Source of the DNA: Klenkia sp. PcliD-1-E
Lineage (GTDB): Bacteria; Actinomycetota; Actinomycetes; Mycobacteriales; Geodermatophilaceae
DNA length: 53,523 bases
Assembly: GCF_024124375.1 (NCBI RefSeq)
Contig: NZ_JAMXRZ010000008.1
Location: forward strand, 1-53,523
Direction: 5' to 3'
In this document: one piece after another, positions 1 through 53,523 of the stretch
Numbering within the stretch: the first letter of the stretch is position 1
How the letters are laid out: the number at the start of each line of letters is the position of its first letter
Translations under genes and position numbers: made by a program
Notes under the pieces: generated by a model
The model's database searches: none
Seen by the model: only the letters and a program-made list of their open reading frames with translations
What the model was told of the DNA's origin: nothing

Positions 1-3
1 CGG

Positions 4-396
4 TCAGCCGTCCACCCGGGTCTGCTCCTCGAACAACCCGCGCACCTCGTCCCGGGGCACCCACCGCCGGTGCACACCCCGGGCCACCGGCTCGAAGCCG
101 GCGGCGCGCGCCTCGAGCACCGACCCGCCGCGGAACTCCACGAGCAGGTCATCGGACCGCTCGTCGACCACGAGGACGTCGCTGCCGCGCCACGAGCCGG
201 CCAGCCGCACCAGCAGGACGGCGTCGCACGCGGCGGCCGGGACCTCGTGCACCCACGGGCCGTCGTCGGACAGGGCGAGGAAGCCCTCGCGCGGCCGCTC
301 GGCGACCAGCCACACCCACAGGCCGTCACCGCGCTGCTCCGGGGTGGCCCGCCACTCCTCGCCGTCCCACCGCGCGCGGTGCCCCGCCGTCCTCAC
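4..396 (-). CDS. Hypothetical protein, translationally coupled to the SseB-family gene
   Basis: A 130-residue protein I do not recognise. It is acidic, has no signal peptide or membrane segment, and looks like a compact soluble alpha/beta protein (segments VWLVAERP, DVLVVDER, LLVEFRGG). The GTG start at 396-394 overlaps the TGA of the upstream SseB-family gene in a GTGA arrangement, which fixes the start and suggests a fixed ratio of the two products. The frame stays open further upstream only as a shadow of the SseB gene. It ends three bases from the window edge, so its downstream neighbours are unseen. By association with SseB, EccA-like and MinD-like genes it may belong to a type VII secretion locus; that is inference from context only. 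Confidence 0.72.
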   Translation of the reverse strand: MRTAGHRARWDGEEWRATPEQRGDGLWVWLVAERPREGFLALSDDGPWVHEVPAAACDAVLLVRLAGSWRGSDVLVVDERSDDLLVEFRGGSVLEARAAGFEPVARGVHRRWVPRDEVRGLFEEQTRVDG

Positions 397-1313
397 GGCT
401 GCTGCTCCAGGACGAGCACCCAGGTCTCCCGGAGCCCGTCCCACAGCGCGCGGCGGCACTCGGTGCCGTCCGGTTCCAGCTCCAGCAGCTGCGCGCCGTG
501 CGGGAGCAGCAGACCCTGCACCCGGTACTCCCGCACCAGGGAGTCCGGGGAGGCGAACCCGGTGCCGGTGAACGGGGGGTCCTCGACCACCCACCCGGCG
601 ACCGCGGCGCGGCGCTCCTCGTCGGTCCCGCCCAGCGGGGTGCGGTAGAGCTCGGGGCCCACCACCGCCCACCGCAGCACGGTCAGCGAACCGGTGGCCG
701 ACAGCAGCTCGTCGGCCTCGTGGCCCCGCCCGACCGCCTCCAGCAGGGCCGTCGGCGCCCCCACGTGGGCGGTGTCCCGCGCGTGCTGCACGTAGCCCGA
801 CACCCGGCCCTCGCCGTCGGCGAGCCGGGCGGCCACCTCTACCGGGGACAGCACCTGCTGCACGACGGGGGGCAGCCGGTCGGGCTCGGCGAGCGCGTCC
901 TCGACCAGCGTCGGGGCGGCCAGCCGGGCCACCGTGCCGGACTCCAGCAGGAACGGGTGCGCCCCGCCGGGGTCGACCGCCAGCCCCCACCGGGTGTCCG
1001 GCCAGCCCGCCGCCAGCTCGGTGAAGGTGACCGCCCGGCAGTGCCCGACCCCGCCGCCGGTGAGCTCCAGCATCCGGTCCACGGAGGTGTAGGCCAGCAC
1101 CCAGGTGCGCCCGTCGGACGCCGCGGTGGGCCAGGCCGCGGGTTCGGCGCCGGCCGCCGCCGCGTCGGACAGCGGCAGCGCCAGCTCGGCGGTGCGCAGC
1201 AGGGCCAGGCACCCGGCGGTGTCGCCGGCCTCGGCGGCGGCGGCCAGGGCCGACCCGAAGGCGGCGCCGTCCAGGCCGCCCGGGGCCGGGTCGGCGTCCT
1301 CCGGTCCGGTCAC
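393..1313 (-). CDS. SseB-family protein
   Basis: 306 residues. The central part (about 65-140: RTWVLAYTSVDRMLEL, then WGLAVDPGGAHPFLLESG) matches the SseB N-terminal domain, in which a short alpha/beta fold carries a typical 'fayts' strand and a conserved NPG/DPGG-like turn. The rest has a second similar half. No signal peptide or membrane segment is visible. SseB-domain proteins commonly sit in actinobacterial type VII secretion loci, where their biochemical role is unclear. The GTG start at 1313 lies 7 nt after a TAGGCT hexamer, consistent with a leaderless transcript. It diverges from the beta-helix/AAA gene and overlaps the downstream 130-residue gene by GTGA. Family call fairly secure; exact function unknown. 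Confidence 0.75.
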   Translation of the reverse strand: MTGPEDADPAPGGLDGAAFGSALAAAAEAGDTAGCLALLRTAELALPLSDAAAAGAEPAAWPTAASDGRTWVLAYTSVDRMLELTGGGVGHCRAVTFTELAAGWPDTRWGLAVDPGGAHPFLLESGTVARLAAPTLVEDALAEPDRLPPVVQQVLSPVEVAARLADGEGRVSGYVQHARDTAHVGAPTALLEAVGRGHEADELLSATGSLTVLRWAVVGPELYRTPLGGTDEERRAAVAGWVVEDPPFTGTGFASPDSLVREYRVQGLLLPHGAQLLELEPDGTECRRALWDGLRETWVLVLEQQP

Positions 1314-1320
1314 CTCCGCG

Positions 1321-1326
1321 AGCCTA
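1321..1326 (-). promoter_or_regulatory. Putative -10 of the SseB-family gene (leaderless)
   Basis: TAGGCT read on the minus strand, 7 nt before the GTG start at 1313. This spacing would put the transcription start at or next to the start codon. No convincing ribosome binding site precedes the GTG. Confidence 0.45.
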
Positions 1327-1342
1327 GGGCTGCGGCGCGCAC

Positions 1343-1348
1343 TAGGGT
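1343..1348 (+). promoter_or_regulatory. Putative -10 of the beta-helix/AAA gene
   Basis: TAGGGT on the plus strand. It would give a leader of about 27 nt that contains AGGAG at 1366-1370 before the ATG at 1382, so this gene looks conventionally led, in contrast to its divergent neighbour. Confidence 0.35.
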
Positions 1349-1381
1349 CGGGCCGGGCCGACGACAGGAGCTGACCCGACC

Positions 1382-3049
1382 ATGAGCGGCACGTTGCAGG
1401 TGGACGCCGACCGCCCCGGGGCCTATCCCACCCTCGCCGAGGCGCTGCTGGACGCGCCGTCCGGGGCCACCGTCGTGGTGGCCGCCGGCAGCTACGACGA
1501 GGTGCTCGACGTCCGCGCGCGCGACCTCGTGATCACCGCGGCCCCCGACGCCGAGGTCCGGGTCGGCGGCTCGGCGCACGAGCCGACGCTGCGGGTGCGC
1601 GGCGGCGCCGTCACCGTCCGCGGCCTGGTGCTGGTCGGCCGGCAGGCGCACGTCGTGGACGCCGAGGAGGCCCGCCTGGTCCTCGCCGACTGCGTGCTGG
1701 AGGCCGGCCACGGCGCCGGGGTGCGGGTGACCGACCGCAGCACGCTGGAGATGACCGACTGCACCGTCACCGGCGCCCAGCAGGGCCTGGTGGTCGAGGA
1801 CTCCGGCGGCACCCTGGAGCGGGTCACCGTCGCCGACAGCGCCGACGACGCGGTGGTGGTGCGGCTGGGCGCCGACCCCGTGCTGCGGGACTGCGTGGTC
1901 CGCGGTTCCGGTGCGCGCGGGGTCTACGCCTACGCCTCGGCCCGCCCGGTGCTGGAGGGCTGCGAGGTCGAGACCTCCGGCGGCCCCGGGGTGGCGGTCG
2001 CGCAGGGCGCGTCGGCGACGCTGCGCCGGTGCTCGGTGCGCGGGACCGGTGGCCCGGACGTCGAGTTCGGCGCCGGGACGTCGGGCCGGGTCGAGGCCTG
2101 CCGGACCGAGCGCACCGGCGACGCCGGGGTGTCGGTCGCCGCCGGGGCCGACGTCGCGGTCACCGAGGCACCCGCGGCGGCCTCGGTCGGGGTGGGCAGC
2201 TCCCCCAGCGCGAAGGGCGACCCGGAGCGGGTGGAGCAGCTGCTGGCCGAGCTCGACGCGATGGTGGGGCTGGCCGGCGTCAAGGCCGAGGTCCGCTCGA
2301 TCATCGACGAGATCCAGGTCAACGAGTGGCGGCGGGCGGCGGGCCTGGCCGTCGGCGGGGCCAGCCACCACCTGGTCTTCGCCGGCGCACCCGGCACCGG
2401 CAAGACCACCGTGGGTCGCATCTACGGCCAGCTGCTGGCCGCCCTCGGCGTGCTCCCGGGCGGGCCGCTGAAGGAGGTCTCGCGCCGCGACCTGGTCGGC
2501 CAGTACATCGGGCACACCGCGGAGAAGACCGCGGCGGTGTTCGACGAGGCGGCCGGCGGCGTGGTGTTCCTGGACGAGGCCTACACGCTCACCCGCCAGG
2601 CGGGGGGCGGGGGCAACGACTTCGGCCAGGAGGCGGTCGACATGATCGTCAAGCTGATGGAGGACCGCCGCGACTCCCTCGCCGTCATCGCCGCCGGCTA
2701 CACCGACGAGATGGTGCAGTTCCTCGACGCCAACCCGGGCCTGGCCTCGCGGTTCGTCAAGACGGTGGAGTTCGAGAACTACGGGCCCGAGGAGCTCACC
2801 CGGATCATCACCAGCATGATCACCAGCGGTGACTACCTGCTCGGACCGCAGGCGGGCGCGATGCTGCGGCTGCACTTCGAGACCGTGCCGCGCGGCGCCG
2901 ACTTCGGCAACGCCCGCGAGGCCCGCAAGCTGTTCGAGAAGCTGCGGAAGGTGCAGTCCCAGCGGCTGCGGCTCGTGGGCCGGCAGCCGACCCTGGAGGA
3001 GCTGCAGACCCTCACCGTCGACGACGTCCGGGTCGCGGTCGCCGACTAG
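1382..3049 (+). CDS. Beta-helix domain fused to a CbxX/CfqX (EccA-like) AAA+ ATPase
   Basis: 555 residues in two parts. Residues about 15-260 form a right-handed parallel beta-helix: repeated short rungs such as VRVTDRSTLEMTDC, PVLRDCVVRGSG and PVLEGCEVETSG, as in pectate-lyase/periplasmic-copper-binding repeat proteins. Residues about 280-555 are an AAA+ module of the CbxX/CfqX/SpoVK family, to which the ESX chaperone EccA belongs. It has Walker A GAPGTGKTT at 335-343, Walker B VVFLDE at 394-399, a disordered glycine-rich loop after it, and a sensor-like SRF. The ATPase probably remodels or unfolds a protein substrate, and the helix may act as recognition platform. AGGAG precedes the ATG. 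Neighbouring SseB and MinD-like genes support a type VII secretion context; no WXG100 or EccC gene lies in the window. Confidence 0.87.
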   Translation: MSGTLQVDADRPGAYPTLAEALLDAPSGATVVVAAGSYDEVLDVRARDLVITAAPDAEVRVGGSAHEPTLRVRGGAVTVRGLVLVGRQAHVVDAEEARLVLADCVLEAGHGAGVRVTDRSTLEMTDCTVTGAQQGLVVEDSGGTLERVTVADSADDAVVVRLGADPVLRDCVVRGSGARGVYAYASARPVLEGCEVETSGGPGVAVAQGASATLRRCSVRGTGGPDVEFGAGTSGRVEACRTERTGDAGVSVAAGADVAVTEAPAAASVGVGSSPSAKGDPERVEQLLAELDAMVGLAGVKAEVRSIIDEIQVNEWRRAAGLAVGGASHHLVFAGAPGTGKTTVGRIYGQLLAALGVLPGGPLKEVSRRDLVGQYIGHTAEKTAAVFDEAAGGVVFLDEAYTLTRQAGGGGNDFGQEAVDMIVKLMEDRRDSLAVIAAGYTDEMVQFLDANPGLASRFVKTVEFENYGPEELTRIITSMITSGDYLLGPQAGAMLRLHFETVPRGADFGNAREARKLFEKLRKVQSQRLRLVGRQPTLEELQTLTVDDVRVAVAD

Positions 3050-3059
3050 CGCGGCTGCC

Positions 3060-3734
3060 TCACCCGGGGACGCGGAACCCCCGGAACAGCACCGGTCGCC
3101 GCTGCGTGAACCCGAGCCGGGCGTAGAGCGCCCGCGCGCCGGCGTTGGTGTCCACCACGTGCAGGAAGGCCCGCCCGCCGTCGGCGGCGGTGCGGGCGAC
3201 CTGCGCGGCCACCAGCACCGCGGCCAGCCCCTGCCCGCGGGCGCGCTCCGCCGTGCAGACGGCGCTGATCTCCACCCAGCCACCCGGGTGCAGCCGCTGG
3301 CCGGCCATGGCCAGCAGCTCCCCGCCGTCCCGGACGCCGAGGAAGGTGCCCAGCCGCGCGGTGCGGGCGAAGAACGGTCCGGGCCGGGTGGCGGTGGCCA
3401 GCTGCAGCATCGCCGGGTCGTCGTCCCGGCCGAGCTCCACCACCCGCGGGTCGACGTCGCCGGTCGGGACGGGCGCGACCAGCTGGCGGCCGGGCATCGC
3501 GAACTCCGGCGTCCAGTCCGGCGGCGGGGTGCCGGGCGCGGTGAACAGGTCCGCGAGCCCGCCGGGCCCGACCAGCCGGGCGAGGTCGGCCCAGTCCTGC
3601 GGCGCCGGGTCGGCGGGGACCGCGCAGAAGGTGGCGACGTCGGCCGGGTAGGTGGCGGTGCGCCCGACCCGTCGGGCCAGGGCGGCGTGCGGGCCGTGCA
3701 GCGAGCTGCCGACCGGGTCGTCCAGCTCGCTCAT
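3060..3734 (-). CDS. GNAT family N-acetyltransferase
   Basis: 224 residues. The C-terminal half (about 125-224) carries the GNAT fold: EISAVCTAERARGQGLAAVLV contains the acetyl-CoA binding R-x-x-G-x-G/A loop, followed by AFLHVVDTNAGARALYARLGF, the usual beta4-alpha4 end. The N-terminal part is a substrate-binding extension as in FR47-like acetyltransferases. Its ATG (3734-3732) overlaps the TGA of the upstream MinD-like gene (ATGA), so the two are translationally coupled. It converges on the AAA gene with 10 bp between the stops. The substrate is unknown. The coupling suggests a protein or small molecule linked to the MinD-like gene product, which is inference. Confidence 0.85.
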   Translation of the reverse strand: MSELDDPVGSSLHGPHAALARRVGRTATYPADVATFCAVPADPAPQDWADLARLVGPGGLADLFTAPGTPPPDWTPEFAMPGRQLVAPVPTGDVDPRVVELGRDDDPAMLQLATATRPGPFFARTARLGTFLGVRDGGELLAMAGQRLHPGGWVEISAVCTAERARGQGLAAVLVAAQVARTAADGGRAFLHVVDTNAGARALYARLGFTQRRPVLFRGFRVPG

Positions 3735-4675
3735 CGGGTGGCGAGCGCCGCCCCGAGCGACGAGGCGGCCAGCCGGACGGCGGCCGCACGGGTGCCGGCC
3801 TCGAGCAGCTCCAGCCGCAGCTGGCTGCCGGTGGCCAGGTGCGGGTCCGACGGCACGGTCAGGAAGTCCCCCGCCAGCCCGGCGAACCGGGAGCGGGCCT
3901 CGGCGACGTCCACCGCGGCACCCCGCGACGGCACGTTCGTCACGGCGACGACGCTGCGGTCGGCGAGCGCGGCGAACCCGCTGGCGCGCAGCCAGCGCAG
4001 CACGTTGTGCGCGGCCAGCACGCCGTCGACGCTGGGCGAGGTGGCCAGCACCAGGCTGTGGCACCCGCTGACCACGCGGCGCATCAGCGGCGTGGCCAGG
4101 CCCGCCCCGCAGTCGGTGACCATGACCGCGAAGTGCCGGTACACGGCGTTCATCGCCTGGGTGTAGAGCTCCTCGGTCAGCGCCGCGCTCTGCTCGGGGT
4201 CCCGGCCGCTGGGCAGCACCCAGGCGCCGTCGGCCGAGCGGGCCAGCGCGCCGGCGAGGACCTCGAACCGGCCCGGGTCACCCGCCGCGGCCAGCTCGTG
4301 CACCGAGGCCTGCAGCGGCACGCCGGTGCGCAGCGCCAGCGAGCCGAAGGTGGTGTCGGTGTCGAACAGCAGCACCGGGTCGGGGCGGGACCGGGCGATG
4401 GTGCTGGCCAGCAGGACCGACAGGGTGGTCTTGCCGACGCCGCCCTTGAGCGCGACGACGCCGATCCGCCGCGGCGAGGGCACGGGCGTGCCGAGGAAGC
4501 CGGTCCAGGCGGCGACGTCGGCCGCGCTCGGGGTCGGCTCGCCCTCGGCCAGGCCGCGGCCGAACAGCCGGCGGCGCGGCGGCCGGCGGGGCGCGTCCAG
4601 GCCCGCGACACCCGGGTCGAGGTGCGGGGCGCCGTGCTGGCCGGAGTAGGGCATCGGGGGGTACGGGGAGCTCAC
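3731..4675 (-). CDS. MinD/ParA-like P-loop ATPase with proline-rich N-terminus
   Basis: 314 residues. The first 70 residues are rich in proline and arginine (low complexity). They are followed by a deviant Walker A, KGGVGKTT at 77-84, with the signature lysine at 77. A Walker A' DTDTTFGSLAL and the VTDCGAG strand then continue the SIMIBI fold. The proline-rich leader plus MinD core is the layout seen in EspI-like and related proteins of ESX loci and in some actinobacterial septum or secretion regulators. It is likely to act as an ATP-dependent membrane or complex switch rather than in chromosome partitioning, since no parB-like gene or parS site is seen. It heads a short operon with the GNAT gene. 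Confidence 0.85.
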   Translation of the reverse strand: MSSPYPPMPYSGQHGAPHLDPGVAGLDAPRRPPRRRLFGRGLAEGEPTPSAADVAAWTGFLGTPVPSPRRIGVVALKGGVGKTTLSVLLASTIARSRPDPVLLFDTDTTFGSLALRTGVPLQASVHELAAAGDPGRFEVLAGALARSADGAWVLPSGRDPEQSAALTEELYTQAMNAVYRHFAVMVTDCGAGLATPLMRRVVSGCHSLVLATSPSVDGVLAAHNVLRWLRASGFAALADRSVVAVTNVPSRGAAVDVAEARSRFAGLAGDFLTVPSDPHLATGSQLRLELLEAGTRAAAVRLAASSLGAALATR

Positions 4676-4723
4676 CGGCGCAGCTGCTCCCTCATGACGG
4701 GCAGGATACGGCGCACCGGGCGC

Positions 4724-6316
4724 TCAGGACGTGCACACCAGCTCGGCCGCCCGTTCGCCGATGGCGACCGCGGTGGCCGCGGGTCCCCGGGTGGGCACGA
4801 CCGGCAGCACCGACGTGTCGGCGACCCGCAGGCCCTCGACGCCGCGCACCCGCAGGTGCTGGTCCACCACGGCGCCGGGGTCGCCGTCCGGGCCCATCCT
4901 GGCGCTGCCGGCCAGGTGGATCGCGGTGGCCAGGTGGGTGCGGGTCCAGTCGTCCAGCGCCGCGTCCTCGCGCAGCACGGCGTCGGGCAGGTCGGTGCGC
5001 CCGGCGACCAGCGGCGCCATCGAGCGGGTGGCGAGCAGCTCCGCGGCCAGCCGCACGGCCTCCCGCATCCGCCGCCGGTCGCCGGCGGTCGACAGGTACC
5101 GGTACTCGATGCGGGGCTGCACGGCCGGGTCGGTGCTGGTCAGGCTGATCCGGCCGCGGCTCTCCTCGGCCTGCAGCGCGACGCCGAGGTAGAGGTCGTC
5201 CCGGGTGCGGGCGTGCTGCAGCACCTTGCGCAGGTCGGCGTGCCGGACCGCGCGCAGCGTGGCGGCCGGGCGGCGGAGCACCTCGGCCAGCGCGGACAGC
5301 GCCCCGCCCTGCGACCGGTCCAGCATCACCTTGGAGAACGGCTTCAGCCAGGGCATGACCTCGAGGTGGTCCGGGGTGTTCAGCGCCGTGGTCAGCGGCA
5401 GCATCCCGCGCGGCATGGGGGTGCGGTGCGCCGGGGAATAGGTGACGTAGAGGTCGGGGTGGTCGGTGAAGTCCGCCCCCACCCCGGGCGCGTCGACCAG
5501 CACGTCGACGCCGAGGCCGCTCAGCTGGTCGGCCGGGCCGATGCCCGACAGCAGCAGCAGGTGCGGCGACCCGACCGCGCCGGCCGACAGCACGACCTCG
5601 GCGGCGCGGTGCTCGGTGCCGTCGGCGCAGCGCACGCCGACCGCCCGGCCGCGCTCGACCAGCACCCGGACGACGGGGCTGTCCCCGCGCACGGTGAGCC
5701 CGGGGTGGTCCCGGCGGGGCGACAGGTAGGCCATCGCGGTGTTCACCCGCACGCCGTCGCGCACGTTGACCGGCACCGGGCCCACCCCAGGCGGGGCGTC
5801 GCCGTTCTTGTCCGGCTCGGCCGGGAACCCCAGCTCCTGGCAGGCGGCGGTGAAGGCGTCGGTGACCGGGTGCGGATCGGTGGCGCGGGCGACCGGCACC
5901 GGCCCGGTGGTGCCGTGCAGCGGGTCGGCCTCGCTGCGCTCGAAGGCGGGCAGCAGGGCCGCGTGGGACCACAGGTCGTTGCCGCGGGCGGCCCAGCCGT
6001 CGCAGTCCTCGCGGGTGGCCCGGATGAAGTAGGTGCCGTTGAGCGCGCTGGACCCGCCGACGACCCGGCCCCGGGGCACCGGCCAGCGCACGCCCGGGAC
6101 CAGCTCGCCGGTGAGGTCCCAGTTCGCCGGGTGGCCGGGGGTGGCCGCCCCCATCGTGGCGGCGTCGCGGACCGTGGCCGGGAAGTCCTCGGGACGACGG
6201 TGGTCGGCGCCGGCCTCCAGCAGCAGCACCCGCCGTCCGGCGTCCACCAGCCGGGCCGCCAGCGCGCACCCGGCCGAGCCCGCCCCGACGACCACCACGT
6301 CGTGCCCGTCGGTCAC
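4724..6316 (-). CDS. GMC family FAD-dependent oxidoreductase (MftG-like features)
   Basis: 530 residues. The N-terminal dinucleotide fold VVVVGAGSAGCALAARL with downstream E in LLLEAGA binds FAD. GRVVGGSSALNGTYF is the GMC signature 1, and VLSAGAVGSPHLLLLSGIG is signature 2. The C-terminal catalytic region reads AIHLAGSARMG, then DPGAVVD, then VLPVVPTRGPAATAV. Most choline-dehydrogenase-type GMC enzymes have an Asn-rich GNTNAP-like motif there instead. From memory, the P-S/T-R-G-P-x-A-T motif resembles MftG, the mycofactocin-associated GMC enzyme, so an alcohol dehydrogenase linked to mycofactocin is possible. No mft genes are in the window. The GTG start overlaps the TGA of the acyl-CoA ligase gene (GTGA), so the two probably act on one substrate route. 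Confidence 0.85.
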   Translation of the reverse strand: MTDGHDVVVVGAGSAGCALAARLVDAGRRVLLLEAGADHRRPEDFPATVRDAATMGAATPGHPANWDLTGELVPGVRWPVPRGRVVGGSSALNGTYFIRATREDCDGWAARGNDLWSHAALLPAFERSEADPLHGTTGPVPVARATDPHPVTDAFTAACQELGFPAEPDKNGDAPPGVGPVPVNVRDGVRVNTAMAYLSPRRDHPGLTVRGDSPVVRVLVERGRAVGVRCADGTEHRAAEVVLSAGAVGSPHLLLLSGIGPADQLSGLGVDVLVDAPGVGADFTDHPDLYVTYSPAHRTPMPRGMLPLTTALNTPDHLEVMPWLKPFSKVMLDRSQGGALSALAEVLRRPAATLRAVRHADLRKVLQHARTRDDLYLGVALQAEESRGRISLTSTDPAVQPRIEYRYLSTAGDRRRMREAVRLAAELLATRSMAPLVAGRTDLPDAVLREDAALDDWTRTHLATAIHLAGSARMGPDGDPGAVVDQHLRVRGVEGLRVADTSVLPVVPTRGPAATAVAIGERAAELVCTS

Positions 6317-7623
6317 AGGCCGAGGACCCCGGGCAGGTCGAGCCGGCGCACCTTGCCGGTGGAGGTGCGCGGCAGGTCCTCGAGGCGGTGCACGGTCTTG
6401 GGTCGCTTCGCCGGGGCCAGCCGCTCGCGGGCCCACGACCGCAGCTCGTCGGGGGCCACCGGGCCGACGTAGGCGGCGACCACCCGCTGGCCCCACTCGT
6501 CGTCCGGGACCCCGAACACCGCGGACTCCACGACGTCCGGGTGCCCGTCGAGCACCGCCTCGACCTCGGCGGGGTAGACGTTGACGCCGCCGGAGATGAC
6601 CAGGTCCTCGCGGCGGCCGTCCAGCCACACCGTGCCGTCCTCGTCCACCCGGCCCAGGTCGCCGACGGTGACCCGGTCGCCGTCCCACGCCGCGGCGGTC
6701 TTCTCCGGGGCGCGCCAGTACTCGAACCGGGCCCAGCGCGGCACCTCGCACCACAGCTGGCCGCGCTCGTCGGCGGTCAGTCGCCGGCCGGGGCGGGCCC
6801 GGCCGACGCTGCCGGGGTGGGCCAGCCAGTCCTCGGTGGTGCAGACGGTGAACTGCACCTCGGTCGAGCCGTAGAACTCCTGCACCGCGCCGTCGGGCAG
6901 CGCGGCGAGCACCGCCCGCTTGGTGGGTTCCGGGCAGGGCGCGCCGGCGTGGGCCAGCAGCCGGAAGCTGGTCCACTCGACGTCCTCGCGCAGCAGCCGC
7001 TGCAGGTGGGTGGGCACGCAGAACGTGGTGGTCGGCCGCTGCGTGGTGATGGTGGCGGCGGCCCGGGCGGCGTCGAAGGGGCCGGGTAGCAGCACCTCGC
7101 CACCGGCCAGCAGGGTGTGCACGGCGAACCGCAGCGGCGCCGAGTGGTGCAGCGGGGACAGCTGCAGGTAGCGGTCGTCCGCGGTGAACCCCCAGAGGTC
7201 GATCTCCTCGCGGGCCAGGGCGCGGGCGTCGTCGTCGGTCAGCACCCCGGACCACACGCCCTTGCGCCGGCCGGTGGTGCCCGAGGTGTAGTGCATCGGC
7301 CGGGCCAGCGGGAACGGGGCGAGGTCGGCCTCGTGGTCGCCCAGGAGCTGACCGGGGTCGCCGCCGACGTCCAGCGCCGGGTCGGCGTCGGCCACCAGCT
7401 CGGCCCGCTCGGCGGCCGGCAGGGCGGGGTCCAGCACGACCGGGACGACGCCCGAGCGCAGCGCCCCGAGGACGACGGCGAGCAGCTGCGGCGAGGCGGC
7501 AGCGCTGACCACGACGCGGTCGCCGCGGCCGATGCCCCGGGCCCGCAGCTCCCCGGCCACCCGGCGCTGGTCGGCCTCGCTGTCCGCGGCCCGGACGACG
7601 GGCACCGCGCTGTGCTCGCTCAC
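6313..7623 (-). CDS. AMP-dependent acyl-CoA synthetase/ligase
   Basis: 436 residues, shorter than the 500-600 usual for the ANL superfamily because the N-terminal subdomain is reduced. Visible core motifs are A3 MHYTSGTTGRRKG (ATP phosphate loop), A5 EFYGSTE, A7/A8 GDLGRVDEDGTVWLDGRRED with the hinge, and A10 PRTSTGKVRR with the catalytic lysine. It activates a carboxylic acid to acyl-AMP and then to a CoA thioester; the acid is not predictable. Start GTG at 7623 lies 6 nt after CAGGCT. It is coupled by GTGA to the GMC oxidoreductase, which could supply the acid or aldehyde precursor. Confidence 0.85.
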   Translation of the reverse strand: MSEHSAVPVVRAADSEADQRRVAGELRARGIGRGDRVVVSAAASPQLLAVVLGALRSGVVPVVLDPALPAAERAELVADADPALDVGGDPGQLLGDHEADLAPFPLARPMHYTSGTTGRRKGVWSGVLTDDDARALAREEIDLWGFTADDRYLQLSPLHHSAPLRFAVHTLLAGGEVLLPGPFDAARAAATITTQRPTTTFCVPTHLQRLLREDVEWTSFRLLAHAGAPCPEPTKRAVLAALPDGAVQEFYGSTEVQFTVCTTEDWLAHPGSVGRARPGRRLTADERGQLWCEVPRWARFEYWRAPEKTAAAWDGDRVTVGDLGRVDEDGTVWLDGRREDLVISGGVNVYPAEVEAVLDGHPDVVESAVFGVPDDEWGQRVVAAYVGPVAPDELRSWARERLAPAKRPKTVHRLEDLPRTSTGKVRRLDLPGVLGL

Positions 7624-7642
7624 CCGCCCAGCCTGGCACGGC

Positions 7643-8512
7643 TCACGCCAGGCGCCAGCTGTCCCCGGCGCCGCGCACCACCTGCCCGGTGGCCGACAGC
7701 TTGGCCAGCGTCGCCCGGGTGGACTGCTCGGCGGCCGGCCACACCGCCCGCGGCACCTCCGCGTAGACGTGCGCGACCAGCTGCTCGACCGTGCGGGCCC
7801 CCGGCAGGAGCGCCTCCAGCAGCTGCCACTCCCGGTACGCCCGGTGCGCCGCGTAGAAGTCCAGGACGGCGCCGACGTCCTCGGTGAGCTCGGGGCCGTG
7901 CCCGCAGTAGAGCGCCGACGGTCCGAGCCGGTGCACCCGGCGCAGCGAGTCCAGGTAGGCCAGCACGTCGCCCTCCGGGTGGGTGACCACCGACGTGCCG
8001 CGGCCCAGCACGTGGTCGCCGACCAGCACCGACCCGCTCTCGGTGCGGAAGGCCAGGTGATCGCGGGTGTGCCCCGGTGTCGCGACGACGTCGAGCCGGG
8101 TGCCGGCTAGGGCCACCGCGTCGCCGTCGGCCAGCACCCGCCCGTCGGGGCCCGCGACGTCGCCGCTGCCTGCCGCCACCTGCACGCCGAACCGGGCCGC
8201 CCACGGCAGCGCGGCCTCGGCGTGGTCGCCGTGGTGGTGGGTGACCAGCACCCCGACCACCTCGGCGTCCCGGGCAGCGAGCGCGTCGGTGACCGCGGCC
8301 AGGTGCGCCGCGTCGTCCGGCCCGGGGTCCACGAGCACGGCCTGGCCGCTGCCCGGCGCACCGACGACGTAGGTGTTCGTGCCGTCCAGCGTCATGGGCG
8401 AGGGGTTGGGCGCGAGCACCCGGGTGACCAACGGCTCGGGGTCGGCCACCCGGGGCAGCTCACCCGGGGCCGGCAGCGACCAGGACCGGCGGGGGTCGAC
8501 GGGGGCGTCCAC
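7643..8512 (-). CDS. MBL-fold metallo-hydrolase (LACTB2-like)
   Basis: 289 residues. The zinc motif THHHGDH (H-x-H-x-D-H), a later TPGHTRDH, the GDHVLG strand with the bridging aspartate, and a final CGHGPE histidine complete a glyoxalase-II/beta-lactamase-like metal site. The C-terminal 70 residues form a winged-helix-like tail (LAKLSATGQVVR), as in LACTB2-type hydrolases, which act on RNA or thioesters. No signal peptide is seen, so it should be cytoplasmic. GTG start 8512 lies 6 nt downstream of TAGAGT on the minus strand. It diverges from the lipoprotein gene at 8578 across only 65 bp. Confidence 0.87.
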   Translation of the reverse strand: MDAPVDPRRSWSLPAPGELPRVADPEPLVTRVLAPNPSPMTLDGTNTYVVGAPGSGQAVLVDPGPDDAAHLAAVTDALAARDAEVVGVLVTHHHGDHAEAALPWAARFGVQVAAGSGDVAGPDGRVLADGDAVALAGTRLDVVATPGHTRDHLAFRTESGSVLVGDHVLGRGTSVVTHPEGDVLAYLDSLRRVHRLGPSALYCGHGPELTEDVGAVLDFYAAHRAYREWQLLEALLPGARTVEQLVAHVYAEVPRAVWPAAEQSTRATLAKLSATGQVVRGAGDSWRLA

Positions 8513-8518
8513 AGCCGG

Positions 8519-8524
8519 ACTCTA
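8519..8524 (-). promoter_or_regulatory. Putative -10 of the MBL hydrolase gene (leaderless)
   Basis: TAGAGT on the minus strand with a 6-nt gap to the GTG at 8512. It pairs back-to-back with the plus-strand hexamer at 8566-8571. Confidence 0.45.
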
Positions 8525-8565
8525 GACACCGAGCGGATGAGCAGGTCCGGTGCGCCGCGGGTCCG

Positions 8566-8571
8566 TAGCCT
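8566..8571 (+). promoter_or_regulatory. Putative -10 of lipoprotein gene 1 (leaderless)
   Basis: TAGCCT with a 6-nt gap to the ATG at 8578 and no Shine-Dalgarno sequence in between. Confidence 0.45.
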
Positions 8572-8577
8572 GGCCCC

Positions 8578-9111
8578 ATGCGCCTGACGACCCCCCTGAA
8601 GTCCGTCCTGGCCGGGGCCGCCGCCCTCGCCCTGCTCACCGCCTGCGGCGGTGGCTCGGACGACACCGCCGCCTCGACCAGCTCCACGTCGTCGTCCGCG
8701 GCGACCAGCAGCAGCGCCGCCGGGACGTCCGCCTCGGCCAACCCGGAGGCCGCCGCCTTCTGCACCGACGCCCAGGACGCGTTCACCGACCTGGAGAACG
8801 CGGTCACCGCCACCGCCGACCCCTCGGCCATCCCGGGCCTGTTCTCCGACGCCGCGTCCCGGTTGACCGCCATCGAGCCGCCGGCCGAGATCGCTGACGC
8901 CTGGGGCACCGCCACCGCCGCGGTCGAGCAGCTCGCGAGCAGCATCCAGGGCCTGGACCTGAACACCCCCGACGGCCAGCAGGCCTTCCTCGACCAGGTC
9001 AACCAGCTGCAGACCGCCGCGGGCCCGGCGCAGGGCGAGATCCAGTCCTACGTCGCGGCCAACTGCGGCGGCGCGGTGGGCAGCACGGAGTCGGCCTCCC
9101 CCACCAGCTGA
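8578..9111 (+). CDS. Putative lipoprotein, paralogue 1
   Basis: 177 residues. A lipoprotein signal peptide (about 1-23) ends in the lipobox LTAC, followed by a Ser/Thr/Ala-rich linker of about 35 residues. The mature domain is helical and begins with AFCTDAQDAF and ends with YVAANCGG; these two cysteines probably form a disulfide outside the membrane. I recognise no named family. The next gene is a clear paralogue with the same layout and the same two cysteines, so the pair arose by tandem duplication. The ligand or role is unknown; a surface-attached binding protein is plausible. Confidence 0.82.
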   Translation: MRLTTPLKSVLAGAAALALLTACGGGSDDTAASTSSTSSSAATSSSAAGTSASANPEAAAFCTDAQDAFTDLENAVTATADPSAIPGLFSDAASRLTAIEPPAEIADAWGTATAAVEQLASSIQGLDLNTPDGQQAFLDQVNQLQTAAGPAQGEIQSYVAANCGGAVGSTESASPTS

Positions 9112-9117
9112 CCCCCG

Positions 9118-9147
9118 GCCGGACCGCACCCGCGGGTGCGGTCCGGC
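9118..9147 (+). terminator. Perfect hairpin after lipoprotein gene 1
   Basis: Arms 9118-9131 and 9134-9147 are perfectly complementary over 14 bp, with GC at the centre. There is no U tract, as is common in high-GC actinomycetes. It lies 7 nt after the stop codon and separates the two paralogues, so the second gene may be partly insulated. Confidence 0.6.
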
Positions 9148-9189
9148 GACGGCGGGCAGGCCCCGGCGGGTCTCGTCACCGTTCCGGCC

Positions 9190-9693
9190 ATGCGCCTGCG
9201 ACCTGCACTCGCCGCCCTGTCCGCGACCGCCCTGCTCGGCCTGGCCGCCTGCGGGGGCTCCGACGACTCCGCCGCACCGGCCCCGAGCAGCGCCGCCACC
9301 TCGTCGGCCGCGCCGAGCAGCTCCGCCACCCCCGAGGGCGACAGCGAGGCCCAGGCCTTCTGCACCGAGAGCGAGGCCGCGCTCGCGGAGCTGCAGGGCC
9401 AGCTCGAGGCGGCCACCCCCGACCAGCTGTCCACCCTGCTCCCGCAGCTGGTGTCCACCCTGGACACCCTCCAGCCCCCCGCCGACATCACCGCGCCCTT
9501 CCACACGCTGCGCGACGCCTACGACCAGCTCGCGCAGGTGGCCTCCGCCAACGACCTGACCACCCCCGAGGGCCAGGCCGCGTTCCAGCAAGCGACCAGC
9601 GACCTGAGCTCCACGGCCCAGCCGGCCGAGGACGAGATCAGCAGCTGGACCGACGCCAACTGCGCGGGCACGAGCTCCAGCCCGACCGGCTGA
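9190..9693 (+). CDS. Putative lipoprotein, paralogue 2
   Basis: 167 residues. The start is taken at ATG 9190, giving a signal peptide with lipobox LAAC at about 19-22 and then a Ser/Ala/Pro-rich linker. The upstream-extended frame lacks a sensible signal. The mature domain aligns by eye with the preceding gene: AFCTESEAAL matches AFCTDAQDAF, the LQPPADI segment matches IEPPAEI, LTTPEGQAAF matches LNTPDGQQAF, and the end is DANCAG. The function is unknown. The close spacing and common architecture support a local duplication followed by divergence. Confidence 0.82.
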   Translation: MRLRPALAALSATALLGLAACGGSDDSAAPAPSSAATSSAAPSSSATPEGDSEAQAFCTESEAALAELQGQLEAATPDQLSTLLPQLVSTLDTLQPPADITAPFHTLRDAYDQLAQVASANDLTTPEGQAAFQQATSDLSSTAQPAEDEISSWTDANCAGTSSSPTG

Positions 9694-9701
9694 CCCCCGC
9701 A

Positions 9702-9741
9702 CGACGGAGGCCCGGTCCCACCAGGGACCGGGCCTCCGTCG
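9702..9741. terminator. Bidirectional terminator between lipoprotein gene 2 and the M23 peptidase gene
   Basis: An 18-bp perfect stem (9702-9719 with 9724-9741) closes a 4-nt loop. It sits between two convergent stop codons only 57 bp apart, so it can serve both strands. Confidence 0.75.
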
Positions 9742-9750
9742 CGTCCGGTG

Positions 9751-11010
9751 TCAGCAGCCGCGGATGACCACGCCGCGGGCCGACATCCACGGCACCGGGT
9801 CGACCGCGCCGCTGTACATCGCGCCGCTGGGGTGCACCTCGAAGTGCAGGTGCGGCCCGGTCGACTGGCCCTCGTTGCCCACGTCGGCGATCTGCTCGCC
9901 GGCCTGCACCCGGTCCCCGGCGCGCACGTAGTACCGGCTGACGTGGCCGTACACGGTGACGGCGCCGTCGGTGCCCAGCACGTACACGGCCTGGCCGAAG
10001 CCGGTGGCCGCGCCGGCCCGCTGCACCGTCCCGGCGGTCGCGGCGTAGACCGGCGTGCCGATCGGGGCGGCGATGTCCACCCCGAGGTGCGTCGTCCCCC
10101 AGCGCGAGCCGTAGCAGCTGCTGGTCCGTCCGGCGGCGGGGAGGACGTACCCGGCCTGCGCGCCGGACGGGGTGTTCCGGGCGCCGGCGGCGGCAGCAGC
10201 CGCGGCGGCAGCAGCCTGCTGCTGGGCGCGCGCGGCGGCGGCTTCCTCGGCGGCCCGCTGGTCCAGCCACGCCTGGTAGGCGTTGCGGGCGCCCTGCAGC
10301 GACAGCAGCTGCACCTGGGCGGCCTGCAGCTGGGCGTCGTAGCTCGCCTTCTGGGCGCTGACCTCGGCGTAGGCGGCCTGCTGGGCGACGACCTGCGCGT
10401 CGGAGGCGGCCTTGGCATCGGCGGCGGCCCGCTCGGCGGCGGCCTGCTGGTCGACGGCCTGCCGGGCAGCCGAGTCGGCGTTGGCCTGCCGCAGCTGTGC
10501 GGTCTCCAGGTCGCCCAGCACGTCGAGCTGGTTGTTCGCCACCCACTCCAGCATCGCGGCGCGCTGCACGAGCTCGCCGGGGCCGCGGACGTCGAGCAGC
10601 ACGACCTCGCTGGTGAGCGCGGCGCCGTTCATGTAGCTGTCGCGGGAGAAGTCGGAGATGCGGCCCTGGGCGGCGGTGACCTGCGCGGTCGCCGCGGCCA
10701 GCTGCGCGGCGGTCTGCTCGGCGGCGGCCCGGGCCTGGGCCAGCGCCTCCTGCGCCGCGTCGTAGGCGGTGCCGGCGGCCTCGGCCTGCACCTGCACCTG
10801 CTGCAGCTGCGCGTCCGCGGCGGCGACCAGCCCGGCGATCCGGCCCACCTCGGCGGCCGCGGCGTCCTGCGCCGTCTGGGCCGCGGAGATCTCGCCGTCG
10901 CTGGGGTTGCCGGGGGCCGGCGGCGCGGCCAGCACCGGTCCTGCGCCGAGCACGACGGCGGCAGCCGTCGCCGAGGCGACGAGCAGGGCACGCAGCGGAC
11001 GCTGCGACAT
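9751..11010 (-). CDS. Secreted M23 (LytM) family peptidase with coiled coil
   Basis: 419 residues. A Sec signal peptide (about 1-29, ending VLAAP) is followed by a long helical coiled-coil region (about 40-250) rich in Ala and Gln, including a run of ten alanines. The C-terminal M23 domain follows (about 285-405), with zinc ligands in HLGVDIA (H-x-x-x-D) and HLHFEV. The family cleaves peptidoglycan cross-bridges or activates other hydrolases, and coiled-coil plus LytM architecture resembles EnvC- and RipA-like factors in cell separation. Start ATG 11010 is preceded by AGGGAG; the longer reading frame would put 23 extra residues before the signal peptide and is rejected. Single-gene unit closed by the 9702-9741 terminator. 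Confidence 0.88.
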   Translation of the reverse strand: MSQRPLRALLVASATAAAVVLGAGPVLAAPPAPGNPSDGEISAAQTAQDAAAAEVGRIAGLVAAADAQLQQVQVQAEAAGTAYDAAQEALAQARAAAEQTAAQLAAATAQVTAAQGRISDFSRDSYMNGAALTSEVVLLDVRGPGELVQRAAMLEWVANNQLDVLGDLETAQLRQANADSAARQAVDQQAAAERAAADAKAASDAQVVAQQAAYAEVSAQKASYDAQLQAAQVQLLSLQGARNAYQAWLDQRAAEEAAAARAQQQAAAAAAAAAAGARNTPSGAQAGYVLPAAGRTSSCYGSRWGTTHLGVDIAAPIGTPVYAATAGTVQRAGAATGFGQAVYVLGTDGAVTVYGHVSRYYVRAGDRVQAGEQIADVGNEGQSTGPHLHFEVHPSGAMYSGAVDPVPWMSARGVVIRGC

Positions 11011-11191
11011 GGGGCGCTCCCTGGGGAAGAGGGATGGCGGAGCGAGCCGGTGGACTGTCCCACCCGCCCCACGAGTCACATGCGCAACACGCCGGGGCGG
11101 ACTGGGACCAGTCCGTCACGGACCTCCCGGCCCGCTCCGTTGTCCCTGTCCCATCGACACGGAACCGCTCCGACTTGAACGCCGGTCGCGA

Positions 11192-11986
11192 TCAACCGAC
11201 GGGGTCGACCCCGGGTGCGCGCTCCAGCTCGTGGCCCAGCGCCTCCAGCTCGGCGCCGCCGGCCATCAGCTCGACCAGCTCGTCGCGGCCGATGTCGGCC
11301 TTGACCCGGTCGGCGATGCTCCGCCCGCGGCGCAGCACCAGGAAGCGGTCGCCCACCGGGTAGGCGTGGTGCGGGTTGTGCGTGATGAACACGACGCCCA
11401 GCCCCCGCTCCCGGGCCGCGGCGACGTAGCGCAGCACCACGCCGGACTGCTTGACCCCCAGCGCCGCGGTGGGCTCGTCGAGGATCAGCACCCGCGCGCC
11501 GAAGTGCACCGCCCGGGCGATGGCCACGCACTGCCGCTCGCCGCCGGACAGCGTGCCGATGGGCTGGTCGACGTCGCGCAGGTCGATGCCCATCGCGGCG
11601 AGCTCGTCCTTCGTCGTCCGCTTCATCAGGTCGACGTCCAGCATGCGGAACGGCCCCTTCCGGGGCTCCGAGCCCAGGAAGAAGTTGCGCCACACCGGCA
11701 TGAGCGGGACGACGGCCAGGTCTTGGTAGACGGTGGCGATGCCGAGGGCGAGAGCGTCGCGCGGGCTGGACATGTGCTGCTCGACGCCGTCGACCCGGTA
11801 GCTGCCCTCGGAGTGCTCGTGCGCCCCGGAGAGGATCTTGATGAAGGTGGACTTGCCGGCCCCGTTGTCGCCCAGCACGCAGGTGACCTCGCCGGCGCGG
11901 ACCGTCGTGGTGACGCCCTGCAGCGCGACGACGCTGCCGTAGCTCTTGCCGAGGTCGGTGACCTCGATCAACGGCTCCCCGCTCAC
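11192..11986 (-). CDS. Sugar ABC transporter ATP-binding protein (intact)
   Basis: 264 residues, a single nucleotide-binding domain rather than the fused double domain of RbsA, as in FrcA-type importers. Motifs are Walker [10 protein letters not shown] at 39-47, Q-loop VYQD with Q88, signature LSGGE at 146-150, Walker B VLILDE at 166-171, and H-loop ITH. All residues needed for ATP hydrolysis are present. The GTG start at 11986 overlaps the permease TGA (GTGA). It is the last gene of a GntR, binding protein, permease, ATPase operon. The stretch downstream to 11010 of the M23 gene (181 bp) shows no gene and no strong terminator. Confidence 0.93.
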
Positions 11987-13026
11987 CGCAGCCGCTCCGC
12001 CCGCTGCCGCACCCAGTTGTTGACCAGGACGGCGGCCAGCAGCATCACGCCGAGGAAGGCGTAGAGCCAGTTGGAGTCCCAGCCGGCGTAGACCACGCCC
12101 TGCCGGGTCATGCCGTAGATCAGCGCGCCCAGCGCCGCACCGACCGCGGAGCCGTAGCCGCCGGTGAGCAGGCACCCGCCGACCACGGCGCAGATGATGT
12201 AGACGAACTCGTCACCGACGCCGGTGGAGCTCTGCACGGTGGAGGACTGGAACAGGCTGATCATGCCGACCAGCCAGCCCGCGCCGGCCGTCGTCATGAA
12301 CAGGCCGATCTTCGTGCGGGCCACGGGGACGCCGGTCGCCCGGGCGCTGGCCTGCGCGCCGCCGACGGCGAAGACCCAGTTGCCGGCCCGGGTGCGCAGC
12401 AGCACCAGCGTGGCGACGGCGGTGACCGCCAGGAACCACAGCACCGACACCGAGATGCTGGCCCCGCCGACCCGGATGACGCCGCCGAAGACCGGGCGCA
12501 CCGACTCGAAGAACGGCACGTCGGCGAACCCCTGCACCGCGACCTGGCCGTAGACCAGCTTGACCAGCGCGAGGTCGATGCCCTGCAGCACGAAGAAGGT
12601 GCCGAGGGTGACGATGAAGCTGGGCAGCCCGGTGCGCACCACGAGGACCCCGTTGAGCGCGCCGATCGCCAGGGCCACGACCAGCGCGAGCAGCACCGCC
12701 ACCCACACGTTGAGGCCGTAGCCGGTGGTGGTGACCCCGACCAGCAGGCCCGTCGCCCCGGTCATCGCGCCCGCGGAGAGGTCGAACTCGCCGCCGATCA
12801 TCAGCATCGCGACCGCGACGGCCATGATGCCGAACCGGGAGGCGGAGTTCAGCCACGTGCCGATGCCCGACGGGGTGAGGAACTGCTCGGCGACGACGGT
12901 GAAGAACACCAGGACGGCGAGGGCCGCCACGGCCGCCCCGACCTCGGGACGGCGCAGCGCACGGGTGGCTCGCCCGGTGGGCGCCGCCGCGCGGTCGGCG
13001 TCCCGGGCCGGGGCGGTGGTGGTCAC
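11983..13026 (-). CDS. Sugar ABC transporter permease (RbsC/FrcB-like)
   Basis: 347 residues, about 8-10 hydrophobic segments after a basic cytoplasmic leader. Family hallmarks are the [13 protein letters not shown] loop in the second segment, [17 protein letters not shown], and [23 protein letters not shown] near the C-terminus, as in branched sugar permeases (BPD_transp_2). It forms the membrane pore for the importer. The GTG start overlaps the TGA of the binding-protein gene by GTGA and its own stop overlaps the ATPase start in the same way. The protein is clearly related to the second permease at 40671-41723. Confidence 0.92.
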
Positions 13027-13997
13027 CGGGTGCCGTTGGCGGCGTACCGGGCGACGTCGGCCACGTTGTCGGAGGTGACGAAGGCCGGACCGGAGTTGAC
13101 CGGCTGGCCGCCGCCCACGATGTTCCCGTTCGTCGCGTAGAGCTGCAGGAACGACACCGGCAGGTAGCCCTGCAGGTAGGGCTGCTGGTCCACGGCGAAG
13201 GTGATGTCCCCGGCGGAGATGGCGTCGGTGACGTCCTTCGAGATGTCGAAGGTGTCGACCTCGGCCTGCGAGCCCGCGTCGTCCTTGGCGGCGACCGCGG
13301 CGACGGCGACCTGGCCCTGCAGCGCGAGCACGACGGAGACGCTGGGGTCGGACTGCAGCTTGGACAGGATCGTGTCCTGCACCTGCGCGGTGTCGGTGCC
13401 GTCGACCTGCAGGTTCTCCACGGTGCCGCCGTAGGTCGCGGCGACCGCCGAGCAGCGGTCCTCCAGGCCCACGTTGCCGGCCTCGTGGATGACGCACAGC
13501 ACCTTGCCGGTCTGGCCCTCCTGGTCCAGGCGCTCGCCGACGGCCTGGCCGGCAGTGGTCTCGTCCTGGCCGACGTGGGTGATCGCGCCGAACTCGGCCG
13601 ACTGCTGCTGACCGGAGTTGATGGTGATGACCGGGATGCCGGCGGCGACGGCGGCCTCGACCGAGTCGCGCAGGCCGTCGGGGTTGGCCATCGACACCAC
13701 GATGCCGTCCACGCCCTGCGCGACGGCGTTGTCGACGAGCTCGGCCTGCCGGGTCGGGTCGGGGTCGCTGTTGTAGTCGACGGTGACGCCGAGGTCGGAG
13801 GCGGCCTGGTCGGCGCCGGAGCGGACGACGTCCCAGAACGAGTCGCCGGGGGCCCCGTGGGTGATGACGGCGAAGTCCAGGTCGGCGGAGGCCGCGGAGC
13901 CCTCCGCCGAGTCGTCCTCCTGGCCGGTGCCGCTGCACCCGCTCAGAGCCAGGACGCCGGCGACGGCGAGGACGCCGGCCGATCGGGTGATGCGCAT
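13023..13997 (-). CDS. Sugar ABC transporter substrate-binding lipoprotein
   Basis: 324 residues. The signal peptide with lipobox LSGC anchors it to the membrane. The mature part is a periplasmic-binding-protein type 4 fold: DLDFAVITHGAPGDSFWDVVRSGADQAA, GVDGIVVSMANPDGL and IPVITINSGQQQ are the strands and ligand-loop positions of the ribose/xylose-binding family. Start ATG 13997 follows GAGGAGAAG; an upstream ATG at 14030 would add residues before the signal peptide. The sugar is not predictable, though the adjacent GntR/UTRA regulator suggests a phosphorylated sugar or similar effector. Confidence 0.92.
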   Translation of the reverse strand: MRITRSAGVLAVAGVLALSGCSGTGQEDDSAEGSAASADLDFAVITHGAPGDSFWDVVRSGADQAASDLGVTVDYNSDPDPTRQAELVDNAVAQGVDGIVVSMANPDGLRDSVEAAVAAGIPVITINSGQQQSAEFGAITHVGQDETTAGQAVGERLDQEGQTGKVLCVIHEAGNVGLEDRCSAVAATYGGTVENLQVDGTDTAQVQDTILSKLQSDPSVSVVLALQGQVAVAAVAAKDDAGSQAEVDTFDISKDVTDAISAGDITFAVDQQPYLQGYLPVSFLQLYATNGNIVGGGQPVNSGPAFVTSDNVADVARYAANGTR

Positions 13998-14031
13998 GCG
14001 GGTGCTTCTCCTCGTGGTGGGACCTGCCAAA

Positions 14032-14052
14032 GCACCCAGTATGTATGCACCC
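14032..14052. promoter_or_regulatory. Candidate GntR operator/promoter before the binding-protein gene
   Basis: Two GCACCC hexamers (14032-14037 and 14047-14052) are 15 bp apart and flank the AT-rich core agtatgtat, a striking patch in this GC-rich DNA. It lies between the GntR gene stop and the binding-protein start, where an operator would be expected. The minus-strand CATACT within it could be a -10. Confidence 0.35.
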
Positions 14053-14055
14053 GGC

Positions 14056-14817
14056 TCAGGGCGTGAGCAGGCTCATCTCGAAGGACCACCGCGCCGCCAC
14101 GTACACGTGCCGGCCGTGCTCGACCGGGGTGCCGTGCTGGTCGTAGGTGGTGCGCTGCATCGTGAGCAGGATCCCGCCGGGCTCGATGCCCAGCAGCTCG
14201 GCCTCCTCGGCCGTCGCGGGCCTGGCCCCGATGACCTGCCGGGCGGCGTGCAGGTCGATGCCGGCGTCCCGGATGGTGGCGTAGAGGCCGGTGTGCTCGA
14301 GCTCGCCGGCGTCGAGGTCGAGCAGCCCCACCCGCAGCCAGTTGGTCAGCCGCGCGATCGGCGCGCCGTCGACGGCCCGCAGCCGTTCGACGGCGAGCAC
14401 CGCGGAGCCGGCCGGGAGGGCGAGGGTGCGCGCGGTGTCGGCGTCGGCGGGTCCGGCGGCCAGCGACAGCACCCGGGTGGTGGGCTCCTGGTGGGCCCGG
14501 CGCAGCTCGTCGTAGCTGCTGTCGGGCACGGGCGCGGGCAGGTCCAGCGGCTGGCCCACCCGGGTGCCCGCACCGCGGCGGCGCACGATCAGGCCCTTCT
14601 CCACCAGGTAGCGCATCGCCTGCCGCAGGGTCGGGCGGGACAGCCCCAGGGAGTCGGCGAGGGCGACCTCGTTGTCCAGCCGGGTGCCCGGCGGCAGCCG
14701 GCCCGAGGCGATGCCGGCCTCCAGCCACTGGGCGACCTGCCGGTGCAGCGGGACCGGGCTGGAGCGGTCCAGCCGCAGCCCGGCGACCGGGTCGGGCACG
14801 CCGTCGCCGGTCCTCAT
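14056..14817 (-). CDS. GntR family (HutC/UTRA) transcriptional regulator
   Basis: 253 residues. The N-terminal winged helix (about 15-85) includes [39 protein letters not shown] and the wing [18 protein letters not shown] effector domain follows (about 100-250), with the usual [10 protein letters not shown] ending. Start ATG 14817 is preceded by AGGGAGG at good distance. It is the first gene of the sugar ABC operon and probably represses it until a sugar-derived ligand binds. It diverges from the dehydrogenase gene at 14885, so one control region may affect both. Confidence 0.92.
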
Positions 14818-14831
14818 GGTGTGGATCCTCC

Positions 14832-14853
14832 CTGTGCGACCTGGGCCACACAG
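14832..14853. promoter_or_regulatory. Inverted repeat in the gntR/dehydrogenase divergent region
   Basis: CTGTG (14832-14836) and CACAG (14849-14853) form a short dyad with a 12-nt centre, placed in the 67-bp region between divergent starts. It could be an operator; the evidence is position and symmetry only. Confidence 0.25.
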
Positions 14854-14871
14854 TGGCACGGACCCGGCTCG

Positions 14872-14877
14872 TAGGCT
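14872..14877 (+). promoter_or_regulatory. Putative -10 of the amino acid dehydrogenase gene (leaderless)
   Basis: TAGGCT followed by 7 nt and the GTG start at 14885; no Shine-Dalgarno sequence. Confidence 0.45.
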
Positions 14878-14884
14878 CCCGGAC

Positions 14885-15955
14885 GTGGACATCCTCGCCT
14901 CCGGGCACGAACAGGTGGTCTTCTGCAGCGACCCGGGGTCGGGTCTGCGGGCGGTGGTCGCCATCCACTCGACGGCCCTGGGCCCGGCCCTCGGCGGCAC
15001 CCGGTTCTTCCCCTACCCGTCCGAGGAGGCCGCCGTCGCCGACGCGCTGGCCCTCTCCCGTGCGATGTCCTACAAGAACAGCCTGGCCGGCCTGGACCTC
15101 GGTGGCGGCAAGGCCGTCATCATCGGCGACCCCAAGGTGGACAAGACCGAGGCGCTGCTGCGCGCCTACGGCCGGTTCGTCGAGGCGCTGGGCGGCCGCT
15201 ACCTGACCGCCTGCGACGTCGGCACGTACAACGCCGACCTGGACGTCGTGGGCCGGGAGACCCGGTTCGCGCACGGCCGGTCGCTGGCGGTCGGCGGGTG
15301 CGGCGACTCGTCCGTGCTCACCGCCTTCGGCGTCTTCCAGGGCATGCGGGCCGCCGCCCAGCACCGCTGGGGCTCCCCCACCCTGGCCGGGCGCACCGTC
15401 GCGGTGGCCGGCGTCGGCAAGGTCGGGTCCTGGCTGGTCGACTCCCTGGTCGAGGACGGCGCGTCCGTGGTCGTCGCCGACGTGGACGCCGGTGCGGTGG
15501 AGCGGGTGCGGGCCGAGCACCCGGGCGTGCGGGCGGTCGCCGACACCGCGGAGCTGGTGCGCACCCCGCACGACGTCTACTCCCCGTGCGCGCTGGGCCG
15601 GGCACTGGACGACGACACCGTCGCGGTCCTGCCGGCGGAGATCGTCTGCGGCGGGGCGAACAACCAGCTCGCGCACGAGGGCACCGCGCAGCTGCTGGCC
15701 GACCGCGGCATCCTCTACGCCCCCGACTACCTGGTGAACGCCGGCGGCGTGGTCCAGGTCGAGGACGAGCGGCACGGGTTCTCCTTCGCCCGCGCCGAGG
15801 CCAAGGCGGCCACCATCTTCGACGTCGCGCTGCGGGTGTTCGCCGCCGCCGACGCCGAGGGGGTCTCGCCGGCCGTCGCCGCCGACCGGCTCGCCGAGGA
15901 GCGGATGCGGTCGGTCGGGCGGTTGTCGACCATCCGGTTGCCCGCCACCCGGTGA
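14885..15955 (+). CDS. Glu/Leu/Phe/Val dehydrogenase family (leucine/valine dehydrogenase-like)
   Basis: 356 residues, the typical length of leucine and valine dehydrogenases. The substrate domain has [32 protein letters not shown] with the two catalytic lysines, and CDVGT. The Rossmann domain has [14 protein letters not shown] as the NAD-binding glycine motif, and CGGANNQL and DYLVNAGGV complete the cofactor site. It reversibly deaminates a branched-chain L-amino acid to the 2-oxo acid using NAD. In actinomycetes this supplies branched fatty-acid starters and nitrogen. The GTG start 14885 is chosen because it directly follows a -10-like hexamer and matches the family N-terminus. Confidence 0.92.
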
Positions 15956-16038
15956 GACCCGCGTCACGCCCGGTGCCGCCGACCTGCCCGTCCGGGGGAC
16001 GCGCGGGCCGGACGTGTGCCGACCTCCGATCCGTGACG

Positions 16039-16044
16039 TAAGCT
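16039..16044 (+). promoter_or_regulatory. Possible -10 of the DUF3073 gene
   Basis: TAAGCT about 95 nt before the ATG at 16139. It would create a leader that includes the stem-loop at 16085-16110 and a GAGGGGG ribosome binding site. Confidence 0.25.
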
Positions 16045-16084
16045 CAGCGGCGGACACAATCACTCAGTCGGGGTCGCCACACGG

Positions 16085-16110
16085 GCCGTCCAAGCCCAGT
16101 GCTGGACGGC
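16085..16110 (+). promoter_or_regulatory. Stem-loop in the 5' leader of the DUF3073 gene
   Basis: GCCGTCCA (16085-16092) pairs with TGGACGGC (16103-16110) around a 10-nt loop, ending 28 nt before the start codon. It may affect mRNA stability or translation; I recognise no riboswitch class. Confidence 0.35.
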
Positions 16111-16138
16111 TGCCACTCCGTAACGAGGGGGTCGAGCC

Positions 16139-16354
16139 ATGGGGCGCGGCCGAGCGAAGGCCAAGCAGACACGCGTGGCCCGTGAGCTCAAGTACAGCTC
16201 ACCATCCACCGACCTCACCGCCCTGCAGCGGGAGCTCGCTGGTCAACCGTCGTCCTTCCCGGCCCGCGGGCCGAAGGACGACGACGAGGACGACATCGCC
16301 TCGCGTTGGGTCGACGACGACGACTCCGACGACGGCTGGGTCGCCAGCCGCTGA
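16139..16354 (+). CDS. DUF3073 family protein
   Basis: 71 residues. The start MGRGRAKAKQTRVARELKY is the conserved basic head of this actinobacterial family. The tail is very acidic (KDDDEDDIASRW, then DDDDSDDGW). No membrane segment or signal is present. The gene commonly lies convergent to purM in actinomycetes, as here. The function is unknown; the split charge suggests a nucleic-acid or ribosome-associated role, which is speculation. GAGGGGG precedes the ATG at proper distance. Confidence 0.9.
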   Translation: MGRGRAKAKQTRVARELKYSSPSTDLTALQRELAGQPSSFPARGPKDDDEDDIASRWVDDDDSDDGWVASR

Positions 16355-16390
16355 GCCGGCGGCCCGTCCTCGGCACGACCGCACCACCAC

Positions 16391-16422
16391 CGGCACCGCC
16401 GTCCCCCGGGACGGCGGTGCCG
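16391..16422. terminator. Bidirectional terminator between the DUF3073 gene and purM
   Basis: A perfect 15-bp stem, 16391-16405 with 16408-16422, with only two central bases between. It sits between convergent genes; TT follows on the plus strand. Confidence 0.7.
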
Positions 16423-16432
16423 TTGTGCTGGG

Positions 16433-17521
16433 TCAGCGGTAGGAACCCACCAGCCGCGCCGATGCCCCCGGCCCGGGCTGCACCGTCCCGGCCACCCACG
16501 CGGGCACGCCGCGGGCGGTGAGCAGGTCGACCGCCCGGTCGGCCACCTCGGGTGCGACTGCGGCGACCATCCCGACGCCGCAGTTGAACGCGCGCTCGGA
16601 CTCGCTGCGCGGCACCCCGTGCGACTCCAGCAGCTGCACGGCGGCCGGCAGCGCCCAGGTGGCGCGGTCCAGCACGGCCTCCAGGCCGTCGGGGACGACC
16701 CGGGCGGCGTTGCCGGCCAGCCCGCCACCGGTGATGTGCGCGAAGGCGTGCACGCCCTCGACGCCGAGCTCGGCGACCAGGGCCAGGCAGTCCAGCGCGT
16801 AGACGCGGGTGGGCTCCAGCAGCTCGGAGCCCAGGTCGCGGTCGAGCCCGGCGGGGGTGGCCCGCAGGTCCAGGCCCGCCTCGGCGACCACCCGGCGGAC
16901 CAGGGAGTAACCGTTGGAGTGGAACCCGGAGGACGCCATCGCGACCACCACGTCGCCCTCGCGCACCCGCTCGGGTCCGAGCACCGCGTCGGCCTCCACC
17001 ACGCCGACGGCGGTGGCGGCCAGGTCGTAGTCGTCGGGGCCCATCAGGTCGCCGTGCTCGGCGGTCTCGCCGCCGACCAGCGAGGCCCCGGCCAGCCGGC
17101 AGCCCTCGGCGATGCCGGTGACGATCGCCGCGATCCGCTCGGGGACGACGGTGCCGCAGGCGACGTAGTCCTGCAGGAACAGCGGCTCGGCACCGCAGGC
17201 CACCAGGTCGTCGACGCACATGGCGACCAGGTCGATGCCGACGGTGTCGTGCCGGTCCAGCTGCCGGGCCAGGGCGATCTTGGTGCCCACGCCGTCGGTG
17301 GAGGAGGCCAGCAGCGGACGCCGGTACTTCTGCACGTCCAGGGCGAACAGCCCGGCGAACCCGCCGAGCCCGCCGACCACCTCGGGCCGGTTGGTGGCCT
17401 CGACCGCGCCCTTGATGAGCGCGACCGCGCGCTCGCCGGCGTCGATGTCGACGCCGGACGCGGCGTAGGTGAAGCCGCCGGTGGGCCGGTCGGTCACGGG
17501 GTGGTTGGGCGGGACGGTCAC
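16433..17521 (-). CDS. purM: Phosphoribosylformylglycinamidine cyclo-ligase
   Basis: 362 residues. AIR synthetase converts FGAM to AIR with ATP, the fifth step of purine synthesis. Visible are the N-terminal YAASGVDIDAGERAV, the conserved ASSTDGVGTKIALA, VDDLVACGAEPLFLQDY, GETAEHGDLM, and the glycine-rich HITGGGLAGNAARVV. The GTG start at 17521 overlaps the purF TGA (GTGA); a second GTG eight codons later (17497) is a possible alternative start. It forms a two-gene unit with purF and is closed by the terminator at 16391-16422. Confidence 0.97.
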   Translation of the reverse strand: MTVPPNHPVTDRPTGGFTYAASGVDIDAGERAVALIKGAVEATNRPEVVGGLGGFAGLFALDVQKYRRPLLASSTDGVGTKIALARQLDRHDTVGIDLVAMCVDDLVACGAEPLFLQDYVACGTVVPERIAAIVTGIAEGCRLAGASLVGGETAEHGDLMGPDDYDLAATAVGVVEADAVLGPERVREGDVVVAMASSGFHSNGYSLVRRVVAEAGLDLRATPAGLDRDLGSELLEPTRVYALDCLALVAELGVEGVHAFAHITGGGLAGNAARVVPDGLEAVLDRATWALPAAVQLLESHGVPRSESERAFNCGVGMVAAVAPEVADRAVDLLTARGVPAWVAGTVQPGPGASARLVGSYR

Positions 17522-19098
17522 GGGCGGGTGAGGGCGTCGTCGGCGCCGCCGGCGGTGGTGGGGCTGCCGGCCTGCCGGCCGGTCCAGCCGCTGACCGCGC
17601 GGGCGGCCTCCCGGTCGACGTCGTCGAGCACCGGCAGGGTGCGCTTGGTGATGCCCTCGAGCACGTGCTTGCCCAGCACCTCCGGCTCGCCCAGCGGGAT
17701 CGGGTACTCGCCGGTGAAGCAGGCCGAGCACAGCCGGCTGGCCGGCTGCTCGGTGGCCGCGATGAGGCCCGCCTCGCTGACGTAGCCCAGCGAGTCGGCG
17801 TTGATGGAGGCGCGCACGCCGTCGACGTCCAGGCCGTTGGCGACCAGCTCGGCGCGGGAGGCGAAGTCGATGCCGTAGAAGCAGGGCCACTTCACCGGCG
17901 GGGAGGAGATGCGCACGTGCACCTCGACGGCGCCGGCCTCGCGCAGCATGCGGATGAGCGCGCGCTGGGTGTTGCCGCGCACGATCGAGTCGTCGACGAC
18001 GACCAGCCGCTTGCCCCGGATGACGTCGCGCAGCGGGTTGAGCTTGAGCCGGATGCCCAGCTGCCGGATGGTCTGGGAGGGCTGGATGAAGGTGCGGCCG
18101 ACGTAGGAGTTCTTGACCAGGCCCAGGCCGTAGGGGATGCCCGAGGCCTCGGCGTAGCCGACCGCGGCCGGGGTGCCCGACTCGGGCACCGGGATGACCA
18201 GGTCGGCCTCGACCGGGTGCTCGCGGGCCAGCCGGCGGCCCACCTCGACCCGGGCGGCGTGCACGCCGCGGCCGGAGATCGTCGTGTCGGGCCGGGCGAG
18301 GTAGACGTACTCGAACACGCAGCCCTTGGGCTCTGCGGGGGCGAAGTGCTGGGAGCGCAGGCCGTCCTCGTCGATGGCGATGAGCTCGCCGGGCTCGACC
18401 TCGCGGACGAAGGAGGCGCCGACGATGTCCAGGGCCGCGGTCTCGCTGGCCACCACCCAGCCGCGCTCGAGCCGGCCGAGCACCAGGGGACGCACGCCCT
18501 GGGCGTCGCGGGCGGCGTACAGCGTGGTCTCGTCCATGAACGCGAAGCTGAACGCCCCGCGCAGGGTGGGCAGCACCTGCATCGCGGCGGCCTCGACGGA
18601 GAGGTCCTGCTGGGCGGCGATGAGCGCGGTGACGATGTCGGAGTCGGTGGTGGCGGAGAAGGCGCCGGTGACGCCCTCGTCGGCCGCGCGGCTGGCCAGC
18701 TCGGCGGTGTTCACCAGGTTGCCGTTGTGGCACAGCGCGATGCCGGTGCCCGCACCGGTGGTGCGGAACGTGGGCTGTGCGTTCTCCCAGGTGGAGGCGC
18801 CGGTGGTGGAGTACCGGGTGTGCCCGACGGCGAGGAAGCCGCGCAGGCTGGAGAGGGTGGACTCGTCGAACACCTGGCTGACCAGGCCCAGGTCCTTGTA
18901 GACCACGACGGAGGCGCCGTCGGACACCGCGATGCCCGCCGCCTCCTGACCGCGGTGCTGCAGGGCGTACAGGCCGAAGTAGCTGAGCTTGGCGACCTCC
19001 TCCCCCGGCGCCCAGACGCCGAAGACGCCGCACGCGTCCTGGGGTCCGAGGTCGTGGGGGTCGAGGTCGTGCGTCAGCCGTCCATCACCGCGAGGCAC
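17518..19098 (-). CDS. purF: Amidophosphoribosyltransferase
   Basis: 526 residues. It catalyses the first committed step, PRPP plus glutamine to phosphoribosylamine. DACGVFGVW shows the class II glutaminase cysteine at residue 23, so about 22 residues would be removed as a propeptide, as in iron-sulfur (Bacillus-type) PurF. HTRYSTTG and CHNGNLVN are glutaminase loops, and VVVDDSIVRGNT is the PRPP loop. Cysteines in KGCVF, KWPCFYG and RLCSACFTG fit a [4Fe-4S] cluster. The GTG start 19098 is chosen because it lies 7 nt after a TACCCT hexamer; the longer frame upstream is a shadow of the DUF72 gene. Confidence 0.96.
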   Translation of the reverse strand: MPRGDGRLTHDLDPHDLGPQDACGVFGVWAPGEEVAKLSYFGLYALQHRGQEAAGIAVSDGASVVVYKDLGLVSQVFDESTLSSLRGFLAVGHTRYSTTGASTWENAQPTFRTTGAGTGIALCHNGNLVNTAELASRAADEGVTGAFSATTDSDIVTALIAAQQDLSVEAAAMQVLPTLRGAFSFAFMDETTLYAARDAQGVRPLVLGRLERGWVVASETAALDIVGASFVREVEPGELIAIDEDGLRSQHFAPAEPKGCVFEYVYLARPDTTISGRGVHAARVEVGRRLAREHPVEADLVIPVPESGTPAAVGYAEASGIPYGLGLVKNSYVGRTFIQPSQTIRQLGIRLKLNPLRDVIRGKRLVVVDDSIVRGNTQRALIRMLREAGAVEVHVRISSPPVKWPCFYGIDFASRAELVANGLDVDGVRASINADSLGYVSEAGLIAATEQPASRLCSACFTGEYPIPLGEPEVLGKHVLEGITKRTLPVLDDVDREAARAVSGWTGRQAGSPTTAGGADDALTRP

Positions 19099-19105
19099 GC
19101 GTGCG

Positions 19106-19111
19106 AGGGTA
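19106..19111 (-). promoter_or_regulatory. Putative -10 of purF (leaderless)
   Basis: TACCCT on the minus strand, 7 nt before the GTG at 19098. The same hexamer occurs at the same place before purS. Confidence 0.45.
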
Positions 19112-19121
19112 CCGGCTGGGG

Positions 19122-19841
19122 TCAGCGCAACAGCTCCCGCAGCCGACGGGCGTTGCGCACGGCGTGGCCCCCGCCGTCGTTGTTGAAGTAGCCGAACACC
19201 TCGGCGCTCCCCCACTCCCGGATCCGGTCGGCCCACCAGTGCAGGTCGGCGTCGGGGTAGGAGCCGGCGTAGAGGTGCTCGTGGTCGGGACCGTGCCAGC
19301 GCACGTAGGCGAAGGGGGCGGTCACCCGTAGCACGCACGGGATGCCCGCGCCGCTGACCACGCAGTACGCGGCGCCGTGCCGGGCCAGCAGGTCGAACAC
19401 GTCGTCGTGCTGCCAGGTCGGGTGCCGCAGCTCGACGGCCACCCGCAACCACGGCGGCAGGTGCGCGAGGAACCAGGCGAGCCGGTCGTCGTCCCGCTCG
19501 TGGTCGGGGCGCAGCTGCACCAGCAGCACCCCGCGCCGGTCGGCGAGGGCGTGCCACCCGGCGGCCGTCCGGTCGATCCAGGTCTCGGGGTCGTACAGCC
19601 GCTTGGCGTGCGTGAGACCGCGGGCGGCCTTCGCGCTCATCGCGAAGCCCGGGGGCAGCCGCTGCCGCCAGCCGGCGAAGGTGGTGTCGCGGGGCCAGCG
19701 GTAGAAGGAGGCGTTGAGCTCGACGGTGTCGAACTCGGCGGTGTAGTGCGCCAGCCGGTCCCGGGACGGCGTCCCCGGTGGGTAGAGGACGCCGTCCCAG
19801 TGGTCGTAGCTCCAGCCGGACGTGCCGATGCGGGCGGTCAG
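19122..19841 (-). CDS. DUF72 family protein, probable CTG start
   Basis: 239 residues when begun at CTG 19841. The N-terminus then reads [17 protein letters not shown], the hallmark opening of DUF72 (a TIM-barrel-like family), followed by VELNASFYRWP. Downstream come VLLVQLRPDHERDD, AVELRHPTW and FGYFNNDGGGHAVRNA. The first ATG, GTG or TTG in frame is ATG 19640, which would delete 67 conserved residues. So the CTG that overlaps the upstream TGA in a CTGA arrangement is the best start. The biochemical function of DUF72 is not established. It is the third gene of an mscR, MBL, DUF72 operon. Confidence 0.85.
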   Translation of the reverse strand: MTARIGTSGWSYDHWDGVLYPPGTPSRDRLAHYTAEFDTVELNASFYRWPRDTTFAGWRQRLPPGFAMSAKAARGLTHAKRLYDPETWIDRTAAGWHALADRRGVLLVQLRPDHERDDDRLAWFLAHLPPWLRVAVELRHPTWQHDDVFDLLARHGAAYCVVSGAGIPCVLRVTAPFAYVRWHGPDHEHLYAGSYPDADLHWWADRIREWGSAEVFGYFNNDGGGHAVRNARRLRELLR

Positions 19842-20446
19842 TGGATGTTGTCCACCTCGGCCGCGACGGTGGTGTCGTCGCCGTGCCCGGTCTTGACGAC
19901 GGTGTCGCCGGGCAGGGTGAGCAACCGCTCCTGGATCGAGTTCAGGATCGTCGGCTTGTCGCTGTAGGACCGGCCGGTCGCGCCCGGGCCGCCGCAGAAC
20001 AGGGTGTCGCCGGTGAAGACGGTGTCCAGCTCGGGGGCGTAGAGGCAGGTGCTGCCCGGGGAGTGGCCCGGGGTGTGCATGGCGACCAGCTGGGTGCCGG
20101 CGACGTCGAAGGTGGTGCCCTCGACCAGGTCGTGGTCGGGCTCGGCGTCGGGGTGCACGACGTCCCAGAGCATCCGGTCCTCGGGGTTGAACCAGATCGG
20201 GGCCCCGGTGGCCTCGCGCAGCGCCACCGCGGCGGTGATGTGGTCGTTGTGCCCGTGGGTCAGCACGATGGCGCCCAGGGTGCGCGGGCCGATGGCCGCC
20301 AGGATGGGCGCGGCGTCGTGCGGGGCGTCGATGACCACGACGGTCTCCTCGTCGCCGACCAGCCAGACGTTGTTGTCCACGTCGAAGTCCTGGCCGTCGA
20401 GGCTGAACACCCCGCTGACGACGGTCTTGTCGATGGAGACGGTCAC
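19838..20446 (-). CDS. MBL-fold hydrolase coupled to mscR
   Basis: 202 residues. The zinc motif is THGHNDH, with [20 protein letters not shown] and a final [10 protein letters not shown], so the glyoxalase-II-like metal centre is complete. In actinomycetes a homologous gene follows mscR (Rv2260 after Rv2259 in M. tuberculosis, from memory). The likely substrate is S-formylmycothiol, the product of MscR, giving formate and free mycothiol; this assignment is inferred from context. The GTG start overlaps the mscR TGA by GTGA, and the stop overlaps the DUF72 CTG. Confidence 0.88.
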
Positions 20447-21534
20447 CGGTCGAACACCACGACCGAGCGCAGCACGTCGCCGTGGTGCATCTTGGCGAAC
20501 GCGGCCTCGACGTCGCCGATGCCGATGGTCTCGGACACGAAGGCGTCGAGGTCGAAGCGGCCCTGCAGGTACAGGTCGACGAGCATCGGGAAGTCGCGGC
20601 TGGGCAGGCAGTCGCCGTACCAGGAGGACTTCAGCGCACCGCCGCGGCCGAAGACGTCGATCAGCGGCAGCGTGATCTCCATGGTCGGGTTGGGGACGCC
20701 GACGAGGACGACGGTGCCGGCGAGGTCGCGGGCGTCGAAGGCCTGCTGGTAGACCGCCGGGTGGCCGACGGCGTCGATGGCGACGTCGACGCCGAAGCCG
20801 CCGGTGAGCTCCTTGATGGCGGCGACCGCGTCGGTCTCCTTCGAGTTCACCGTGTGCGTGGCGCCCAGGCCCTTGGCCCACTCCAGCTTGCGGTCGTCGA
20901 TGTCCACGGCGATGACCTTGGCCGCACCGGCCAGCTTCGCCCCGGCGATCGCGGCGTCGCCGACGCCGCCGCAGCCGAAGACAGCCACGGTGTCCCCGCG
21001 ACCGACGCCGCCGGTGTTGATCGCGGCCCCCACGCCGGCCATGACGCCGCAGCCGAGCAGGCCGGCGGCCTCGGGCTTGGCGGCCGGGTCGACCTTGGTG
21101 CACTGACCGGAGTGCACGAGGGTCTTCTCGGCGAACGCGCCGATGCCCAGGGCCGGGGACAGCTCCGTGCCGTCGGCGAGCGTCATCTTCTGGGCGGCGT
21201 TGTGGGTGTTGAAGCAGTACCAGGGCTTGCCCTTGGTGCAGGCGCGGCACTGCCCGCACACGGCGCGCCAGTTGAGGATCACGTAGTCCCCGACGGCGAC
21301 GTTCGTGACGCCCTCGCCGACCGCGGCGACGACGCCGGCGGCCTCGTGGCCGAGCAGGAACGGGAACTCGTCGTTGATCCCGCCCTCCCGGTAGTGCAGG
21401 TCGGTGTGGCAGACCCCGCAGGCCTGCACGTCGACGACCGCCTCACCCGGACCCGGGTCGGGGACGACGATCGTCTCGAGACTGACGGGGGCTCCCTTGC
21501 TGAGGGCGACGACGCCCTGCACCTCGTACGGCAT
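20443..21534 (-). CDS. mscR: S-(hydroxymethyl)mycothiol dehydrogenase / S-nitrosomycothiol reductase
   Basis: 363 residues, class III-type zinc alcohol dehydrogenase. The catalytic zinc site is in [14 protein letters not shown] and GHEAAG. The structural zinc cysteines are in [15 protein letters not shown], and the NAD fold is [16 protein letters not shown]. The N-terminus [17 protein letters not shown] and the [15 protein letters not shown] segment are typical of the mycothiol-dependent enzyme rather than the glutathione one. It oxidises the formaldehyde-mycothiol adduct with NAD and reduces S-nitrosomycothiol. Start ATG 21534 follows TAGGCT by 7 nt; a GTG-initiated upstream extension is rejected. 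Confidence 0.93.
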
Positions 21535-21541
21535 GCACCGG

Positions 21542-21547
21542 AGCCTA
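21542..21547 (-). promoter_or_regulatory. Putative -10 of mscR (leaderless)
   Basis: TAGGCT on the minus strand, 7 nt before the ATG at 21534, in the 183-bp region divergent from the MFS gene. Confidence 0.45.
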
Positions 21548-21717
21548 TGGGTCGGGCGCGGGTGGGTCCCCATGCGCTTCCACCACCCGGACAGGTGACG
21601 ATCAGGTCTCGCTCGGCGCGCGGACGGTTGTGCATCGAACTACCGTCGCGCGGGCATGGCCCGCGTCACACAGCGGGCATCCAGCGAACCCGGGCTCCGC
21701 CCCGGACAGGAGGACCC

Positions 21718-23121
21718 GTGGCCGTTCCCGGCTTCCTGGCCCGCGACCGCATCGTCGCCAAGCCAGGCTTCAACCGGTGGCTCATCCCACCGGCCGCCCT
21801 CGCCGTGCACCTGTGCATCGGCCAGGTCTACGCGACCAGCGTCTACAAGTCCGCCCTGGTCGCGGACTTCGACAGCTCGCTGACCGCCATCGGCGCGATC
21901 TTCTCCATCGCCATCGTGGTGCTGGGCCTGTCGGCGGCCGTCTTCGGCACCTGGGTCGACCGCAACGGCCCGCGGGCGGCCATGTTCACCGCCGCGTGCT
22001 TCTGGTCCGCGGGCTTCCTGGTGGCCGCCCTGGGCATCTCGACCAACCAGCTGTGGCTGGTCTACCTGGGCTACGGCGTCCTCGGCGGGATCGGGCTGGG
22101 CATCGGCTACATCTCGCCGGTCTCCACGCTCATCAAGTGGTTCCCCGACCGCCCGGGCCTGGCCACCGGGATGGCCATCATGGGCTTCGGTGGCGGTGCG
22201 CTCATCGCCTCGCCGCTGTCGCGCCAGCTGCTCTCGCTCTACGACGACGGCTACGACGGCACCGCGGGCACCACGGCCAGCGGCGGCGCGGTGGCCGGCC
22301 TGTTCGTCACCCTCGGCCTGGTCTACCTGGTCTTCATGATGTTCGGCGCCGCCATCATCCGGGTGCCGGCCGACGACTGGCGGCCCGACGGCTTCGACCC
22401 CTCGGCGGTCAAGCAGAAGGCCCTCGTCACCACCGCCAGCGTCTCGGCGGGCAACGCGATCAAGACCCCGCAGTTCTGGCTGCTGTGGACGGTCCTGTTC
22501 TGCAACGTCACCGCGGGCATCGGCATCCTGGAGCAGGCCAGCCCGATGATCCAGGACTTCTTCCGCGACGGTGCGACCTCCGCGGTGTCCGCCGCCGCGG
22601 CCGGCGGGTTCGTCGGCCTGCTCTCGCTGTTCAACATGGCCGGCCGCTTCGTCTGGTCCTCGACGTCGGACGTCATCGGCCGCAAGGGCATCTACATGGT
22701 CTACCTGGGCCTGGGCCTGGTGCTCTACGTCCTGCTGGCCACCGCCGGCAGCTCGGCGGTCTGGCTGTTCGTGCTGCTCGCCGCGGTGATCATCAGCTTC
22801 TACGGCGGTGGGTTCGCCACCATCCCGGCCTACCTGCGCGACCTGTTCGGCACCTACCAGGTGGGCGCCATCCACGGCCGGCTGCTGACCGCCTGGTCCG
22901 CGGCCGGTGTCGCCGGCCCGCTGATCGTCAACGGCGTCCTGGACACCCAGGGCACCCCAGGTGAACTGGTGGCCGGCGACTACCGGATCGCGCTGTTCAT
23001 CATGGTCGGCCTGCTCGCCGTCGGGTTCGTCGCGAACCTGCTGGTGCGCCCGGTCGACAGCAAGTGGCACGAGAAGTCCACCGGCACCACCGCGACCCCC
23101 GAACGGAGCGCTGCCCGATGA
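21718..23121 (+). CDS. OFA-type major facilitator superfamily transporter
   Basis: 467 residues, 12 predicted membrane helices. The N-terminal HLCIGQVYATSVYKSALV, the motif A-like TWVDRNGPRAAMF, IGYISPVSTLIKWFPDRPGLATG, and FNMAGRFVWSSTSDVIGRKG in the second half are hallmarks of the oxalate/formate antiporter family. The substrate is a small carboxylate, not further predictable; a formate link with the divergent mscR unit is only suggestive. The GTG start follows GGACAGGAGG. Its TGA overlaps the ATG of the next small gene (ATGA). Confidence 0.92.
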   Translation: MAVPGFLARDRIVAKPGFNRWLIPPAALAVHLCIGQVYATSVYKSALVADFDSSLTAIGAIFSIAIVVLGLSAAVFGTWVDRNGPRAAMFTAACFWSAGFLVAALGISTNQLWLVYLGYGVLGGIGLGIGYISPVSTLIKWFPDRPGLATGMAIMGFGGGALIASPLSRQLLSLYDDGYDGTAGTTASGGAVAGLFVTLGLVYLVFMMFGAAIIRVPADDWRPDGFDPSAVKQKALVTTASVSAGNAIKTPQFWLLWTVLFCNVTAGIGILEQASPMIQDFFRDGATSAVSAAAAGGFVGLLSLFNMAGRFVWSSTSDVIGRKGIYMVYLGLGLVLYVLLATAGSSAVWLFVLLAAVIISFYGGGFATIPAYLRDLFGTYQVGAIHGRLLTAWSAAGVAGPLIVNGVLDTQGTPGELVAGDYRIALFIMVGLLAVGFVANLLVRPVDSKWHEKSTGTTATPERSAAR

Positions 23122-23252
23122 GCACCCCCGACCGCACGCCGACCAGCACCCCGATGGGCCTGATCGTCCTGGCCTGGGCGCTGGTGACGATCCCGCTGCT
23201 GTACGGGTTGGTGCAGACCATCCGCACGGCCAGCGCGCTGTTCACCGGCTGA
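23118..23252 (+). CDS. MFS transporter small subunit (44 residues)
   Basis: A 44-residue membrane protein: a polar head of 12 residues with several Pro and Thr, one hydrophobic helix (about 14-34, MGLIVLAWALVTIPLLYGLV) and a short tail QTIRTASALFTG. The ATG overlaps the MFS stop (ATGA), so it is made together with the carrier. Such one-helix partners follow OFA-type carriers in many bacteria and are thought to be accessory subunits. Too short for most gene callers, but the coupling and helix make it convincing. Confidence 0.82.
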   Translation: MSTPDRTPTSTPMGLIVLAWALVTIPLLYGLVQTIRTASALFTG

Positions 23253-23269
23253 CCCGCACCCCCTCCGGC

Positions 23270-23299
23270 GCCCCGTCCACCGTCCGCGGTGGGCGGGGC
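23270..23299. terminator. Terminator after the MFS pair
   Basis: A 12-bp stem (23270-23281 with 23288-23299, one G-T pair) around a 6-nt loop, between the small subunit stop and the convergent SCP2-like gene. Confidence 0.6.
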
Positions 23300-23322
23300 G
23301 TCGTCGTCCCGGGCCGGTGCTG

Positions 23323-23699
23323 TCAGGTGAGGGGCCGCAGCGGCAGGACGGCGGCGAGGTCGGCCCGGTTGCCGCTGGCCGCGACCGCACCGGCCGCCAG
23401 CGCGTCCTCCCACGTCTGCATCCCGGTGACCAGCCGCAGCCAGGTGGCGGCGTCGGTCTCGACCACGTTGGGCGGGGTGCCGCGGGTGTGCCGTGGCCCC
23501 TCGATGCACTGCACCGCCACGTGCGGGGGCACCCGGACCTCCACCGAGCGGCCGGGCACCTGCTGGGCCAGCCAGCGCGCAGAGGTCTTCACCGCCGCAC
23601 CCAGCACCGCCCGGGCGGGCCGGTCGGCCTCGCCCCGCAGCCAGGGCAGGCACGCGGCGACCGCGGCGCGCAGCTCCTCGGCGGGGATCGGCGCCGGCA

Positions 23700-23700
<1 letters not shown>
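23323..23700 (-). CDS. Sterol carrier (SCP2-like) family protein
   Basis: 125 residues. A basic helical start ([18 protein letters not shown]) is followed by the alpha/beta SCP2-like domain: [43 protein letters not shown]. The last segment is the usual C-terminal lipid-fold helix pair, as in the 'sterol carrier family' genes found next to purine genes in actinomycetes. The ligand is unknown. The ATG overlaps the purL stop by one base (TGATG), so it is translated from the purSQL message. Confidence 0.8.
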
Positions 23701-25963
<2,263 letters not shown>

Positions 25964-25967
<4 letters not shown>

Positions 25968-26635
25968 TTCGCCAGGACCCCTGTCAGGACGGAGGTGAAG
26001 AAGCCCAGGCCGTCGACCGAGGGGCCGGTGAGCTCCTCGACGGCGTGCTCGGGGTGCGGCATGAGCCCGACGACCCGGCCGTCGGCGCTGGTCACGCCGG
26101 CGATGTCGCGCGAGCTGCCGTTGGGGTTGCCGCCGGTGTAGCGCACCACCACCCGGCCCTCGCCCTCCAGCCGGTCGAGGTCGGCGTCGGACCCGACGTA
26201 GCGGCCCTCGCCGTTCTTCACCGGGACGACGATCGTCTGGTCCTGGTCGTAGGACGACGTCCACGCCGTGTCGGCGCGCTCGACGCGCAGCGCCTGGTCG
26301 CGGTTGCGGAAGTGCAGGTGGCTGTTGCGGGTCAGCGCCCCGGGCAGCAGCCCGGCCTCGCAGAGCACCTGGAAGCCGTTGCAGATGCCCAGCACCGGCA
26401 TGCCGGCGTGCGCCCGGTCGACCACGGCGCGCATCAGCGGCTGCCGGGCGGCGATGGCACCTGCGCGCAGGTAGTCGCCGTAGGAGAAGCCGCCGGGCAG
26501 GACGACGGCGTCGACCGCGGGCAGCTGCGCGTCGGCGTGCCACAGCGGCACCACCTCACCGCCGGCCAGCCGGACCGCGCGGGCGGCGTCGACGTCGTCC
26601 AGCGAGCCCGGGAAGGTGACGACCCCGATGCGCAC
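25964..26635 (-). CDS. purQ: Phosphoribosylformylglycinamidine synthase subunit I (glutaminase)
   Basis: 223 residues. Class I glutamine amidotransferase: [20 protein letters not shown], the nucleophile elbow [11 protein letters not shown] with the catalytic cysteine, and [10 protein letters not shown] with the catalytic His and Glu. It supplies ammonia to PurL. The GTG start 26635 is six bases past the purS stop. An in-frame CTG at 26644 overlaps that stop (CTGA), but the GTG fits the family N-terminus better. Confidence 0.96.
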
Positions 26636-26640
26636 GCCGG

Positions 26641-26880
26641 TCAGGCTCCTTCGAGGTGGAGCTCGACGTCCTCGATGACCGGGTTGGCCAGCAGGTTCTC
26701 GGCGATCTCGCGGAGCTCGGCCTCGTCGGGTGCGCCCTCGACGTCGAGGACGAAGTGCTTGCCCTGCCGCACCCCGGTCACCCCCGTGTGCCCCAACCGG
26801 CCCAGGGCGCCGAGCACGGCCTGCCCCTGGGGGTCGGAGATCTCGGGCTTGAGGACGACGTCGACGACCACGCGCGGCAC
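26641..26880 (-). CDS. purS: Phosphoribosylformylglycinamidine synthase subunit PurS
   Basis: 79 residues. [20 protein letters not shown] and the [15 protein letters not shown] strand define this small alpha/beta dimer, which bridges PurQ and PurL to form the ammonia channel. The GTG start at 26880 lies 6 nt after a TACCCT hexamer and has no ribosome binding site. It is the first gene of purS-purQ-purL-SCP2. Confidence 0.95.
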
Positions 26881-26886
26881 GGGGCG

Positions 26887-26892
26887 AGGGTA
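26887..26892 (-). promoter_or_regulatory. Putative -10 of the purSQL operon (leaderless)
   Basis: TACCCT on the minus strand, 6 nt before the GTG at 26880; identical to the hexamer before purF. Confidence 0.45.
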
Positions 26893-26985
26893 CCGGGCGG
26901 GGTGATCGGCATTTCGACGCGAGTTCGCGCAGCAACGGCCGATACCGCGTGCACGACCCGTCCGCCGACCCCGAGGAGGTTGCCC

Positions 26986-27672
26986 GTGCCCGACGCGTTG
27001 CCCGTCGGCGACCGGCCACCGGTCGGCGACCAGGTCGAGGTCGTCGCCGTCACCGGTGGCACCCCGGGCGCCGCCCGGGTGGCGACCCGGGTCGAGGACA
27101 GCTCCGGGGCCGAGCTCGTGCTGGCCGTGGGCGTGGACGCCGCCGGCCGACGGGTGCGGCTGGGCCTGGGCGCCGAGGTCGTGGTCTGGTGGACCGTGCC
27201 CGACGGCACCGTGCGCTACCGCCCGCACGCGGTGGCCGACGTGCGCGGCGGCAGCGACCCGGTCTGGGTCCTGCGCCCCACGGACGTCGCCTCCGTGGGT
27301 GACCGCCGGGCCACCCCGCGGGTGGAGATGGAGGTGCCGGTCGGCCTGCTCACCCCGCTGGGGATGGTGCTGGGCGCGACCACCGACATCAGCGAGGGCG
27401 GCCTGCGCGCCCTGTTCGCGCCGGCGCCCACCACCGGGTTCGGCGACGCCACGCAGCCCTTCGCCGAGGTCGGCGAGCTGGTCACCCTCGCCCTGGTGCT
27501 GGGCGGCGCGCGCACCGAGCTGCGCAGCCGGGTGCTCGACGTCCGGCGCCGGCCCGACGGCTACCGGTTGCTGCGGGCCCGCTTCGAGGCGCTCCCCGAC
27601 GACGTCCGGCTCCAGCTGCGCGCGACCACCTCCCAGGAGATCGGTCGCCAGGTCACCGCCGGGAGGCGATGA
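26986..27672 (+). CDS. PilZ domain protein 1 (c-di-GMP binding)
   Basis: 228 residues. An N-terminal beta-barrel-like domain (about 10-100, YcgR-N type) precedes a PilZ domain with the binding motif RRATPR at 107-112 and DISEGG at 134-139. Both halves of the cyclic-di-GMP site (R-x-x-x-R and D/N-x-S-x-x-G) are intact. The GTG start 26986 has GAGGAGG seven bases upstream. It is followed one base later by a second PilZ gene. The pair diverges from purS and converges on purC, an unexpected place for second-messenger receptors. The target is unknown; the protein is cytoplasmic. Confidence 0.88.
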
Positions 27673-27673
27673 G

Positions 27674-28405
27674 GTGGTCGTCGGGACCAACAGCGTGTTC
27701 GGCCGCAACCACCCCGAGCGCGGGTCGTCGCTGCACGTGGTGATCGACGGCGTGCCGCTGCAGAGCACCGCCGGTGCCTCCAGCGAGGTCGAGCTCGAGG
27801 CCGAGGTGCCCACCACCCGGTCCGGCCGGCGTCCCCGGCTGGCGCTGGGCACCGAGCTGCAGGTGTCGTGGGGCTGGCGGGACAAGGTGCGCACCCGCAC
27901 CTACCGGGTGGAGGACGTCGTCTCGACCGTCTCCGGGCACCCCAGCTGGCGGCTGGTCCCGCTGACGCCCTCGGCCGAGGGCACCCGCCGCGCGGTGCCG
28001 CGGCACACCGTCGCGCTGCCCGCCGTCCTGGTGCTGGCCGACGCCCGCTGGTCGGGCGAGACGGTCGACCTCAGCGTGGCCGGCGTCCGGCTGGCCTTCC
28101 CGCCGGTCACCCGCGCCCAGCCGGGCGACCTGCCCGAGCCCGGCACGTCGGGCGAGCTGGCGCTGCTCCTGGACGGCGAGCGGGTGGCCGTCCCGGTCTC
28201 GGTGGTGCGGGCGTCGCTCCTGCCCGACGGCACCCGCGACGTGCGGGTGTTCGTGACCGGGGACCTGGACGAGCAGCGGGTGAAGCTGCGCGACTTCGTG
28301 CAGGCCGCGGCCCCGGCAGAGGCCCGGGCGGAGGCCCCGGTCGCTGCCGAGGCCCCGGACCAGCCGACCGATCAGCCGAAGGACGACCCGGTCAGCGCCT
28401 CGTAG
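27674..28405 (+). CDS. PilZ domain protein 2 (c-di-GMP binding)
   Basis: 243 residues, same layout as its neighbour: an N-terminal YcgR-N-like barrel (about 15-100), then PilZ with RRAVPR at 105-110 and DLSVAG at 132-137. An Ala/Pro/Glu-rich tail of about 25 residues follows. GTG 27674 follows GGGAGG at 27661-27666, inside the end of the first gene. The last 34 bases overlap the 3' end of purC on the other strand, and the tail coding region is the overlapping part. Probably a diverged duplicate of PilZ protein 1, with both ligand motifs kept. Confidence 0.87.
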
Positions 28406-29226
28406 GCCGCCACGTAGCGCTCGCGGGTCGCCGCGACGACGTCCTCGGGCAGCTCGGGCGGCGGGGACTGCCGGTCCCAGCCCGACCCGGTCAGCCAGTC
28501 GCGCACGTACTGCTTGTCGTAGGAGGGCTGCACCGCCCCCGGCGACCAGGTCGCCGCCGGCCAGAACCGGGAGGAGTCGGGGGTGAGCACCTCGTCGCCC
28601 AGCACCAGGACGCCGTCGCGGGTGCCGAACTCGAACTTGGTGTCGGCCAGCACGATCCCGGCCCGCTGCGCGACCTCGTGGCCGCGGCGGTACAGCGCCA
28701 GGGTCAGCTCCCGCAGCTGCTCGGCGCGCTCCGCGCCCACCAGCTCGACGGTGCGGGCGAAGGAGATGGCCTCGTCGTGCTCGCCCTGCTCGGCCTTGGT
28801 CGAGGGCGTGAACACCGGCTGCGGCAGCCGCGAGCCCTCGACCAGCCCGGCCGGCAGCTCGACGTCGACGATCGCCCCGGTGCGGCGGTACTCGACCGTG
28901 CCCGACCCGGACAGGTAGCCGCGGGCCACGCACTCCACCGGTTCCATCGCCAGCCGGTGCACGAGCATGGCCCGCCCGGCGACCTCGGCCGGGACGTCGT
29001 CCGCGCTGATCAGGTGGTGCTGCGCGCCGTGCGCGGCCAGCACGTCGGCCAGCTGGTCGAACCACCACACCGACAGCCGGGTGAGCACCGCGCCCTTGTC
29101 CGGGATCGGGGTGGGCAGCACGTGGTCGTAGGCCGAGATGCGGTCCGAGGCCACCAGCAACAGCCGGTCGTCGCCGGCGTCGTAGACCTCGCGGACCTTG
29201 CCGCGGGCGACCAGCGGGAGGTTCAC
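28372..29226 (-). CDS. purC: Phosphoribosylaminoimidazole-succinocarboxamide synthase
   Basis: 284 residues. SAICAR synthetase joins CAIR and aspartate with [38 protein letters not shown] is split by the ATP site; the [14 protein letters not shown] loop and LADTKFEFG with LTPDSSRFW are family-defining. The GTG start 29226, preceded by GAGGG, gives the usual short N-terminus; an upstream start at 29250 would add 8 residues overlapping purB. It lies 10 bp after the purB stop. Confidence 0.95.
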
Positions 29227-29236
29227 GACAGCGCCC

Positions 29237-30540
<1,304 letters not shown>

Positions 30541-30544
<4 letters not shown>

Positions 30545-31143
30545 GCCGGTGATCCTCCCGCACCGGGCAGGACGCCGGCCGCGCGGGCCACCTCGCCGTA
30601 GGCCGCCGCCAGGGTCTCGACGGTGTCGTGGGCGTTCAGGCCGCTGGGGTTGGGCACCACCCACAGCTGCACGCCGTCCGGCCAGCCCGGCGGGACGGCG
30701 TCCTGCCGGCCGGTCCGGGCGCGCGGGACGCCGAAGGCATGCCGGAAGGCCGTCACCCCGGCGACGGCGACCACGGCGGGACGCCGCGCGGTGACCAGGC
30801 GCACCAGCCGGGAGCCGCCGTCCCGCAGCTCGTCGGCGGTCAGCTCGTCGGCCCGGGCGGTGGCCCGCCGCACCAGGTTGGTGATGCCGATGCCCGCGGC
30901 GGTGAACCGGGCCCGGTCGGCGGCGGTCATCCCCGCGGCCGCGTCGACCGGCTCGGTGATCACCCCGGCCCGCAGCAGCGCGGGGTAGAAGCGGTTGCCC
31001 GGCCGGGCGAAGTGGGTCTGCACCGCGGCGGTCCACAGCCCGGGGTTGATGCCGACGACCAGCAGCCGCAGCGGGCCGGTGGGCAGCAGGTCGGGGACCT
31101 CGGCGTCGCGGTGCGCCTCGAGCTCCCGACGGGTGAACCGCAT
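30541..31143 (-). CDS. mug: Mismatch-specific uracil/thymine DNA glycosylase (MUG/TDG type)
   Basis: 200 residues. The MUG family motifs are VVGINPGLWTAAVQTHFARPGNRFY at about 30-54 (GINPG active-site loop with the catalytic Asn) and VVPNPSGLNAH (DNA-intercalation loop). It removes uracil or thymine mispaired with guanine, a sensible repair enzyme in a GC-rich genome where cytosine deamination is frequent. Start ATG 31143 follows GGGAG. It is coupled to purB by GTGA, linking base repair and purine supply in one message. Confidence 0.92.
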
Positions 31144-31259
31144 CTCGTCCCCGCTCCCGGGTGTAGTCGCCGAACGCGCCGGGCATCCATGATCAGGGCA
31201 CGCGCCGCGTCGGGTCCATCCTGGTCCCCCACACGCACCCCCCAGCTCTGGAGGTCCAC

Positions 31260-32741
31260 GTGCTCGACCGCACCGCATCGCGGGCGACGTCCCTGGTGCG
31301 CCGCGCCCGGGAGCGCATCCGGGCCGCCAGCGAGCACGACCCGCACGCCTGGCCCGAGGGCACCGTGCTGGTGCTGGAGGACGGGTCCCGCGCCGTCGTC
31401 GAGCACGTCGAGGACCCGGCCCAGCCGCGCCCGCCGGCGGTCGACGCCACCGAGGACGGTCCGCGGCCCGACGACGCGTACTCCGCCGGGTCCCCCGACC
31501 CCGCCGCGCCCGACAGCGACGTCGCCGACGGCGTCAGCGGTCCGCCCCGGGTCGGCGGTCCGCCGCCGGTGCCCGCGCACCGCGACCGCGCCACCGGCAG
31601 CCTGCTGGCCAGCGAGCACCCCCGCCCGGCCGCCGACGAGGTGCCGAACGGGCTCCGGGTCACCGCGGCCTGGTCCTGGCGGGTCATCGCGATCGGCGCA
31701 GCGCTGTACCTGCTGCTGCTCGGGCTGGCCTACGTCGCGGTCGTCGTCGTCCCCGTGGTGGTCGCGCTGCTGCTGGCCGCGCTGCTGCAGCCCGGCGCGG
31801 CCTTCCTGATCAGGCACCGCTGGCCCAAGTCGCTGGCCGCGCTCCTCATGCTCCTGGTCGGCCTGGGCGTGGTGGCCGGCATCGTCACGCTGGTCGTGGA
31901 GCAGTTCGCGGCCGGCTACGACGACCTGGCCAGCCAGGTGGGGGAGGGCCTGACCCAGATCCAGGACTTCGTGGTCAGCACGTTCCCGGTCACCCAGGGC
32001 GACCTCAACGACCTGCTCGCCAACGCCAGCAGCAGCATCCAGCAGGCGCTGATGGACAACCGCGACACCCTGACCGCCGGCGCGCTGACCACCGCGGCCA
32101 CCCTCGGCGAGGTGCTCACCGGCATCGTGCTGGCGCTGTTCACCCTGTTCTTCTTCCTCATGGACGGCCGCGAGATCTGGCTGTGGCTGGTCGGGTTGAC
32201 CCCGCCGAACTCGCAGGCCTACATCGACGAGGCCGCCCGCCGGTCGTGGCGGACGCTGATCTCCTACGTCCGGGCCACCGCGGTCGTCGCCGCCTTCGAC
32301 GCGGTCTTCATCGGCATCGGGCTGACCGTGCTCGGCACGCCGCTGGTCGTCCCGCTGGCCGCGCTGGTGTTCCTGGGTGCGTTCATCCCGATCATCGGGT
32401 CGTTCCTGGCCGGCTCGGTGGCCGTGCTGGTCACCCTGGTCGCCGTCGGCCCGGTCAAGGCGCTGATCGCGCTGGGCATCATCGTGCTGATCATGCAGCT
32501 GGAGGGCCACGTGCTGCAGCCGCTGCTGCTGGGCCGGGCGGTCTCGGTGCACCCGCTCGCCGTGGTGCTGGCGATCGCCGCGGGCCTGCTGGTCGCCGGC
32601 ATCTTCGGCGCGCTCATCGCCGTCCCGGTGATCGCGTGCGCGAACGTGGCCGGCACCTACCTCTCCCGCCGCCACCAGGGCCCGCGGCCGCCCACGCCGG
32701 ACACCCGCCGCGCCCGCGCCGCCGTCCGCACCTCCGGCTAG
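31260..32741 (+). CDS. AI-2E family transporter
   Basis: 493 residues. A cytoplasmic N-terminal region of about 140 residues, rich in Asp, Pro and Ala, precedes the membrane domain of 7-8 helices. Signatures are LTLFFFLMDGREIW, the long extracytoplasmic helical domain between the first helices, and PLAALVFLGAFIPIIGSFLAG with LEGHVLQPLLLGRAVSVHP near the end. The family includes TqsA and antiporters, so the substrate here is unknown. The GTG start has CTGGAGG just upstream. Monocistronic and divergent from mug. Confidence 0.9.
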   Translation: MLDRTASRATSLVRRARERIRAASEHDPHAWPEGTVLVLEDGSRAVVEHVEDPAQPRPPAVDATEDGPRPDDAYSAGSPDPAAPDSDVADGVSGPPRVGGPPPVPAHRDRATGSLLASEHPRPAADEVPNGLRVTAAWSWRVIAIGAALYLLLLGLAYVAVVVVPVVVALLLAALLQPGAAFLIRHRWPKSLAALLMLLVGLGVVAGIVTLVVEQFAAGYDDLASQVGEGLTQIQDFVVSTFPVTQGDLNDLLANASSSIQQALMDNRDTLTAGALTTAATLGEVLTGIVLALFTLFFFLMDGREIWLWLVGLTPPNSQAYIDEAARRSWRTLISYVRATAVVAAFDAVFIGIGLTVLGTPLVVPLAALVFLGAFIPIIGSFLAGSVAVLVTLVAVGPVKALIALGIIVLIMQLEGHVLQPLLLGRAVSVHPLAVVLAIAAGLLVAGIFGALIAVPVIACANVAGTYLSRRHQGPRPPTPDTRRARAAVRTSG

Positions 32742-32843
32742 CCCCCGCCCCCGTTGGACAGTGATCAGGGGACTTGATCGCCGTCCGGCGGACCACAGCG
32801 ACGTCGGTGAGGTCGGCCGTACAGGGGTGCGGACGGCGGCCGG
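32742..32843. other. Intergenic region with nested dyads after the AI-2E gene
   Basis: CGCCGTCCG (32779-32787) pairs with CGGACGGCG (32830-32838). A smaller dyad GATCA/TGATC lies at 32763-32779. It separates convergent genes, so a loose terminator or an extragenic repeat is possible; neither is a compact hairpin. Confidence 0.3.
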
Positions 32844-34115
32844 TCAGACGGTGATCCGGCCCTCCAGCGCGGCCAGGCCGATGTCGGTGCGCCAGTGCGC
32901 GCCCTCCAGACCGATGCCGGCGACCCGCTCGTAGGCCACCCGGCGGGCGTCGGCGAGGTCGGCGCCGACCGCGGTCACCGCGAGCACCCGCCCCCCTGCG
33001 CTGTGCACGGAGCCGTCGGCGGCCGGCCGGGTGCCGGCGTGCAGCACGCCCTCGGCGTCGGCACCTGTGATCGGCGACCCGGTGCGCGGGGACTCCGGGT
33101 AGCCCGGCGCGGCGACGACGACGACCACCGCGACGCCCCCGGACCACTCCAGCGGCGGGTGGTCGGCCAGCGTGCCGGTGGCCGCGGCGTGCAGCAGCCC
33201 GGCCAGCGGCGTGCGCAGCAGCGGCAGCACGACCTCGGTCTCGGGGTCGCCGAAGCGGGCGTTGAACTCCACCACCCGCACGCCCCGCGAGGTGAGCGCC
33301 AGCCCGGCGTAGAGCAGGCCGCTGAACGGCTCCCCGCGGCGGGCCAGCTCGTCCACCGTCGGCTGCAGGACGCGGGCGAGCACCTCGTCGACCAGGCCGG
33401 ACGGCGCCCACGGCAGCGGGGCGTAGGCGCCCATGCCGCCGGTGTTGGGGCCGGCGTCGCCGTCGTCGCGGCGCTTGTGGTCCTGCGCGGGCAGCAGCGG
33501 CAGCACCGTCGTCCCGTCGGTGACCGCGAACAGCGACACCTCCGGGCCGTCCAGGTACTCCTCGACCAGCACGGCGTGCCCGTCGGCGAGGACGGCCAGG
33601 CCGTGCGCGAGGGCGGCGTCCCGGTCGGGCGTGACCACGACGCCCTTGCCGGCGGCCAGGCCGTCGTCCTTGACGACGTAGGGGCTGCCCGGGGCGTTCA
33701 GCGCGGCCACCTCGTCCAGCGCGGTGCGCAGCTCGGCCTCGGTGCCGACCGCCCAGGCCTGCGCGGTGGGGACACCCGCGGCGGTCATCACGTGCTTGGC
33801 GAAGGCCTTCGAACCCTCGATCTGCGCGGCCTGGGCACTCGGCCCGAAGCAGGCGACCCCCGCGTCGCGGACGGCGTCGGCGACACCGGCGACCAGGGGC
33901 GCCTCCGGCCCGACGACGACCAGGTCGGCCGACCAGCGAGTCGCCAGCGCGGCGACGGCGGCCGGGTCGGCGCCCTCGACCGGGTGCGGTTCGGCGACGG
34001 CGGCGGTGCCGGCGTTGCCGGGTGCGCAGGCCAGCGCGGTGACGGCGGGGTCGGCCCGCAGGGCGACGCACAGGGCGTGCTCCCGGGCTCCGGATCCGAT
34101 GACGAGCACGCGCAT
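32844..34115 (-). CDS. purD: Phosphoribosylamine-glycine ligase
   Basis: 423 residues. GAR synthetase, second step of purine synthesis. It has an N-terminal [13 protein letters not shown] domain, then an ATP-grasp core with [49 protein letters not shown] (split by the active site) and [16 protein letters not shown]. It follows rsgA with 11 bp between. A TAGCGT hexamer begins at the rsgA TAG stop, 8 nt before this ATG, so it may be transcribed both with rsgA and from its own weak start. Confidence 0.96.
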
Positions 34116-34123
34116 GGGCCCGG

Positions 34124-34129
34124 ACGCTA
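34124..34129 (-). promoter_or_regulatory. Possible -10 of purD
   Basis: TAGCGT, whose first three bases are the rsgA stop codon, 8 nt before the purD ATG. The overlap with a stop codon makes chance occurrence likely. Confidence 0.22.
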
Positions 34130-35152
34130 CCGGGGCCGGCTCGTCCCCCTGCTGCGGGCGACGGCCCGTCCCCAGGCCTTCTCCCGCTGCCGTCGGGCGG
34201 CGACCCGGTCGGCGCGGCGGAGCTCGGTGGTCTCGGCCTCGGTGCGCAGCTTCCGCCAGGCGCGGTACCGGGCAGGGTCCAGTCGACCGTCGTCGATCGC
34301 GGCAGCCAGCGCGCAGCCGGGCTCACCGGCGTGCGCGCAGTCCCGGAACCGGCAACCGGTCAGCAGGGCGGTGACGTCGGCGAAGGCAGCGTCCAGGCCC
34401 TCGTCGTCGGCCAGCTCCAGCTCACGCAGACCGGGCGTGTCCACCAGCAGCGCGCCGCCGGGCAGCACGTGCAGCTGCGCCGCGGTCGTGGTGTGCCGCC
34501 CGCGGCCGTCCCCGCGGACCTCGGTGGTGGCGGCGGCGTCCCGGCCGGCCAGCGCGTTGAGCAGCGTGGACTTGCCGACGCCGGAGGGGCCGACCACCGC
34601 GCACGTCGTCCCGGGGGCCAGCCGGGCGCGCAGCTCGTCCAGGCCGGCGCCGGTGTGCGCGCTGACGGCCAGGACGGCGACGCCGACGGCATCCTCGGCG
34701 ACCTGCTCGACCGCGGACCGGACGTCGGCGCAGGCGTCGGCCTTGGTGAGCACCACCAGGGGGACGGCGCCGCTGCCCCACGCCATGGCGAGGAACCGCT
34801 CGATCCGCCGCAGCCGGGCGTGCTCGACGAGGGTGTCGACGACCAGCACCAGGTCGACGTTGGCCGCCAGCACCTGCGCCGCCGATGTCCGGCCGGCGAC
34901 CGTGCGGGTCAGCGCGGACTGCCGCGGCAGCACCTGCGCCACCCGCTCGCCGGTCACCGCGACCCAGTCGCCGACCGCGGGCGGGCCGTCCTCGTGCAGC
35001 CGGGGGTCCGGCGGCAACCGCACGGGGCCCTCGGCGGTGGCGAGGGTGAGCAGCCCGCGGTCCACCCGGACGACGCGGCCCAACCGGGTGCCGCGCGGTG
35101 CGGCGGGCGCGGCGGTGCCCCAGGCGGGGACCTGCGGGTGGTGGACGGTCAC
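34127..35152 (-). CDS. rsgA: Ribosome small subunit-dependent GTPase A
   Basis: 341 residues. An N-terminal OB-fold is followed by a circularly permuted GTPase (G4 TKAD, then G1 [14 protein letters not shown], then G3 DTPGLREL). The zinc knuckle [14 protein letters not shown] has C-x4-C-x-H-x5-C spacing, and a basic tail follows. RsgA helps mature the 30S subunit. The GTG start 35152 with GGAG upstream is chosen; GTG codons further upstream would extend into the divergent promoter region and do not match the family. Cotranscribed with purD. Confidence 0.93.
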
Positions 35153-35239
35153 ACCGTCATGCTCCGCGGCCCGTCGAGCAGTTTTCGGGGTGACGCTCGC
35201 CACAACGGCGTTCCGAACGCGCTGCTCAGGCCGATGTAG

Positions 35240-35262
35240 CTGACATGACAGAAGATTGTCAG
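35240..35262. promoter_or_regulatory. Dyad in the rsgA/GDPD divergent region
   Basis: CTGACA (35240-35245) and TGTCAG (35257-35262) form an inverted repeat with an 11-nt centre, in a 22-bp AT-rich patch. This is the layout of a dimeric repressor or activator site; no regulator gene is adjacent. Confidence 0.35.
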
Positions 35263-35298
35263 GTGCCGTTCGCCATCGAGACACCTGGAGCGGGTGTT

Positions 35299-36315
35299 GT
35301 GAGCACCATGCACGAGACCGGTCTGGCGACCGCCACCGCCACCCGCCTGCGCGCCCGGCGGCCGGCGGTGATCGGTCACCGCGGGGCCGCCGCGCACCGG
35401 CCCGAGCACACCCGGGCCGGCTACGAGCTGGCCGCCGAGCTCGGCGCCGACCGGGTCGAGCCCGACGTCGTCGTCAGCCGGGACGGCGCGCTGGTCGTCC
35501 GGCACGAGAACGAGCTGTCGCTGAGCACCGACGTCGCCGCGCACCCGGGGTTCGCCCACCGCCGCCGCACCCAGGAGGTCGCCGGCGTGGAGACCACCGG
35601 GTGGTTCGTGGAGGACTTCACCCTGGCCGAGCTGCGCACGCTGCGCGCCGTCGAGCGCTGGCCGCACCTGCGCCCGGGCGGCACCCTGCACGAGGGGACC
35701 GTGCTGACCCTGCGCGAGGTCGTGGAGATCGCCCGCGCCCGCGGGATCGGGGTGCAGGCCGAGCTGAAGAACCCGTCCTGGTCGGCCTCGGTCGGGCTGC
35801 CCATGGTCGAGCTGGCCTGCGCCGAGGTCGGCGCGGCGCCCGACGTGGTGTGGCAGAGCTTCGACGTGGCCGGCGTGCAGGAGCTGCGCGCCCGGCTCGG
35901 GGCCGCGGCGTCCCTGGTCCAGCTGGTCGGCGACGAGCCCGCGCACGACCACCTGGTCACCCCCGCCGGGCTGCGCGGGATCAGCACCTACGCCGGCGGG
36001 ATCGGGCCGTCCAAGCACCGCGTGCTGCTGCGCGACGCGGAGGGCACCCTGGTCGGCGTCTCCGACCTGGTCGCGCAGGCGCACCGGGCCGGCCTCACCG
36101 TCGCGCCGTTCACCGTGCGTGCCGAGAACGCCTTCCTGCCGCTGCACCTGCGCCGGGGCACCGACCCCGCCGGGCTCGGCGACGCCGGCACCGAGACCCG
36201 CCTGCTGCTGGCGCTGGGCGTCGACGGGCTGATCACCGACAACCCGGAGATCGCCGTCCGGGAGCGCGCCGCCCTCGCCGCCCCCGCCCTGGCCCCCGTC
36301 CGCCCCCGCCCCTGA
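35299..36315 (+). CDS. Glycerophosphodiester phosphodiesterase
   Basis: 338 residues. The GDPD barrel begins VIGHRGAAAHRPEHTRAGY with catalytic His-Arg and the metal Glu, then GADRVEPDVVVSRDGALVVRHENEL with the second His, and later VQAELKN, VWQSFD and a final DGLITDNPE. It hydrolyses glycerophosphodiesters to glycerol 3-phosphate plus an alcohol. No signal peptide, so probably cytoplasmic. The GTG at 35299 with GGAG upstream is preferred; ATG 35245 would place the start inside the dyad region. Confidence 0.9.
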   Translation: MSTMHETGLATATATRLRARRPAVIGHRGAAAHRPEHTRAGYELAAELGADRVEPDVVVSRDGALVVRHENELSLSTDVAAHPGFAHRRRTQEVAGVETTGWFVEDFTLAELRTLRAVERWPHLRPGGTLHEGTVLTLREVVEIARARGIGVQAELKNPSWSASVGLPMVELACAEVGAAPDVVWQSFDVAGVQELRARLGAAASLVQLVGDEPAHDHLVTPAGLRGISTYAGGIGPSKHRVLLRDAEGTLVGVSDLVAQAHRAGLTVAPFTVRAENAFLPLHLRRGTDPAGLGDAGTETRLLLALGVDGLITDNPEIAVRERAALAAPALAPVRPRP

Positions 36316-36325
36316 CGCCTGCCCG

Positions 36326-36391
36326 CGACGGATCCCGGGGTTCTCGCCCCCTCCACTCCTGGTGAGTGGGCGGCAACCCCGGGATCCGTCG
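36326..36391. repeat. Large palindromic extragenic element, copy 1
   Basis: Arms 36326-36342 and 36375-36391 are perfectly complementary over 17 bp. Between them, the sequence ctcgccccctccactc and gagtgggcgg gives further partial pairing, so the whole unit could fold into a 66-nt hairpin. It shares the core atcccggggttctcgccc with the element at 37310-37365. It sits 10 bp after the GDPD stop and may also terminate it. Confidence 0.8.
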
Positions 36392-36442
36392 TCGCTGTGG
36401 ACAAGATCCACATGCCGTCGCAAGGAGCGTCACCCTGCGTGG

Positions 36443-37299
36443 GTGATCGCGCCGCTCCGTCCTCCCCAGCTCGTCGGCCGGGTCTTCCTCGGTTCCGACG
36501 CCGTCGCCCAGGGCCTGCTGACCCCGAAGCAGTTGCGGTCGTCGGCCTGGCAGCGGCCCCTCCGCGGTGTCTACGCCGATGCCGGGTTGCCCGCGGGACC
36601 GTTGCTGCAGATCCGGGCGGCGCGGCTCGTCCTCCCGCCCGGCGCGGCGTTCAGCGGGCGGACGTCGGCTTGGCTGCACGGTGCCGGCGCGGCGATGGAC
36701 GTCGGCGACCCCGTGGAGGTCTCCACCCCGGCCCGGTGGGGGCCCGTGGCCGGCCTGACCATCAGGGAGGTGGCGCTCCCGCCCCAGGACGTGGTGGTCC
36801 ACCGCGGGGTGCGCTGCACGTCCGTGGTGCGCACCGGCCTCGACGTCGCCCGGTCGGGTCCCGCCGAGGAGACCGTCCCCGTGCTCGACCAGCTGCTGGC
36901 CGCCACCGGGGTGCCCGTGACCCGTCTGCTGGCCACCGCCGCGCGATGCGGGCCGGAGGCCCTGACCGCGATCTGCTGGACCGACAGACGTGCGGAGTCA
37001 CCCCCGAGTCGCTGGTGCGGGTGCAGCTGCGCCGCCGGGGGCTCGTGGCCGTACCGCAGTTCGTCGTGCGCGACGGCCGCGGCGGCTTCGTCGCCCGGGT
37101 CGACCTGGCCTTCCCCGAGCAGCGGGTGGCCGTGGAGTACGACGGCGCCTGGCACGCCGAGGAAGGGCAGTTCGCCCGCGACCGGCGCCGGCTGAACGCA
37201 CTGCTGGCCGCAGGCTGGCGGGTCGTGCACCTGACCGCCGCCGACCTGCACCGGCCAGAGGTGGTCGCCGCTCAGGTCGTCGCCGCCCTCGCCGCCTGA
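36443..37299 (+). pseudogene. DUF559/AbiEi-like protein with C-terminal Vsr-type nuclease, frameshifted
   Basis: The N-terminal part (frame of GTG 36443) has an AbiEi-like winged helix, GSDAVAQGLLTPKQLRS and RPLRGVYADAGLP, then FSGRTSAWLHG. The C-terminal part is the DUF559 nuclease fold: VARVDLAFPEQRVAVEYDGAWH, AEEGQFARDRRRLNALLAAGW and VVHLTAADL, with D and E-x-D positions of the PD-(D/E)xK/Vsr core. The halves are in different frames. Frame 1 reads RAESPP and the other resumes PESLVRVQL, so a single base seems lost in the C tract at 37001-37005 (six Cs would restore AESPPESLVRVQL and a 285-residue protein). Could be a pseudogene, a sequencing error in a homopolymer, or a slippery site. Bracketed by two palindromes. 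Confidence 0.82.
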
Positions 37300-37309
37300 G
37301 TCGTTCATC

Positions 37310-37365
37310 CATCCCGGGGTTGTCGCCCTCTCACGGAGGTCGGAGAGGGCGAGAACCCCGGGATG
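37310..37365. repeat. Large palindromic extragenic element, copy 2
   Basis: Arms 37310-37332 and 37343-37365 pair over 23 positions with one mismatch, around a 10-nt loop. The core atcccggggttctcgccc is shared with copy 1 at 36326-36391. It lies between the convergent DUF559-like gene and purA and probably acts as a terminator for both. Confidence 0.82.
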
Positions 37366-37385
37366 CAGCGCCGTGGAAGCGGGTG

Positions 37386-39353
<1,968 letters not shown>

Positions 39354-39363
<10 letters not shown>

Positions 39364-40595
39364 GGCCCGGTCTCCACCACCGGCACCAGCGGCGGGGCGG
39401 TGGTGGCCCCGGCCGTCCGCAGCGCCGACCGGCCCGGCCCCAGCAACACGACGGCGAGCGCCAGCGCGACCGCGCCGAGCACGAGGATCGGCACGCCGCC
39501 GCGCAGAGCGTCGCCGCTGACCAGCGCCAGCACGGTCGGGACGACGAACCCTGCGTAGACCGGGAGGTAGAAGGCGCTCAGCAGCGCACCGCGGCGGTCC
39601 GGCGGGGCGACCCGGTCGCAGACCGCGACGCCCGACGTCATGCCCAGCCCTTCCCCCAGCCCGATCAGCAGGCAGGCCGGCAGCACCCAGGGCCAGCCGC
39701 CGGGCTGGACGGCGAGGTAGCCCAGCCCGCACCCGCCGGCGGCGAGCACGGCGGCCAGCGGGCCGGAGACGACCGGGCCGAGCCTGGTGGCCAGCGGGGT
39801 GACCAGCGCGGCGCTGCCCTGCACCAGCAGCGCCGACACCCCGACCAGGGCGAACACCGCGCCGAACCCGGCCCCGGCCACCAGCAGCGGGAACACGGTC
39901 AGCGACAGGACCGCGTAGGTGTAGACGGTCAGCCCGACCGGCAGCAGGTAGGCCCAGAACGCCGGCCGGGCGACCGGGGGGACGCCGAGCGCGAGCCGGC
40001 CCGGACGACGCTCGGTCACCGTCTCGGGCACCCCGCGCAGCCCCAGCACCCCGGCCAGCAGCAGCAGCGCGGACGGCACCAGCGCGACCAGCTGGGGCGC
40101 CGGCCCCCACTGCACGAGCAGCCCGGCGACCAGGGGTCCGGCGGCGAACCCGGTGGCCATGGCGGCGCTGGCGACGGCCGCGGCCCGCCGCACCCGCCCG
40201 GCGGCCCCGGCGTCGGCGCCCCCGGAGAGCTCCCGCAGCCACACCGTGCCGACGGTGAACACCGCGCCACTGGCCAGGCCCTGGGCGACTCGGCCGACCG
40301 CCAGGAACCACACGCCGCCGACGTCGGCCGCGATGAGCACCAGCGTGCAGGCCAGCGCGGCGAGCACCCCACCGACGACGACCCGGCGGCGACCGTCGCG
40401 GTCCGACAGCGGGCCGGCCAGCAGCAGCGAGGGCACCAGCCCGACGGCGTAGGCGGCGAAGAACAGGGTGAGGGTCAGCGCGCCGAGGTCGAGCTCGTCG
40501 GCGTAGCGCAGGAGGAGCGGGGACGGCGACTGGGTGCTGACCGCGGTGGCGAACAGCGCGACCAGCAGCCGGCGGCGCTGCCGGACGGGGTCCAC
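39354..40595 (-). CDS. MFS transporter (probable drug or metabolite exporter)
   Basis: 413 residues, 12 predicted helices. The motif A between helices 2 and 3 is GPLSDRDGRRRVVVGG, and AAMATGFAAGPLVAG resembles motif C of antiporters. It is related to DHA1-type exporters; the substrate is unknown. The GTG start 40595 follows TACGGT by 6 nt. It is convergent with the conserved gene, overlapping by 10 bp, and divergent from the ABC permease. Confidence 0.87.
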
Positions 40596-40601
40596 CCCCG
40601 C

Positions 40602-40607
40602 ACCGTA
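40602..40607 (-). promoter_or_regulatory. Putative -10 of the MFS exporter gene (leaderless)
   Basis: TACGGT on the minus strand, 6 nt before the GTG at 40595. Confidence 0.42.
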
Positions 40608-40670
40608 GGGGACACTGGTGGCCTGCACCCCCGAGGAGGCCCCCCTGCCGCCGACTGCCGACCGTCGCCC

Positions 40671-41723
40671 GTGGTGACCGCTGCCCAGCGCCCGGTGTTC
40701 GGGGTGCCGGAGCGGCGCCCGCCGTCCTGGGGACGGCGGCTGCTGAACCGGCCCAGCACCCCCGCGTTCGCCGGCGTCGTGGTGGCCCTCGTCGTGTTCG
40801 GCGCCCAGGCGCCCCGGCTGGTGGGTGCCGGCGGCTGGGCATCGGTGCTGGACGCCGCTGCGCTGATCGGCATCGGTGCGGTGGCGGTCACCCTGCTGCT
40901 GGTCGCCGGCCAGTTCGACGTCTCGATCGGGGTGCTGTCGGTGGCCAGCAGCGTCACCGCGGGGCTGCTGGTGACCGAGGCAGGCTGGGGTCTGTGGCCG
41001 GCACTGGCCGCGTCGTTGCTGGCCGCGCTGGCGGTGGGCGCGGTGAACGGCCTGCTCGTGGTGGTGACGGGCCTGCCCAGCTTCCTGGTCACGCTGGCCA
41101 CGTTCCTGGTGCTGCAGGGCGGCACGCTGGTGGTCGCGCAGTCGGTGGCCGGCACCTCGCTGGTCGGCGGCGTCGAGGGCGCGCCGGGCTGGGCGTCGGC
41201 CGAGGCGGTCTTCGGGTCGTCCCTGACCCTGGGCGGTGGCCGGTTCCGGGTGGACGTCCTGTGGTGGGTCGTGGCCGTGCTGCTGGCCGGCTGGCTGCTG
41301 CGCCGCACCCGGTTCGGCAACGCCGTGTACGCCCTCGGCGGGTCCCGCCGCGCCGCCCGCGAGCTGGGCGTGCCCACGGCCTGGACGACGGTGGCGCTGT
41401 ACCTGCTCACCGCGACGGCGGCCTGGCTGCTCGGCACGCTGGCCCTGGTCCGCCAGGGCGGGGTGCCGGTGGCGCCGGGGTTCGGCGCGGAGATCGAGTA
41501 CCTGGTGGTCGCGGTCATCGGGGGCTGCCTGCTCGGCGGCGGCTACGGGTCGGCGGTCGGCGCCGCGGCCGGCGCGCTGCTCTACGGCACGGTGCGCACC
41601 GGGATCGGGGTGGCCGGCTGGCCCGCACCCTCGTTCCAGGTCGTGCTGGGCGTGCTGCTGGTGGTCGCGCTGCTGGCCAACGGCGTCGCCCGCCGCCGGC
41701 TGATCGCGGTGCCGCGCTCGTGA
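40671..41723 (+). CDS. Sugar-type ABC transporter permease (second system)
   Basis: 350 residues with about 9 hydrophobic segments. GQFDVSIGVLSVAS, GLPSFLVTLATFLVLQG and [24 protein letters not shown] are direct counterparts of the permease at 11983-13026, so the two are paralogues. Start is GTG 40671 (or 40674); the only Shine-Dalgarno-like GAGGAGG is about 30 nt upstream. No substrate-binding gene lies beside it. Its partner ATPase is degenerate (next gene), so the system may import with a shared partner, or be decaying, or serve another role. Confidence 0.87.
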   Translation: MVTAAQRPVFGVPERRPPSWGRRLLNRPSTPAFAGVVVALVVFGAQAPRLVGAGGWASVLDAAALIGIGAVAVTLLLVAGQFDVSIGVLSVASSVTAGLLVTEAGWGLWPALAASLLAALAVGAVNGLLVVVTGLPSFLVTLATFLVLQGGTLVVAQSVAGTSLVGGVEGAPGWASAEAVFGSSLTLGGGRFRVDVLWWVVAVLLAGWLLRRTRFGNAVYALGGSRRAARELGVPTAWTTVALYLLTATAAWLLGTLALVRQGGVPVAPGFGAEIEYLVVAVIGGCLLGGGYGSAVGAAAGALLYGTVRTGIGVAGWPAPSFQVVLGVLLVVALLANGVARRRLIAVPRS

Positions 41724-41782
41724 GCGGGCCGTCGTGAGCGGGCCGTCGTGAGCGGGCCATCGTGAGCGGGCCATCGTGAGCG
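41719..41782 (+). repeat. Four-copy 14-bp tandem repeat at the permease/ATPase junction
   Basis: The unit cgtgagcgggccgt is repeated at 41719, 41733, 41747 and 41761 (the last two end in at), with a truncated fifth copy at 41775. It starts in the permease stop codon and ends in the ATPase start codon. Each copy contains a GTG, but only the last leads into the long reading frame. The intact paralogue at 11986 starts GTGAGCGGGGAGCC, so the unit looks like an expanded copy of the original start region. Confidence 0.92.
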
Positions 41783-42614
41783 TGCAGGAGGCGCTGCCCT
41801 TCCCCGAGCCCGACGGCAGCCCGGTGCTGCCGCCGGTCGCTGCCGAGCCGGCGCTGGAGCTGCGCGGGGTGACGGTGCGCTACGGCAGCGTGCCGGCCCT
41901 GGACCGCGTCTCGCTGCGGCTCGTCCCGGGCACGGTGACCTGCCTGCTGGGCGAGAACGGGGCCGGGAAGTCGACGGTCGTGCAGGTGGTGTCGGGCGTG
42001 CGCCGGCACGACGAGGGCGAGCTGCTGGTCGAGGGCCGGCCGGTGCTCCTCCGTCGTCCGCGGCAGGCCCGGGCGCGGGGCATCGCGACCATCTTCCAGG
42101 ACCTGGCCGTCGTCCCGCTGATGCCGGTGTGGCGCAACTTCTGGCTGGGCGACGAACCCACCCGCGGGGTCTGGCCGTTCCGCCGGATCGACCTGGACGC
42201 CGCCCGCGACGGGGCGACCCGGGCGCTGGAGCGGGTCGGGCTGGCCGGGCTGGCCGTCAACCAGCCGGCCGCGGCGCTGCAGCAGGGCCAGCGGCACAGC
42301 CTGGCGGTGGCCCGGGCGGTGCACTTCGGCGCCCGGGTGCTGGTGGTCGACGAGCCGGCCGCGCCGCTGACGGTGGCCCAGCACGCGCTGGTGCTGCGCA
42401 CCGTCGTCGCCGCCCGGGACGCCGGGGTGGCCGTGCTGTTCGTGACGTCGCTGCCGACCTACGCGCACCTGGTCGGCGACCGGTTCGTCCTGCTGGCCGG
42501 CGGCCGGGTGGCCGCCGACCTGACCCGCGAGGACGTCGACGTCGAGGGCCTGACCCAGCTGATGAGCGGTGGCGAGGCCCTCGCCACCCTCACCGCCGAG
42601 CTGCGCCGGGGCCG

Positions 42615-42618
<4 letters not shown>
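41776..42618 (+). CDS. Degenerate sugar-type ABC ATP-binding protein
   Basis: 280 residues with an N-terminal extension of about 25. Walker [10 protein letters not shown] (59-67), the Q-loop IFQD (Q108) and Walker B VLVVDE (188-193) are kept. The signature motif is ALQQGQ (167-172) where the paralogue at 11192 has TLSGGE, and the H-loop histidine is replaced by serine (VTSLP, residue 225). The shared block [14 protein letters not shown] shows common ancestry. Such changes usually abolish or slow ATP hydrolysis, so it may bind ATP without turnover or work as half of a heterodimer. GTG 41776 lies in the tandem repeat. The stop overlaps the ppsA stop by 4 bp. Confidence 0.87.
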
Positions 42619-44977
<2,359 letters not shown>

Positions 44978-44981
<4 letters not shown>

Positions 44982-45898
44982 GGTTTTCCTCCAGGGGTGC
45001 CGGACGCCGGCCGGCGGGCGCCGGGGCGGGTGCGCTTGAGGGTCTGCAGGACCACGGCGGCGATCTCCTCGACCGACGAGCTCGAGGTGTCGATCGTCGG
45101 CAGCTTGTGCCGGTGGTACATCGCGCCGGCCTGGCGCAGCTCGAAACGGCACTGCGCCTCGGAGGCGTAGCGGGAGTTCGCCCGCCGCTCCTGGCGGACC
45201 CGGGACAGCCGGGTCACCGTGGTGGTCAGGCCGAAGCACTTGGCGGCGTGGTCGCGCACCGGCCGGGGCAGGTCGGTGGTCTCCAGGTCCTCGTCGACCA
45301 GCGGGTAGTTGGCGACGAACAGGCCGTGCTGCAGGGCCAGGTACATGGCGGTGGGCGTCTTCCCGCACCGCGAGGGTGCCAGCAGGATGACGTCGGCCCG
45401 CTCGATGGCCCGGAAGGTCTGGCCGTCGTCGTGCTCGATGGCGAACTCGACGGCGGCCATCCGGTCGTTGTACCGGCGGACGTCGCCCACCCCGTGCAGC
45501 CGCCGGGCCTCCCGCAGGCCGCGGACGCCGAGCAGCTCCTCGACCCGGGCCATGTGCATGCCGAACAGGTCGATGACCGGGGCCGTGGTGCGCAGCAGCT
45601 CGGCGCGCACCTCGTCGACGACGGCGGTGCAGAACACCAGCGGCGCCGCGGCCGTCCCGGCCTGGGCCGCGGCCATCGCCTCGTCGAGCTGGGCCACCAC
45701 CTCGCGGGCCATCTCGACGGTGGCGATGAAGGGGACGAGGTTGCGCTCGAAGCTCAGCTCGGGGAACTGGATGAGCAACGCGTTGCCCATGATCTCGGCA
45801 CTGATGCCCGTGGAGTCGGACAGGAAGAAGACCGGGACGACGGTGCGGTCGTCCGACGGGGCCGCGGAGGGCAGAGCTGCGGTGCTCATCCCGCGCAT
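44978..45898 (-). CDS. ppsR: PEP synthase regulatory protein (kinase/pyrophosphorylase)
   Basis: 306 residues. [19 protein letters not shown] near the N-terminus and the P-loop [15 protein letters not shown] in the C-terminal half define the PSRP family. These use ADP to phosphorylate a threonine of PEP synthase and so switch it off, and use phosphate to switch it on. Directly upstream of and coupled to ppsA by GTGA, as expected for the pair. Two ATG starts are possible (45898 and 45889); neither has a strong ribosome binding site. Confidence 0.94.
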
Positions 45899-45924
45899 CG
45901 TGCCACGGGATCGCGCGGCACAGA

Positions 45925-45960
45925 AGTGCTTACGCCCAGAACATATGTGCAGACGGTAGA
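45925..45960 (-). promoter_or_regulatory. AT-rich patch upstream of ppsR, possible promoter/operator
   Basis: A short AT-rich stretch containing the palindrome catatg (within agaacatatgtgc) lies 27-62 bp before the ppsR start, standing out against GC-rich surroundings. Promoter or regulator site is a guess from position and composition. Confidence 0.25.
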
Positions 45961-46063
45961 CCCGACCGCCTGCCGCGGGTCAACCCGCGCAACGGCCCGT
46001 TCCTCCGCGTCAGGACGGGGAGGAGGAGGCGCCGACGCGGGTCGACCCGGGCGGATGCAGCGG

Positions 46064-46471
46064 TCAGGGGGCGAGGGTGGGGTCGCAGTCGCGCAGCAGC
46101 TCGGTGAGGCGCTGGGTCTCGGCGGTCTCGCCGATCGCCTCGCTGGCCTTGGCCAGCTCGGTCACGCAGCGCAGGAAGCCGCGGTTGGGCTCGTGCGACC
46201 ACGGCACCGGGCCGTAGCCCTTCCAGCCGTTGCGGCGCAGCGCGTCCAGACCGCGGTGGTAGCCGGTGCGGCCGTAGGCGTAGGCCTCGATGACCCGCCC
46301 GCCGGCCAGCGCCTCCTCGGCCAGCTGCGCCCAGGCGGCGCTCACCGTCGGGTGCGCGGCGGCCACCTCGGCGGCCGGCGTGCCGGCGGCCAGGGCGGCG
46401 TCGGCCTCGGGGTTCGCCGGCAGCAGCGTCTCCGGCGGCGGGCCCAGCAGGTCCCGGTGGGCGTGGGTCAC
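46064..46471 (-). CDS. DUF3151 family protein
   Basis: 135 residues. The start HRDLLGPPPETLLP and the segment AYAYGRTGYHRGLDALRRNGWKG match this actinobacterial family, which usually follows fba. Helical, no signal peptide. The function is unknown. GTG start at 46471 overlaps the fba stop by GTGA, so it is made with the aldolase. Confidence 0.9.
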   Translation of the reverse strand: MTHAHRDLLGPPPETLLPANPEADAALAAGTPAAEVAAAHPTVSAAWAQLAEEALAGGRVIEAYAYGRTGYHRGLDALRRNGWKGYGPVPWSHEPNRGFLRCVTELAKASEAIGETAETQRLTELLRDCDPTLAP

Positions 46472-47499
46472 GACTGCGCCGTCCCCGCCGACAGCAGGTC
46501 CTCGCAGGCCTGGGTGACGCGGGCGGCCATGTTCGTCTCGGCCAGCTTCATGTAGGTGCGCGGGTCGTAGGTCTTCTTGTTGCCGACCTCGCCGTCGACC
46601 TTGAGCACGCCGTCGTAGTTGCTGAACATGTGCCCGGCGATCGGCCGGGTGAAGGCGTACTGGGTGTCGGTGTCGACGTTCATCTTCACCGTGCCGTAGG
46701 ACAGCGCCTCGCGGATCTCCTCCTGCGAGGAGCCCGACCCGCCGTGGAAGACGAAGTTGAACGGCTTGGACCCGGCGTCCAGGCCCAGCTCGGAGACGAC
46801 GACCTCCTGGCCCTCCTTGAGCACCTCGGGGCGCAGCTTCACGTTGCCCGGCTTGTAGACCCCGTGCACGTTGCCGAAGGTGGCGGCCAGCAGGTAGATG
46901 CCCTTCTCGCCCAGACCGAGCGCCTTCGCGGTCTGCACGAAGTCACCGGGGGCGGTGTAGAGCTTGTCGTTGATGTCGTGGGAGACGCCGTCCTCCTCGC
47001 CGCCGACGACGCCGATCTCCAGCTCCAGCACGATCTTCGCGGCGGAGGTCTTCTCGATCAGCTCCGCGGCGATCGACAGGTTCTCGTCCAGGTCGATGGC
47101 CGAGCCGTCCCACATGTGCGACTGGAACAGCGGGTTGCCGCCCTTGTCGACCCGCTCCTGCGACAGCGCGATGAGCGGCCGCACGTAGCTGTCGAGCTTG
47201 TCCTTGGGGCAGTGGTCGGTGTGCAGCGCGACGTTGACCGGGTAGTGCTGCGCGACGACGTGGGCGTACTCGGCCAGCGCCGTCGCGCCCACGACCATGT
47301 CCTTCACCCGGGTGCCGGAGATGAACTCCGCGCCGCCGGTGGAGAACTGGATGATGCCGTCGGACCCGGCGTCGGCGAACCCGCGCAGCGCGGCGTTGAC
47401 CGTCTCCGAGGAGGTGCAGTTGATGGCCGGGTAGGCGAAGCCGTTCTCCTTCGCCCGGCTGATCATGTCGGCGTAGACCTCGGGGGTCGCGATGGGCAC
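46468..47499 (-). CDS. fba: Class II fructose-bisphosphate aldolase
   Basis: 343 residues. Zinc-dependent aldolase of glycolysis and gluconeogenesis. FAYPAINCTSSETVNAAL, ALHTDHCPKDKLD (zinc and catalytic residues), LELEIGVVGGEEDGV, FGNVHGVYKPGNV and NFVFHGGSGSSQEEI (DHAP phosphate loop) are visible. The GTG start 47499 has AGGAG 7 nt before it; the longer frame upstream is non-coding. Confidence 0.96.
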   Translation of the reverse strand: MPIATPEVYADMISRAKENGFAYPAINCTSSETVNAALRGFADAGSDGIIQFSTGGAEFISGTRVKDMVVGATALAEYAHVVAQHYPVNVALHTDHCPKDKLDSYVRPLIALSQERVDKGGNPLFQSHMWDGSAIDLDENLSIAAELIEKTSAAKIVLELEIGVVGGEEDGVSHDINDKLYTAPGDFVQTAKALGLGEKGIYLLAATFGNVHGVYKPGNVKLRPEVLKEGQEVVVSELGLDAGSKPFNFVFHGGSGSSQEEIREALSYGTVKMNVDTDTQYAFTRPIAGHMFSNYDGVLKVDGEVGNKKTYDPRTYMKLAETNMAARVTQACEDLLSAGTAQS

Positions 47500-47547
47500 G
47501 GTGACGCTCCTGTCGAAGAGAGGACGAGCTGCTCGCGGGTCAGTATC

Positions 47548-47566
47548 GCGCCCCGGGCCGGGGCGC
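47548..47566. terminator. Hairpin after the CoA-disulfide reductase-like gene
   Basis: GCGCCCC (47548-47554) pairs with GGGGCGC (47560-47566) around a 5-nt loop. It lies just downstream of the oxidoreductase stop and upstream of the fba start. Confidence 0.5.
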
Positions 47567-47573
47567 ACAGCGG

Positions 47574-48932
47574 TCAGCCCCGCTCGGCCCGGCTGACCAC
47601 CCGCGCGGCCACCGCCACGACGTCGTAGGTCGGGGAGAACGGCGGGGCGTAGGACAGGTCGGACTCCGACAGCTCCTCGGCGGTCATCCGCGCCCAGATC
47701 GCGGTGGCCAGCACGTCGACCCGCTTGCCGGCGCCCTGCCCGCCCACCACCTGGCCTCCGAGCAACCGCCCGGAACCGGCCTCGGTGATCAGCTTGACCG
47801 CGACGTCCTCGGCGCCGGGGTAGTAGCCGGCCCGGGTGGTGCCCTCGACGACGTCGGTGCGGTAGTCGAAGCCGGCCGCCTCGGCCTGCGTGGTGCACAG
47901 CCCGGTGCGGCCGATCTCCAGGTCGCCCACCTTGGTCACCGCCGTCCCCAGGACACCGGCGAACCGGGCGGGCCGGCCGGCGATGACCGAACCGGCGACC
48001 CGGCCCTGCTTGTTGGCGTGCGTGCCCAGCGCGACGTGGGCGGGCTCACCGGTGAGGTGGTGGTAGGTCTGCACGCAGTCGCCGGCGGCGAACACGTTCT
48101 CGTGCGTGCGGCTGCGCATGGTGGCGTCGACGTCGATGCCGCCGGTGACGCCGATGCCCAGGCCGGCCGCCTGGGCCAGCCGTGCCTCCGGGCCCATGCC
48201 GAGCCCGAGGACGACGAGGTCGGCGTTGTAGGTCCCCTGGTCGGTGCGCACCCCGCACGCGCGGCCGTCGGCGTCCAGCAGCACCTCGCGCACCGCCTGG
48301 TCGGTGTGCACGCCCAGGCCCATCGCCCGCATGCCCGCGCAGACCCGCTCGCCCATGTCGGCGTCGAGCAGGCCCATCGGCAACGGGTCGGCGAGGACGA
48401 CGTCGACGGACAGGCCGCGGCGCTGCAGCACCTCGGCCATCTCCAGGCCGATGTAGCCCCCGCCCAGGACGACGGCCCTGCCCTGCCGGTCGCCGGGCAG
48501 GGCGTCGACCGCGGCGCGGATGCGGGCGCCGTCGTCCAGCCGGTGCACACCGAACACGCCCGGCGCGCTCAGGCCCTCGATGGGCGGCCGGGTCGGCCGT
48601 CCACCGGTGGCGACGAGCAGGGTGTCGTAGTCGAAGGTGCGCCCGTCGGCGGCGGTGACCCGGCACGCGTCGAGGTCGACGGACTCGGCGCGGGCGCCGG
48701 TGTGCACCTCGATGCCGCGCCGGCGGTGCTCCTCGGGCGTGCGCGCGACCAGGTCGTCGCGGCTGCCGACCAGGTCCCCGACCCAGTACGGGATGCCGCA
48801 CGCCGAGTAGGACGTGTCCTCGCCCTGCTCGAGGACCACGATCTCCAGGGACTCGTCGATGCGGCGGGCCTGCGACGCGGCGGACATGCCGCCCGCGTCG
48901 CCCCCGATGACCAGCAGCCGTTGACTCGACAT
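47574..48932 (-). CDS. FAD/NAD(P)-dependent oxidoreductase, CoA-disulfide reductase-like
   Basis: 452 residues. The FAD site LLVIGGDAGGMSAASQARR is followed by DTSYSACGIPYWVGD with the single active-site cysteine of the CoA-disulfide reductase/NADH oxidase group. The NAD fold is AVVLGGGYIGLEMAEVL, FAAGDCVQ contacts FAD, and a C-terminal dimerisation domain ends SPTYDVV. It may reduce CoA disulfide, a persulfide or oxygen; the presence of mycothiol does not settle which. ATG 48932. The FAD-linked oxidase gene lies 19 bp upstream. Confidence 0.9.
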   Translation of the reverse strand: MSSQRLLVIGGDAGGMSAASQARRIDESLEIVVLEQGEDTSYSACGIPYWVGDLVGSRDDLVARTPEEHRRRGIEVHTGARAESVDLDACRVTAADGRTFDYDTLLVATGGRPTRPPIEGLSAPGVFGVHRLDDGARIRAAVDALPGDRQGRAVVLGGGYIGLEMAEVLQRRGLSVDVVLADPLPMGLLDADMGERVCAGMRAMGLGVHTDQAVREVLLDADGRACGVRTDQGTYNADLVVLGLGMGPEARLAQAAGLGIGVTGGIDVDATMRSRTHENVFAAGDCVQTYHHLTGEPAHVALGTHANKQGRVAGSVIAGRPARFAGVLGTAVTKVGDLEIGRTGLCTTQAEAAGFDYRTDVVEGTTRAGYYPGAEDVAVKLITEAGSGRLLGGQVVGGQGAGKRVDVLATAIWARMTAEELSESDLSYAPPFSPTYDVVAVAARVVSRAERG

Positions 48933-48951
48933 CGTCCGCTGGTGCCCCCGC

Positions 48952-50373
48952 TCAGCCGGCGCTGAACATCTTCCCGGGGTTGAGCAGCCCGGACGGGTCC
49001 AGCGCGCGCTTGATCGAGCGGTGCACGTCGAGGGACACCGGGCCGATCTCCCGCTCCAGCCACTCCGACTTCAGGTTGCCCACCCCGTGCTCACCGGTGA
49101 TCGTGCCGCCCATCGACAACCCCAGCTCCAGGATGTCGTCGAAGGCCCGGTGCGCGCGCTGCGCCTGCTCGGCGTCGGTGGGGTCGAAGCAGATGGTCGG
49201 GTGCATGTTGCCGTCGCCGGCGTGCCCGACGACCCCGATGACCAGCCCGCGCTCCCGGGCGATGGCGTCGCAGCCGTCGAGGAACGCGGCTATCCGCGAC
49301 CGGGGGACGGCGACGTCGTCGATGAGCGTGGTGCCCAACTGCTCCAGCGCGGGCAGCGCCATCCGGCGGGCGGCCAGCAGCAGGTCGCCCTCGGCGGCGT
49401 CGTCGGTGACGTGCACCAGGTCGCAGCCGGCGTCGCGGCACAGCTGGGCCAGCACCTCCATCTCGGCCACCGCGGCCTCGCCGCCGGCGTCGGACTGCGC
49501 GACCAGCAGGGCGTGGGCGTCGCGGTCGAGGTCGGCCTTGAGCATGTCGTCCACGGCCCGGATGCAGGTCCGGTCCATGACCTCCATGAGGCTGGGGACG
49601 ACGCCGCAGCTCACCGCCGCCTCCACGACCTGACCGGTCTGCGCGGTGCTGGAGAACGTGGCGACCAGGGTGACCGGCGTGCGCGGCGCCGGCCGCAGCG
49701 ACAGCGTGGCCTCGGTGATGACGCCGAGGGTGCCCTCGGAGCCGACGAAGAGCTTCGGCAGGTCGTAGCCGGCCACGCCCTTGACCGTGCGCCGGCCGGT
49801 GCGCAGCACCCGCCCGTCGGCGAGGACGACCTCCATGCCGAGCACGTAGTCGGTGGTGACGCCGTACTTCACGCAGCACAGGCCGCCGGAGTTGTTGGCC
49901 AGGTTGCCGCCGATCGTGCACCAGTCGTAGGACGACGGGTCCGGCGGGTAGAACAGCCCGTGCCTGGCCACCTCGTCGCGCAGCGCCTTGTTCACCACGC
50001 CGGGCTGGACGACGGCCAGCCGGTCGGCGGTGGACACCTCAAGCACCGCGTCCATGCGCGTCATGACCAGCGTGATGGCGCCGTCGACGGCGTTGGCCGC
50101 CCCCGCCAGGCCGGAGCCGGCACCGCGCGGCACCACGGGGACGCCGTGCGCGTGCGCGATGCGCATGACCGCGGACACCTCCTCGGTGGTGCGCGGCAGG
50201 ACGACCGCGGCGGGGGTGCCCGCCGGGGCCAGCATCGCCTGGTCGCGGGCGTAGGAGGCGGTGACGTCGGGGTCGGTGAGCACGCTGTCCCGGCCCAGCG
50301 CGGCGGTGAGCTCCGCGAGCCAGTCGGGGGTGGCGGCGTCCGGCGACGTCGGCGTCGCTGTGGTGGCGGTCAC
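48952..50373 (-). CDS. FAD-linked oxidase (glycolate/D-lactate dehydrogenase GlcD-like)
   Basis: 473 residues. The VAO/PCMH FAD domain has VVPRGAGSGLAGAANAVDG and YPPDPSSYDWCTIGGNLANNSGG, and the C-terminal FAD_oxidase_C domain has VGHAGDGNMHPTICFD and GEHGVGNLK. It oxidises a 2-hydroxy acid such as glycolate or D-lactate; no GlcE/GlcF partners are adjacent. The GTG start 50373 is 6 nt after TACCGT. Upstream of and close to the flavin reductase-like gene, perhaps one transcript. Confidence 0.92.
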   Translation of the reverse strand: MTATTATPTSPDAATPDWLAELTAALGRDSVLTDPDVTASYARDQAMLAPAGTPAAVVLPRTTEEVSAVMRIAHAHGVPVVPRGAGSGLAGAANAVDGAITLVMTRMDAVLEVSTADRLAVVQPGVVNKALRDEVARHGLFYPPDPSSYDWCTIGGNLANNSGGLCCVKYGVTTDYVLGMEVVLADGRVLRTGRRTVKGVAGYDLPKLFVGSEGTLGVITEATLSLRPAPRTPVTLVATFSSTAQTGQVVEAAVSCGVVPSLMEVMDRTCIRAVDDMLKADLDRDAHALLVAQSDAGGEAAVAEMEVLAQLCRDAGCDLVHVTDDAAEGDLLLAARRMALPALEQLGTTLIDDVAVPRSRIAAFLDGCDAIARERGLVIGVVGHAGDGNMHPTICFDPTDAEQAQRAHRAFDDILELGLSMGGTITGEHGVGNLKSEWLEREIGPVSLDVHRSIKRALDPSGLLNPGKMFSAG

Positions 50374-50379
50374 GGTCCC

Positions 50380-50385
50380 ACGGTA
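50380..50385 (-). promoter_or_regulatory. Putative -10 of the GlcD-like gene (leaderless)
   Basis: TACCGT on the minus strand, 6 nt before the GTG at 50373. Paired with the divergent hexamer at 50440-50445. Confidence 0.45.
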
Positions 50386-50439
50386 CGACCTGCCACCGAC
50401 ACGCCCCAGCGCGTGCAGGTGGTTCACAGCCCGTGCACG

Positions 50440-50445
50440 TACGGT
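50440..50445 (+). promoter_or_regulatory. Putative -10 of the DedA gene (leaderless)
   Basis: TACGGT on the plus strand, 8 nt before the GTG at 50454. Confidence 0.4.
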
Positions 50446-50453
50446 CCGGCGCC

Positions 50454-51065
50454 GTGAGCTCCTTCCTGGACCCGGAACACCTGATCAACACCTTCGGGCT
50501 GATCGGGATCATGGTGATCCTCTTCGCCGAGTGCGGGCTGCTGGTCGGGTTCTTCCTGCCCGGTGACTCGCTGCTGTTCACCGCGGGCCTGCTGGTGGCC
50601 AGCGGCCTGCTGACCGTGCGGCTGTGGGTGCTGCTGGTCGCGCTCCCGCTGGCCGCGATCGCGGGCAACCTGGTGGGCTACTGGATCGGCCGCCGGGTCG
50701 GGCCGGCGGTCTTCAGCCGGCCCGACAGCCGGCTGTTCAAGGCCGAGTACGTGGCCAAGGCGCAGGCCTTCTTCGACCGCAACGGCAACCGCACGATCCT
50801 GCTGGCCCGCTTCGTGCCGATCGTGCGCACCTTCGCCACCGTGATGGCCGGCGTCTCCCGCATGGACGTGCGGCGCTACGTGGTCTGGTCGGTGCTCGGC
50901 GGCGTCCTCTGGGCGGCCGGGGTGACCCTGCTCGGCTACTTCCTCGGCCAGGTCGCCGTCGTCCGTGACCACGTCGAGCTGTTCATCCTCGGCGTCGTGG
51001 CGCTGTCGCTGGTCCCCGTCGTCATCGAGGTGGTGCGCGGCCGCCGCAGCGGCCGCCCCGCCTGA
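50454..51065 (+). CDS. DedA family membrane protein
   Basis: 203 residues, about 5 helices including re-entrant ones. Hallmarks are FAECGLLVGFFLPGDSLLFTAG, NLVGYWIGRRVG, and FARFVPIVRTFATVMAGVSRM (here ARFVPIVRTFATVMAG) with the conserved R. The family is linked to lipid carrier recycling and membrane potential. The GTG 50454 is chosen over ATG 50433, which lies inside the promoter. The region to 51164 has no gene and only a weak AGGACCC/GGGTCCT dyad at 51102-51131. Confidence 0.92.
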   Translation: MSSFLDPEHLINTFGLIGIMVILFAECGLLVGFFLPGDSLLFTAGLLVASGLLTVRLWVLLVALPLAAIAGNLVGYWIGRRVGPAVFSRPDSRLFKAEYVAKAQAFFDRNGNRTILLARFVPIVRTFATVMAGVSRMDVRRYVVWSVLGGVLWAAGVTLLGYFLGQVAVVRDHVELFILGVVALSLVPVVIEVVRGRRSGRPA

Positions 51066-51163
51066 TCAGGCCAGGCCACCCACCGGCGTCGCTTGACGGT
51101 CAGGACCCGTTCCGGCGCAGTGCTGGGTCCTCGGCGTCGGATGACGGCCCACAGGTGGGGGGA

Positions 51164-51718
51164 TCAGGCGAGGTCCAGGTCCTTTAAGGAGAACGCGGCG
51201 CGGTACTCGTAGCCGGCGGCCTCGACGGCGGCGCGGGCACCGCGGTCCACGACGACCGCCACCCCGATGACCTCCGCGCCGGCCTCGGTGAGCGCCTCGG
51301 CGGCGGTGAGCGGGCTGCCGCCGGTGGTGGAGACGTCCTCCACGACCAGCACCGTGCGCCCGGCGACGTCCGGGCCCTCGATCCGTCGCTGCAGGCCGTG
51401 CGCCTTGCCCTGCTTGCGCACCACGCAGGCGTCCAGGAAGCCCTCGCCGTCGCCGGCGGCGTGCAGCATCGCGGTGGCCACCGGGTCGGCGCCCAGGGTG
51501 AGCCCGCCGACCACGTCGTAGCGCAGGTCGGCCGTGAGCTGACGCATGACCCGGCCCACGAGCGGGGCGCCCTCGTGGTGCAGGGTCAGCCGCCGCATGT
51601 CGATGTACCAGTCGGCCTCCCGGCCCGACGAGAGCGTCACCTTCCCGTGCACCACGGCGAGGTCGGTGATCAGCTCCTGCAGCCGGGTCCGGTCGGGGTG
51701 CTGGGTCGGCGCCGTCAT
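51164..51718 (-). CDS. pyrE: Orotate phosphoribosyltransferase
   Basis: 184 residues. It makes orotidine 5'-phosphate from orotate and PRPP in pyrimidine synthesis. KVTLSSGREADWYIDMRRLTL is the N-terminal substrate loop; VLVVEDVSTTGGSPLTAAE is the PRPP-binding loop. ATG 51718 follows TAGGGT by 7 nt. Single gene here, away from other pyr genes, as is common in actinomycetes. Divergent from the TspO gene by 33 bp. Confidence 0.95.
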   Translation of the reverse strand: MTAPTQHPDRTRLQELITDLAVVHGKVTLSSGREADWYIDMRRLTLHHEGAPLVGRVMRQLTADLRYDVVGGLTLGADPVATAMLHAAGDGEGFLDACVVRKQGKAHGLQRRIEGPDVAGRTVLVVEDVSTTGGSPLTAAEALTEAGAEVIGVAVVVDRGARAAVEAAGYEYRAAFSLKDLDLA

Positions 51719-51725
51719 GCGGGCG

Positions 51726-51731
51726 ACCCTA
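51726..51731 (-). promoter_or_regulatory. Putative -10 of pyrE (leaderless)
   Basis: TAGGGT on the minus strand, 7 nt before the ATG at 51718. Confidence 0.42.
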
Positions 51732-51751
51732 CTGAGGACGACGATCCCCGC

Positions 51752-52222
51752 ATGACCGTCTCCCCGGACCGGCTGGCCGCCGCCGCCCTCGTCGTCGGCT
51801 CGGCCGTGGTGGGCGGGCTGGCCACCGACCCGGACAGCCGCTGGTTCACCCGGCTGTCCAAGCCGTCGTTCTACCCGCCGCCGCAGACCTTCGGCATCGT
51901 CTGGACCGCGCTCTACACGGGCATCGGCTGGGCCGGCGGCGAGGTGCTGACCACGGCGGGCCCGCAGCAGCGGCACGACTTCGCCCGGGCCTTCGCCGCG
52001 AACCTGGCGCTGAACACCGCCTGGACGCCGATCTTCTTCCGCGCCCACCGGCCGTGGCTGGCCACGGCCGAGTCCGCCGCGCTGACCGTCTCCACGGTGG
52101 ACCTGGTGCGTCGCGCCGACCGGGTCAGCCGGCCGGCGGCCGCGGCGCTGGTGCCCTACGCGGCCTGGACGGCGTTCGCGACCGTGCTCTCCGGGGCGAT
52201 CGCCCGCCGCAACCGCCGCTGA
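51752..52222 (+). CDS. TspO/MBR family protein
   Basis: 156 residues, five membrane helices. WFTRLSKPSFYPPPQTFGIVW is the family signature of the first loop (given here in part), followed by WAGGEVL and the tryptophan-rich NLALNTAWTPIFF. TspO binds tetrapyrroles and is involved in their transport or breakdown and in stress. Start ATG 51752. Its stop is 7 bp from the end of the convergent FAS1 gene. Confidence 0.92.
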   Translation: MTVSPDRLAAAALVVGSAVVGGLATDPDSRWFTRLSKPSFYPPPQTFGIVWTALYTGIGWAGGEVLTTAGPQQRHDFARAFAANLALNTAWTPIFFRAHRPWLATAESAALTVSTVDLVRRADRVSRPAAAALVPYAAWTAFATVLSGAIARRNRR

Positions 52223-52229
52223 CCCCGGA

Positions 52230-52871
52230 TCAGGCCTGCGGGACGAGCACCTGGTCGATGATGTAGACCGTCGCGTTCGCGGTCTGCACGTTGCCGCACA
52301 CGACCGTCGCGTCGGCGGCACCGAGCAGGGTCTGGTCGGCGGAGACGACCGGCGCGTCGGCCGAGCCGGTGACCGTGACCGTGTCGCCGAGCAGCGTGGT
52401 GTGGTCGCCCACCACCTGGTCGGGGGAGAGCCGGCCGCTGACCACGTGGTGCTGCAGCACCGACGTCAGCCTCGGCAGGTCGGCGACCAGCGCGTTGAGC
52501 TGGTCGGCGGGCACCGCGTCGAAGGCGGTGTTGGCCGGGGCGAACACCGTGACGCCGCTCTGGGCGTCCAGCGCCGCGGTCAGGTTGGCCGACCCGACCA
52601 CGGAGGCCAGCGTGCTCAGCAGGGGCGCACCGGCCAGCGCGGTGCCGACCGGCTGGGTGGCCAGGGTCGCGAGGGCGTCGGCGGGCAGCTGCGAGCAACC
52701 TGCGCCCACCGGGTCGGTGGAGGGCGCCGTCGTCGAGGCGGACGTGGCGGTGGCGCTGGTCGTGGCGCTGCTGGTCTCCCCGTCCCCGGAGGAGGAGCAG
52801 CCGGACAGGACGGTGACGAGGGCGGTGGCGGCCGCGATCAGGGCGCCGCGCGCGGGGCGGTGGCTGGTCAT
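52230..52871 (-). CDS. Fasciclin (FAS1) domain lipoprotein
   Basis: 213 residues. A signal peptide with lipobox LSGC is followed by a Ser/Thr-rich linker of about 30 residues and one FAS1 domain (about 70-212), with the H1-like TVFAPANTAFDAVP and H2-like VLQHHVVSG. Secreted and anchored in the membrane; resembles the MPT70/MPT83 type of small surface FAS1 protein, probably in adhesion. The ATG is preceded by GAGGAG. Convergent with TspO. Confidence 0.92.
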   Translation of the reverse strand: MTSHRPARGALIAAATALVTVLSGCSSSGDGETSSATTSATATSASTTAPSTDPVGAGCSQLPADALATLATQPVGTALAGAPLLSTLASVVGSANLTAALDAQSGVTVFAPANTAFDAVPADQLNALVADLPRLTSVLQHHVVSGRLSPDQVVGDHTTLLGDTVTVTGSADAPVVSADQTLLGAADATVVCGNVQTANATVYIIDQVLVPQA

Positions 52872-52966
52872 GGTCGGGGGCTCCTCGGGTGCGGGGGCGG
52901 GCCGGTGCCCGACCAGTGTCGGGCATCCGGCACCGGTCGCGGTGCACGCCGTGCCAGGGTGGGCCG

Positions 52967-53401
52967 GTGACCGCTCCCGCGCCCGCTCCCCCGTCGGTCC
53001 GGGTGGCCGCCGGCACCCTGCTCGCCACCGGGGTGCTGCTCACGGCCAGCACGGTGCTGACCCTGGTGGGCCAGGACACCGTGGTCGACCAGTACCTGGC
53101 CGCCCAGCCGGACCTCGACCGCGCGGCGGTGACCCGCAGCCTGGTGCTGGGCCAGGTGCTGTACCTGGTGCTGGGGCTGCTCGCGGCGGTGGCTCCGGTC
53201 TTCCTGCTCCGCCGCCGTCCCTGGGCGCGCTGGACGGGTGTCGCGGTCGCGCTGTTCGTCGGCCTGCGCACGGTGCTGTCCTCGCTCACCGCGGGCGGGA
53301 CGACGATCTCCTCGCTGCTGGTGCTCGTGCTCTGCGTGGCGGCGGTGGCCAGCCTGCTGGCCCGGTCCACCCGCGAGTGGCTGCCCGCCCGCGCTGCCTG
53401 A
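52967..53401 (+). CDS. Small integral membrane protein of unknown function
   Basis: 144 residues, four predicted helices with a short proline-rich head: ATGVLLTASTVLTLV, VLGQVLYLVLGLLAAVAPVFLL, WTGVAVALFVGL and LLVLVLCVAAVASLL. The loop after helix 1 (DTVVDQYLAAQPDLDRAAV) is on the outside. No family recognised. The GTG start is 6 nt after CAGGGT. It diverges from the FAS1 lipoprotein across 95 bp and ends 10 bp from the transposase fragment. Confidence 0.75.
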   Translation: MTAPAPAPPSVRVAAGTLLATGVLLTASTVLTLVGQDTVVDQYLAAQPDLDRAAVTRSLVLGQVLYLVLGLLAAVAPVFLLRRRPWARWTGVAVALFVGLRTVLSSLTAGGTTISSLLVLVLCVAAVASLLARSTREWLPARAA

Positions 53402-53411
53402 GAGCCCTGTG

Positions 53412-53523
53412 TCAACCCCTGGCGGCGAGAAGGCGTTGCGCGCCGCCGTGGGTTGAGGGGTCGTAGGGGGCGTTGTCGGTCCAGCAGCGGTAGATGACGC
53501 GGCACCAGGCTCGGGCGAGGATG
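53412..53523 (-). mobile_element. C-terminal end of an IS110-family transposase (partial, cut by window edge)
   Basis: The last 36 codons read minus strand: ILARAWCRVIYRCWTDNAPY, then DPSTHGGAQRLLAARG and TGA. The L-A-R-A-W-x-R-V-I-x-R-C-W-x-D pattern followed by YDPxxHGG is the usual end of the IS110/IS116/IS902 transposase family (DEDD plus serine domain). The rest lies beyond the right edge, so whether the element is intact cannot be judged. The end of the element on this side should lie close to 53402-53411, directly behind the membrane protein gene. Such elements are guided by a structured bridge RNA, which is not visible here. Confidence 0.8.

Follow-up and report, generated by a model that had tools for sequence, protein, structure and literature searches.

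In many actinobacteria, DUF559-type nuclease genes are often framed by a pair of similar palindromes that is private to the enzyme; the association is real and general. From its modeled fold, the protein encoded between the palindromes is predicted to be an AbiEi antitoxin, a fold that binds inverted repeats, joined to a homing-endonuclease domain of the I-Bth0305I-like kind. Bracketing of the gene, private sequence of each pair, dispersed solo copies, species-specific versions, and filled and unfilled slots were all observed. We consider it fairly probable that they belong to a REP-like system of palindromes in which an AbiEi-Vsr nuclease takes the place of the RAYT transposase.

Palindromes and Nuclease Gene of the Window Locus

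The window, i.e., the whole stretch of DNA that was analyzed (53,523 bases), belongs to the source genome (G000), which was compared with the genus genomes G001–G008; its nearest named relatives are species of Klenkia (Geodermatophilaceae). The slot between the GDPD and purA genes of the window is composed as follows:

35245..36315, strand +: GDPD gene, left border of the slot
36326..36391, no strand: imperfect palindrome of 66 nt on the upstream side, separated from the GDPD stop codon by 10 nt
36443..37006, strand +: AbiEi-like head, in one frame (positions 2–194 of profile A2 correspond to 36446–37006; AbiEi fold from homologues)
36987..37299, strand +: Vsr/DUF559 (MTES_1575) nuclease tail, in another frame (PF18741, 7.8e-8; PF04480, 6.7e-6)
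37310..37365, no strand: palindrome of 56 nt on the downstream side, separated from the nuclease stop codon by 10 nt and followed by the convergent purA
37386..38675, strand −: adenylosuccinate synthetase gene purA, which borders the slot on the right, named from its sequence alone

Both hairpins reported in the initial annotation were confirmed at these positions as strong and related structures. The upstream hairpin has arms of 28 nt that are 89% complementary and a folding energy of −57.3 kcal/mol (z −7.3); the corresponding values for the downstream hairpin are 23 nt, 96%, and −50.5 kcal/mol (z −7.8), and in both cases 0 of 200 shuffles were as good. They are the best two among the five hairpins scoring at least 13 in the window and are related over a 54-nt core (score 66). 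In the upstream hairpin, the left arm carries the shared 18-bp core without mismatch, and in the downstream one the right arm does so in reverse orientation; the two remaining arms contain 2 and 1 mismatches, respectively. The search of Rfam gave no match in the window. The three further hairpins, at 9702–9741, 9118–9147, and 16391–16422, have perfect stems of 18, 14, and 15 bp, respectively, and are probably ordinary terminators.

The single gene with an AbiEi-like head and a DUF559 tail proposed in the initial annotation was supported as regards its domains, by Pfam for the tail and by the family profile and homologues for the head, but the window copy is broken. Its reading frame is interrupted near 37,000, between head and tail, and the same-site homologues in four genus genomes (G001–G004) are intact and read through. 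The window copy is thus either a pseudogene or, in this draft assembly of 262 contigs, affected by a sequencing error. The head of the window gene gave no match in the Pfam search and aligns to the family profile (A2), and all ten intact homologues (10/10) matched the PADLOC AbiEi models (best value 4.6e-21; 4.6e-12 for the closest homologue, L050). According to the fold prediction made for both domains, the head, as modeled from homologues, contains a putative AbiEi-fold antitoxin domain, and the tail has a Vsr-like fold with the predicted catalytic domain of a known homing-endonuclease family. The profile of the window subfamily (A2) matches proteins in 111 of the 148 genomes sampled across the class.

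Palindrome Pairs at Other DUF559 Loci

Self-comparison of the eight DUF559 loci listed for the source genome, a count that leaves out an MTES_1575 match at C247 and the remainder of the 13 A2 matches, revealed a related palindrome pair approximately 1 kb apart at seven of them. The weakest pair (L010) is 75% identical (E 1e-5). The eighth locus (L014), which reads as a plain Vsr-like gene, has no palindrome pair. The seven pairs represent seven different sequences of ~60 bp, each locus having its own. The 18-bp core was rejected as a recurring unit, since the other DUF559 loci listed for the source genome have different palindromes; the suggestion that palindromes recur at the gene family was borne out for locus-specific pairs, which occur far above control, but not for this core.

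The first set of loci for comparison comprised 60 regions from 20 genomes of the same genus and family, taken roughly in the order of the matches listed and leaving out very long open frames, many matches close to the end of a contig, the last entries listed, and order-level genomes. Together with the seven own loci and four GDPD-site loci, this gave 71 loci, of which 70 were scored after L107, with an unclear frame, had been dropped; the controlled test included 68, the flanks being too short at L010 and L103, both of which have a pair. A pair score of at least 40 was found in 49 of these 68 loci vs. 9 of 3,146 control positions with the same geometry in the same regions. For the set of named genomes, the corresponding counts were 39/77 (three of 80 loci were dropped at contig ends) and 6/2,695. 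Eight of the 77 loci were already in the first set, all with scores of at least 40, and the new loci alone gave 31/69; the score of the K. soli locus is identical to that of the G004 locus. The positives of this set include one each from Micromonospora (one of five loci), Catellatospora, Gandjariella, and an Acidimicrobiales MAG. In a third, class-wide set, which had no matched control, 18 of 28 loci reached 40 (two of 30 were dropped). Loci scoring below 40 numbered 19/68, 38/77, and 10/28 in the three sets, respectively. L292, containing the gene of L013 that is paired according to self-comparison, scored only 20 in the class-wide set, and we suspect the offset chosen as the reason.

Pairing of mismatched loci was rejected as a control (maximum 637; 99th percentile 315, with no true pair above 315) because it is spoiled by overlapping and orthologous loci, and same-region sliding positions were used instead. 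Covariation of nucleases and palindromes was modest overall (Spearman 0.21 vs. a maximum of 0.11 in 500 permutations; 11 of 48 proteins were dropped for start choice), and part of it is due to same-site orthologues among the loci.

Solo Copies and Palindrome Versions

The 60-nt palindrome of the type-A nuclease is present in 13, 12, 5, and 8 copies in G000–G003, respectively, of which 11, 10, 3, and 6 are solos (30 in total, 3–11 per genome). Type-A half-sites in G000–G007 numbered 23, 24, 10, 14, 0, 3, 0, and 0, and the reversed control gave one match overall. A second version, predicted from the nuclease flanks of G004 and G006, gave 17, 14, 12, and 19 half-sites in G004–G007 and none in G000–G003 (control 0). 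It fits the nuclease flanks in three of the four genomes checked (G004, G005, and G006) and not in G007, where the nuclease is framed by a further version, the GGCATGGGAGCCCATGCACC type, which also has at least three solos in that genome; the 19 half-sites of G007 match the version of the sister species, not the GGCATGGGAGCCCATGCACC copies framing its own nuclease. In addition, G004 contains about 11 solos of the GGCATGGGAGCCCATGCACC version (GGCATGGG type), for which a framing nuclease was not located in this genome; they may be an orphan family or have lost their nuclease.

Solos with paired halves were also found for the L012 nuclease (three in G000, four in G002, and one in G003); single half-sites of this type did not exceed the reversed control, and only the paired ones stand out. 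The window-type palindrome recurs in the source genome at C111, C246, and C93, next to a palindrome of a second type. At L003 (1501–1612), L004 (1374–1620), and L006 (1180–1296) of the same genome, it lies in tandem with the second type, forming small mosaics, and this second type resembles the palindrome framing the nuclease of G001 and G002. The arrangement as a whole, with pairs framing the gene and dispersed solos, is REP/RAYT-like with an unrelated enzyme, as the initial annotation had suggested. The solos adjoin unrelated genes, yet the pairs are strongly enriched at nuclease genes, in place of the even spread that had been weighed as the opposing outcome.

In the type-A stem, positions 15 and 46 of 60 form a T·G or C·A opposition in 19 of 33 copies, with 12 paired and 2 other. 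Vsr acts on T·G mismatches. The numbers are small, and we take the opposition as a lead only; the same applies to a dip in pairing 14–18 nt from the dyad. The sharing of mismatch positions by upstream and downstream copies is expected, because the copies are related.

According to rough gene calls, 11 of the 30 solos lie in convergent gaps, 9 in codirectional ones, and 1 in a divergent one, and 9 overlap a called ORF; all gaps of at least 40 nt in the solo loci comprise 20 convergent, 37 codirectional, and 10 divergent ones. Solos are rarely located at promoters. One solo of G001 (L167, ~2983–3042) is found within a long called ORF (4,314 nt, rough call) and is perhaps an in-frame insertion.

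These positions bear on autoregulation, in which the head would bind the upstream palindrome as an operator, the downstream palindrome would act as a terminator, and the solos would be operators of a small regulon. AbiEi antitoxins are described as repressing their own promoter via inverted repeats (PMC7319586), and the upstream palindromes end a median of 29 nt before the called start. Nevertheless, a terminator has no need to copy the operator sequence, a divergent position is seen for only 1/30 solos (rough gene calls), and from one species to another the palindromes change at both ends yet still match each other, which makes autoregulation improbable as the main explanation.

Turnover and Filled Slots

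For type A, the DNA flanking the 12 loci matches across the 12 genomes that were compared, and the loci represent one site across genera. The gene itself therefore rarely moves, and the conserved site suggests prolonged vertical descent more than a mobile gene. Among the 57 type-A pairs with protein identity below 75%, the similarity of the downstream copies was at background (median 23), and that of the upstream copies had a median of 48; within one type-A locus, the two flanking copies had a median similarity of 64.5. The copies of same-site orthologues drift apart, whereas the two copies framing one gene remain similar. At the L184 site, each of G000, G001, and G004 has a palindrome of a different type, and G002 and G003 have a plain short hairpin. 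A second intergenic site contains an intact copy in G001, a decayed one in G002, a copy like the version of its own nuclease in G004, and none recognizable in G003.

Comparison of empty and filled sites, proposed in the initial annotation, was possible at the GDPD-purA slot, which is filled in some relatives and unfilled in others. The gene is present in five of the nine genus genomes and absent in four, and is hence not at the same site in all relatives. The filled slot measures 1,076–1,111 nt in three genomes and about 1.3 kb in two more, and the slot without the gene, 119–187 nt long, has one large hairpin whose sequence differs. In the GDPD-purA gap of G005–G008 (L051–L054), where the unit is absent, there is a single hairpin of 94–98 nt of the GTGGATCAGG... 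type. The GDPD-purA gene of G001 and G002 has the opposite orientation and a different palindrome.

At a further slot, a 60-nt solo of G000 corresponds to a 1,105-nt unit in a 1,824-nt gap of G006, and the aligned flanks stop 39 and 23 nt short of the solo. In G007, alignment on the left comes as close as 41 nt, after which a 1,104-nt unit begins, but on the right it resumes only 1,057 nt further along; the gap of G008 at this slot is 902 nt. The palindromes are whole on both sides at filled slots. At the slots compared, the adjoining DNA is too diverged, and none showed a junction of the whole unit that was exact to the base. L178 was rejected as a second slot of this kind, since only its left junctions line up well, and L163/L191 and L090 gave no joint alignment. 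The mobility envisaged in the initial annotation has only indirect support, from filled and unfilled slots and from the opposite orientation in two relatives, and the type-A flanks that match in 12 genomes speak against it.

Such stability would suit a housekeeping role, namely, a domesticated nuclease processing hairpins or mismatches at palindromes that serve as chromosomal work sites (e.g., terminator-like or topological), with no selfish spread. Along with the type-A gene and its matching flanks across genera, this would agree with the predicted Vsr-like fold and with the type-A protein having no match, at E 1e-6, in the collections of plasmids and phages. However, the window-type gene is present in some close relatives and missing in others, one genome holds several private families, and the palindrome sequence changes fast, all of which makes this role unlikely.

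Possible Drivers and Carriers

Two plasmid records matched the window subfamily, one with 37.5% identity over 85% and the other with an 18% piece; the phage collection gave no match. A search for Y1 transposases (PF01797, E ≤ 0.001) was negative in all eight genus genomes and positive in 5 of 14 control genomes; RAYT is therefore an unlikely driver and was rejected as a hidden one.

The latter result also concerns a MITE-like origin, i.e., palindromes moved by another transposase with the nuclease genes merely sitting between two of them. Solos do outnumber framing copies in most genomes counted, but many palindrome families exist, each tied to its own nuclease lineage, and Y1, the only class searched, was not found in the genus genomes (0/8), so we regard such an origin as very improbable. 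The least credible explanation, a chance occurrence of terminator hairpins in slots where genes converge, could appeal to the L184 site, where two relatives have an ordinary short hairpin and three have family palindromes, but it is close to refuted already by the control rates of 9/3,146 and 6/2,695.

Proposed Mechanism and Its Significance

In the REP-like system driven by the AbiEi-Vsr nuclease, which we prefer, the gene and its two palindromes would form one unit. The AbiEi-like head would recognize the palindrome, the Vsr/EDxHD-type domain would nick or cut it, as a duplex or an extruded hairpin, and repair from another copy would spread and homogenize the palindromes. As a result of recognition, cutting, and copy repair, each nuclease lineage would own a private palindrome family, consisting of the two framing copies and, where sought, a few to about a dozen solos, mostly near gene ends. 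Now and then, an intergenic slot would acquire or lose the whole palindrome-gene-palindrome unit. What we infer is that the head binds, that the palindrome is cleaved, that repair drives its copying, that the elements move, and that they are selfish.

Several points count against this model: the small number of solos, the type-A gene at one site, upstream copies more alike between species than downstream ones, the mismatches of nuclease and solos in G007 and G004, the loci scoring below 40, the modest covariation, single L012 half-sites that do not exceed control, and unit junctions that are not base-exact. We lean slightly towards the broader view that an AbiEi inverted-repeat binder combined with an EDxHD/Vsr cutting domain makes up a selfish or domesticated system that homogenizes private ~60-bp palindromes and colonizes slots, with many independent, rapidly re-specifying pairs across Actinomycetes.

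A nuclease together with its own small repeats looks like an undescribed partnership. Among open-access papers, as judged from their listings and with subscription papers and preprints lying outside, none was found that links DUF559 to such palindromes. The terms DUF559 and palindrom- co-occur in PMC8861277 and PMC9454445, which, to judge by their listings, deal with CRISPR/T6SS and NAD metabolism, and a Vsr-like protein of Caulobacter appears in PMC12907096. Literature and database searches found no role for proteins of the window subfamily, and reading the nuclease together with its private palindromes gives the subfamily a testable function. The loci provide a natural collection of nuclease-target pairs for learning how specificity changes; as an independent parallel to RAYT-REP, they also bear on the question of what sustains such pairs over long periods. 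If the model is true, it adds a further way of building a selfish or domesticated palindrome system.

Comparison with Known Systems

AbiEi antitoxins of type IV toxin-antitoxin systems, including Rv2827c, differ in that AbiEi is here fused to a nuclease; moreover, the unit in the window is one gene, with GDPD and purA as neighbors (window locus only). As for the Vsr very-short-patch repair endonuclease, the plain Vsr-like gene of L014 lacks a palindrome pair. I-Bth0305I, an EDxHD/Vsr-like homing endonuclease, has one split target site, whereas here palindromes are present at both ends and in dispersed copies, a full AbiEi-like head is attached, and no intron or intein was seen.

The system resembles REP/REPIN elements with RAYT (REPtrons), which also show a framed enzyme gene, dispersed cognate palindromes, and distinct pairs per genome, and for which co-evolution of enzyme and palindrome has been proposed (PMC3116915, PMC3733652). 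For Actinomycetota, PMC12306157 tabulates REP counts in three genomes, and its main text mentions neither RAYT nor nuclease. Unlike RAYT, an HUH tyrosine transposase, the enzyme described here is an AbiEi-Vsr nuclease by its predicted domains, and its palindromes are about 60 nt long with 3–11 solos per genome in type A, the family counted, instead of high copy numbers. The GTAG tag of REPtrons has no terminal equivalent in the type-A consensus, although copies with R = A contain GTAG internally. Because no Y1 transposase was found in the eight genus genomes and there is no terminal GTAG and no split-site arrangement, we place the system outside both REPtrons and homing endonucleases: it is not a REPtron, but it works like one.
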